The notes beneath the pieces were generated by a model. It saw only the letters and a program-made list of their open reading frames with translations. It had not been told where the DNA came from and searched no databases. From Chthoniobacteraceae bacterium (GTDB lineage: Bacteria; Verrucomicrobiota; Verrucomicrobiia; Chthoniobacterales; Chthoniobacteraceae): a DNA stretch of 39,603 nucleotides. The stretch lies in assembly GCA_028714515.1 (NCBI GenBank), contig JAQTMF010000004.1, forward strand, positions 1 to 39,603. The letters are read 5' to 3'. Below are positions 1 through 39,603 of the stretch, piece after piece. Positions within the stretch are counted from its first letter, which is position 1. Each line of letters starts with the position of its first letter. A program made the translations under genes and the position numbers.

Positions 1-1
1 C

Positions 2-3000
2 ACCGGGGCGGACGATGCGCTCGGCATCCCGGAAGGCGAGCCTGTCGAGTGGTCGATTGTCCGCTCGCGTACCGACGGCGAGGAGGATAGCCGCGAGGCG
101 ATCGCTTCGGGAACGACGAAGGTCGATGCCTATGGCGGGTTCGAAGGCGAATGGGCCATGCCGAAGACCATTGGCCCGAGGCATTACCAGCTCAACGCGA
201 AGCTGCCTCGCAAAGACGGCGAAACAGGCGTGGAAATCAACGTCCAGGAATTCCGTCCCCCGCCTTTTGCCGTGAAGCTGACCGAGAGCAAACAGGGCCA
301 GGACACGGCGGGCGTCCGCATCCAATCCGTCTATTTCCACGGCGCACCCAATGCGGGGGCCATGGTCAAATGGGAAGCGGTTTGGACCCGGTTGTACTCC
401 GACAAAGCCACCGAAGGCGAATTCGTCAATGGCTCGTATTTCGTGGAGACCGACCCCTGCCACCTGTTCCGCATTCAAGAGGTCGAAAAGAAGGTCGCCG
501 GCGAGGGAAAACTCGGAGCGGACGGGACGCTGGTCCTCAAATCCAAACCGCCGTTCACCGACGCCGTGCCGCGTGGCTGGTATAACGTGCAATGGACCGT
601 GAGCGTGCTGGGGAGCGAAGGCCAGACCATCACCGAACCGGCGGTGTTCCCGCTGTACACCGTGCCGGTGGCGCTGGGCGTCGAAGCCCGGGAGAAACCG
701 GGGACAGGCAAAATCGTCACGATCAAGGCCAACGCCTACCAGCCTAACGACGAACCGGCCGCCGGTACGCCGCTCCGCGCGGATCTCTTCCATGTGATCA
801 ACAAGTCGGTGAAGGAGCAGATATCATCCCACGTCTACCGCTACCGGAACACGACGCTTTACGAGAAAGTGAAAACCGTCACGGGAGCCGCGCCGCTGGA
901 GGAATCCGCCGCGGTTACGGAACCGGGAAATTACCTGGTTGCCGTCCACCACGCGGAAAACGACGCCGTTCCCACCGAGTATTGTCAATTCGGCGTGAGC
1001 GGCGACAAAGAGGATCGGCCCGCGGAGTTTGCCCAGACCAATGACGAGAAATTCGAGGTGAAGGCGGACAAGAAGGTCTACACGCCGGGGGAGACGGCGG
1101 CGCTCAGCCTGCAAGCCCCGTTTGCGGGGACCGCGTGGGTTTCGGTCGAGGCCGACGGCAGGGTGCTTGATGCGTTCGAATGCCGCCTGGAGTCCAACGC
1201 CGGGCGGGTCGGGATCCCGATTAAGAAGGCGTATTTCCCCAACGCGTGGGTATCCATTTACCTGATGCGTCCCGCCGGCGAAGACAGGCTGCCCGCCGAA
1301 CGGATGGGCTCGGTGCAGCTCAACGTTTCGCGGCCCGATTTGGACCTGCACATTGCCCCCGCGCTTTCCGGGACCCAGGCTCGCCCGGGCGAGCTGATAT
1401 CCGGCACGGTGGAAGCGTTGTGCGAAGGCAAGCCTGTCGCGGATACGGATATTACCGTGTACGCCGTGGATGAGGCGCTGCTGGTCGCCGGTGGCTGGGA
1501 GGAACCGAAATTCCTGGAAACGATGTACCCCCGGCGCAACTGGGCGGTGCAGAGCTTTTTCAGCAAACTCAACGAACTGGGCCGGAAGTTCGATGACGAC
1601 GCCTTTTCCCAAAAAGGGTTCATCCTGGGCGACGGCGGCGAAGGCGGAGCGCTCGGGCCGAAGAAAGCGGCCCGGAAAGCGTTCCTGCCGCTCGCGTTTT
1701 GGAAAACCGGCCTGCGGACGGGACCCGATGGGAAAGCCTCTTTTGAGTTCAAGGCCCCGGACAGCCTCACCCGCTACCGGGTGATCGCGCTGGCTCAAAC
1801 CAAGGCGCACCAATTCGGCTTTGGAACCAACGCGGTTGAAATTTCCAAGCCGGTGCAAATCGAACCGGCTCTGCCCCGTTTTCTGCGGGTCGGCGACTCC
1901 GTGGAACTCCGGGCCATCGTCCGGCAGACCGTTGCCGACAAGCTGCCCGTGGCGCTCCATTGCGAAGGATCGCTCAAGTTGCAGGGCGCGAGTACGCAGA
2001 CGCAATCCGTCCGGCGCAACGATCCCTCGGTGTTCCGCTTCCCGGCGACGGCCGGGGAGAGCGATTCCGCCACGGTGCGCTGGGATACCGACGCGGGACC
2101 TGGCGACGCCGTCGAGATGAGCCTGCCGGTGTATCCGCCCACGCTGCTTCGCAAGGAAGCGGTGTTCGGAGCGCTGGGGACGTCCGATCCCTTGGCCGAT
2201 CTGCACCGGCTGGTGCCGGATGCCTGGAACCAAGCCGTGGGGAAAGCGGATGTCACGCTCTCCACATCCCCGTGGCTGCCAAAGCTCACCGGTCTTCCGC
2301 TGCTGTTGCAATATCCACACGGCTGTTTCGAGCAGATTACGAGCCGCATCCTCGGCTACACCGCGTTGGGCCGCTTGCTGGCCTACCTCCCTGATGGCGG
2401 CCTGCACGATCACGAATACCGCCTCCGCGTGGAAGAGGGGCTGCAAAAGATGAACGCGGCTTTGCTGAAGGGCGGCTGGCTTCCCTATTGGCCGGGCGGC
2501 AAGCAGCCGAGTCCCTACCCAACCATCGCCGGTTACTGGGCTGCCCGCAGCGCGAAGGCGAACGGCTGGGAGGTGCCGCCAAGGCTGCTCTCAATGCTGC
2601 CCAAAACGGTGCGTTCCATTGCCGACGGGAAAGAAGAGGATCTCTCCGGCGATTCGTTCATGCGCTGTTTCGCGGTGATGGTTTTGTCGGAGGAGAAAGC
2701 GGACAAACTCGAATCCGCCGTGCGCGACCTCTACGAGCGCCGGGAAGGCTACAACGAGGAGTCCCGGGCCTTCCTGGCCATCGCCATGCACCGGCTCGGC
2801 ATCATGCCGAAGGAAAAAGAGCAGCTCCTCAAGGAGATTGACCGGTCCCTCAAAACCGCCGGATTTAATCCCGACACGTTCGGCTCCACCACCCGCACGG
2901 AAGCCATTCGCGCCTGGGCCTTCGCCGTGATCCATCCGGAAGCCAACGAGGGGAAAGCCCGCAAGGAACTTGGGAAACGGATCGACGATTTGCTCGATTC

Positions 3001-3739
3001 CGCGCGTTCGCTTTCGACGCAGGAGAACTTCTGGTTGCTGCTCGCGTTCCAGTCCATGCACGCTGATGAACCGGCGCCCGCCGTCGATTTCTCCGCGTTC
3101 CGCCCGGCTCCCACGGCGCTTTCCCCCAATAAGGCGTCCGCCCTATGGGCCGAACGCGATATTCGCTCGCTTCGGCAGCTGTCCATCGTCAACCAGGCGG
3201 GGAAAGCCTCGCCATTGGCTGGAACCGCGTGCCTGCTGGACGCGCAATTCCGGATGACCTCCGCCGACGCCGAACGGGACAACCGGACGGATCGCGGATT
3301 CCGCGTCGAGCGCGTCGTCCGCAATATGACCGACCCGGCCCGTACGGGCGAAGCCGCGTCGCCATGGAAGCTCGGGGACCAAATCCTCATCACCATCCGC
3401 CTCCTTTCGCCCAAGGAACAACACTACGTCGCCGTGGAAGGGGAACTGCCCGCGTGCCTGGAAACGCTGAACCCGAACCTTCCTTCCGTGGCCCGTTCCT
3501 ACACCTTCCCTCTTGCGCAAGGCGACAAACCGCTCTCCCTCTCTTTTGCAGAGCTGCGCGACAAGACGACGTGCCTCTACTTCAACCATGTCGAACCGGG
3601 CATAGCGGTCTATTCCGTCGTGGCGCGTGTCACCAGCGCGGGCTCGTTCCGCTGGCCCGCAACCCAGGCCGTGCCAATGTATGACAGCCGGTTCTCCGGC
3701 GTCTCGGCGGCCGCTGAAGTGCATTCGGCGGGCGAGTAA
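2..3739 (+). CDS. Alpha-2-macroglobulin family protein (bacterial, YfhM-like), 5' end outside window
   Basis: Frame is open from position 2 through the listed ORF start at 158; thioester-type motif YPHGCFEQITSR; followed with a TAATG overlap by a PBP1C gene, the usual yfhM-pbpC arrangement. Confidence 0.9.
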   Translation, partial: TGADDALGIPEGEPVEWSIVRSRTDGEEDSREAIASGTTKVDAYGGFEGEWAMPKTIGPRHYQLNAKLPRKDGETGVEINVQEFRPPPFAVKLTESKQGQDTAGVRIQSVYFHGAPNAGAMVKWEAVWTRLYSDKATEGEFVNGSYFVETDPCHLFRIQEVEKKVAGEGKLGADGTLVLKSKPPFTDAVPRGWYNVQWTVSVLGSEGQTITEPAVFPLYTVPVALGVEAREKPGTGKIVTIKANAYQPNDEPAAGTPLRADLFHVINKSVKEQISSHVYRYRNTTLYEKVKTVTGAAPLEESAAVTEPGNYLVAVHHAENDAVPTEYCQFGVSGDKEDRPAEFAQTNDEKFEVKADKKVYTPGETAALSLQAPFAGTAWVSVEADGRVLDAFECRLESNAGRVGIPIKKAYFPNAWVSIYLMRPAGEDRLPAERMGSVQLNVSRPDLDLHIAPALSGTQARPGELISGTVEALCEGKPVADTDITVYAVDEALLVAGGWEEPKFLETMYPRRNWAVQSFFSKLNELGRKFDDDAFSQKGFILGDGGEGGALGPKKAARKAFLPLAFWKTGLRTGPDGKASFEFKAPDSLTRYRVIALAQTKAHQFGFGTNAVEISKPVQIEPALPRFLRVGDSVELRAIVRQTVADKLPVALHCEGSLKLQGASTQTQSVRRNDPSVFRFPATAGESDSATVRWDTDAGPGDAVEMSLPVYPPTLLRKEAVFGALGTSDPLADLHRLVPDAWNQAVGKADVTLSTSPWLPKLTGLPLLLQYPHGCFEQITSRILGYTALGRLLAYLPDGGLHDHEYRLRVEEGLQKMNAALLKGGWLPYWPGGKQPSPYPTIAGYWAARSAKANGWEVPPRLLSMLPKTVRSIADGKEEDLSGDSFMRCFAVMVLSEEKADKLESAVRDLYERREGYNEESRAFLAIAMHRLGIMPKEKEQLLKEIDRSLKTAGFNPDTFGSTTRTEAIRAWAFAVIHPEANEGKARKELGKRIDDLLDSARSLSTQENFWLLLAFQSMHADEPAPAVDFSAFRPAPTALSPNKASALWAERDIRSLRQLSIVNQAGKASPLAGTACLLDAQFRMTSADAERDNRTDRGFRVERVVRNMTDPARTGEAASPWKLGDQILITIRLLSPKEQHYVAVEGELPACLETLNPNLPSVARSYTFPLAQGDKPLSLSFAELRDKTTCLYFNHVEPGIAVYSVVARVTSAGSFRWPATQAVPMYDSRFSGVSAAAEVHSAGE

Positions 3740-5955
3740 TGCGCATGAAGCCGCCGCGTTGGGTTCGATGGGCCGCCGGTTTCGGCGCAGTCCTTGCGGC
3801 GTGGGCGGGCTGGTTCCTCTATTTTGCTCCGCTTCCGGCTTATCTTGCCCGGAACGCGGAGCTGACCACGCGGTATCTCGATGCAAAGGGGCGGCTCATT
3901 GCCGAAATCCCGGGCGCGGAGGCTCGGTCTCATCGGCCGGTGCCGCTGAGCGCCATGGGGCCCTGGATGCCTGAGTTTACAGTCGCTTTGGAGGATCAGC
4001 ACTTCAAACGCCATCCAGGAATCGATGTTCGCGCTACGGTCCGCGCCTTTTTCAGGCGGCGTGGCGGCGGATCGACGATCACCGAGCAGTACATCAAAGT
4101 CGCCTCGGGGCGCAAAGGCCGTTCCCTGTGGCGGAAAGCATGGGAGAAGGCGCTGGCCGTGCAATTGGAGCGGCGCTGGAGCAAGGCGCGGATTCTCGAA
4201 GCCTATCTGGACCGGATTTCCTACGGGAACCGCCTCGCGGGGGTGGAAGCCGCTTCGCGGGCTTATTTTGGCAAACCGGCGGCAACCCTCACGAAAGCGG
4301 AGGCGGCCTATCTTGCCGGGCTGCCCCAGTCTCCCGTGCGCTGCAATCCGTGGACCCGCCCGGATGAAGCCGCGCGGCAGTTCGCGCGGTCCGTCCGCTT
4401 GCTGTCGGTGCGAGGCGTTCTTCCGCAGGGCGAATTGGCCCCGGAAAACCCGCCGCTTGTCGAGCGGCATTTGCCGCAAAACCTCGCTCCCCATTTCATC
4501 CAGGCCGTGGCGTCCGAAGCCCCGCGCAATCAGGCGCGCGTGTTCGGCGTGGCCCATTGCACCCTCGACCTCGACTTGCAGCAGCGGGTTCAGGCGATGG
4601 TCCAGAATCATCTGAACGCGCTCCGCCGGGAAGACATCAGCCAGGCCGCGGTAGTGGTTCTCGATCATACCACCGGAGCGGTCCGGGCGCTTGTCGGATC
4701 GCGGAATATCGCGGTGGGCGATGGGCAGATCAACGGCGCGCTGCAATACCGCAACTGCGGCTCCACGCTCAAACCGTTCCTTTACCTTACCTGCATCGAA
4801 CGGCGGGTGTTCACTGCGGCCACCTTGCTGCCGGATACGGCGGATGCCGTCCGCGAAGCCTTTCCCGGTTACGATCCTCACAATTTCGCTTTGAGCTATC
4901 TCGGCCCCGTGCGGGTGCGCGACGCGCTGGCCAACTCCCTGAATGTTCCCGCCGTCGTGGCGTTGAGCCGGATCGGATCGCGCCGGGCTTTCGTGAGCAT
5001 GAAGGAATGGGGCCTTCGCTTCGACCATCCGATCGAGGAGGCCGGGGCCGGGTTCATCCTGGGTAATGTCGGCACCCGGCTTCTCGACCTTACCAATGCT
5101 TATGCGGGGCTTGCGCGAGGCGGCTTGGCGGGGCCGCCCCTTTTGGTCGCGGGCCCCTCTCCCGGATGGAAGCGCATTGCTTCTCCCGAAGCCGTGCAGA
5201 TTATCACGGACATCCTCTGCGACAACGATGCCCGGTTTCGCAGCTTTGGCGCCTGGTCTCCCCTCGCGACTCCCGTTCGCGTCGGGGCCAAGACGGGCAC
5301 CAGTTCCGATTTCCGGGACGGCTGGGCCATCGGGTTTACGCGGGAGCACACCGTCGGCGTCTGGGTTGGGAACTTCGACGGGCACCCGATGGGACACGCC
5401 GCTTCCATCGAGGCGGCCGCTCCGCTTTGGCGGATGCTTATCGACGCGCTTCTGGAAGAGGACCACCCTGTTCCGCAGCCATCGCTCCCGCGTACGAGGA
5501 TTTGTGCGCTGACGGGCCTGCTCCCGTGTGCCGCCAGCCCTGGCGCCATGGGGGAACTCTTCCTCCCGGGGACGGAGCCCAAAGAGAGCGCCGAGCGTTG
5601 GTTCGGCCCCGATGGCCACCCGCTGCTCCCGGCGGAGTACACCGGTTGGTGCGCCTCGCCGGAAAATACGCTGCACGCCACGATCCAGCCGGATCTTTCG
5701 AAACTGACAATCCTCAACCCGAGGGAAGGCGCGGTATTTCTGTTGAATGCCGACCTGCCCGCCTCTCAGCAACAGCTCGAAATGCGCGTCAACCTCCCGG
5801 AGGGCGCTGCCTGGAAATTGAATGGGAAACCGCTGGCGGCACCTGCAAATGGCCGCTTGCTTTGGCAACTCCAGGAGGGAGCGTGGGTCTTGGAAGTAGG
5901 CAACAGTTCCGCAAACCAGCTCCGGCATTTTTCCGTCAAAAAGGCCGATTTCTAG
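3739..5955 (+). CDS. pbpC: Penicillin-binding protein 1C (transglycosylase/transpeptidase)
   Basis: N-terminal TM; glycosyltransferase-51 motifs (ALEDQHFKRHPGID, GGSTITEQYIK); transpeptidase motifs STLK, SLN, KTGT; C-terminal BiPBP-like region; downstream of the A2M gene. Confidence 0.9.
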   Translation: MRMKPPRWVRWAAGFGAVLAAWAGWFLYFAPLPAYLARNAELTTRYLDAKGRLIAEIPGAEARSHRPVPLSAMGPWMPEFTVALEDQHFKRHPGIDVRATVRAFFRRRGGGSTITEQYIKVASGRKGRSLWRKAWEKALAVQLERRWSKARILEAYLDRISYGNRLAGVEAASRAYFGKPAATLTKAEAAYLAGLPQSPVRCNPWTRPDEAARQFARSVRLLSVRGVLPQGELAPENPPLVERHLPQNLAPHFIQAVASEAPRNQARVFGVAHCTLDLDLQQRVQAMVQNHLNALRREDISQAAVVVLDHTTGAVRALVGSRNIAVGDGQINGALQYRNCGSTLKPFLYLTCIERRVFTAATLLPDTADAVREAFPGYDPHNFALSYLGPVRVRDALANSLNVPAVVALSRIGSRRAFVSMKEWGLRFDHPIEEAGAGFILGNVGTRLLDLTNAYAGLARGGLAGPPLLVAGPSPGWKRIASPEAVQIITDILCDNDARFRSFGAWSPLATPVRVGAKTGTSSDFRDGWAIGFTREHTVGVWVGNFDGHPMGHAASIEAAAPLWRMLIDALLEEDHPVPQPSLPRTRICALTGLLPCAASPGAMGELFLPGTEPKESAERWFGPDGHPLLPAEYTGWCASPENTLHATIQPDLSKLTILNPREGAVFLLNADLPASQQQLEMRVNLPEGAAWKLNGKPLAAPANGRLLWQLQEGAWVLEVGNSSANQLRHFSVKKADF

Positions 5956-6012
5956 CAATCCGCGCTTCCTATTTTCCCCGGCCTGGGCCTGTCCTCGACT
6001 TCAAAGAGGGTC

Positions 6013-6042
6013 TATCCGCAGATTTCGCGGAGGGACGCAGAT
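6013..6042. repeat. Possible interspersed short repeat (ATCCGCAGATTTCGC...GACGCAGAT type)
   Basis: Intergenic tatccgcagatttcgcggagggacgcagat resembles the ATCCGCAGATT..GACGCAGAT short repeats I recall from environmental genomes; only one copy in this window. Confidence 0.35.
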
Positions 6043-6058
6043 CTAAAGGCAGAAGATC

Positions 6059-6093
6059 CCTTTTGGGCATTCCGGGAGTCTGCGCCCAAAAGG
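6059..6093. repeat. Perfect intergenic inverted repeat (CCTTTTGGGC / GCCCAAAAGG)
   Basis: 10-bp perfect arms at 6059-6068 and 6084-6093 with a 15-nt loop between pbpC and the sigma factor gene; no clear U-tract. Confidence 0.6.
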
Positions 6094-6166
6094 CCCGATG
6101 CCTCGGATAAAAATGCGAAATTCCGCAAAGGATATTCGCCTCGATAGCGTTTTGCCTTGTAGAAAT

Positions 6167-6730
6167 ATGCGCATGGCCACCCCAGAATCCGACTCCCTTG
6201 AATCCGGCGAAGGAGAACTGGTGGCCCGGGCGCGAGGGGATGATTCAGAGGCATTTAGGGAGCTTTTTAACCGCTTTTACCCGATGATTTATTCTTATTG
6301 CTATCGCGCGTGTCTCGACCGGGCCGGAGCGCAGGATATCGCGCAGGAGACGTTTATCAAAGCGGCGCGGGCTCTGGAGACGTTTCGCCTTGGCTCGTCG
6401 TTCAAGGCCTGGCTTTACCGGATCGCCACCAATGCCGCGCACGATTGGCGGCGCGACAGAGTGCGCCAGGGAAAAATCGCGGAAATTCCGAAGGATTGCC
6501 TGCCCGGCGGCGCGCCGGAGAGCCAGCCGGATTACTCGGCGGTAACGGCGGCGCTGGAGGCCCTGCCGGAGGATCTGCGTTTGGCGATGGTCCTGGTCTA
6601 TTACGAAGGGATGAACCATGCGGACGCGGCGCGGGTGCTGGGGTGCGCGGAAACCACGGTTTCCTGGCGGGTGTTCCGCGCCAAGCGAAGGCTCAAAAAG
6701 CTGCTTTCCGCAAAGGAGGCATTATCATGA
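6167..6730 (+). CDS. RNA polymerase sigma factor, sigma-70 family (ECF)
   Basis: Region 2 (FNRFYPMIYSYCYRACLDRAGAQDIAQETFIKAARAL..FKAWLYRIATNAAHDWRR) and region 4 (LPEDLRLAMVLVYYEGMNHADAARVLGCAETTVSWRVFRAKRRLKKLL). Start chosen at MRMATPESD. Confidence 0.9.
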   Translation: MRMATPESDSLESGEGELVARARGDDSEAFRELFNRFYPMIYSYCYRACLDRAGAQDIAQETFIKAARALETFRLGSSFKAWLYRIATNAAHDWRRDRVRQGKIAEIPKDCLPGGAPESQPDYSAVTAALEALPEDLRLAMVLVYYEGMNHADAARVLGCAETTVSWRVFRAKRRLKKLLSAKEALS

Positions 6731-7344
6731 ACGACAAAACGCTGTGGGAGACTTTGCGCCGGTTGCCGGTTCCGCCACCGGACGCGGCGGCCAGGGATAG
6801 AGCCCGCGAACGGGCCGAGATCGCCTTTGTCAACCGGGCCTCCCGCTCCGAGCGAGGGCGTGGGGAGGCCGGGGCAAATCCCTGGCGCCTGGCCTGGAGC
6901 GCTTTTTCCCGGGCGGAAGCGATTGGAGTCGCTTGCCTCGCGATCGTGGCGATGGTCTGCTCGGCGAAATACCTGGCGGGGAGGGGAGAGCGCGGCCCCG
7001 ACTCCCGGCTTCTGGCCGAGATGGAGGCGCTGTTCCCGGGACAACTCGACGGGGTGATTTCTTCGGGAAGCTCCGTGCATCTCGCCCTTGCTCCGGAATG
7101 GGTCCGCTCTGGCAGGCCGTCCTTGCAGCCGTTGGCCGTGACGTTTCAGCGCGGGCGGCAGATTGTGCGCGTGTTGGGATACAGCGGCCGCAAAGTTTGC
7201 GTGAACCTTGGCGGGCGGGAGCGCTGTTTGGAGCCGCTCGTCACGGGCGAGGGAAGAGTGATCCTGGAGGGGGAAAACTTTCTGTGGAGCACCGCTCACC
7301 CCGTGCTTGTGGCGGGTTACCGCGTGGAGGCGCGCACCTTGTAA
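6727..7344 (+). CDS. Putative anti-sigma factor-like membrane protein
   Basis: ATGA overlap with the ECF sigma gene, one predicted TM segment (AIGVACLAIVAMVCSAKYL); function inferred from position. Confidence 0.5.
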   Translation: MNDKTLWETLRRLPVPPPDAAARDRARERAEIAFVNRASRSERGRGEAGANPWRLAWSAFSRAEAIGVACLAIVAMVCSAKYLAGRGERGPDSRLLAEMEALFPGQLDGVISSGSSVHLALAPEWVRSGRPSLQPLAVTFQRGRQIVRVLGYSGRKVCVNLGGRERCLEPLVTGEGRVILEGENFLWSTAHPVLVAGYRVEARTL

Positions 7345-7347
7345 TTT

Positions 7348-8154
7348 ATGAATGTCATCCAACTTCCCCTGGCGATCATCTGGCTGGTCTTTGGGATGGT
7401 CCGCATCGACGGCACCTCCGGCGGCCAACCCGGCGCGCAACCGCCGGCCTACTATGGCTTCGGCGGGCAGCCGGTCACGCTTGAGCTGGCCGTGGAAACG
7501 CCCAAAGGAGAGCCCGTGGACATCCAGGCCGATCTCTTTCAAAGGGCGCAAACGCTCCTGGCTCCCGTCCAGAAAGATATCGTCGTGGCCCAGGCCCTCA
7601 ATGCCTCCGGCTTTGCGCCGTATCGTCCCCTTGTTTCCTGGAAAATGCCGCTTCCGGCGGTGACGCGGGAAACGCAGATGCTCGCGCGGTTCCGCGTCAG
7701 GACGGGCGCGGCGGATTGGCAGCCAGCGGGCCAGGTATTGCTCACGGTTTATCCGCCCGACTTCGCAAAAGAAGAACTCGCGCGGGTTGCCAAGGACCCC
7801 GGTTTGCGGGTCTTCGGCGGCGACGCGCTGCGCAAATTCCTGAAAGCGCAGAAAACCGATTTTGAGGACGTGGGATCGGATCTCGCCTCTCTTCCGCCGT
7901 CCCCGGAAGACAAGAACCTTTATATCGGCGAAGCCACCTCGCGGCAACTGGCGCAGTGGCTCACCGCGAATCCCGCCTGGCAGGGGAGCCTGGTGGTGTT
8001 TTGCACGGATACCCCCCTGCTTCCGGGCGTGTTTGTGACCACGCAGGGCGGGCTGCGCCTCGCCAAAGTCACGCTCCCCATGCTCGATACCCTTTCCACC
8101 GATCCCCGCAGTCAAAAGACCCTGGTGGAAGTTCTCAAATCCGTCACTCCTTAG
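7348..8154 (+). CDS. Hypothetical secreted/membrane protein
   Basis: 268-aa ORF co-directional with neighbours (3-bp gap), N-terminal hydrophobic segment. Confidence 0.6.
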   Translation: MNVIQLPLAIIWLVFGMVRIDGTSGGQPGAQPPAYYGFGGQPVTLELAVETPKGEPVDIQADLFQRAQTLLAPVQKDIVVAQALNASGFAPYRPLVSWKMPLPAVTRETQMLARFRVRTGAADWQPAGQVLLTVYPPDFAKEELARVAKDPGLRVFGGDALRKFLKAQKTDFEDVGSDLASLPPSPEDKNLYIGEATSRQLAQWLTANPAWQGSLVVFCTDTPLLPGVFVTTQGGLRLAKVTLPMLDTLSTDPRSQKTLVEVLKSVTP

Positions 8155-8167
8155 CTCCTACACACCT

Positions 8168-9103
8168 ATGAAACGACTCCTCGCCATTCTATTCGCCGCC
8201 GCCACACTCGCCGTTGCTTACGGGGACCCGCCGCCCCCGCTGACCGCCGCGGTTCTCGATTTCCAGGTCTCCGGCAAAGACTTCGAGAAAAAAGGCGCGG
8301 AAGCGGCCGTTTTGCTCAACGCCAAGCTCTCGGCGGCGCCCAGCCTGATCCTCGTCGAGCGCCAGGAGATCGACAAGATCCTCGGCGAACAGGAACTGGG
8401 CCTCTCCGGGAACGTCACGCCCGATACCGCCGCGAAGGTGGGCCAGCTCACCGGCGCGAAAGTGCTCATCACCGGGCGGCTTTTCGGCGCGGATAACAAA
8501 TACTTCGCCGTGGCGAAAATCATAAGCACCGAGACGGGCCGCGTCTACGGAGAGACGGCCACGTTCGCCTCGCCGGACGCCGTGGAGGCCGCCGCCAACG
8601 AACTCACGCCAAAGATCATCGCGGTGATCGAGAAGCGCGGCGATACCCTCGTGGCGAAGGTCGAGGACCCCGCGGCGCGCATCGAACGGCTCAAAAAGCT
8701 CGTCGAAGGCAAGAAGCTCCCCAGCGTTTCCGTGCAAATTGCCGAGCAACATCTCGGCCGCGCGGTTATCGACCCCGCCACGCAGACGGAAATGAAGCTC
8801 GCGCTGCAAAAGCTCGGGTTTGAGGTCATCGACTCCGCCTCCGGCAAGCAGCCGGATGTCGCCATCAGCGGCGAAGCGTTCAGCGAGATGGCAGGGCGGC
8901 GGGCCAATCTCATCTCGTGCCGCAGCCGTGTGGAAATCAAAGTGAGCCAACCGGCCACCGGGAAACTTCTGCTGGCCGACCGCCAGACGGATGTGGCCGT
9001 GGACCTCGCGGAGCATATCGCCGGGAAGACCGCGCTCGAAAACGCCGCGTTGAAATTGATGGATCGCGTCGTGCCGGTCCTTACGGCGGCGGCAAACCCT
9101 TAG
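8168..9103 (+). CDS. CsgG/curli-assembly-like domain protein
   Basis: Signal peptide; TAAVLDFQVSG...LVERQEIDKILGEQELGLSGNVTPDTAAKVGQLTGAKVLITGRL is characteristic of the CsgG family. Confidence 0.7.
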   Translation: MKRLLAILFAAATLAVAYGDPPPPLTAAVLDFQVSGKDFEKKGAEAAVLLNAKLSAAPSLILVERQEIDKILGEQELGLSGNVTPDTAAKVGQLTGAKVLITGRLFGADNKYFAVAKIISTETGRVYGETATFASPDAVEAAANELTPKIIAVIEKRGDTLVAKVEDPAARIERLKKLVEGKKLPSVSVQIAEQHLGRAVIDPATQTEMKLALQKLGFEVIDSASGKQPDVAISGEAFSEMAGRRANLISCRSRVEIKVSQPATGKLLLADRQTDVAVDLAEHIAGKTALENAALKLMDRVVPVLTAAANP

Positions 9104-9135
9104 GCGCAAGGAGGCGGCCGCCGTCATCGCATGGG

Positions 9136-9162
9136 GGTGTTTCCCGCCAGCCGGGAAACACC
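9136..9162. terminator. Intergenic perfect hairpin GGTGTTTCCCG-CCAGC-CGGGAAACACC (possible terminator/processing element)
   Basis: 11-bp perfect arms, 5-nt loop, between the CsgG-like gene and the 1.4-kaa gene; no long U-tract follows. Confidence 0.45.
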
Positions 9163-9214
9163 TTCGGCGCACCGAGTAGTCTTCGATATTTACGGAACCT
9201 TTGAATTTCAAAGC

Positions 9215-12200
9215 ATGAGAACTCTCCCAATGCGGACGGGTCGCCGCTCGCTTCTCTTTTGGTTTTGGTTGTGCTGTCTGCTGCTCCTGGGCGGCGTCGC
9301 GGCGTCAGCGGACGAGGCGCGGCACCTGCGGCTCGCCGTGAACTGCGTGGAAAATGGCCGTCCCGCGCCCGAGATCCAGGATCTGATTACGGCAAGCCTT
9401 TCCAAGGAGCCGGAGGTGGAGATGATCGAACGCGCGCGGATCGAGCTTTTGCTGGGGGAGGGCGGGGCGATTCAGAATCCGGAACGCCGGATTCAACTGG
9501 GGCGTATTCTTTCGCTCGACTACTTCCTGAACTTCCGCCGGAGCGGCGAAGCAGGGAAAGGCGCGGCCACGTGGAGCGTGGAAGTGGTCAACGCGCAGAG
9601 CGGGGAACTGGTGACGGGCGGATCCGTGGTGGTGAAGGCCGATCCGGTGGAAACCTTGACGGCGCATGCGTTGACGCTGATTCACCGCGACCTCGCCGGA
9701 AAGCCCGCCGCCGGGCCGGGGGCCGCGGCGGCCCGCGTGGCCGTGCTGGATTTCGTGCCGGAGCCGAAGGGCGCGGTGGAGAAGGTCGGGCAGGCCTTGC
9801 GGCTGAGTGCGGACGTGCGTGCCTTTTTGAACAGCGGCGGGCTGACGGTGCTCGACCGCGCGCTGGCGGAGACGGTGGTGCGGGAAAACGGCTATCTTCA
9901 GGAGGGCTTTGTGGAAAACAGGACGGACCGCCAGCCATTGCTGGGGGCCGACGTCGTCGTCACCGGGAACCTCGGAACGGAGGGCGCGGAGACGCGGCTG
10001 GAGATGACGCTGCTGGGCACGCGGGAGGGCCGGGTGCTGGCAGCCAGGCACTTTGCCTACCGGCCGGACAAGGAAGGGGGCAGCCTGCCGGAGGAGGCGC
10101 GGCAATGGCTCGTCGAAACACTGCATCCGGCCCGGAGCGCGGAGCGCACGTTCGAGGAAACGATCCAGATCGAAGCGCTGGAGCCGTTCTACCAGGGGAT
10201 CGCCAAGTTCTGCGCCGGGCAATATCTCGAAGCCAGCGAGGAATTCCAGAAGGCGTATACCTCGAACGATAAGTTTGGCGACGCCATGCTCTGGGAGGCG
10301 CGGTGTTACGACGCGCTGAAGCTCAAGCCGCTGGCGGACGCCGAGCGGCGGTTCGTGAAGCTCGGGCTCCTGGGGCGCGGGACCGCCAGTTCGGGAAAGG
10401 CGTGCCCGGACGACGCCATCACATTCCTCGGGATCACCGGCGCGGGCGGGCAGGAGGAACGGGTGTTCGCCGAAACAGTGGAGATGCTGGCGATTGACCG
10501 GCTGGCCCGCGAGGGATCGCGCCTTCAGCTTGCGAGCCACCTCGCGCGGCTGCGCGATGAATACGACGTGCTCGTGGGGACGGACAACGCGCAAGGCACG
10601 CGCTGGACGGAGACGCCCAGCTTCCTTTCCAGCCGCAGTTTGCGTGGAGAGCTTGGACCGGCGAATGCCGAGGGAACGCGCGGCGTTTCGTGGTTTTTGG
10701 TGGATACGCTGACCGGCAAGACCGTGACCAAAACCAGCACGCGCTTGGGGAAAAATCCCGCCGACTGGAAGAAACGGGTCGCGCAGGGGATTGCCGATCT
10801 TCTCAAATCCGGCGAAGGGGCGGTTGCGGCCACGGATGGTCCGGCCGCCCCGATCCCGCTGGTCGCGGAGCTTGAAAAACAGCTCTCCGGCCGCAACGGA
10901 CCGGCCGCCAACAGGCCGCTTTTGCAACTGGCTCTCGCGGATCCCGACAACCGGCTGCTTGCCGGACGCGCGCTTGCCAAAGGGGCGGAAGGCCGGGCGG
11001 AGTTTGACGCAATGATGAACTTCGCGTTCCGGGATTTCCTCCTCTCAAAAATGTCCCCGCAAAATCCGAACCGTCCCTGGCTGGAATTGCAGCGTCTGGA
11101 AACCTTTCTCCCCTTTGACCAGACGGGCGCTTATCTCTCGGGCAGCAGCGTGGACGCGCGAGCTGGCTTGACCGGTTTCGTGGCGGCTCATCCCGCCGAT
11201 ATTCCGGGCTGTCTCGCCGAATATATCCTGCTCTACGATCAGCTTGGCTCCCTGGCGCCGGAGGGGCTCGCGGATCGCTTGGTGCAACTGGAAACACGGC
11301 TTGAAAGCCTCAACGGCGCGGAGGCCAATGGCCTGTCGGAACTTCGCGGAATGACCCGGGCCCTTCGGATTACGGCGCAGATCGCGACAGGAAAAGACAC
11401 CGCGCAAAAACTGCCGACGGATATCTTCGCCCAGCGGCTCCGCATCGAATTTGACCGGGACGGCAAACCGGCGATTCGCCGCAGATGGGGATGGCTGACG
11501 ATGGTATGGAGGAATATCGCGGCGGCGGCAACCAACCGGGAGGAGGAAGCCCGTGCGTCGCTCGCGGTGCTCGGCCGGGGCGACGAATTGCGGCGGATCG
11601 ATCCCCGGTGGCTTCGCGATTATCCCACTTCCTGCGGGATGATGTTTTTCGTCATCGACGGCCTGCACGAAGTGAACCACATGTTTGGGAAGCCGTTTTT
11701 TTATGAGTTCGACGCGGCGGCCGAGCGCGGGAAGTTCCGCGACATGACGGCCTATGCCCATCACAATCTGATGCGGCAACTCGATCTGGCTTCCACCCGG
11801 CACGATGTCAATTACCTGGAGCCGTGGGTGGATCAATTCGTTCAATATCTGACGGAGCCGGCCTACCTCAACACCGTCACCGACCAGGAATGGGAGACGA
11901 TGCGCCAGGAGTTGATCGTCCACATGGACGAGGCGAATGAGCGGGTGGGACGGGTGAAGTCGTTCGACTCCCACCGCTTTGCCGCGGACTGGCGGTTGAT
12001 GAGCCGCCGTCCGCCCGCCGAGGATGCGCCGGATCGCGAGACCGTCTTGGCGCGGGAACGGCCTGATCGCGTCCAGCTTCTCCAAGAGGAGCAAAGGGTG
12101 GGGGACGCGGCATGGCAAAATGCTCCCGCCACCAACCGGGCTTGGACGGACCTTGTTCACACGTGGCGTTTCGACAAGCAGTTCAACGCGCGGGAAAAAG

Positions 12201-13513
12201 CGCGGATCTATGCGCGGTATTTTCCCCGGCTCAACACGGTCTATCCGGGGCCGGACCTTTCCGCGGCGGAACTCGGCTTTTTGCACGATTTCGGCATGAC
12301 GCTTTTGCAGGGCGGGGAAATGACCGCCGCGGACGCCGTGTTCGCGCGGATGCTTGAGGGCGAGCCCAGCGATCTGAATTCCTTTGGAAGCGCCGTGGAA
12401 CTCCGGGCAAACGCCGCCCTCAACCTGGCCTGGAATTACCGGGCGGAGGGCCGGAAGGCGGAAGCCCTGGAGTGGGCCCGGCGTGCGTTGGAAATGAGCC
12501 TCCAAAGCGGGCGGCCGTTTCATGTTCTGGGGAGAATGAACTGGCGCGAAAGCCAGGCCGATCTCTCGGAGAAGGCCGACCAGGTGGGCACGAACTTGCG
12601 CGCCTACGCACTCCGTCTCATCAGCGAACTGCGCAACGAAGGGCAAACAGCGCCGTTGCCACAGCGCGTAAAAGCCGTGACCGTTCACACGCCGAGTGTT
12701 GAAAACAAGACGGTTACTTTCTACTACCGGGTGCCCGAAAAGGTGAAGCCGGGGAGCCCTGTTCTCGTCGTTTGCCCTTCCCAAAGCGAGGGGGCTCTGC
12801 ACTATTGCGCGGAAGGGCACCCCTGGGCGCAATTTGCCGACAAAGAGGGAATCGTTCTTTGTGTGCCGCAGTTTATTCCCGAGCCCCGATGGTCCGATTT
12901 TCCCGCCTTCGCGGGATTCCAGCAGGCGCAAGTATGGTCCGGCCAGGCCACCTTGGATGCCCTGGAGAAGATCCGCGCCGAGACCAAGATCGACAGCCGC
13001 CGGTTGTTGCTTTACGGCTACGGCGGCGGAGCGCAATTCGTGCAGACTTTTTCCCGGTTTGCGCCGGAGCGCTGCGTGGCGCTCTCGATGCACAGTGCCC
13101 AGAACTGGCTTTGGAAGGAAGGCGAACCGGTGCCGTATCCCCTTTCAAAGCTGAAGAATGTCCCGTGCCTCGTGACAACGGGCGCGGAGGATAACTACGG
13201 ATGCGACGAATGGAACCGCCTGGCGATCGCGATCCAGTGGACAACGATGGCGCGCGGCGAGGGCATCCCGGTGTTATGGAAGGCGTGGCCAGGGGTCGCG
13301 CACCAATTCGCTCCCGGGTTCGAGAAAATGTGCACGGCCTTTTTTGCCGACTGCCTGCATCCGGCCAACAAAAAAGCGCCGTTCATCGGAGATATCAGGA
13401 AATGGGTTTACTATCCTTCCGGCGACCCGCGCATCGAGAGCATCCCCCGGAATTTCCGGCAAGATATCCCGACCCGTGAACTTGCAACGCTCTGGGGAAC
13501 GCAGGCAGAATAA
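9215..13513 (+). CDS. Very large multidomain secreted protein: two CsgG/FlgT-like segments, TPR-like region, C-terminal alpha/beta-hydrolase/esterase-like domain
   Basis: Start MRTLPMRTGRRSLLFWFWLCCLLLL (signal/TM). N-terminal RLAVNCVENGRPAPEIQDLITASLSKEPEVEMIERARIELLLGEGG and second copy RVAVLDFVPEPKG..LNSGGLTVLDRALAETVVRENG; C-terminal LLLYGYGGGAQFVQTFSRFAPERCVALSMHSA. Confidence 0.65.
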   Translation: MRTLPMRTGRRSLLFWFWLCCLLLLGGVAASADEARHLRLAVNCVENGRPAPEIQDLITASLSKEPEVEMIERARIELLLGEGGAIQNPERRIQLGRILSLDYFLNFRRSGEAGKGAATWSVEVVNAQSGELVTGGSVVVKADPVETLTAHALTLIHRDLAGKPAAGPGAAAARVAVLDFVPEPKGAVEKVGQALRLSADVRAFLNSGGLTVLDRALAETVVRENGYLQEGFVENRTDRQPLLGADVVVTGNLGTEGAETRLEMTLLGTREGRVLAARHFAYRPDKEGGSLPEEARQWLVETLHPARSAERTFEETIQIEALEPFYQGIAKFCAGQYLEASEEFQKAYTSNDKFGDAMLWEARCYDALKLKPLADAERRFVKLGLLGRGTASSGKACPDDAITFLGITGAGGQEERVFAETVEMLAIDRLAREGSRLQLASHLARLRDEYDVLVGTDNAQGTRWTETPSFLSSRSLRGELGPANAEGTRGVSWFLVDTLTGKTVTKTSTRLGKNPADWKKRVAQGIADLLKSGEGAVAATDGPAAPIPLVAELEKQLSGRNGPAANRPLLQLALADPDNRLLAGRALAKGAEGRAEFDAMMNFAFRDFLLSKMSPQNPNRPWLELQRLETFLPFDQTGAYLSGSSVDARAGLTGFVAAHPADIPGCLAEYILLYDQLGSLAPEGLADRLVQLETRLESLNGAEANGLSELRGMTRALRITAQIATGKDTAQKLPTDIFAQRLRIEFDRDGKPAIRRRWGWLTMVWRNIAAAATNREEEARASLAVLGRGDELRRIDPRWLRDYPTSCGMMFFVIDGLHEVNHMFGKPFFYEFDAAAERGKFRDMTAYAHHNLMRQLDLASTRHDVNYLEPWVDQFVQYLTEPAYLNTVTDQEWETMRQELIVHMDEANERVGRVKSFDSHRFAADWRLMSRRPPAEDAPDRETVLARERPDRVQLLQEEQRVGDAAWQNAPATNRAWTDLVHTWRFDKQFNAREKARIYARYFPRLNTVYPGPDLSAAELGFLHDFGMTLLQGGEMTAADAVFARMLEGEPSDLNSFGSAVELRANAALNLAWNYRAEGRKAEALEWARRALEMSLQSGRPFHVLGRMNWRESQADLSEKADQVGTNLRAYALRLISELRNEGQTAPLPQRVKAVTVHTPSVENKTVTFYYRVPEKVKPGSPVLVVCPSQSEGALHYCAEGHPWAQFADKEGIVLCVPQFIPEPRWSDFPAFAGFQQAQVWSGQATLDALEKIRAETKIDSRRLLLYGYGGGAQFVQTFSRFAPERCVALSMHSAQNWLWKEGEPVPYPLSKLKNVPCLVTTGAEDNYGCDEWNRLAIAIQWTTMARGEGIPVLWKAWPGVAHQFAPGFEKMCTAFFADCLHPANKKAPFIGDIRKWVYYPSGDPRIESIPRNFRQDIPTRELATLWGTQAE

Positions 13514-13517
13514 CCCT

Positions 13518-14477
13518 ATGCGGCGTATATTGAAATTCATCCAGGCAGGTCTCGCGGCCGCCGTAATGCATCTTTGCCTTTGCGCCGCCATGGCCGCCGA
13601 CGCCGGTGCAACCTTTGAGTGGCAGGCTCCCCCGCAGGGCGATCATTGGGCGGAGTTCCGGCTGTGGGTCCCCGCCGGGTTGGCCCGCGCCAACGCGGTG
13701 ATTTCGCTCATGCCCGGCAGCAACGGCGACGGGCGCTCGATGGCCGCCGATCCCGAGTTCCAGGCCCTCGCCGAGCGCACCGGTTCGGTGTTGTTCGCCG
13801 GTTTCCTAAAAGGCACGACGGGCAGGGGATACGAAAACCCGAAGTATTGGAGCGGCACGATTTTCTTGAAGGCGCTTCGCGAACTGGGCCAGCAAGCGGG
13901 GCATCCCGAGATCGCCGACGCGCCGCTGGCAATGTGGGGGCATTCCGCCGGGGGAATGTTCAACTACAATTTCGTTTGCTGGAAGCCCGAGCGGGTCGCC
14001 GCGTTCATCGTCAACAAAGGGGCCAACTACGACGTTCCCGCCGAGGGGGCGGCCCTGGAGGTGCCGGGGCTTTGGTTCGCGGGGCAGAAGGACGAAGATT
14101 ACCGCCTCCAGGGAATCACCAATTTTTTCACCGCCGGCAGACGCCAGGGTGCGCCGTGGTGCCTCGCCTTCGAGCCGAAGGCCGGGCACGAATTGGGGCG
14201 CACGAAGGAGATGGGAATCTTTTTCCTGGAAGCCATGATGGGGCTGCGGTTGGAGCCCGCCGCGCAGACGCCGCCGAATCAACCCGCCAAGCTCCGGCCC
14301 GTGGCGGCGCACCAATGGATCGGAGGCCTTGCCCGGCACGAGGTCAGGCCATTCGATCCGCGGCTCGACGCGAACCGCATCAACTCGTGGCTGCCCGACG
14401 AACGCACCGCCAACCGTTGGCGGGCCTTTGTCACTGGCGAGCCCTTTCCCGCCGATCAAGCCGCGCCGCATCCCTAG
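13518..14477 (+). CDS. Alpha/beta hydrolase-like secreted protein
   Basis: Signal peptide; nucleophile-elbow-like LAMWGHSAGGMFNYNFVCWKPERVAAF; similar in layout to the C-terminal domain of the upstream large protein. Confidence 0.6.
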   Translation: MRRILKFIQAGLAAAVMHLCLCAAMAADAGATFEWQAPPQGDHWAEFRLWVPAGLARANAVISLMPGSNGDGRSMAADPEFQALAERTGSVLFAGFLKGTTGRGYENPKYWSGTIFLKALRELGQQAGHPEIADAPLAMWGHSAGGMFNYNFVCWKPERVAAFIVNKGANYDVPAEGAALEVPGLWFAGQKDEDYRLQGITNFFTAGRRQGAPWCLAFEPKAGHELGRTKEMGIFFLEAMMGLRLEPAAQTPPNQPAKLRPVAAHQWIGGLARHEVRPFDPRLDANRINSWLPDERTANRWRAFVTGEPFPADQAAPHP

Positions 14478-14638
14478 TGTCCTGTCAGACAAATCATTGT
14501 CATAATTCCGGCCCCTTTTCCGATTTTTCTGCGTTGCATCCTTGGGTGTTATCTTCAGATAGCACCGCTGCGGATGCGCCTTGAAAAATCGAAAAATGGA
14601 CTCGGAATTATATAAAGTATTCATCTGACAGGACACTA
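14475..14638. mobile_element. MITE-like fold-back element, 160 bp plus TA flanks
   Basis: Terminal inverted repeats GTGTCCTGTCAGA (14477-14489) / TCTGACAGGACAC (14624-14636) bounded by TA on both sides; interior is a nested palindrome (ATAATTCCG/CGGAATTAT, CGATTTTTC/GAAAAATCG, GCATCC/GGATGC, GGTGTTATCT/AGATAGCACC). No transposase. Confidence 0.75.
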
Positions 14639-14833
14639 GATCAACGGCGGGTATATTTGCGCAAAAGGCGGGAGGGGCTGCGCAAATGCGATTAGGATTC
14701 TGAAGGGAAGAAGGAGGGGGCATGATTGCGAATCATCCGCCGCATCTTGGTATTGGCTACCGTGGCGGGGATTTCATTGCCGAGTCACGCGGCTCTCCCA
14801 TGCTTTGCGCAAGAAGCATGAAACAGGAGGTAT

Positions 14834-16843
14834 ATGACGGGCAAGGGCTCCATCGTGGTGGTTGATGACACGCTGGCCTCGCTGAAGCTGCTGACGGACA
14901 CTCTTGCCGCGGAGGGCTTTGAGGTGCGTCCGGCGGATAGCGGGGCCCTGGCCCTCGCCTCGGTGGCGTCGCGTCCGCCGGAGGTCATCCTCCTGGACAT
15001 CCGCATGCCGGGCATGGATGGCTTTGAGGTTTGCCGGCGGCTGAAAGCGCGCCCGGAAAGCCGCGAGATCCCCGTTTTGTTCATTAGCGCCACGACGGAC
15101 CAGGAGGAGCGGGTGGAGGGATTGAGGCTGGGGGCCGTGGATTTTATTCCGAAGCCATTCCAACGCGAAGATCTGCTGGCGCGCGTGGGGATTCACCTGG
15201 AACTGGCCCGGCTGCGGGCGAAGCTCGAGAATATGGTGACGGAGCGGACCGCCGAGTTGCGGCTTGCCAATGAGCGGTTGCAGCACGAACTGGATCAACG
15301 CAAGTGGGCCGAGGACGCCATTCGGAGACAGGCGGAGCTGCTTGACATCGCTCACGACACCATCCTGGTGTGCGACCTCGATGGCGCGATTTCGTTTTGG
15401 AACCATGGGGCGGAGGAGATGTACGGATACACCCGGCAAGAGGCCGTTGGAAGAAACGCGCACGAGCTGCTCCAAACCGTCTTCCCGCAGCCGAAGGCCG
15501 AGATCGACGCCGCCCTGCTTCGCGACGGGCGTTGGGAGGGGGAACTCATCAACACGGCGCGGGACGGCAGACGTATCGTGGCAGCCACCCGGCAGGTCTT
15601 GCAGCGGGCGAAAAATGGCGGCCTTCCGCGCGTGATGAAGATCAGCAATGACATCACCCAGCGCAAACAGGCGGAGGAAAAGCTGAAGGCCGCCAAGGTT
15701 TCCGCGGAGCGGGCCAAGGAAGCCGCCGAGGAGGCGTCGCGCGCCAAGGACCATTTTCTGGCGATCCTTTCCCATGAACTGCGCACGCCGCTGACGCCGA
15801 TCATGGCCCTGACTTCGGCCTGGGAAGAGGATGAAAGCCTCAGCGGCGCGTTGCGCGAGGATCTCGAGACGATTCATCGCAATGTGGAATTGGAGGCTCG
15901 CCTGGTTGACGATCTGCTCGACGTGACGCGGATTGTCCACGGGAAGATTAGCCTGGAGAAAACCCCCGTCGATTTGTGCGAGATTATCCGGCGGGTCGTG
16001 GAGGTCTGCCGGGAGGATCTCCGGGTTCGCCGGATTCGTTTTGAGGTGAAGACGGAAGGGGAGCCTTATCCGATCCTGGCGGATGGCACCCGTCTCCAGC
16101 AGGTTTTTTGGAACCTGCTCAAAAATGCCCTGAAGTTTACCCCCGAGGCCGGGAGCATTGGTATCCGGTGCCGACGGGCCGGGCAGAATGTCGTGGCGGA
16201 AGTCACCGACAGCGGCAAGGGCATTGCGCCGGAGGATCTGACCCGCATTTTCAACCCTTTTGAGCAGATCGAACGCCGGGAGAGCGGCGCCTTTGGCGGT
16301 CTCGGCCTCGGCTTGACGCTGTCCAAGGCGCTGGTGGAGCTGCACGGGGGCACGATTGAAGCGAAGAGCGAGGGGCTGGGGAAGGGATCGGCCTTTTGCG
16401 TCACGCTTCCCTTGGCGGCGGAGGCCGCGCCATCCGCGCCTAGCTCCGCGCCCCCGGCAACGCCCGGGGGGCAGCGGGGCTTGCGCATTTTGCTGGTGGA
16501 AGATCACGAGGATACGGCGCGCATATTGGCCCGCTTGCTCACGCGGTACGGGCACGAAGTGCGGACGGCCGGGGATTTCCAGGAGGCTTTGGCGATGACC
16601 GGGCAATGGGCGTTTGACTTGCTGATCAGCGATCTCGGTTTGCCGGATGGCAACGGGCGGGACCTGATGCGCCACCTGCGATCCATCCGGCCGGATATTC
16701 CCGGCATCGCGATCAGCGGCTTCGGAACGGATGAGGATATCCGCCAGAGTCAGGCCGCCGGTTTTGAGGAGCACCTCATCAAACCGCTGAATACCGCGGC
16801 CCTGTGCGCGGTGATCCAGCGGATCGCCTCCAAAACGGCGTGA
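14834..16843 (+). CDS. Hybrid sensor histidine kinase (REC-PAS-HisKA-HATPase-REC)
   Basis: N-terminal receiver (VVVDD..VILLDIRMPGMDGFEV..), PAS, H-box [16 protein letters not shown]-box, C-terminal receiver (ILLVEDHEDTARIL..DLLISDLGLPDGNG). Confidence 0.9.
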   Translation: MTGKGSIVVVDDTLASLKLLTDTLAAEGFEVRPADSGALALASVASRPPEVILLDIRMPGMDGFEVCRRLKARPESREIPVLFISATTDQEERVEGLRLGAVDFIPKPFQREDLLARVGIHLELARLRAKLENMVTERTAELRLANERLQHELDQRKWAEDAIRRQAELLDIAHDTILVCDLDGAISFWNHGAEEMYGYTRQEAVGRNAHELLQTVFPQPKAEIDAALLRDGRWEGELINTARDGRRIVAATRQVLQRAKNGGLPRVMKISNDITQRKQAEEKLKAAKVSAERAKEAAEEASRAKDHFLAILSHELRTPLTPIMALTSAWEEDESLSGALREDLETIHRNVELEARLVDDLLDVTRIVHGKISLEKTPVDLCEIIRRVVEVCREDLRVRRIRFEVKTEGEPYPILADGTRLQQVFWNLLKNALKFTPEAGSIGIRCRRAGQNVVAEVTDSGKGIAPEDLTRIFNPFEQIERRESGAFGGLGLGLTLSKALVELHGGTIEAKSEGLGKGSAFCVTLPLAAEAAPSAPSSAPPATPGGQRGLRILLVEDHEDTARILARLLTRYGHEVRTAGDFQEALAMTGQWAFDLLISDLGLPDGNGRDLMRHLRSIRPDIPGIAISGFGTDEDIRQSQAAGFEEHLIKPLNTAALCAVIQRIASKTA

Positions 16844-16918
16844 CGGCAAGGCAAAGGCGCGGCCGGCCCTTCGTGCACGATTTCCCGAGTGTCTTCCGGC
16901 CTCCGTTTGCCTCCCCCA

Positions 16919-18367
16919 ATGCCCAAGTCCTCCTTTTTTCTCGCAACCCTTCTGCTTGCGGCCATCTCGGGCGCGGCCTGCGCCCAGCAAGACGGTGGCG
17001 CGCTCATCGACATGCTGGTCTGCAAGAAAATCCTTACGCCCAAGGAGGCCGAGTGCCTGCGCGCGGATCTCGCCGAAGAGAAGGAAAAATCTTCCGCCGG
17101 GAAGATCAAGCTCAGCGGGCCGGTAACGGAACTCAAGCTCTACGGCGATTTGCGGTTGCGCAATCAATACGACAACCTGGACCATCAGGAACTGGTGTGG
17201 AATGAGGCCCGCGACAGGTGGGAGAATCCCGGTCATGGCGATCAGCGCGACCGCTGGCGCGTCCGGCTGCGTTTGAATGCCGATTTCAAGCTGCAAGATC
17301 AGTGGTTTGGCGGCGTGCAGCTCCAGTCGAACCGGTCTTCCGACAGGGGCAACCAGACCTTCGATGGGGGCTTCAAAAATTACGACATCTTCATCAGCCG
17401 CGTATTCGTGGGCTGGAAGGCGGCGGATTGGCTGACGCTGGTGGCGGGCAAGCAACCCAACCCCTTTTATACCACAGACCTCTTGTGGGACCCGGATGTC
17501 AATCCCTCCGGCGTGGCGGAGGTGCTCAAAATTCACGAGCTTTTTGGCCGGGGCGGGCAGCCTCCCCGGGAGGAGCGCCCGTGGACGCTGACGTTGGCCA
17601 CGGGGCAGTTCTTTTTCGACGACAATCAGGAATTTGACCCGCCCGGGTACAACACCGACGCGTATCTCTTTGCCGAACAACTCATCTTCACCTGCAAACT
17701 CGGCAGAGACGTGAAGCTCACGCTCGCCCCGGCTTTTCTGCGCTATAACTCCGCGCAGGTGAACTTGGTGTTCAACCAGCAAGGGTTTGCCCAGATCATC
17801 AACGGCACCGCCACCGACGGGCTGCCCCCGGGCTTTGGAGAGACGCGCGATCTCTCCGTTATCGACGTTCCGGGGGATCTTTCCTTCAAGGTGTGCGGCT
17901 GGAAACTGAAGCTCCTGTGGGATGGCGCCTACAACACCGCGGGAGCGAAGCGGGTCAACGATATTTACGTTTATCCCATTCGCAACCGCGCCGGAGCCAT
18001 CGTGGATTACAACCGTGTATCCATGCATTCCGGGAAAGACGATTACGCATGGCTCGCCGGTTTCCAGTTGGGGGAAAATGAGAAAAAGGGAGACTGGACC
18101 CTTTTGGTCAACTACCGGCAAGTGGGGCTCGGGGCGATCGATCCGAACCTCAACGATTCGGACTGGATGTTGAGCCGCCTGAACATGCGGGGGTGGAAAG
18201 TCGTCATCGCCTATAATTTCACCGATGCCGTGCTCGTTCAGTTGACCGGCTATACGGGCGACAATCTGCGTAAAAACCTCATCGGAGGGCAGGCCACCAA
18301 TGGGGCGAACCTGGCCAATGCCAATTCCGTCCAGGGTTTGCAGGCCGCGCTCAACGTGAAGTTCTAA
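16919..18367 (+). CDS. Putative outer-membrane porin
   Basis: Signal peptide MPKSSFFLATLLLAAISGAACAQ, coiled N-term, beta-barrel-like segments (LKLYGDLRLRNQYDN, WRVRLRLNADFKLQDQWFGGVQLQSN), terminal aromatic/phobic strand ending LNVKF. Confidence 0.75.
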   Translation: MPKSSFFLATLLLAAISGAACAQQDGGALIDMLVCKKILTPKEAECLRADLAEEKEKSSAGKIKLSGPVTELKLYGDLRLRNQYDNLDHQELVWNEARDRWENPGHGDQRDRWRVRLRLNADFKLQDQWFGGVQLQSNRSSDRGNQTFDGGFKNYDIFISRVFVGWKAADWLTLVAGKQPNPFYTTDLLWDPDVNPSGVAEVLKIHELFGRGGQPPREERPWTLTLATGQFFFDDNQEFDPPGYNTDAYLFAEQLIFTCKLGRDVKLTLAPAFLRYNSAQVNLVFNQQGFAQIINGTATDGLPPGFGETRDLSVIDVPGDLSFKVCGWKLKLLWDGAYNTAGAKRVNDIYVYPIRNRAGAIVDYNRVSMHSGKDDYAWLAGFQLGENEKKGDWTLLVNYRQVGLGAIDPNLNDSDWMLSRLNMRGWKVVIAYNFTDAVLVQLTGYTGDNLRKNLIGGQATNGANLANANSVQGLQAALNVKF

Positions 18368-18426
18368 CGGGGCCATCCGATTACAACTGGGGCGGCGGCC
18401 GCCTGCGATGTCAGATATTGACAGAG

Positions 18427-19368
18427 ATGCGAATTCGCGAACATTCCGTTTGCCATGGCCTGGGGAGGATCCTGCCCGGCCTGGGCTGCCTCGTGGCCGG
18501 GTTGGCCGTTCTGCTCCTTTTTGCCTGCTGCAAGGACGCCAAAAAGAGCCGCTATAGCCCCGAATATGCGGCCGGTGCGAATAGTAAAGTCCCCGTCTAT
18601 CTTTTCGGGGTCGATGCCGGGTTTAACCCCCAACGCCTGACGGAGGCTTACGGCCCTCTCATCGATTATCTGAACGGGAAACTGGTGGACGCGAAGCTCC
18701 AACTGGAAGCCTCGCGCTCCTACGAATCGTTCACCGAGAAACTCTACGACCGCCATTTCCAGTTTGCCCTGGCCAACCCCTACCAGACGATCAACTCCTT
18801 CAAACACGGCTATCGGGTCTTTGGCAAAAGAGGAGAAGATGACAAGTTCCGCGGCATTATCCTGGTCCGAAAAGACAGCGGAATCCAAACGGTGGCCGAC
18901 CTGAAAGGCAAGACGATCAGTTTCCCTTCCCCCCTCTCGATGGCGGCCACGATGATGCCGCTCTACTACCTTCACACCCACGGGCTGGATGTGAACCGCG
19001 ATATCAAACGCCTCTACGTCGGTTCCCATGAATCGGCCATCATGAATGTCTACCTGGGGCGATCCGCCGCCGCCGCGGTCTGGCCTCCTCCGTGGCTGGC
19101 CTTCGTGGAGCGGAACCCGCAAATCGCCGCCGAGTTGGTCGTAAAGTGGGAAACCCCTTCGCTCATCAACAATGCGTTGCTTGTCCGCGACGACGTTCCG
19201 CAGGAAGTCGTCGACCAAGTGGCCGCGTTGCTATTCTCCCTGCACACCCATGCGGAGGGCCGGGCGCTGCTGGCGGCCTTGCCGCTGGAGCGCTTTGAAC
19301 GCGCGACCGACGCCACCTACCGGCCGGTGTACGAGTTCATGGAAAAGTACAACGCCGCCGTGCATTGA
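18427..19368 (+). CDS. PhnD-like phosphate/phosphite/phosphonate periplasmic-binding lipoprotein
   Basis: Lipobox-like [33 protein letters not shown].., [26 protein letters not shown] typical of the PhnD family. Confidence 0.8.
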
Positions 19369-19385
19369 GGAAAGACGAGGCCTCC

Positions 19386-21611
<2,226 letters not shown>

Positions 21612-21626
<15 letters not shown>

Positions 21627-22067
21627 CGGGAGCGACATTCGGACGGGCCCCGCTCCCACTCGGGAGAACCCCGCTTTTTGGTAGAGCCGGATGGCCCGCG
21701 CGTTGGTGCTGTCGGTCAAGAGGGTGATTTGAACGGCTCCGATCGACTGCGCAAAACGCACGGTGTGTTGGAGCAAAGAGGTGGCGATCCCCTTTCCACG
21801 GAAGGCGCGGCGCACGATCAGGTCTTCCAGCAGGAGCGCCCGTCCGCCCTGGCTTGCGCTGAAGACGGTCAGCAGGTTTACCATGGCAACGAGGGTTCCG
21901 CCGCGGCGCTCCACGAAGATTCGGCCAAAGCCAAGGTTCCCCACGAGAAGCCGCAACCCGGCGCTTTGCTTGGCGCGGTCGGGGCGGAAGTCCGTTTCCT
22001 GGGCAAACAGTTCGCCCAGCATATCGCACAGTTGCGGGACATCTTCGAGGGTTGCTTCGGTGATCAC
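21612..22067 (-). CDS. GNAT family N-acetyltransferase (paralogue of the 37457-37903 protein)
   Basis: [22 protein letters not shown] acetyl-CoA binding motif; overlaps nifA stop (GTGA) so probably co-translated. Confidence 0.85.
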
Positions 22068-23674
22068 ATTTTGAACCGGTCGATTCCGACTCCATACCGT
22101 TTGACCCGCAGGCCCATGATCCGTTCACTCACGCCAAGCTGCCGGGCCGCCGCGGCCATGTTGCCATGCGTCTCCTTGAGCGCCGCGACGATCATCTCGT
22201 GCTCCAGCGCGGCTACAGCGGTTTCCAAGGTGCCCGACGAGGGCTTCTCCGAGGGATCGGCGGCTTGCAGCGTGGGCGGGAGATGGTGCGCCTGGATGGC
22301 GTCGCCCTGGCAGAGGAGGACGGCCCGCTCGATGCAATTTTGCAGTTCGCGCACGTTGCCCGGCCAGTGGTACATCATCATCAGATCAATGGCCGCCGTG
22401 GAGATGCGCAGGATCCCCTTGCTGTTTTCCTTGCTGTATTTTTCGACGAAGTAATCCGCCAGGAGCAGCATGTCCGACTTGCGTTCGCGCAGCGGCGGCA
22501 CGTAGATCGGGAAGACGTTGAGCCGATAGTAAAGATCGGCGCGGAAGGCGCCTTCTTCCATGAGCCGCTCCAAATCCCGGCTGGTGGCGGCGATGACGCG
22601 CACGTCGCAGCGCTGCGTGGTCTGGCTGCCGACCCGCTCAAACTCGTGCTCCTGGAGGACGCGCAGGAGTTTCACCTGCGTGGCCGGGGTCAGGTCGCCG
22701 ATTTCGTCCAGGAAGAGCGTGCCGCCGTCGGCCAGCTCGAACCGGCCTTTGCGCATCGCGATGGCTCCCGTGAACGCCCCCTTTTCGTGGCCAAAAAGTT
22801 CGCTTTCCACGATGGACTCCGGCAGCGCGGCGCAGTTGACCTTCACGAATGCCTTGGCGTGGCGCGGGCTGCCGCAGTGGAGGGCGTGGGCCACCAGTTC
22901 CTTGCCGACGCCGCTTTCGCCGCGGATCAGCACGGTCGTTTTGGAATTGGAAACGTGTTCGATATGATTGTAGACGCTCTGCATCGCGCTGGAGCTTCCC
23001 ACCATGTTGCCCGGCTTGTAGTGATTGTGGATCTGCTCCTGGAGGCGGTCGTTCTCATCCCGCAGCTCCGCGATGCGCTCCTCGGCGAGCTGCCGCAGGC
23101 TCACGGCTTGCGCGATGACGGACGCGATGATGGCGAGCATCCGCAGGTCGCGGTCGAAGTTCTCGCCCAGCGAACTGGCCCGCTCGACGCTGAGCGTGCC
23201 CAGGATGCGCTGGCCCGAACGGATCGGCACGCAAAGGAAAGAGAGCGCGGCAAAGGCGGCGGCATGCGGCTCCTGGCCTTTCGCAAAGCGCTCGTCGGCG
23301 GCGACGTTGGCGATGGTCAGCGGCTTGCCGGTATCGATCACCCATTGGAGCAATTCCCTGCCGCGCGGACCGCTCGACACGCCTTGTCCCGACACGGCCG
23401 TCTCGCCCACTTCCTCCACGGCGAGTTCCTGGGTGGCGCGGTTGACGATCGTCACGGCTCCCCGCCGCAGCGTCATCGAGCGGACCATCTGTTTGAGGGC
23501 CTGGCGCAGAATGTGCCGGAGATCGAGGCTTTCCTCCAGGGTTTGCGATATCTCGAAAAGCAGCGTCAGGTCGCGGATGACCCGGCAGGCGCCGACGTCC
23601 ATCGAGGCGAGCGAACCGTGAAGGAGAGAACAATCTGTTTGCGGGCAATCATCGAAAGTTTGGGACTTGAACAT
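22064..23674 (-). CDS. nifA: Sigma-54-dependent Nif/Vnf/Anf-type transcriptional activator
   Basis: GAF domain, AAA+ with [34 protein letters not shown], and C-terminal HTH; embedded in nif cluster. ATG (MFKSQTF) chosen over the GTG 2 codons upstream. Confidence 0.9.
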
Positions 23675-23793
23675 GGGCACGGTGCGGCGAGCAGGGGATC
23701 ACCGCTGCGTTGGCGAAATCTGGACAGATGGATCGGTTGACTTGGGCATATTTGACCAATGGCGAGCGCGCCCGGGGGCGCACCCGCAATCTG

Positions 23794-23815
23794 GAGGGAG
23801 CCTTTCGGTTCCCTC
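23794..23815. repeat. Intergenic hairpin upstream of nifA (GAGGGAGCC-TTTC-GGTTCCCTC)
   Basis: 9-bp arms (one G:T wobble on + strand; A:C mismatch but GAAA tetraloop on - strand) between the 162-aa ORF and nifA. Confidence 0.4.
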
Positions 23816-23862
23816 TTGTCCCGGCATCCTAGCACATCCCGTGCCGACCGATCCTGGGGTGG

Positions 23863-24351
23863 CTAGATGACCGTGGCCGAGGCCGACTGCGGCGGCTCGC
23901 TCCAGGCCCACGATCCGCCCCTCGTGCCACCCGCGAGCCGCAGATGCTCAAAGCGGGCGGGGTTTCCGCGCCAATCCGGGACGATCCATTCGCCGTTCTC
24001 CCCCTCGATCTCGGCCCGGTTGCGGCTGGCGCAGGCGACCTTGAAGTGGAAAAGGGCGTCCGTGAGGAGCGAGACGGTGCGCCCGCTGACGCTGACTAAC
24101 TCAAAGAGGTTGACCTGTTGCGCCGCCCCCGGCGTCAGGTTAAAGAAGACGCCATGGGATGGCGCCTCGGCGACACCGGCCCAGCGGAGGAGTTCCGCCG
24201 GGGCGAGGCTCCATTGCTCATCCAGGGCGGCCAAAGCCGGGAGATGCCGCGCGAGGATTCCTTTCGAGCCGCCGAGCGGAAGCAGCCCGGTTTTGTGGAG
24301 GGCAAAACGGCCTCCCTCCAACGGTTGGATGCGATAAATTTCAAAGCCCAT
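23863..24351 (-). CDS. Hypothetical protein between nifV and nifA
   Basis: 162-aa ORF, protein-like composition, same strand as nif genes; no family recognised. Confidence 0.55.
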   Translation of the reverse strand: MGFEIYRIQPLEGGRFALHKTGLLPLGGSKGILARHLPALAALDEQWSLAPAELLRWAGVAEAPSHGVFFNLTPGAAQQVNLFELVSVSGRTVSLLTDALFHFKVACASRNRAEIEGENGEWIVPDWRGNPARFEHLRLAGGTRGGSWAWSEPPQSASATVI

Positions 24352-24409
24352 AAGGAAAAATGAAGGTTGATTTTAGGCGGCTTTTGCCGATTCTGTGGAA
24401 GTTGTGAAA

Positions 24410-24631
24410 ATGCTCGCCAGGCTCCGCTATTTGCTGGCCGAAGGGTTCGAGGTCGCCTCGCTCTCCGGCTATGATGACGCTTCCGGGCAGGGCAACGCCA
24501 AGATTCTCTTCCTGGAACGGGACGAGAACGGCGTGCCCAGGGTCCGCTCGGAGATTTTCGATGTGGATCATGACGAAATGGAGCAGTGCTCCCGCCTTTT
24601 TCTCTCCCGCCAATCCGGCGCTCAGGAATAG
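24410..24631 (+). CDS. Small hypothetical protein on opposite strand within the nif region
   Basis: 73-aa ORF with GC-rich third codon positions and plausible acidic composition; overlaps a less codon-typical 99-aa antisense ORF. Confidence 0.45.
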   Translation: MLARLRYLLAEGFEVASLSGYDDASGQGNAKILFLERDENGVPRVRSEIFDVDHDEMEQCSRLFLSRQSGAQE

Positions 24632-24636
24632 AGGAA

Positions 24637-25782
24637 TCATTCCCGCTTCCCTTCCAGTTCCCGCAGAAGGGTGAGGAACCGGCTTTGCGAGATCGCCCGC
24701 TTGCCCCGGCGCGCTTCCGCCCGAATCCGCTCCAGGAGTACCCGGGATTGCGCGGGGGTGAGATGCACCCCGGCTTCCTCGCAGGCATTGGCCAGCGCGG
24801 CGGAACCGGAATGCCGCCCGAGGAGAAACGCGGGCGTCTCGCGGCCTACTTCGCCGCTGGGGAACGCTTCGTAGGTGGCTCTGTCGCGCAAAAGGCCCGC
24901 GCAGTGGATCCCCGATTCGTGGAGAAACGCCGCTTCGCCCGTCACCGGCTTGCCGGAGGGGAGAACGCGGCCGGAGGCTTCCGCGACACAGCGCGAGAGG
25001 GCCGAGAACCCGCGCGTGTCGATTCCCGTTTCCGTGCGCAAGCCGACGCGCAGGGCCATGACGACCTCCTCCAGCGCGGCGTTGCCCGCCCGTTCGCCAA
25101 GGCCGTTTACCGTCACGCTGGCGCAGCGGGCCCCGGCTTCAAAAGCGGCAAGCGTATTGCCCACCGCCATCCCGAGGTCGTTGTGGGCGTGGAATTCCAG
25201 CGGCAGGCCGGGGACGGAGGCGCGCAGCGAGCCGACCATCGCCGCCGTCTGGCCTGGCGTGAGAATGCCGACGGTATCGGCCAGCCGCAGCCGGACGGCG
25301 CCAGCCTCCAGCGCGGCCGCGGCGAATTCGGCCAGGAAAACCGGGTCGGCCCGGCTGGCGTCCTGCGCCCCCACGGAGACGTAGCCGAAGCGGGCGGCCG
25401 CTTCGCCCGCCAGTTCGTTCAGCGTGGAGAAAACCCAGGCCGCGTCGCGCTTCCAGGCGCGCAGGTGGATGGCCGAGACGGGCCAGGAAATGTGCACCCC
25501 ATCCACGCAACAGCGGGAGGCGGCATCGAGATCGGCCCGCGAGGCGCGGCACCACGTTTCGATGAAGCACGGGAGCCCCGCCTCGGCGATGGCGTTGATA
25601 TCGTCGATCTCTCCCTGGCCCATGGCGGGCGCGCCGATCTCCAGCTCTGCCACGCCGAGGTCGGCCAGCGCCTGGGCGATGCCGACTTTTTCCTCCCGGG
25701 AAAAGGCGACTCCGGCGGCCTGTTCGCCGTCGCGGAGCGTGGTGTCGATCAACCATGCGGGGCGTGAAGTGAGATCGATCAT
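24637..25782 (-). CDS. nifV: Homocitrate synthase
   Basis: [30 protein letters not shown]..., [42 protein letters not shown]; nif context. Confidence 0.92.
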
Positions 25783-25956
25783 ATGCCGGAGACGATGGTG
25801 GCTAGTCCGCCGCGGAGGGACTGGGGCGCAGGGGAGGAGTGAAAGGCTGGAGTTGCTGGATGCGTGACCGGCGGCATCGTAGTTTGCTCCCTTACCCTGG
25901 CTGTTTCCCTATGATCCCTGTGCCCCTGTCTCTCCGCGGCGGGTTGCATGATTGTT

Positions 25957-26262
25957 TTAGCTTGGCAGAAGAAATTCCTCCGCGACGCCGTCGTTTTCGA
26001 TCGCATCGAGAATGGCGTCGGCGGCCGCTTCGTTGACTTTGCCATACCAGTGGCCTTGCGGATAAACGACAACCACGGGGCCGTGATCGCACAGCTTCAT
26101 ACAGCCGGTGCTGGAGACCATGACGCCGTCCAGTCCCCGGTCGGCCGCTTCCTGCTCAAAGTATTGGAGCAGCGCTGACGATTCCTTTTTGTGGCAGACG
26201 CCCTGGGCGCCGGTGGGGCGGAAACTTCCGCAGACAAAGATATGGTGGGTGGGTTTATTCAT
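25957..26262 (-). CDS. Thioredoxin-like [2Fe-2S] ferredoxin (Clostridium pasteurianum 2Fe-2S / Shethna-type family)
   Basis: MNKPTHHIFVCGSFRPTGAQGVC...STGCMKLCDHGPVVVVYPQGHWYGKV: four-Cys pattern and PxVVVYPxGxWYG signature. Confidence 0.9.
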   Translation of the reverse strand: MNKPTHHIFVCGSFRPTGAQGVCHKKESSALLQYFEQEAADRGLDGVMVSSTGCMKLCDHGPVVVVYPQGHWYGKVNEAAADAILDAIENDGVAEEFLLPS

Positions 26263-26273
26263 GGTGGAGGTGG

Positions 26274-26396
26274 TTAGCGTTTCGAGGAGTTGTTGGTTTC
26301 AAAGAGCGGCGTCCAGCCCCGTCCGATGCAGAGAGGACGAGTCCGGGGTTTTTTCGGATGGCGAGCTTTCGTCTTGGTTTTTTCGGTTGAGTTCAT
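26274..26396 (-). CDS. Small basic ORF (40 aa) between nifB and ferredoxin gene
   Basis: ATG..TAA encoding MNSTEKTKTKARHPKKPRTRPLCIGRGWTPLFETNNSSKR; AAAGGA-type RBS about 10 nt upstream; exactly fits the nifB-fdx gap. Confidence 0.55.
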   Translation of the reverse strand: MNSTEKTKTKARHPKKPRTRPLCIGRGWTPLFETNNSSKR

Positions 26397-26423
26397 GGTG
26401 TTTTTTCCTTTCCAACAAAGGCG

Positions 26424-27704
26424 TCAGGCGCAGCCGGTGCCCGTGCCCCGGCAGCCGCCCTCGCCGCAACTGGTGAAGCGGCGTTTGAGGGAGGCCGGGA
26501 TCGGCTGGTCGGCAAAGACGGCCGCGAGCCCTTCTTCGATCAGGCCCTCCATTTCGATCACCTCGATGCCGCGGTCCTCCAGCGCGGCTTTGGGGCTGGG
26601 CCCGGCGGCGTTCACTAGGAAGGCGCGGCAATCGGCGAGCAGATCGGCCAGGCCGCTCCAGCGGGCAGAGGCCCCGCCCGGCGCGGGGGCCGTGCGGATC
26701 TCGACGAACTTGAACCCGGACGCGGTGGTCTCGTCTTGTTTGAAAATCAGGATGCTCGCGGCCTCGCCCAGGTGCATGTTGACGAGCGCCCCCTCGCGCG
26801 AGGCGGCCGCGACGTAGGGCCTTGCTTTGCCCGCGTTCAGCGCGCTGTGGGCGAACCGGTCGAGCGTCGCCATTTGCTCGCGCGACATCTTCTCGTCGAT
26901 GAACCCGACGGCGTCGGCCCGGCACCGCGCGCAGTGGATCATCTGCTCCACGTGCAGCCCGCATTGGAGGCGGACGCGGGCGGTCATCGTGGCGTCGGGC
27001 ACGGGGAGATCCTCAAATATCGCCCCGGCCACGGGCACGAGCGGCATGCAGTTCATGATGTCCACGCCCATCGGGCCGACCACCTTCGCGATCTCCGGGA
27101 TATGCTCGTCGTTGACGCCCGGCACGATGATCGCGTTGACCTTCACGACGATGCCGCGTTCCTTCAGCCTCCGCACGGCGTCAAGCTGGCGCTCGATCAA
27201 GATCCGGGCGGCTTCCTCGCCCCGGATGGGCGATTTGCCGTCGCGGATCCACGCGTAGATCTTCGCGCCGATCTTCGGATCGACCGCCGTGATGGTGATC
27301 GTGACATGGCTTACCTTCAGTTCCGCCAGTTCGTCGATGTACGGTCCGATGCCGAGGCCGTTGCTGGCGAGGCAGAGGATCATCTCCGGGAAACGCTCGC
27401 GCACGAGCCGGAGCGTCTCCATCGTTTCGACCGGGTTGGCGAACGGATCGCCCGGCCCGGCGATGCCCACGACCTTGATCTCCGGCCGTTGGGAGACGAC
27501 CTCCGCGAGGTACTCGGCCGCCTGCCGGGGCTTGAGAATATTGCTTGTCACGCCGGGGCGGCTCTCGTTCATGCAATCGAATTTCCGGTTGCAGAAGTTG
27601 CACTGGATATTACAGCGTGGGGCGATGGGCAGGTGGATGCGCCCGAATTTGTGGTGGGCGTCGCGGCTGAAACACGGGTGGCTGGAAAAGTCGATGTCGC
27701 TCAT
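26424..27704 (-). CDS. nifB: Nitrogenase cofactor biosynthesis protein NifB (radical SAM + C-terminal NifX-like domain)
   Basis: LPIAPRCNIQCNFCNRKFDCMNESRPGV radical SAM motif; NifX/NafY-like C-term ending CGEGGCRGTGTGCA; ATGA overlap with nifN. Confidence 0.96.
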   Translation of the reverse strand: MSDIDFSSHPCFSRDAHHKFGRIHLPIAPRCNIQCNFCNRKFDCMNESRPGVTSNILKPRQAAEYLAEVVSQRPEIKVVGIAGPGDPFANPVETMETLRLVRERFPEMILCLASNGLGIGPYIDELAELKVSHVTITITAVDPKIGAKIYAWIRDGKSPIRGEEAARILIERQLDAVRRLKERGIVVKVNAIIVPGVNDEHIPEIAKVVGPMGVDIMNCMPLVPVAGAIFEDLPVPDATMTARVRLQCGLHVEQMIHCARCRADAVGFIDEKMSREQMATLDRFAHSALNAGKARPYVAAASREGALVNMHLGEAASILIFKQDETTASGFKFVEIRTAPAPGGASARWSGLADLLADCRAFLVNAAGPSPKAALEDRGIEVIEMEGLIEEGLAAVFADQPIPASLKRRFTSCGEGGCRGTGTGCA

Positions 27705-29089
27705 AGGTAGCTATAGCCGATGGGTGAGGAGGTTTGTTTGACGTCCAGGAGGGCGTTGACGATGGTGTCGTAGAGGGCCTGCGCGCCCCGGTAGCCGAGG
27801 TGCAGGATGCGCTGGCCGCCGATCCGGTCGTGAATGGGGAAGCCCACGCGGATGAGCGGCACGCCGAGCTTGCGGGCGAGGGCGTATCCCTTGCTGTTGC
27901 CGATGATGAAGTCGGGCTTGAGGCTTTCCGCCAGCTCCGCGATCTGGGCGAAGTCGATGCCGTCGTGGATGCGGGTCCGTTCGTCCAGCATGGGGAGGAC
28001 CTCGCGCAGGTTCCGCTCCAGGCGGCCGCTCTTTCCGCCCGAGGCGCAGAGAACGGGGAGGATGCCCGTCTCGGCGAGGAATGCCGCGAGGCCGGTCACG
28101 AGATCCTCCTCGCCGTAGACGATGGCCCGCTTTTCGAAGACGTATTTGTGACCGTCGATGAGCGCGTCCACGAGCCGCCCCCGCTCCTTGTTGTATTTTG
28201 CGGGCGTCGGCAGGCCGGAAGCGGCTTCGAGCGCTTCGAACAAAGCGTCCGTTTCGCGCAGGCCGATGGGCAGCCCGAGCCGCCGGTTGGGAATGTTGAA
28301 GCGCTCTTCCAGAAACCGGCCCGCGCTGGGGAAATCGGCGAGCGTGCGGCCGAATTCCAGCGAGCATTGCGCGCACCCGGCCGCATGGATCGCCTCGATC
28401 GGCGTGCCGCCGCTTTGCAGTTTTTCGTATTCGCTCCAGGTCTCGCCGTCCATCGATTCGGAGTAATCCGGCAAAAGGGTGTAGGGGAGGCCGAAGTCAT
28501 CGGCGATCTCCTTCAAATGCCGCAGATCGGCGGCGGACACCATGCCGGGGAAGAGGTTGACCCGCCGCGTCCGGTCGCCCGGGAGGGCCAGAGCGGCCAC
28601 GGCGGCGCGGACGGCGGCGTGGAAGCCGTCGATATGCGTGCCGCTGTAGCTGGGCGTGGAGACCTTGATGAGATGCGGGTGTCCCTCGTGCCACGACTCT
28701 TTGAGGTAGTCGTGGAAGATCCGGTCCATGTCCTCGCCAATCGTCTCGCTGAGGCAGGTGGTGGCGACGGCGACCATTTTGGGTTGGTACTGCCTGATCA
28801 CATTGGAAACTCCAGCCTTGAAGTTGGACGCCCCGCCAAACACGGCCGACTCCTCGGAGAAATTGGACGCGGCGATGTCGATGGGCTCGCGGAAGTGGCT
28901 GATCAAGTAGCGCCGGATGTAGGTGCTGCAACCCTGCGAGCCGTGGAGGAAGGGGATGGTTCCCTCGATGCCCCGGAAGACCAGGCACGCGCCGAGAGGC
29001 GTGCAGAGCTTGCAGGCGTTGCGGGTCGCGGTGCAGTGGTTGAAGCGAGGCTCGTCCAGTTCGTTGTCTATCGCGCTGGTGACGTTCAT
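27701..29089 (-). CDS. nifN: Nitrogenase FeMo-cofactor scaffold protein NifN
   Basis: NACKLCTPLGACLVFRGIEGTIPFLHGSQGCSTYIRRYLISHFREPIDIAASNFSEESAVFGG; ATGA overlap with nifE. Confidence 0.95.
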   Translation of the reverse strand: MNVTSAIDNELDEPRFNHCTATRNACKLCTPLGACLVFRGIEGTIPFLHGSQGCSTYIRRYLISHFREPIDIAASNFSEESAVFGGASNFKAGVSNVIRQYQPKMVAVATTCLSETIGEDMDRIFHDYLKESWHEGHPHLIKVSTPSYSGTHIDGFHAAVRAAVAALALPGDRTRRVNLFPGMVSAADLRHLKEIADDFGLPYTLLPDYSESMDGETWSEYEKLQSGGTPIEAIHAAGCAQCSLEFGRTLADFPSAGRFLEERFNIPNRRLGLPIGLRETDALFEALEAASGLPTPAKYNKERGRLVDALIDGHKYVFEKRAIVYGEEDLVTGLAAFLAETGILPVLCASGGKSGRLERNLREVLPMLDERTRIHDGIDFAQIAELAESLKPDFIIGNSKGYALARKLGVPLIRVGFPIHDRIGGQRILHLGYRGAQALYDTIVNALLDVKQTSSPIGYSYL

Positions 29090-30474
29090 GGTTGGGCTCC
29101 TTTCAGCTTGGCGGCCCGGCGGGGAGCGAACTGCCAGACCGGGCTCATGACGGAGGAATAGACCTCGCGGGCGAAATGGAGCATGCCGATGAACCCGGCC
29201 AGCGGCTCCTTGCGCTCGTGATTGTGATCGCAGAAGCCGATCCCCATTTTGTAGGCGATGGGCCGCTCCTTCACGCCGCCGATGAAAAGATCCACATCCT
29301 TTTGCAGGCAGAACTTGGCGAGTTCGAGCGGGTTGGAGTCGTCCACGATGATCGTGCCGGGATCGCACATTTCCTGGAGCTGCTTGTAATCCTCCGCGCC
29401 GCCGGTCTGCGAGCCGACCACCGCCGTCTCCATGCCGAGCATCTTGAGCGCGCGAACCAGCGAGAACGCCTTGAACGCGCCGCCCACGTAGATGGCCGCC
29501 TTCTTCCCCTGGAGCTTGGCGCGGTAGGCGCGCAGTTGCGGCCAGATCAGCGCCACCTCGTCGCGCACGAGCGCCTGCGCCCGTTCCATGATCGTGGGAT
29601 CGTCGGCAAAAAACTTGGCGGTTTCATAAAGCGCGGCGGACATGTCCTCGATGCCGAAATACGAGACGCGCTTCACGGGAATGCCGTAATCGCGTTCCAT
29701 CACCTTGGCCAGGTGCATCATGGAGCCGGAGCATTGCACGAGATTGAGCTTCGCGCCGTGCGCACGGCGGATGTCCTCCACCCGGGCGTCGCCGGTGATG
29801 CAGCTCACCACGTTGACGCCGATGCGTTGGTAGTAATCGCGGATGATCCAGGTTTCGCCCGCGAGGTTGAAGTCGCCCAGAATGTTGATGCTGTGCGGCG
29901 GGATGCCCTCCGTGGGCGCGGTGCCCACCAGCTTGTAAACCGCTTCGCAGGCGGCCCGGTAGCCGTCCTTCTTGGTTCCCCTGAACCCTTCGGAGTTGAC
30001 CGGCAGGACCGGGATGCCTTTTTCCGCCGCGACCCGTTTGCAGATGGCCGCCACATCGTCGCCGATGATTCCGACGATGCATGTGGAGTAGACGAACGCG
30101 GCGTTGGGTTTGTAGAGATCGATCAACTCCGTCAGCGCGTGGTAGAGTTTCTTCTCGCCGCCGTAGATCACATCCATCTCCTGGAGATCGGTGGAGAAGC
30201 TGTTGCGGTGAATCTGCGGACCGCTGGAAAGCGCGCCCCGGATGTCCCAGGTGTAGGCTGCGCAGCCGATGGGGCCATGGACGAGATGCAGGGCGTCCGC
30301 GATGGGATAGAGGACGACACGCGAGCCGCAAAAGACGCACGCCCTTTGGCTCACCGAACCGGCGGCGCTGTGCTTGTCGCAGGCGATCCCGGCTCCCTTG
30401 CCCGCCTCCACGATGGAGGCCTCGCGGACGGGCAGGATGCCGATCTCTGGTTGGCTTGGCGGCATGGGTTGCAT
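29086..30474 (-). CDS. nifE: Nitrogenase FeMo-cofactor scaffold protein NifE
   Basis: RACVFCGSRVVLYPIADALHLVHGPIGCAAYTWDIRG, YSTCIVGIIGDD; upstream of nifN. Exact start uncertain. Confidence 0.95.
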   Translation of the reverse strand: MQPMPPSQPEIGILPVREASIVEAGKGAGIACDKHSAAGSVSQRACVFCGSRVVLYPIADALHLVHGPIGCAAYTWDIRGALSSGPQIHRNSFSTDLQEMDVIYGGEKKLYHALTELIDLYKPNAAFVYSTCIVGIIGDDVAAICKRVAAEKGIPVLPVNSEGFRGTKKDGYRAACEAVYKLVGTAPTEGIPPHSINILGDFNLAGETWIIRDYYQRIGVNVVSCITGDARVEDIRRAHGAKLNLVQCSGSMMHLAKVMERDYGIPVKRVSYFGIEDMSAALYETAKFFADDPTIMERAQALVRDEVALIWPQLRAYRAKLQGKKAAIYVGGAFKAFSLVRALKMLGMETAVVGSQTGGAEDYKQLQEMCDPGTIIVDDSNPLELAKFCLQKDVDLFIGGVKERPIAYKMGIGFCDHNHERKEPLAGFIGMLHFAREVYSSVMSPVWQFAPRRAAKLKGAQP

Positions 30475-30491
30475 GACGCCCGCCCCCTATT

Positions 30492-30506
30492 GCAAGCCGT
30501 GTGCCA
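30492..30506 (-). promoter_or_regulatory. Sigma-54 -24/-12 promoter for nifE: TGGCACA-CGGC-TTGC
   Basis: Reverse complement of gcaagccgtgtgcca; 14/15 compatible with TGGCACG-N4-TTGC; correct strand directly upstream of nifE. Confidence 0.85.
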
Positions 30507-30616
30507 CATCGGGGATTCGCCGGTCCCGCGCCGATCCCCGCCGCGATTTTTCAGAGAAAACCGGCGGAAAATTTTGTGCAATGTTTTTGGCCGGACCAGA
30601 ATGCCAGCGCTTCCAG

Positions 30617-30632
30617 GCTACGCATGAGTAGG
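30617..30632. promoter_or_regulatory. Putative activator site (nifE proximal dyad): gCTAC-GCATGA-GTAGG
   Basis: CTAC-N6-GTAG dyad about 118 bp upstream of the nifE -24 element; matches the pair upstream of nifH. Confidence 0.65.
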
Positions 30633-30648
30633 GCCGGGGGAGAGCGAT

Positions 30649-30664
30649 CCTACATTTCGGTAGC
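30649..30664. promoter_or_regulatory. Putative activator site (nifE distal dyad): CCTAC-ATTTCG-GTAGc
   Basis: Shares 16 identical bp (CTACCGAAATGTAGGA) with the distal nifH dyad; 32 bp from the proximal site. Confidence 0.7.
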
Positions 30665-32245
30665 TTTCCGGCCGCAGCACTTCTTTCGCCGGGCAAAGGC
30701 GAGCGCGCCCATCCCGGCGATCAGCAGGGCCCACGCGCCGGGTTCGGGCAACACGGCGAGCGTCAATTCGCTGCCTTCGGTGATGCCGTTGAGGAAAGCG
30801 GCGTTGGTGACATACGTTGCCCCCAGCGAAAGGAGCGCCTTGCTCAAGGGCGTGTATTTCTTGCCATTGAATGAGATCGTTCCATTCAGTTCGTCTTCCA
30901 CGTAGAATTCGAACTGGGCATTTTTGACGGCGGTTTCGAGCGCGGTTGCCGACAGACCGGTGAAAAAACCGCCCAAATACGTTGTGCCCGCGGCGGCGCT
31001 CTTCAAGTAGATCCTGATCGTGTTGTCGGTTGTGAGGTCGCCTGAAAACGGTGTGGCGCCAGTCAAGAGGAGAAGATCGTTCCCGCTGGCCGTGGGGGCG
31101 CTGTAAATAGGGCTGGAATCGGGCAACGTGAACTCGAAAGCGAAATCGATGCCGGTGCTGATCTCCACGGAATCGGCCGTCAAGATGCCGGGGCTGTTGC
31201 CGGGAGAGATCAAGCCCGAGCCGCTGATCGCGCCGGTCGTCAAGGTGCCTTCCAGCGTGCCGTTCACGGCCACCGTTCCACGGACCCTGCCGCTGCCCGC
31301 GAGAGTCGCCCCAATGTGCACGCTGACGGGGCTCGCCGCCGACAACGAGCCGTTCACCTCAAGCCTGCCCGCCGAAACATTCGCCGCGCCGGTGAAGTTG
31401 CTGGATCCCGTAAGAACGGTTGTGCCCGAGCCGAGCTGGTTGACGGTGAGCGTGCCGGAAAGTTGCGGCGCAAAGGTGTAGCCGCCGGTGTGGTTGAAGT
31501 TCACCGTGGCGGCCCCCGCTCCGCCGGTAACGCTGGCGGCACGAAGCGTCCCGGCCGATGCGCCTGTGCCGAGGTTCAGGATGCCAGTCGAGGCGTCTTG
31601 CTCGGCAAGATCGAGATTCCCGGCTCCGCCTTGAACGGAGACGACGCCGTCCTTTTCAAGATTCAGGGTTCCATTCCCGGAATGCCCGACGCAAAGGGAT
31701 TGGGAACTCCAGGTGCCGCCGGAGAGGGTGGCTGTGCCGATGGAATCGCCGTTGCTCCCAATATAACCTGTATTGCTGAGAACCGTTCCTCCCTCGACGT
31801 TCAAAGTTCCCGTGCCGGAATTGCCGACGATCAGCCAGGAGGAATGGCTCCAGGTGCCGCTGGAGACGGTGGCGCTACCGGATGAACCCTGGCCATACCC
31901 AAGGTAGCTATTGGAGTTGGCGATGCTGCCGCCGCTGATGATCAGCGTCCCCGAATTGGAATTGCCGAGGTAAAGATCGCGCGCGGCCCCGGAAACGGCA
32001 GTGGGCACGAGGACCGAGCCTCCGTTGTCGATCGTGGCGTCGGTTGTGGATGCGGGCGCGGCATTGCCGGACCAGTGGCTATTGTCATTCCAGGTGCCCG
32101 AAGAAGGCAGCCACGATTTTGAAGTCGCGCTGGCGGGTGACACCAAAAGGATCATACATCCCGCCGCGAGCAATACGCTTCCCCCCGCGCGCCGTTTTAA
32201 GGCCCGCCGGATCGGCCGTTTGGGCTGCCAGAAGTTGTGTCCCAT
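30650..32245 (-). CDS. PEP-CTERM sorting-domain protein with autotransporter-associated/beta-strand repeats
   Basis: Signal peptide; repeats such as GTATLSGGTWSSQSLCVGHSGNGTLNLEK; C-terminal LPEPGAWALLIAGMGALAFARRKK. Confidence 0.85.
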   Translation of the reverse strand: MGHNFWQPKRPIRRALKRRAGGSVLLAAGCMILLVSPASATSKSWLPSSGTWNDNSHWSGNAAPASTTDATIDNGGSVLVPTAVSGAARDLYLGNSNSGTLIISGGSIANSNSYLGYGQGSSGSATVSSGTWSHSSWLIVGNSGTGTLNVEGGTVLSNTGYIGSNGDSIGTATLSGGTWSSQSLCVGHSGNGTLNLEKDGVVSVQGGAGNLDLAEQDASTGILNLGTGASAGTLRAASVTGGAGAATVNFNHTGGYTFAPQLSGTLTVNQLGSGTTVLTGSSNFTGAANVSAGRLEVNGSLSAASPVSVHIGATLAGSGRVRGTVAVNGTLEGTLTTGAISGSGLISPGNSPGILTADSVEISTGIDFAFEFTLPDSSPIYSAPTASGNDLLLLTGATPFSGDLTTDNTIRIYLKSAAAGTTYLGGFFTGLSATALETAVKNAQFEFYVEDELNGTISFNGKKYTPLSKALLSLGATYVTNAAFLNGITEGSELTLAVLPEPGAWALLIAGMGALAFARRKKCCGRKATEM

Positions 32246-32356
32246 GAATAGTTCATGTTCTCCGGCGGTCCCTGCCAAAAAATAAACGAGTTCGCGAAAT
32301 TACGTATCTAAATTTGGGGCCATGTTTTTCGGGGCGGGAGCGGGCCCCGTCAAGAC

Positions 32357-32409
32357 AAAAAAGTGGGGGCTGCCCCTCGCCGTATCCATATCCGGCGCGG
32401 ACAGCCCCC
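32357..32409 (-). terminator. Rho-independent-like terminator downstream of nifK
   Basis: On - strand GGGGGCTG ... GCCG/CGGC inner stem ... CAGCCCCC followed by ACTTTTTTG. Confidence 0.75.
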
Positions 32410-32434
32410 GTTTTCCCGATAACAACCCCCAATG

Positions 32435-33811
32435 TTACTGGATTAGCTCCACCTGTTCCTCGGGAGCCTCGCGGTCTTTCTTGTCAAAGAAGGCGTCGAT
32501 GATCTTGTCGACCAAGCGGAGCGCCCCCTGGTATCCCACGGTCGGGAAGACGCGGTGGCTCATCCGGTCGAGGATCGGGAAGCCGAACCGGACGAAGGGG
32601 ATATTCCCCTCGGCCCGGGCGATATACTTGCCGTGCGTGTTGCCGATCAGCAGATCGACGCCCTGCTGCTTGATCCATTGGTGCAGCTCAAAGAGATCGG
32701 CGTTCTGCTTGATCTTCGCATCGGGAACCTGCTCCTTCAGGATCTCGCCCACGCGGGTCTCGAAGTGGTTGCCGGAGCTGCCGGTGATGACGTAGACCGG
32801 CTTCATATCCAGCTCCACGAGGAAGCGGGTGAGCGCGATGACGTGATCGGGATCGCCGAACACCGCGACACGCTTGCCGAAGAGGTATTGCCCCATGTCG
32901 CTGATCACATCGAGCAACCGCCCGCGCTCCTGGACGATGGACGCGGGGACCTCCACGGCGGCGTAGTTGCGCAGGGCGTCGATGTATTCATCCGTGGCGG
33001 TGACGCCGATGGGAAGTTCGAGCAGCGCGGTGGGCACGCTGCATTTGTCTTCCAGAGCGATGGCCGCCGGATGCGAGGCGAAGGTTCCCAGGGCCAGCGT
33101 GGCAATCGAGTCGCCCGCGCTGGCGATCTGCTCCACCGTCGCGCCTCCCTTGGGATACATTTCGTAAATGCCGGTCTGCGGCGTATCGAGCACGTCGGAC
33201 GTGTCGGGGAACAGGACGATGTTCACGTTCAGTTCGCCCGCGAGCCGCTTCATTTCCCGCATATCGGACGGATCGACAAAGCCGGGGATGACGTTGATCT
33301 GGTCTTTGGTCTCGCCGGTTTTCTCGGAGAGATAGTTGACCATCGCCTTCGTCATGTTGGCAAATCCCGTGATGTGGGAGCCGACGAAGCTCGGCGTGTT
33401 GGCGTGGATGACGCGGCACCCGGCGGGCACTTTGCCTTCCTCCGCCGCCTTTTTGACGATGGTGGGAATGTCGTCACCGATGACCTCCGAAAGGCAGGTG
33501 GTGTGGACCGCCACGATCTCGGGCTTGTAGATGGTGAAGATGTTTTCCAGCGCCTGGTTGAGGTTGGCCGAGCCGCCGAACACCGAGGAGCCTTCCGTGA
33601 ACGAGCTGGTGGTGGCGATGACGGGGTCTTTGAAGTGGCGGGTAAGCGTGCTGCGATGGTAAGCGCAGCACCCCTGCGAGCCGTGGCTGTGGGGCATGCA
33701 CCCGTGGATGCCCAGCGACGCATACATCGCGCCGATGGGTTGGCAGGTCTTGGCCGGGTTGATGCGCAGCGCGCTGCGCTCTTTGATTTCGGCTGTGGTT
33801 CCGTTGAGCAT
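32435..33811 (-). CDS. nifK: Nitrogenase MoFe protein beta subunit
   Basis: NPAKTCQPIGAMYASLGIHGCMPHSHGSQGCCAYHRSTLTRHFKDPV, TTCLSEVIGDD; start MLNGTTAEIKERSAL (ORF track extends artefactually upstream into nifD). Confidence 0.97.
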   Translation of the reverse strand: MLNGTTAEIKERSALRINPAKTCQPIGAMYASLGIHGCMPHSHGSQGCCAYHRSTLTRHFKDPVIATTSSFTEGSSVFGGSANLNQALENIFTIYKPEIVAVHTTCLSEVIGDDIPTIVKKAAEEGKVPAGCRVIHANTPSFVGSHITGFANMTKAMVNYLSEKTGETKDQINVIPGFVDPSDMREMKRLAGELNVNIVLFPDTSDVLDTPQTGIYEMYPKGGATVEQIASAGDSIATLALGTFASHPAAIALEDKCSVPTALLELPIGVTATDEYIDALRNYAAVEVPASIVQERGRLLDVISDMGQYLFGKRVAVFGDPDHVIALTRFLVELDMKPVYVITGSSGNHFETRVGEILKEQVPDAKIKQNADLFELHQWIKQQGVDLLIGNTHGKYIARAEGNIPFVRFGFPILDRMSHRVFPTVGYQGALRLVDKIIDAFFDKKDREAPEEQVELIQ

Positions 33812-33840
33812 AGGATTCGAGTGGGTGAACGGAGTTGGAA

Positions 33841-35568
33841 TTATTCGGGAATGGCTTCGCCGCCGGCTTCCGGCTTGCGGACAGGAGCGGGAGCCGCCGC
33901 CTTGGGTTTCGGTTCCTTCGGGTTGTAGATCGGCGTGGCCTGGAGCTGGGGCTCCTTCATCCACGAGGGGACGACGTATTTCCAGACCTTCGTGTGGAGC
34001 ATCCGGTCGATTTCCTGGTAGAAGTTCGCCGCGCCCTCAAAGGCCGTGTAGGGGCCGCCGTAGTCGTAGCTGTGGAGCTGTTTGCAGGGGATGCCCATCT
34101 TCTCGATGATGAACTTGTCCTTGATGCCGGAGCAGATGATGTCCGGGTGGCGCAGTTCGATGAGCTTCTCGATCTCGTGATGACTAATGTCGTCGATGAC
34201 CAGCGCGTTCTTTTTCATTTCGGACATCATGCCGGTGTAGTCCTTGAAGCTGAATCCGCCTTCCTCCAGCGCCTTCGTCTGTTCGGGCGTCTTGCGCGGG
34301 TTGTAGCGGACGGGGTCCTGCTCCACCGTGATCTCCTCGATGTTCCGGCTGTCGGCATCGACCTTGATGGTGGGCAGCACGGCGCGGCCTTCGTAGTCGT
34401 CGCGATGGGCGAACTCGTACCCGGCGGCGATCGTTTCCATGCCGATATCGGCGAAGAGGTGCTGGTAGGAGTGAGCCCGCGAACCGCCCACGAAGAGCGC
34501 CGCTTTCTTGCCCTTGCAACGGGCCGTCACGGCATCGCGGACGGGCTTGAGCTTGGCCATTCCCTCGGCGATGACTTCCTCCACGCGGTCGGTCAGCTTC
34601 TTGCTTTCAAAGAAGGCGGCGATCTTGCGCAGCGACTTGGCGGTGGCCTCGGCGCCCACGAAGTTCACCTTGATCCACGGGATGCCGTATTTCTTTTCCA
34701 TCATCTCCGCCATGTAGTTGATGGAGCGGTGGCACATGACGGTGTTGAGATCGACCGTGTGCGCCTTGCACACCTGGTCGTAGGTCACGTCGCCCGAGAG
34801 CGTGGCCGTGACGTGGATGCCGCATTTGCGCAGCACCTCGTCGATGGCCCAGGCGTCGCCGCCGATGTTGTATTCGCCGAGCAGGTTGATGTTGAACTCC
34901 GCCTTGTCCCCCTCGTCGAGGCGGCCGATCATGTGCTTAAAGACGCCGTTGTTGGCGATGTGGTGGCCGGCGGATTGGCTGACGCCCTTGTAACCCTCGC
35001 AGCTAAAGGCGAAGACGTTGATGCCTAGTTCCTCCTTCATCTCGCGGGCGACGGCGTGGACGTCGTCGCCGATCAGGCCGACCGGGCACGTGGAGTAGAT
35101 CGAGATCGCCTTGGGGTGGAAGATATCGAAGGCCTCCCTGATGGCCTGCCGGAGCTTCTTTTCCCCGCCAAAGATGATCTGCTCCTCCATCATGTCGGTG
35201 GACATGGCGTATTGGAGATAGTTGGTGTCGCCTGCGTGGCGCGGGCGCACAAGGTTGCGCCGCGTGAGCCACGAATAGTAGCCGCAGCCGATGGGGCCGT
35301 GGGTGATGTGGAGAATGTCGGAGATCGGCCCGATGACCACGCCGCGGCACCCGGCATAGGTGCAGCCGCGTTGCGTCATGATGCCCGGGATCGTCCGAGT
35401 GTTGGCCCCGATCTGCGGGATCGCCTCGGGATCGTTGACGAGCAATTGCTTGGCGCGCTTGCGGGCGGTCTTGGCCGGGTAGGCCTTGAGCATCTTGTCA
35501 ATGGTCGCCTTGGCTTCCGTGGCCGCGGCTTCAGGCGCGATGGGAAGAGGTGTTATTTCTGGTGCCAT
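33841..35568 (-). CDS. nifD: Nitrogenase MoFe protein alpha subunit (with C. pasteurianum-type insertion)
   Basis: GCTYAGCRGVVIGPISDILHITHGPIGCGYYSW, YSTCPVGLIGDD, MCHRSINYM, QLHSYDYGGPY. Confidence 0.97.
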   Translation of the reverse strand: MAPEITPLPIAPEAAATEAKATIDKMLKAYPAKTARKRAKQLLVNDPEAIPQIGANTRTIPGIMTQRGCTYAGCRGVVIGPISDILHITHGPIGCGYYSWLTRRNLVRPRHAGDTNYLQYAMSTDMMEEQIIFGGEKKLRQAIREAFDIFHPKAISIYSTCPVGLIGDDVHAVAREMKEELGINVFAFSCEGYKGVSQSAGHHIANNGVFKHMIGRLDEGDKAEFNINLLGEYNIGGDAWAIDEVLRKCGIHVTATLSGDVTYDQVCKAHTVDLNTVMCHRSINYMAEMMEKKYGIPWIKVNFVGAEATAKSLRKIAAFFESKKLTDRVEEVIAEGMAKLKPVRDAVTARCKGKKAALFVGGSRAHSYQHLFADIGMETIAAGYEFAHRDDYEGRAVLPTIKVDADSRNIEEITVEQDPVRYNPRKTPEQTKALEEGGFSFKDYTGMMSEMKKNALVIDDISHHEIEKLIELRHPDIICSGIKDKFIIEKMGIPCKQLHSYDYGGPYTAFEGAANFYQEIDRMLHTKVWKYVVPSWMKEPQLQATPIYNPKEPKPKAAAPAPVRKPEAGGEAIPE

Positions 35569-35574
35569 GGGTTG

Positions 35575-35952
35575 TTATTCCTTGAGTGCTTTGGAGTCGC
35601 GTTCGCCCGTCCGGATGCGGACGGCTTCGTTGACGGCGCTGACGAATATTTTGCCGTCCCCGGGGGCTCCGGTTTTGTTGGCGTCGAGAATGGTTTGGAC
35701 AACGATCGGTGCTTTGTCGTCGGGCACGACGAGCATGAGGAGCCGCTTGGGAATCAAGAGCGGGCCGTCGCCCAGCCGGGCAATGGCTTCTTCGTTGCCC
35801 TCCTTGGCGGCGTTGATGACCCGGAAGTCGACGCTCCCCTTGCCGCGGCCCAGCACCTTGCGGGCCGTGCAGGCGTAAACCCCGATGCCGATCAGCGCTT
35901 CGCGCGTGGCGTTGGCCATCTGGGGCCGGATGATGGCGGTGATTTGCTTCAT
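35575..35952 (-). CDS. nifI2: PII-family nitrogenase regulatory protein NifI2
   Basis: MKQITAIIRPQMANATREAL..., GDGKIFVSAVNEAVRIRTGE; located between nifH and nifD after NifI1, ATGA overlap. Confidence 0.92.
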   Translation of the reverse strand: MKQITAIIRPQMANATREALIGIGVYACTARKVLGRGKGSVDFRVINAAKEGNEEAIARLGDGPLLIPKRLLMLVVPDDKAPIVVQTILDANKTGAPGDGKIFVSAVNEAVRIRTGERDSKALKE

Positions 35953-36296
35953 GCGAGCGCGGCCTCCTCTTCCTCGTCTTTGGCCCCCTTGCTGATGGTA
36001 TAGGATTCCTCGACCGGCGAGACGAAGATCTTGCCGTCGCCGAAGGCTCCCTTTTCGCCCGTCCGCGCCGCGCGCAGGATGGTGTTGATGATGGTCGTCT
36101 GGTCCTCGTTCTTGGCGACGACCAGCAGCATCTCCTTGGGAAGCTCGTCGTAGATGACTTCGCCGACCTTCAGACCGCGTTGTTTGCCGCGCCCGAAGAC
36201 ATCGATTTTCGTCACCGCCGGGAACCCGCCGTCGAGGAGGGCTTTCATGACGATGTGCACTTTTTCGGGACGGACGATTGCTTGAACCTGAATCAT
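35949..36296 (-). CDS. nifI1: PII-family nitrogenase regulatory protein NifI1
   Basis: MIQVQAIVRPEKVHIVMKALLDGGFPAVTKIDVFGRGKQRGLKVGEVIYDELPKEML.., GDGKIFVSPVEESYTI; downstream of nifH. Confidence 0.92.
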   Translation of the reverse strand: MIQVQAIVRPEKVHIVMKALLDGGFPAVTKIDVFGRGKQRGLKVGEVIYDELPKEMLLVVAKNEDQTTIINTILRAARTGEKGAFGDGKIFVSPVEESYTISKGAKDEEEEAALA

Positions 36297-36356
36297 AGAG
36301 TGGTGTCCTGTAGAGAGTGAATGGGTAGGTTGTAGATGTGTTTGCGAGGCCGCGCG

Positions 36357-37343
<987 letters not shown>

Positions 37344-37395
37344 CTAGTTATCCGGGAAAATAGTTGTTCTCCACTGCGGCGTCCGCCCATCCGCG

Positions 37396-37411
37396 CCTAC
37401 CCGCTGGTAGG
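37396..37411. promoter_or_regulatory. Putative activator site (nifH proximal dyad): CCTAC-CCGCTG-GTAGG
   Basis: Perfect dyad (GCCTAC/GTAGGC, 37395-37412), about 130 bp upstream of the nifH -24 element. Confidence 0.7.
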
Positions 37412-37423
37412 CCTATTCTCTTT

Positions 37424-37445
37424 GGTCCTACCGAAATGTAGGACC
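37424..37445. promoter_or_regulatory. Putative activator site (nifH distal dyad): GGTCCTAC-CGAAAT-GTAGGACC
   Basis: Perfect 8-bp arms, N6 centre, 31 bp centre-to-centre from the proximal dyad; near-copy upstream of nifE. Confidence 0.75.
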
Positions 37446-37456
37446 CGCCCGCCGGA

Positions 37457-37903
37457 CTACGCGGTTATCAAGCGCCGCATTGGAATCATCCCCGAGCGCT
37501 CAAAGCCGCGTTCGCAAAATGCGCGTTGCGCTTCCGGCGGCATTTGCTCCGGCAGCGCTGTTATTCTCAGGAATCCGTTTTCGCTTGCGTAATGCACGGT
37601 GTAACCGAGCAACATCGCTCCGCATCCTTCTTCGCGGTGCGCCGGGTCGATGACTAGGTCTTCCAGCCAGAGGACGAATCCCCCTTCGGCAGTGCTGATC
37701 GTGGAGATCAGGCATGCCAGCGCGATGACATGACCCTCTTTTCGCACCACGCCGATGTGGCCGTGTGACGGATGCTCCAGCAGAAAGCGCAATCCCTCCG
37801 CCTGCTTGGCGCGGTCAGCTTCCGCATGGTGAAACGGCGCGAGCATTTCCGCCATGCGGGGCAGATCGGCCAGGGTGGCTTGTTCGACGCGAAGGGAAGG
37901 CAT
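37457..37903 (-). CDS. GNAT family N-acetyltransferase
   Basis: WLEDLVIDPAHREEGCGAMLLGYTVHYASENG; paralogous to the nifA-linked GNAT (both carry RAKQxxGLRxL). Confidence 0.8.
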   Translation of the reverse strand: MPSLRVEQATLADLPRMAEMLAPFHHAEADRAKQAEGLRFLLEHPSHGHIGVVRKEGHVIALACLISTISTAEGGFVLWLEDLVIDPAHREEGCGAMLLGYTVHYASENGFLRITALPEQMPPEAQRAFCERGFERSGMIPMRRLITA

Positions 37904-37929
37904 GGGGATTCGGCGGGGAAAACGCCGCG

Positions 37930-39048
37930 TTAATCGCGGACGCCATGCCGCACTTCGCGGGGAACGAGATGAACATTGGGTGCCTTGACCATCGCGACGA
38001 TGGGATCGCCCTCTTTCAGCGCCAACTCCTCGCACGCCTGCCGGGTGAGCAATGCCGCGAGAGCGAAGCCGCAATCCAGTTTGATGCGGAGCATCGGCCC
38101 TTCGCGAGCGAGGGACTTGATGACGCCCGGCAAGCGGTTCCGTGGGCTGGCTTGGGGCAATTCGGACCCTTTGAACAAGATCACATCCTCCGCGCGGATA
38201 CAGGCGAACACCTCGGTTTCGTCGGGTTGCAGGCTGGCGGCGGAGGCGTTCAACCGGGCGTTCCCGACGGCAAGCGTTGCCATCCCGTCGGCAATATGCA
38301 ACACGCGGCCCGCGACGACGGTATCCACGCCGACAATCCGCGCGACGTTCTCGTTTGCGGGCTGGCGGAAGACCTCCTCCACGGGGCCGTGCTGCCATAC
38401 GCGGCCCTCGTCCATGATCGCCAGGCCGTCTCCCAGCGCGAGCGCTTCCACGCGGTCGTGCGTTACCAGCAACACGGGGATCTGGAGAGAGCGCAGCAAG
38501 TCCGCCAGTTCGCCGCGCACGGTCTCGCGGGTTGGCGCATCGAGGGCGGAGAGCGGTTCATCGAGCATCAGCAACCGGGGCTGCATCGCCAGGGTGCGCG
38601 CGAGAGCGACGCGTTGTTTTTGCCCGCCGGAGAGTTGGTGGGGGAAGCGGTTCGCCAGGCCGTCCAGCTTCAGGCGATCCAATAATTTCGCGACGCGATG
38701 CCCGGCCTCGCTCCCGGGCAGAGAGCGCAGCCCGTGGCGAATGTTGCGCTCGACGGTGAGGTGTGGGAACAGCGCGTAATCCTGGAACAAAAGGCCGACG
38801 CGCCGGTGCTGGGGCGTTACATAGATGCCGCGCGCCGTATCCGTCCACGTTTCCCCGCCAAAGCGAATGGTTCCCTCCGCCGGTCTGTCGAGCCCCGCCA
38901 GGACGCGAAGGAGCGTGGTTTTTCCCGAGCCGGACGGGCCGAACAGGACCGTGACGCCTGGCGTTCCCATCGCGATTCGCAGATCGACGGCGATCTCGGG
39001 GCCGCCACGGAACGTCTTGGTGAATTGGAGGGTCAGTGCGTCATCCAT
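37930..39048 (-). CDS. modC: Molybdate ABC transporter ATP-binding protein
   Basis: Walker A GPSGSGKTT, LSGGQKQRVALARTLAMQPRLLMLDEPLSALD, C-terminal TOBE-like domain; adjacent to ModB-like permease and nif genes. Confidence 0.9.
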   Translation of the reverse strand: MDDALTLQFTKTFRGGPEIAVDLRIAMGTPGVTVLFGPSGSGKTTLLRVLAGLDRPAEGTIRFGGETWTDTARGIYVTPQHRRVGLLFQDYALFPHLTVERNIRHGLRSLPGSEAGHRVAKLLDRLKLDGLANRFPHQLSGGQKQRVALARTLAMQPRLLMLDEPLSALDAPTRETVRGELADLLRSLQIPVLLVTHDRVEALALGDGLAIMDEGRVWQHGPVEEVFRQPANENVARIVGVDTVVAGRVLHIADGMATLAVGNARLNASAASLQPDETEVFACIRAEDVILFKGSELPQASPRNRLPGVIKSLAREGPMLRIKLDCGFALAALLTRQACEELALKEGDPIVAMVKAPNVHLVPREVRHGVRD

Positions 39049-39603
39049 ACCTGTACGGGTCTTTTTTGGAGCGCATAGGTGATCGTCAGGACGACGAACG
39101 AAAAGACTAGCATCAGCAACGAGGTCCGGTTCGCGGATGCATAGTCGATGGCCTGCACCTGGTCGTAGATGGAAATGGAGATGGTGCGGGTCACGCCGGG
39201 AAGGTTGCCGCCGATCATCAGGACCACGCCAAATTCCCCGATGGTATGCGCGAAGCTCAAGACGATGCCCGTCAATACCCCCGGCCAGGCAAGCGGAAGC
39301 GTTACGCGGAAAAACGTGGCGAGCCGGCCGACGCCAAGGCACCACGAGGCTTCGATCAAGCGCCGGTCCACCGTGGCCAACGCGGCGGCGAAAGGCTGCA
39401 CGGCAAACGGCAGACTGTAGAGAACCGAAGCGAGCAGCAGCCCCTGGAACGAAAAGGGGAGGCGCGCCCCCGTCACCGCCTCGTAGGCTTCCCCAAGCGG
39501 GCTGTGCGGGCCGATGGCCATCAATACGTAAAAACCGAGCACCGTCGGAGGCAGGATGATGGGCAGCGCAACCACGGCTTCCACCAGGAACTTGAAGCGG
39601 CGG
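39033..39603 (-). CDS. modB: Molybdate ABC transporter permease, 5' end outside window
   Basis: EAVVALPIILPPTVLGFYVLMAIG, FAHTIGEFGVVLMIGGNLPGVTRTISISIYDQVQ; frame open to window edge; overlaps modC start. Confidence 0.9.
   Translation of the reverse strand, partial: RRFKFLVEAVVALPIILPPTVLGFYVLMAIGPHSPLGEAYEAVTGARLPFSFQGLLLASVLYSLPFAVQPFAAALATVDRRLIEASWCLGVGRLATFFRVTLPLAWPGVLTGIVLSFAHTIGEFGVVLMIGGNLPGVTRTISISIYDQVQAIDYASANRTSLLMLVFSFVVLTITYALQKRPVQVWMTH

Follow-up and report, generated by a model that had tools for sequence, protein, structure and literature searches.

Paired CTAC-N6-GTAG dyads upstream of nifH and nifE in a Chthoniobacteraceae bacterium: candidate enhancers for a NifA-like activator

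We found that nifE and nifH of a Chthoniobacteraceae bacterium are each preceded by a pair of CTAC-N6-GTAG dyads, and judging from their sequence, position and distribution among relatives, these pairs very likely act as paired enhancers for the NifA-like sigma-54 activator encoded at 22064-23680 of the same window (the whole 39.6-kb stretch of DNA that was analyzed). Beyond what an initial annotation of the window had described, the analysis yielded (i) a likely reader protein; (ii) a consensus for the sites; (iii) their wider distribution; and (iv) a resemblance to AnfA and VnfA sites, together with a departure from the canonical NifA site.

Two dyad pairs in the nif cluster

The minus strand of the window carries nifH, nifI1, nifI2, nifD, nifK, an ORF with a PEP-CTERM motif, nifE, a nifN-like gene, nifB, nifV and the gene for the NifA-like activator. 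Both nifH (36357-37181, minus strand; TIGR01287, 452 bits) and nifE (29086-30474, minus strand; TIGR01283, 624 bits) score above the cut-offs of their families. The window contains four exact CTAC-N6-GTAG sequences (30618, 30650, 37397 and 37428). They form two pairs, 5' of nifE and nifH, and each pair has a strong -24/-12 element downstream.

At nifE, the proximal dyad (gCTAC-GCATGA-GTAGG, 30617-30632) and the distal dyad (CCTAC-ATTTCG-GTAGc, 30649-30664) start 32 bp apart, exactly as initially annotated. The accompanying distances of 118 and 150 bp to the nifE promoter were nearly right, the dyad centers lying 119 and 151 bp upstream of the -24/-12 element (30491-30506, minus strand; TGGCACACGGCTTGCA), which shows zero mismatches to the consensus that we used. 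At nifH, the proximal dyad (CCTAC-CCGCTG-GTAGG, 37396-37411) and the distal dyad (CCTAC-CGAAAT-GTAGG, about 37427-37442) are 31 bp apart and lie 131 and 162 bp from the sigma-54 element (37258-37273, minus strand; TGGCACGCGCCTTGCG). Hence, as in sigma-54 enhancers, a correctly oriented -24/-12 element is found downstream of the dyads at both genes, and all four sites fall within the range of about 80-200 bp upstream of that element. The two-site geometry, initially described as the same at both promoters, is very similar rather than identical, as the spacing is 32 versus 31 bp and the distance to the box is shifted by about 12 bp, close to one turn of the helix. The reported 16-bp identity holds: the nifE distal dyad on the minus strand and the nifH distal dyad on the plus strand, inverted with respect to each other, both read CTACCGAAATGTAGGA.

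The ORF between nifK and nifE (30650-32278, minus strand) encodes a PEP-CTERM protein with T5SS repeats, and its TAG stop codon is part of the nifE distal dyad. Two genes for PII-like proteins, nifI1 and nifI2 (35575-36296, minus strand), separate nifH from nifD, and a hybrid histidine kinase (sCache, HisKA and receiver domains; 19365-21626, plus strand) is encoded convergently to the NifA-like gene.

We considered the possibility that the dyads are chance palindromes. Single exact dyads are indeed no more common in the genome than a reversed control (12 versus 21), so that it is the pairing and the placement of the sites, not their number, that are exceptional. The eight copies outside the window all fall inside ORFs, and none has a sigma-54 box less than 400 bp away. 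However, 300 dinucleotide-shuffled versions of the window contained a mean of 0.03 exact dyads, a maximum of one and no pair at all, in agreement with the initial judgment that two such pairs are very unlikely to arise by chance, and CTAC alone among all four-base N6 dyads of the window forms two close pairs. A search of 388 genomes from the phylum detected the paired pattern in only five places in four genomes, all of them before nif genes and all among the 31 genomes with a NifE-like match; two of the places are those in the window, and the other three are situated just upstream of nifH in G039, G091 and G315. Together with the retention of pairs at fixed spacing in relatives, described below, the shuffles rule out chance, to which we assign practically no probability.

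Conservation of the dyads in relatives

Phylogenetic footprinting, which had been proposed as a check, was informative. Both pairs are retained in L054 (Spartobacteria UBA695), the nearest named relative, whose NifE is 91% identical; its nifH dyads are found at 5489 and 5522 and its nifE dyads at 9813 and 9845. In the promoter alignment the boxes, including that of nifE, and the dyad arms are conserved amid diverged flanks. Per 18 bp, identity to L054 is 18 at the nifH distal, 13 at the nifH proximal, 12 at the nifE distal and 16 at the nifE proximal site, and the eight arm bases CTAC/GTAG are intact at all four. At the nifE distal site of L054 the arms are kept around a different central hexamer, AAAATT. 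The conserved part of the sites is the arms, and the identity of the central hexamers within the window should not be over-read; a functional reading of the full 16-bp match is weakened by this variation. The persistence of both pairs between diverged flanks supports the proposal of paired activator sites in which the dyad matters rather than its orientation. In L054, the gap between nifK and nifE is about 334 bp; the PEP-CTERM ORF is absent from it, and nifI1 and nifI2 were not found between nifH and nifD.

More distant relatives are less uniform at nifE. Geminisphaera TAV2 has a weaker, degenerate pair 149 and 118 bp before the nifE box, and G315 has one perfect dyad 119 bp from the box before nifE. 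In most others, nifE follows closely behind nifK or lacks a good sigma-54 box, so that the nifE pair belongs to those lineages that have a separate nifE promoter. Counting dyads before nifE at all loci gave no useful signal, since the majority of these regions are nifK coding sequence.

Before nifH, we counted all three- and four-base dyads with gaps of 3-14 in 81 upstream regions, with none preselected. TAC-N6-GTA was observed 51 times against 3.5 expected, and CTAC-N6-GTAG was the top four-base dyad (37 of the 81 regions against 0.3 expected), although the sequences are related and z values are therefore inflated. Fifty strong sites gave the consensus TCCTAC-N6-GTAGGA with an A/T-leaning center. 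The spacing within pairs is 28 bp in eight of nine Chlorobiota and 30-31 bp in 20 of 23 others, while shuffled nifH upstream regions gave 0.02 sequences with a pair. The Chlorobiota dyads keep nearly constant distances to the box, of about 163 and 191 bp. As a dyad score of 8/10 is reached by chance in about one in ten shuffled upstream regions, isolated weak sites in certain relatives should be viewed with caution. Four loci, mainly from Opitutales (L063, L065, L071 and L072), have the variant CCGAC-N6-GTCGG before nifH, in which both arms are altered together; this paired change fits a symmetric protein site and suggests a shift in operator specificity.

We also weighed whether the dyads might form hairpins in RNA or DNA and serve, for instance, as terminators for the genes upstream, since both pairs lie just behind a gene on the same strand and the nifH pair can fold into two hairpins (z of -3.5 on one strand and -4.5 on the other). 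The nifE pair, however, folds no better than shuffled sequences (z of -1.5 and -1.0), no T run is present, and the dyad positions in relatives track the sigma-54 box regardless of the upstream gene. The lack of a fold at nifE and the tracking of the promoter rule out terminators, and we regard hairpins as highly improbable.

A candidate activator and its recognition helix

The favored reader of the dyads, the product of the minus-strand gene at 22064-23680 behind nifV, has the GAF, AAA+ (with GAFTGA) and Fis-type HTH architecture by which a NifA encoded with nif genes is recognized in terms of function. Its score against TIGR01817 (504.3 bits) is below the cut-off of 528.85, but this is still its best-scoring family by far. 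Its recognition helix has the form R..GLR, which differs from the helix of Azotobacter vinelandii NifA (LGMTPRQIAYRI).

Helix and operator were compared at 46 loci that offered a readable activator as well as a nifH upstream region, with a dyad threshold of at least 8/10. All 30 loci with an R..GLR helix reached it, compared with two of 16 with an R..xY[RK] helix. As the R..GLR activators all fall into one group with good support in the tree (100/94), this association amounts to about one evolutionary switch rather than 46 independent trials, and the Fisher value overstates it; the switch appears to have been maintained across an evolutionary depth of two phyla or more.

The dyads might instead be read by another regulator, either a different sigma-54 activator or a nitrogen- or molybdenum-responsive repressor. 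The genome does encode six other sigma-54 activators with strong domain matches, and dyads suit repressors as well. Nevertheless, the presence of the dyad tracks the kind of recognition helix in the NifA-like protein, four of the six other activators have HTH helices unlike R..GLR, the sites stand clear of the box, well upstream, and their sequence matches published AnfA and VnfA sites. We therefore consider a different reader unlikely.

The initial annotation had held that loss of the pair from relatives with conserved sigma-54 boxes would speak against its interpretation. While L054 retains the pairs, the genomes of family f31 (L149, L165, L166, L185, L186, L189 and L190) keep their nifH boxes without the CTAC dyad. 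Taken alone, f31 would be such a case, but its activators carry a different helix and its nifH regions share a different, GGAAA-type dyad, with GGAA-N6-TTCC and GGAAAnAAATGTC sites before nifH. The operator of archaeal NrpR is GGAA-N6-TTCC. An NrpR homolog (PF01995) is encoded in five of the seven f31 genomes, and the association across 24 genomes is weak (p 0.06).

Discussion

Returning to the NifA-like activator as reader, we propose that the nifE and nifH pairs serve as upstream activator sequences of sigma-54 promoters. A dimer of the activator would bind each TCCTAC-N6-GTAGGA-like dyad through the R..GLR helix of its Fis-type HTH domain. With sites about three helical turns apart, two dimers could occupy one face of the DNA, bind cooperatively and promote assembly of the AAA+ domains, although the 28-bp spacing in Chlorobiota does not equal whole helical turns, so that this same-face argument is not valid for all species. 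The activator would then reach the -24/-12 element by looping across some 120-160 bp and would open the polymerase complex of sigma-54, and the nifH and nifE operons would be switched on together.

More broadly, a deep clade of NifA-like proteins from Verrucomicrobiota and Chlorobiota with the R..GLR helix probably reads TCCTAC-N6-GTAGGA and shares its code with AnfA and VnfA, in which case TGT-N10-ACA would be one of several nif enhancer codes. If so, at least one more code, of the GGAAA type, is expected in another verrucomicrobial family. This would provide a nif operator code for phyla without the textbook NifA site, predict both the reader protein and its helix, and allow nif regulons to be searched for by sequence in uncultured Verrucomicrobiota and Chlorobiota.

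In Proteobacteria, the sites of NifA have the form TGT-N10-ACA (PMC7294313). The elements described here resemble these upstream activator sequences in lying upstream of nif sigma-54 promoters, in their dyad symmetry and in the NifA-type activator, but differ from them in sequence, gap and recognition helix: the dyads themselves do not read TGT/ACA, and no TGT-N10-ACA is present in the 600 bp before nifH.

The AnfA sites are closer. Rhodobacter capsulatus AnfA binds two TAC-N6-GTA dyads (PMC7294313), and the sites in the window share with them the core and gap, the symmetry, the occurrence of two per promoter and the location upstream of a sigma-54 box, and the activators are likewise of the GAF-AAA+-HTH type. 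Unlike the AnfA sites, they are extended at the outer bases to TCCTAC...GTAGGA, and they precede nifH and nifE of the molybdenum nitrogenase rather than genes for the iron-only enzyme. Neither this genome nor the 388 genomes sampled from the phylum yielded an AnfD (TIGR01861), and leftover AnfA control was rejected on this ground. Searches with tblastn for AnfA or VnfA on plasmids, using the activator or its HTH as query, listed canonical NifA and unrelated regulators. CTAC-N6-GTAG as a literal string had no match in the literature searched, whose coverage mostly excludes subscription journals.

Geminisphaera TAV2 has an anfDGK locus with an AnfD of 1099 bits, above the cut-off. The helix of the adjoining AnfA-like activator (LGLTRRTMGLRMSKY) has the same R..GLR motif, and the protein falls within the R..GLR group on a long branch. 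This activator (L236, 4540-6120, plus strand) has GHEKGLPDTA at the expected place of GAFTGA, raising the question of how it engages sigma-54. The contig ends just past anfD, and the anfH promoter lies beyond the readable sequence.

In A. vinelandii, VnfA binds GT(T/A)C-N6-GTAC, and most of the promoters contain two motifs (PMC9542535); its sites are also given as GTAC-N6-GTAC (PMC7294313, PMC9542535). The six-base gap, the TAC/GTA core, the usual two motifs per promoter and a similar spacing are all shared with the sites described here, but the outer bases are C/G in place of the G/C of VnfA sites, and VnfA controls vanadium nitrogenase genes. In its form, a TAC-N6-GTA dyad commonly occurring twice per promoter, the operator is thus of the AnfA/VnfA type, yet the genes that it precedes, and that it would regulate, are those of the molybdenum nitrogenase rather than anf or vnf structural genes. 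The findings suggest that a single recognition code underlies both the AnfA and VnfA sites and the nif sites described here, which would bear on how control of the molybdenum and the alternative nitrogenases diverged.

Follow-up and report, generated by a model that had tools for sequence, protein, structure and literature searches.

Paired CTAC-N6-GTAG dyads as probable sigma-54 enhancers for a VnfA/AnfA-type NifA at Mo-nitrogenase promoters

The window analyzed here, a stretch of DNA of 39,603 nt, carries a set of nif genes together with the gene for a NifA-type activator (Table 1). NifD and NifK both scored over the Mo-type cut-offs and far under the Vnf and Anf cut-offs, identifying the enzyme as a Mo-type nitrogenase; nifHDK and nifE are in this respect unlike the V- and Fe-nitrogenase genes controlled by VnfA and AnfA. 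Matches of NifD to several nitrogenase alpha models were split in two, and beyond approximately residue 395 the protein has extra residues that could possibly be a lineage insertion. An ORF for a PEP-CTERM type surface protein (30650-32278) lies between nifK and nifE.

Table 1. Genes, sigma-54 promoters and candidate enhancer dyads of the nif region in the window.
Feature	Position	Strand	Basis or sequence
nifH, first gene of nifHDK	36357..37181	minus	NCBIfam TIGR01287 above cut-off
nifD	33841..35568	minus	TIGR01282 above cut-off
nifK (ORF; actual start possibly downstream)	32435..33964	minus	TIGR01286 above cut-off
nifE	29086..30474	minus	TIGR01283 above cut-off
nifN-like gene (ORF; actual start likely downstream)	27701..29368	minus	NifEN, NifK and NifN models match, all below cut-off
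nifB	26424..27704	minus	TIGR01290 above cut-off
NifA-type activator	22064..23680	minus	GAF, AAA+, Fis-type HTH (Pfam domains)
nifH enhancer (candidate), distal dyad	37424..37445	minus	GGTCCTAC-N6-GTAGGACC; core CTAC-N6-GTAG 37428-37441
nifH enhancer (candidate), proximal dyad	37395..37412	minus	GCCTAC-N6-GTAGGC; core 37397-37410
sigma-54 promoter of nifHDK	37259..37273	minus	TGGCACGCGCCTTGC; perfect TGGCAC-N5-TTGC
nifE enhancer (candidate), distal dyad	30650..30663	minus	CTACCGAAATGTAG in nifE direction
nifE enhancer (candidate), proximal dyad	30618..30631	minus	dyad scan; kept in L024
sigma-54 promoter of nifE(NB)	30492..30506	minus	TGGCACACGGCTTGC; perfect TGGCAC-N5-TTGC

Two dyads lie upstream of nifH with their centers 31 bp apart, the distal one reading CTACATTTCGGTAG in the direction of nifH, and the centers fall ~131 and ~162 bp upstream of the GG in the nifHDK promoter. 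A first-pass annotation had reported these two dyads, their arms and their separation, and re-reading of the sequence reproduced them exactly; the sigma-54 promoter that it had placed downstream of them is a perfect match to TGGCAC-N5-TTGC. It had also seen no classical NifA site (TGT-N10-ACA) between the promoter and the stop codon of the GNAT gene, where we likewise found none, and none occurred near the nifE promoter either. A second pair of dyads, absent from that annotation, lies upstream of nifE. Its centers are 32 bp apart and ~120 and ~152 bp upstream of a promoter of the same sequence class, and its distal dyad is the reverse of the distal nifH dyad. The distal nifE dyad contains the stop codon of the PEP-CTERM ORF. 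Only ~17 bp separate this promoter from the nifE start codon (30474-30506), a spacing that is the same in the relative L024 described below, and the nifE mRNA would be almost leaderless if this start is right.

The four strict CTAC-N6-GTAG dyads in the window compare with 0.04 expected from shuffles. Perfect TGGCAC-N5-TTGC promoters number just two in the window, each of them downstream of one pair. A search of the full assembly (3,237,753 bp) for the strict pair (spacer 10-30) and for a relaxed TAC-N6-GTA pair (spacer 16-21) returned only the nifH and nifE promoters, while a reversed-pattern control returned 0 matches. TGT-N10-ACA occurred 3 times in the window (2.38 expected) and at none of the nif promoters, unlike in a classical NifA system. 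At both promoters the dyads sit ~120-163 bp upstream of the -24/-12 element, within the 80-200 bp expected of a sigma-54 enhancer, and here as among relatives in the class the centers are 29-32 or 41 bp apart, a pairing at helical phase as for sigma-54 enhancers.

To gauge conservation we compared the region with a close relative, L024 (Spartobacteria UBA695), whose NifA is 86% identical to the local protein. The distal nifH dyad was unchanged over 20 bp in a setting of differing flanks, and the other three dyads had kept their arms while their centers had diverged. Both sigma-54 promoters were conserved as well, within DNA that could otherwise be aligned only poorly. Since dyad arms and spacing persist amid diverged DNA, they are evidently under selection.

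We then surveyed the bacterial class, comprising 286 genomes with our own included, 33 of which carry nifH. The strict pair was present in 12 of the 286; matches in two genomes (G112 and G217) were tandem repeats and were set aside as artefacts, and in all of the other 10 the pair lay immediately before nifH, its proximal dyad being followed by TGGCAC at a distance of 100-150 bp. Enrichment before the sigma-54 promoters of orthologous nif loci had been set beforehand as a test of the enhancer proposal, and it was thus found in 10/10 non-repeat genomes. The association of pair and nifH was strong even with the two tandem-repeat genomes counted against it (Fisher p = 6e-9). Outside one family, f18, a strict dyad preceded nifH in 19 of 21 upstream regions (shuffle mean 0.02), and 28 sites had an inner spacer of 6, as against none with 4, 5, 7 or 8. 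Ten upstream regions had a single strict dyad, and its best partner, matching 6-7 of 8 letters, was 29-31 bp away in every one of them. Near-match pairs at 20 of the 21 comparable nifH promoters were separated by 29-31 or 41 bp, and 20 of the 21 non-f18 promoters had pair scores of 14-16 out of 16, compared with 9-10 in 12 f18 genomes; a score of 14 was reached by 2 of 990 shuffles. The letters CTAC/GTAG were invariant, and the outer arms were lost elsewhere. A second nifH copy (L055, in genome G230) has a perfect sigma-54 promoter and only a weak pair; this genome encodes two TAC-type NifA proteins, one of them on the same contig as that nifH.

Family f18, which we take to be probably Methylacidiphilaceae, served as an internal control. 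TGT-N10-ACA preceded nifH in all 12 of its genomes (shuffle mean 0.44), and TAC-N6-GTA dyads before nifH were found in 0 of the 12. The two NifA proteins recovered from f18 have the classical helix GWVQAKAARMLHLTPRQLGYALRKYGI, and in all the remaining NifA proteins recovered from this class the helix is T/S-E-R-x-x-G-L-R or closely similar to it. Site type therefore co-varies with the type of NifA helix-turn-helix (HTH) within the class, the one bacterial class in which both site types were sampled unambiguously.

The activator encoded in the window falls with the latter group. In an HTH alignment its recognition helix reads S-E-R-I-M-G-L-R-V and is not of the classical T-P-R-Q-x-G-Y type, which is the type seen in a solved NifA chain (9qq6_C). 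The match of the protein to the nifA model TIGR01817 ends before the HTH and reaches 504.3 bits against a cut-off of 528.85. In a tree built with the HTH columns removed, all 34 TAC-linked activators, a label assigned per genome that for some rows denotes co-occurrence, lay on one side of a branch with 98/99 support, and four TGT-linked activators lay on the other, the classical rows including long branches. Plasmid searches for NifA returned mostly rhizobial NifA. VnfA and AnfA were represented in the tree by one VnfA-like protein, encoded beside vnf-type DK and EN genes at the single vnf-like locus that a search for AnfD brought up among 399 genomes from a different phylum; this protein nested on the TAC side. 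Its vnf locus carries CTACATATTCGTAC and GTACCGTTCGGTAC 30 bp apart, of the forms CTAC-N6-GTAC and GTAC-N6-GTAC. On the best explanation, the local NifA would be a member of a VnfA/AnfA-like branch and not of the classical TGT-N10-ACA branch, and yet serve a Mo-nitrogenase.

Among characterized sites, those of Rhodobacter capsulatus AnfA and Azotobacter VnfA come nearest to the window dyads. In R. capsulatus, mutation and EMSA established that AnfA binds a TAC-N6-GTA dyad at two places before anfH (PMC7294313). This system shares with the window the core dyad, the 6-bp spacer, two sites upstream of -24/-12 and a GAF-AAA+-HTH activator, but it drives an Fe-only nitrogenase in an alphaproteobacterium, whereas the window sites precede the Mo-nitrogenase genes nifHDK and nifENB, and in the window dyads the letters just outside the core are always C and G. 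ChIP-seq of A. vinelandii VnfA1 yielded GT(T/A)C-N6-GTAC, usually two per promoter (PMC9542535), and the first-pass annotation had correctly given GTAC-N6-GTAC as the VnfA consensus (PMC9542535, PMC7294313). The TAC-N6-GTA core is present in all four window sites, making them VnfA/AnfA-type sites, and the regular pairing is likewise shared with the A. vinelandii VnfA sites; a VnfA-like protein falls in the same activator branch. The outer letters are G..C in VnfA sites, which serve V-nitrogenase and related targets, and C..G in the window. AnfA TAC-N6-GTA is the closer published consensus. Classical NifA systems have in common with the window an upstream enhancer, sigma-54 nif promoters and, as we infer for the window, a NifA-family bEBP; their TGT-N10-ACA sites, as in the f18 relatives, have other half-sites and another spacer. 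In one study, a candidate bEBP motif is predicted before nifHDK in five Desulfovibrionales, and the associated regulator, DVUA0143, is likened to AnfA/VnfA in its N-terminal domain (PMC4641369). That motif, the letters of which are given in a figure only, resembles the window sites in its place before Mo-nitrogenase operons. A search of the open literature returned no report of CTAC-N6-GTAG.

We also looked for the pair followed by TGGCAC in 264 Gb of sequence, allowing a pair spacer of 14-28. This global scan gave 34 loci (~14 expected by equal-base chance), 23 of which were linked to nitrogen or molybdenum genes; among these 23 the pair spacer was 15-18 in 20 and 27 in 3. Sixteen loci were at nif genes, from Verrucomicrobiota, Lentisphaerae, Desulfobacterales and other 'Deltaproteobacteria', and Bacteroidota, and the pair precedes nifH in Desulfobacterota, Lentisphaerae and Bacteroidota. 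Seven further loci were at other nitrogen- or molybdenum-related genes. Pairs preceded glnA (L025, L043), type III glutamine synthetase (GSIII; L019, L027) and the ammonium transporter gene amt (L040, via L199; L046). The genomes behind these glutamine synthetase (GS) and amt matches contained no nifH, and they encode a NifA relative whose HTH is of the same style, either adjoining the site or elsewhere in the genome. The paired dyads before such genes suggest that NifA-like proteins may act there as general nitrogen regulators. A deltaproteobacterial MAG (L032, 4898-5050) has a pair and TGGCAC before a putative molybdate ABC transporter, a weaker case because the transporter is ~0.8 kb downstream. 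In Acanthopleuribacter, a further pair precedes a gene that, to judge by reading its sequence, appears to encode an assimilatory nitrite reductase. Judged from these genomes, the paired site is no peculiarity of this organism but a general feature of its class that is also found in other phyla.

Desulfobacterota presented a mixed picture. A strict dyad was found in 3 of 25 nifH upstream regions and a relaxed dyad in 10 of 25, some at unlikely positions, and because these genomes carry several NifA paralogues each, with classical, AnfA-like and TAC-type helices, the phylum is not decisive as a second test. Desulfovibrio vulgaris DP4 has CTACAAAAATGTAG before nifH, yet its plasmid NifA has a classical-like HTH. 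A relative of D. vulgaris (G344) likewise has a dyad before nifH and a classical-like HTH in the nearest NifA; it also encodes a second NifA-like paralogue with an AnfA-like helix, so that any assignment of the site to one NifA is tentative in these two genomes.

We consider it very probable that the dyads are sigma-54 enhancers bound by the VnfA/AnfA-type NifA of the window and that they control its Mo-nitrogenase. A single NifA dimer would sit on each dyad, contacting it with the C-terminal HTH, and NifA on the paired dyads would activate the sigma-54 promoters by DNA looping. The proposal of the first-pass annotation, a non-canonical NifA enhancer resembling the VnfA site, is supported by the enrichment at nif promoters and by a local NifA that lacks the classical recognition helix, with binding predicted from sequence. 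Enhancers of this kind are a known class of bEBP element, here with a candidate code that is well conserved and is not the textbook one.

Binding by another nitrogen or metal regulator, either a bEBP such as NtrC or a ModE-like repressor, is improbable in our judgment, even though NifA is tied to the site by co-occurrence alone, some Desulfobacterota combine the dyad with a classical-HTH NifA, and the motif also precedes glnA, GSIII and amt elsewhere. Against this possibility, site type follows NifA HTH type within the class, the GS and amt cases come with a NifA relative of the same HTH style, and the motif agrees with published AnfA and VnfA sites; a repressor in particular would be poorly matched to a position upstream of -24, which suits an activator. 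It is far less probable still that the dyads are terminators or RNA hairpins ending the GNAT and PEP-CTERM genes. The distal nifH dyad does have 8-bp arms and a stable RNA fold and comes soon after the GNAT stop, and the distal nifE dyad shares bases with a stop codon, but the transcribed (minus) strand has no U-run after the dyads, shuffled sequences fold as well as the nifE pair does (z = 0.18), and invariant CTAC/GTAG letters with loss of the outer arms are the opposite of compensatory change. A terminator would also leave unexplained the pairing at 29-32 bp and the fixed place before TGGCAC, and we rejected this reading for want of a T-run on the transcribed strand and of structural conservation. 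Chance, or shared ancestry without function, is hardly credible, short as the dyads are, given 4 of them in the window against 0.04 expected, the conserved arms amid diverged flanks and the recurrence in several phyla.

Regulation of Mo-nitrogenase is taught and annotated through TGT-N10-ACA. If the NifA enhancer reading holds, control of nitrogen fixation outside Proteobacteria may often use a DNA code other than the textbook one. Should a VnfA/AnfA-type code rule nif in many non-proteobacterial diazotrophs, regulon prediction would need a different motif there, and transfer of nif clusters between hosts would need a matching NifA. The contrast between f18 and the rest of its class amounts to a natural swap that makes the HTH-to-site code directly testable. 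More tentatively, and with slightly less than even confidence, we propose that the NifA family has two deep branches with different DNA codes, TGT-N10-ACA and TAC-N6-GTA, the latter found in Verrucomicrobiota, Planctomycetota, Acidobacteriota, Spirochaetota, Bacteroidota and part of Desulfobacterota. In diazotrophs the TAC branch would run Mo-nitrogenase; in genomes that lack nifH it would run glutamine synthetase or ammonium transport. VnfA and AnfA may have descended from this branch, a general nitrogen regulator having then been recruited to control nitrogenase, and the sites before glnA, GSIII and amt would point to such an origin of the nitrogenase activators.

The N-terminus of the local NifA contains a C-x4-C motif (CPQTDC) and a Cys-Arg directly before the GAF domain. 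Cys-Arg is frequent in verrucomicrobial nif activators and occurs in the VnfA-like protein as well, and the GS and amt regulators appear to be without such N-terminal cysteines. These cysteines may form an oxygen or metal sensor.
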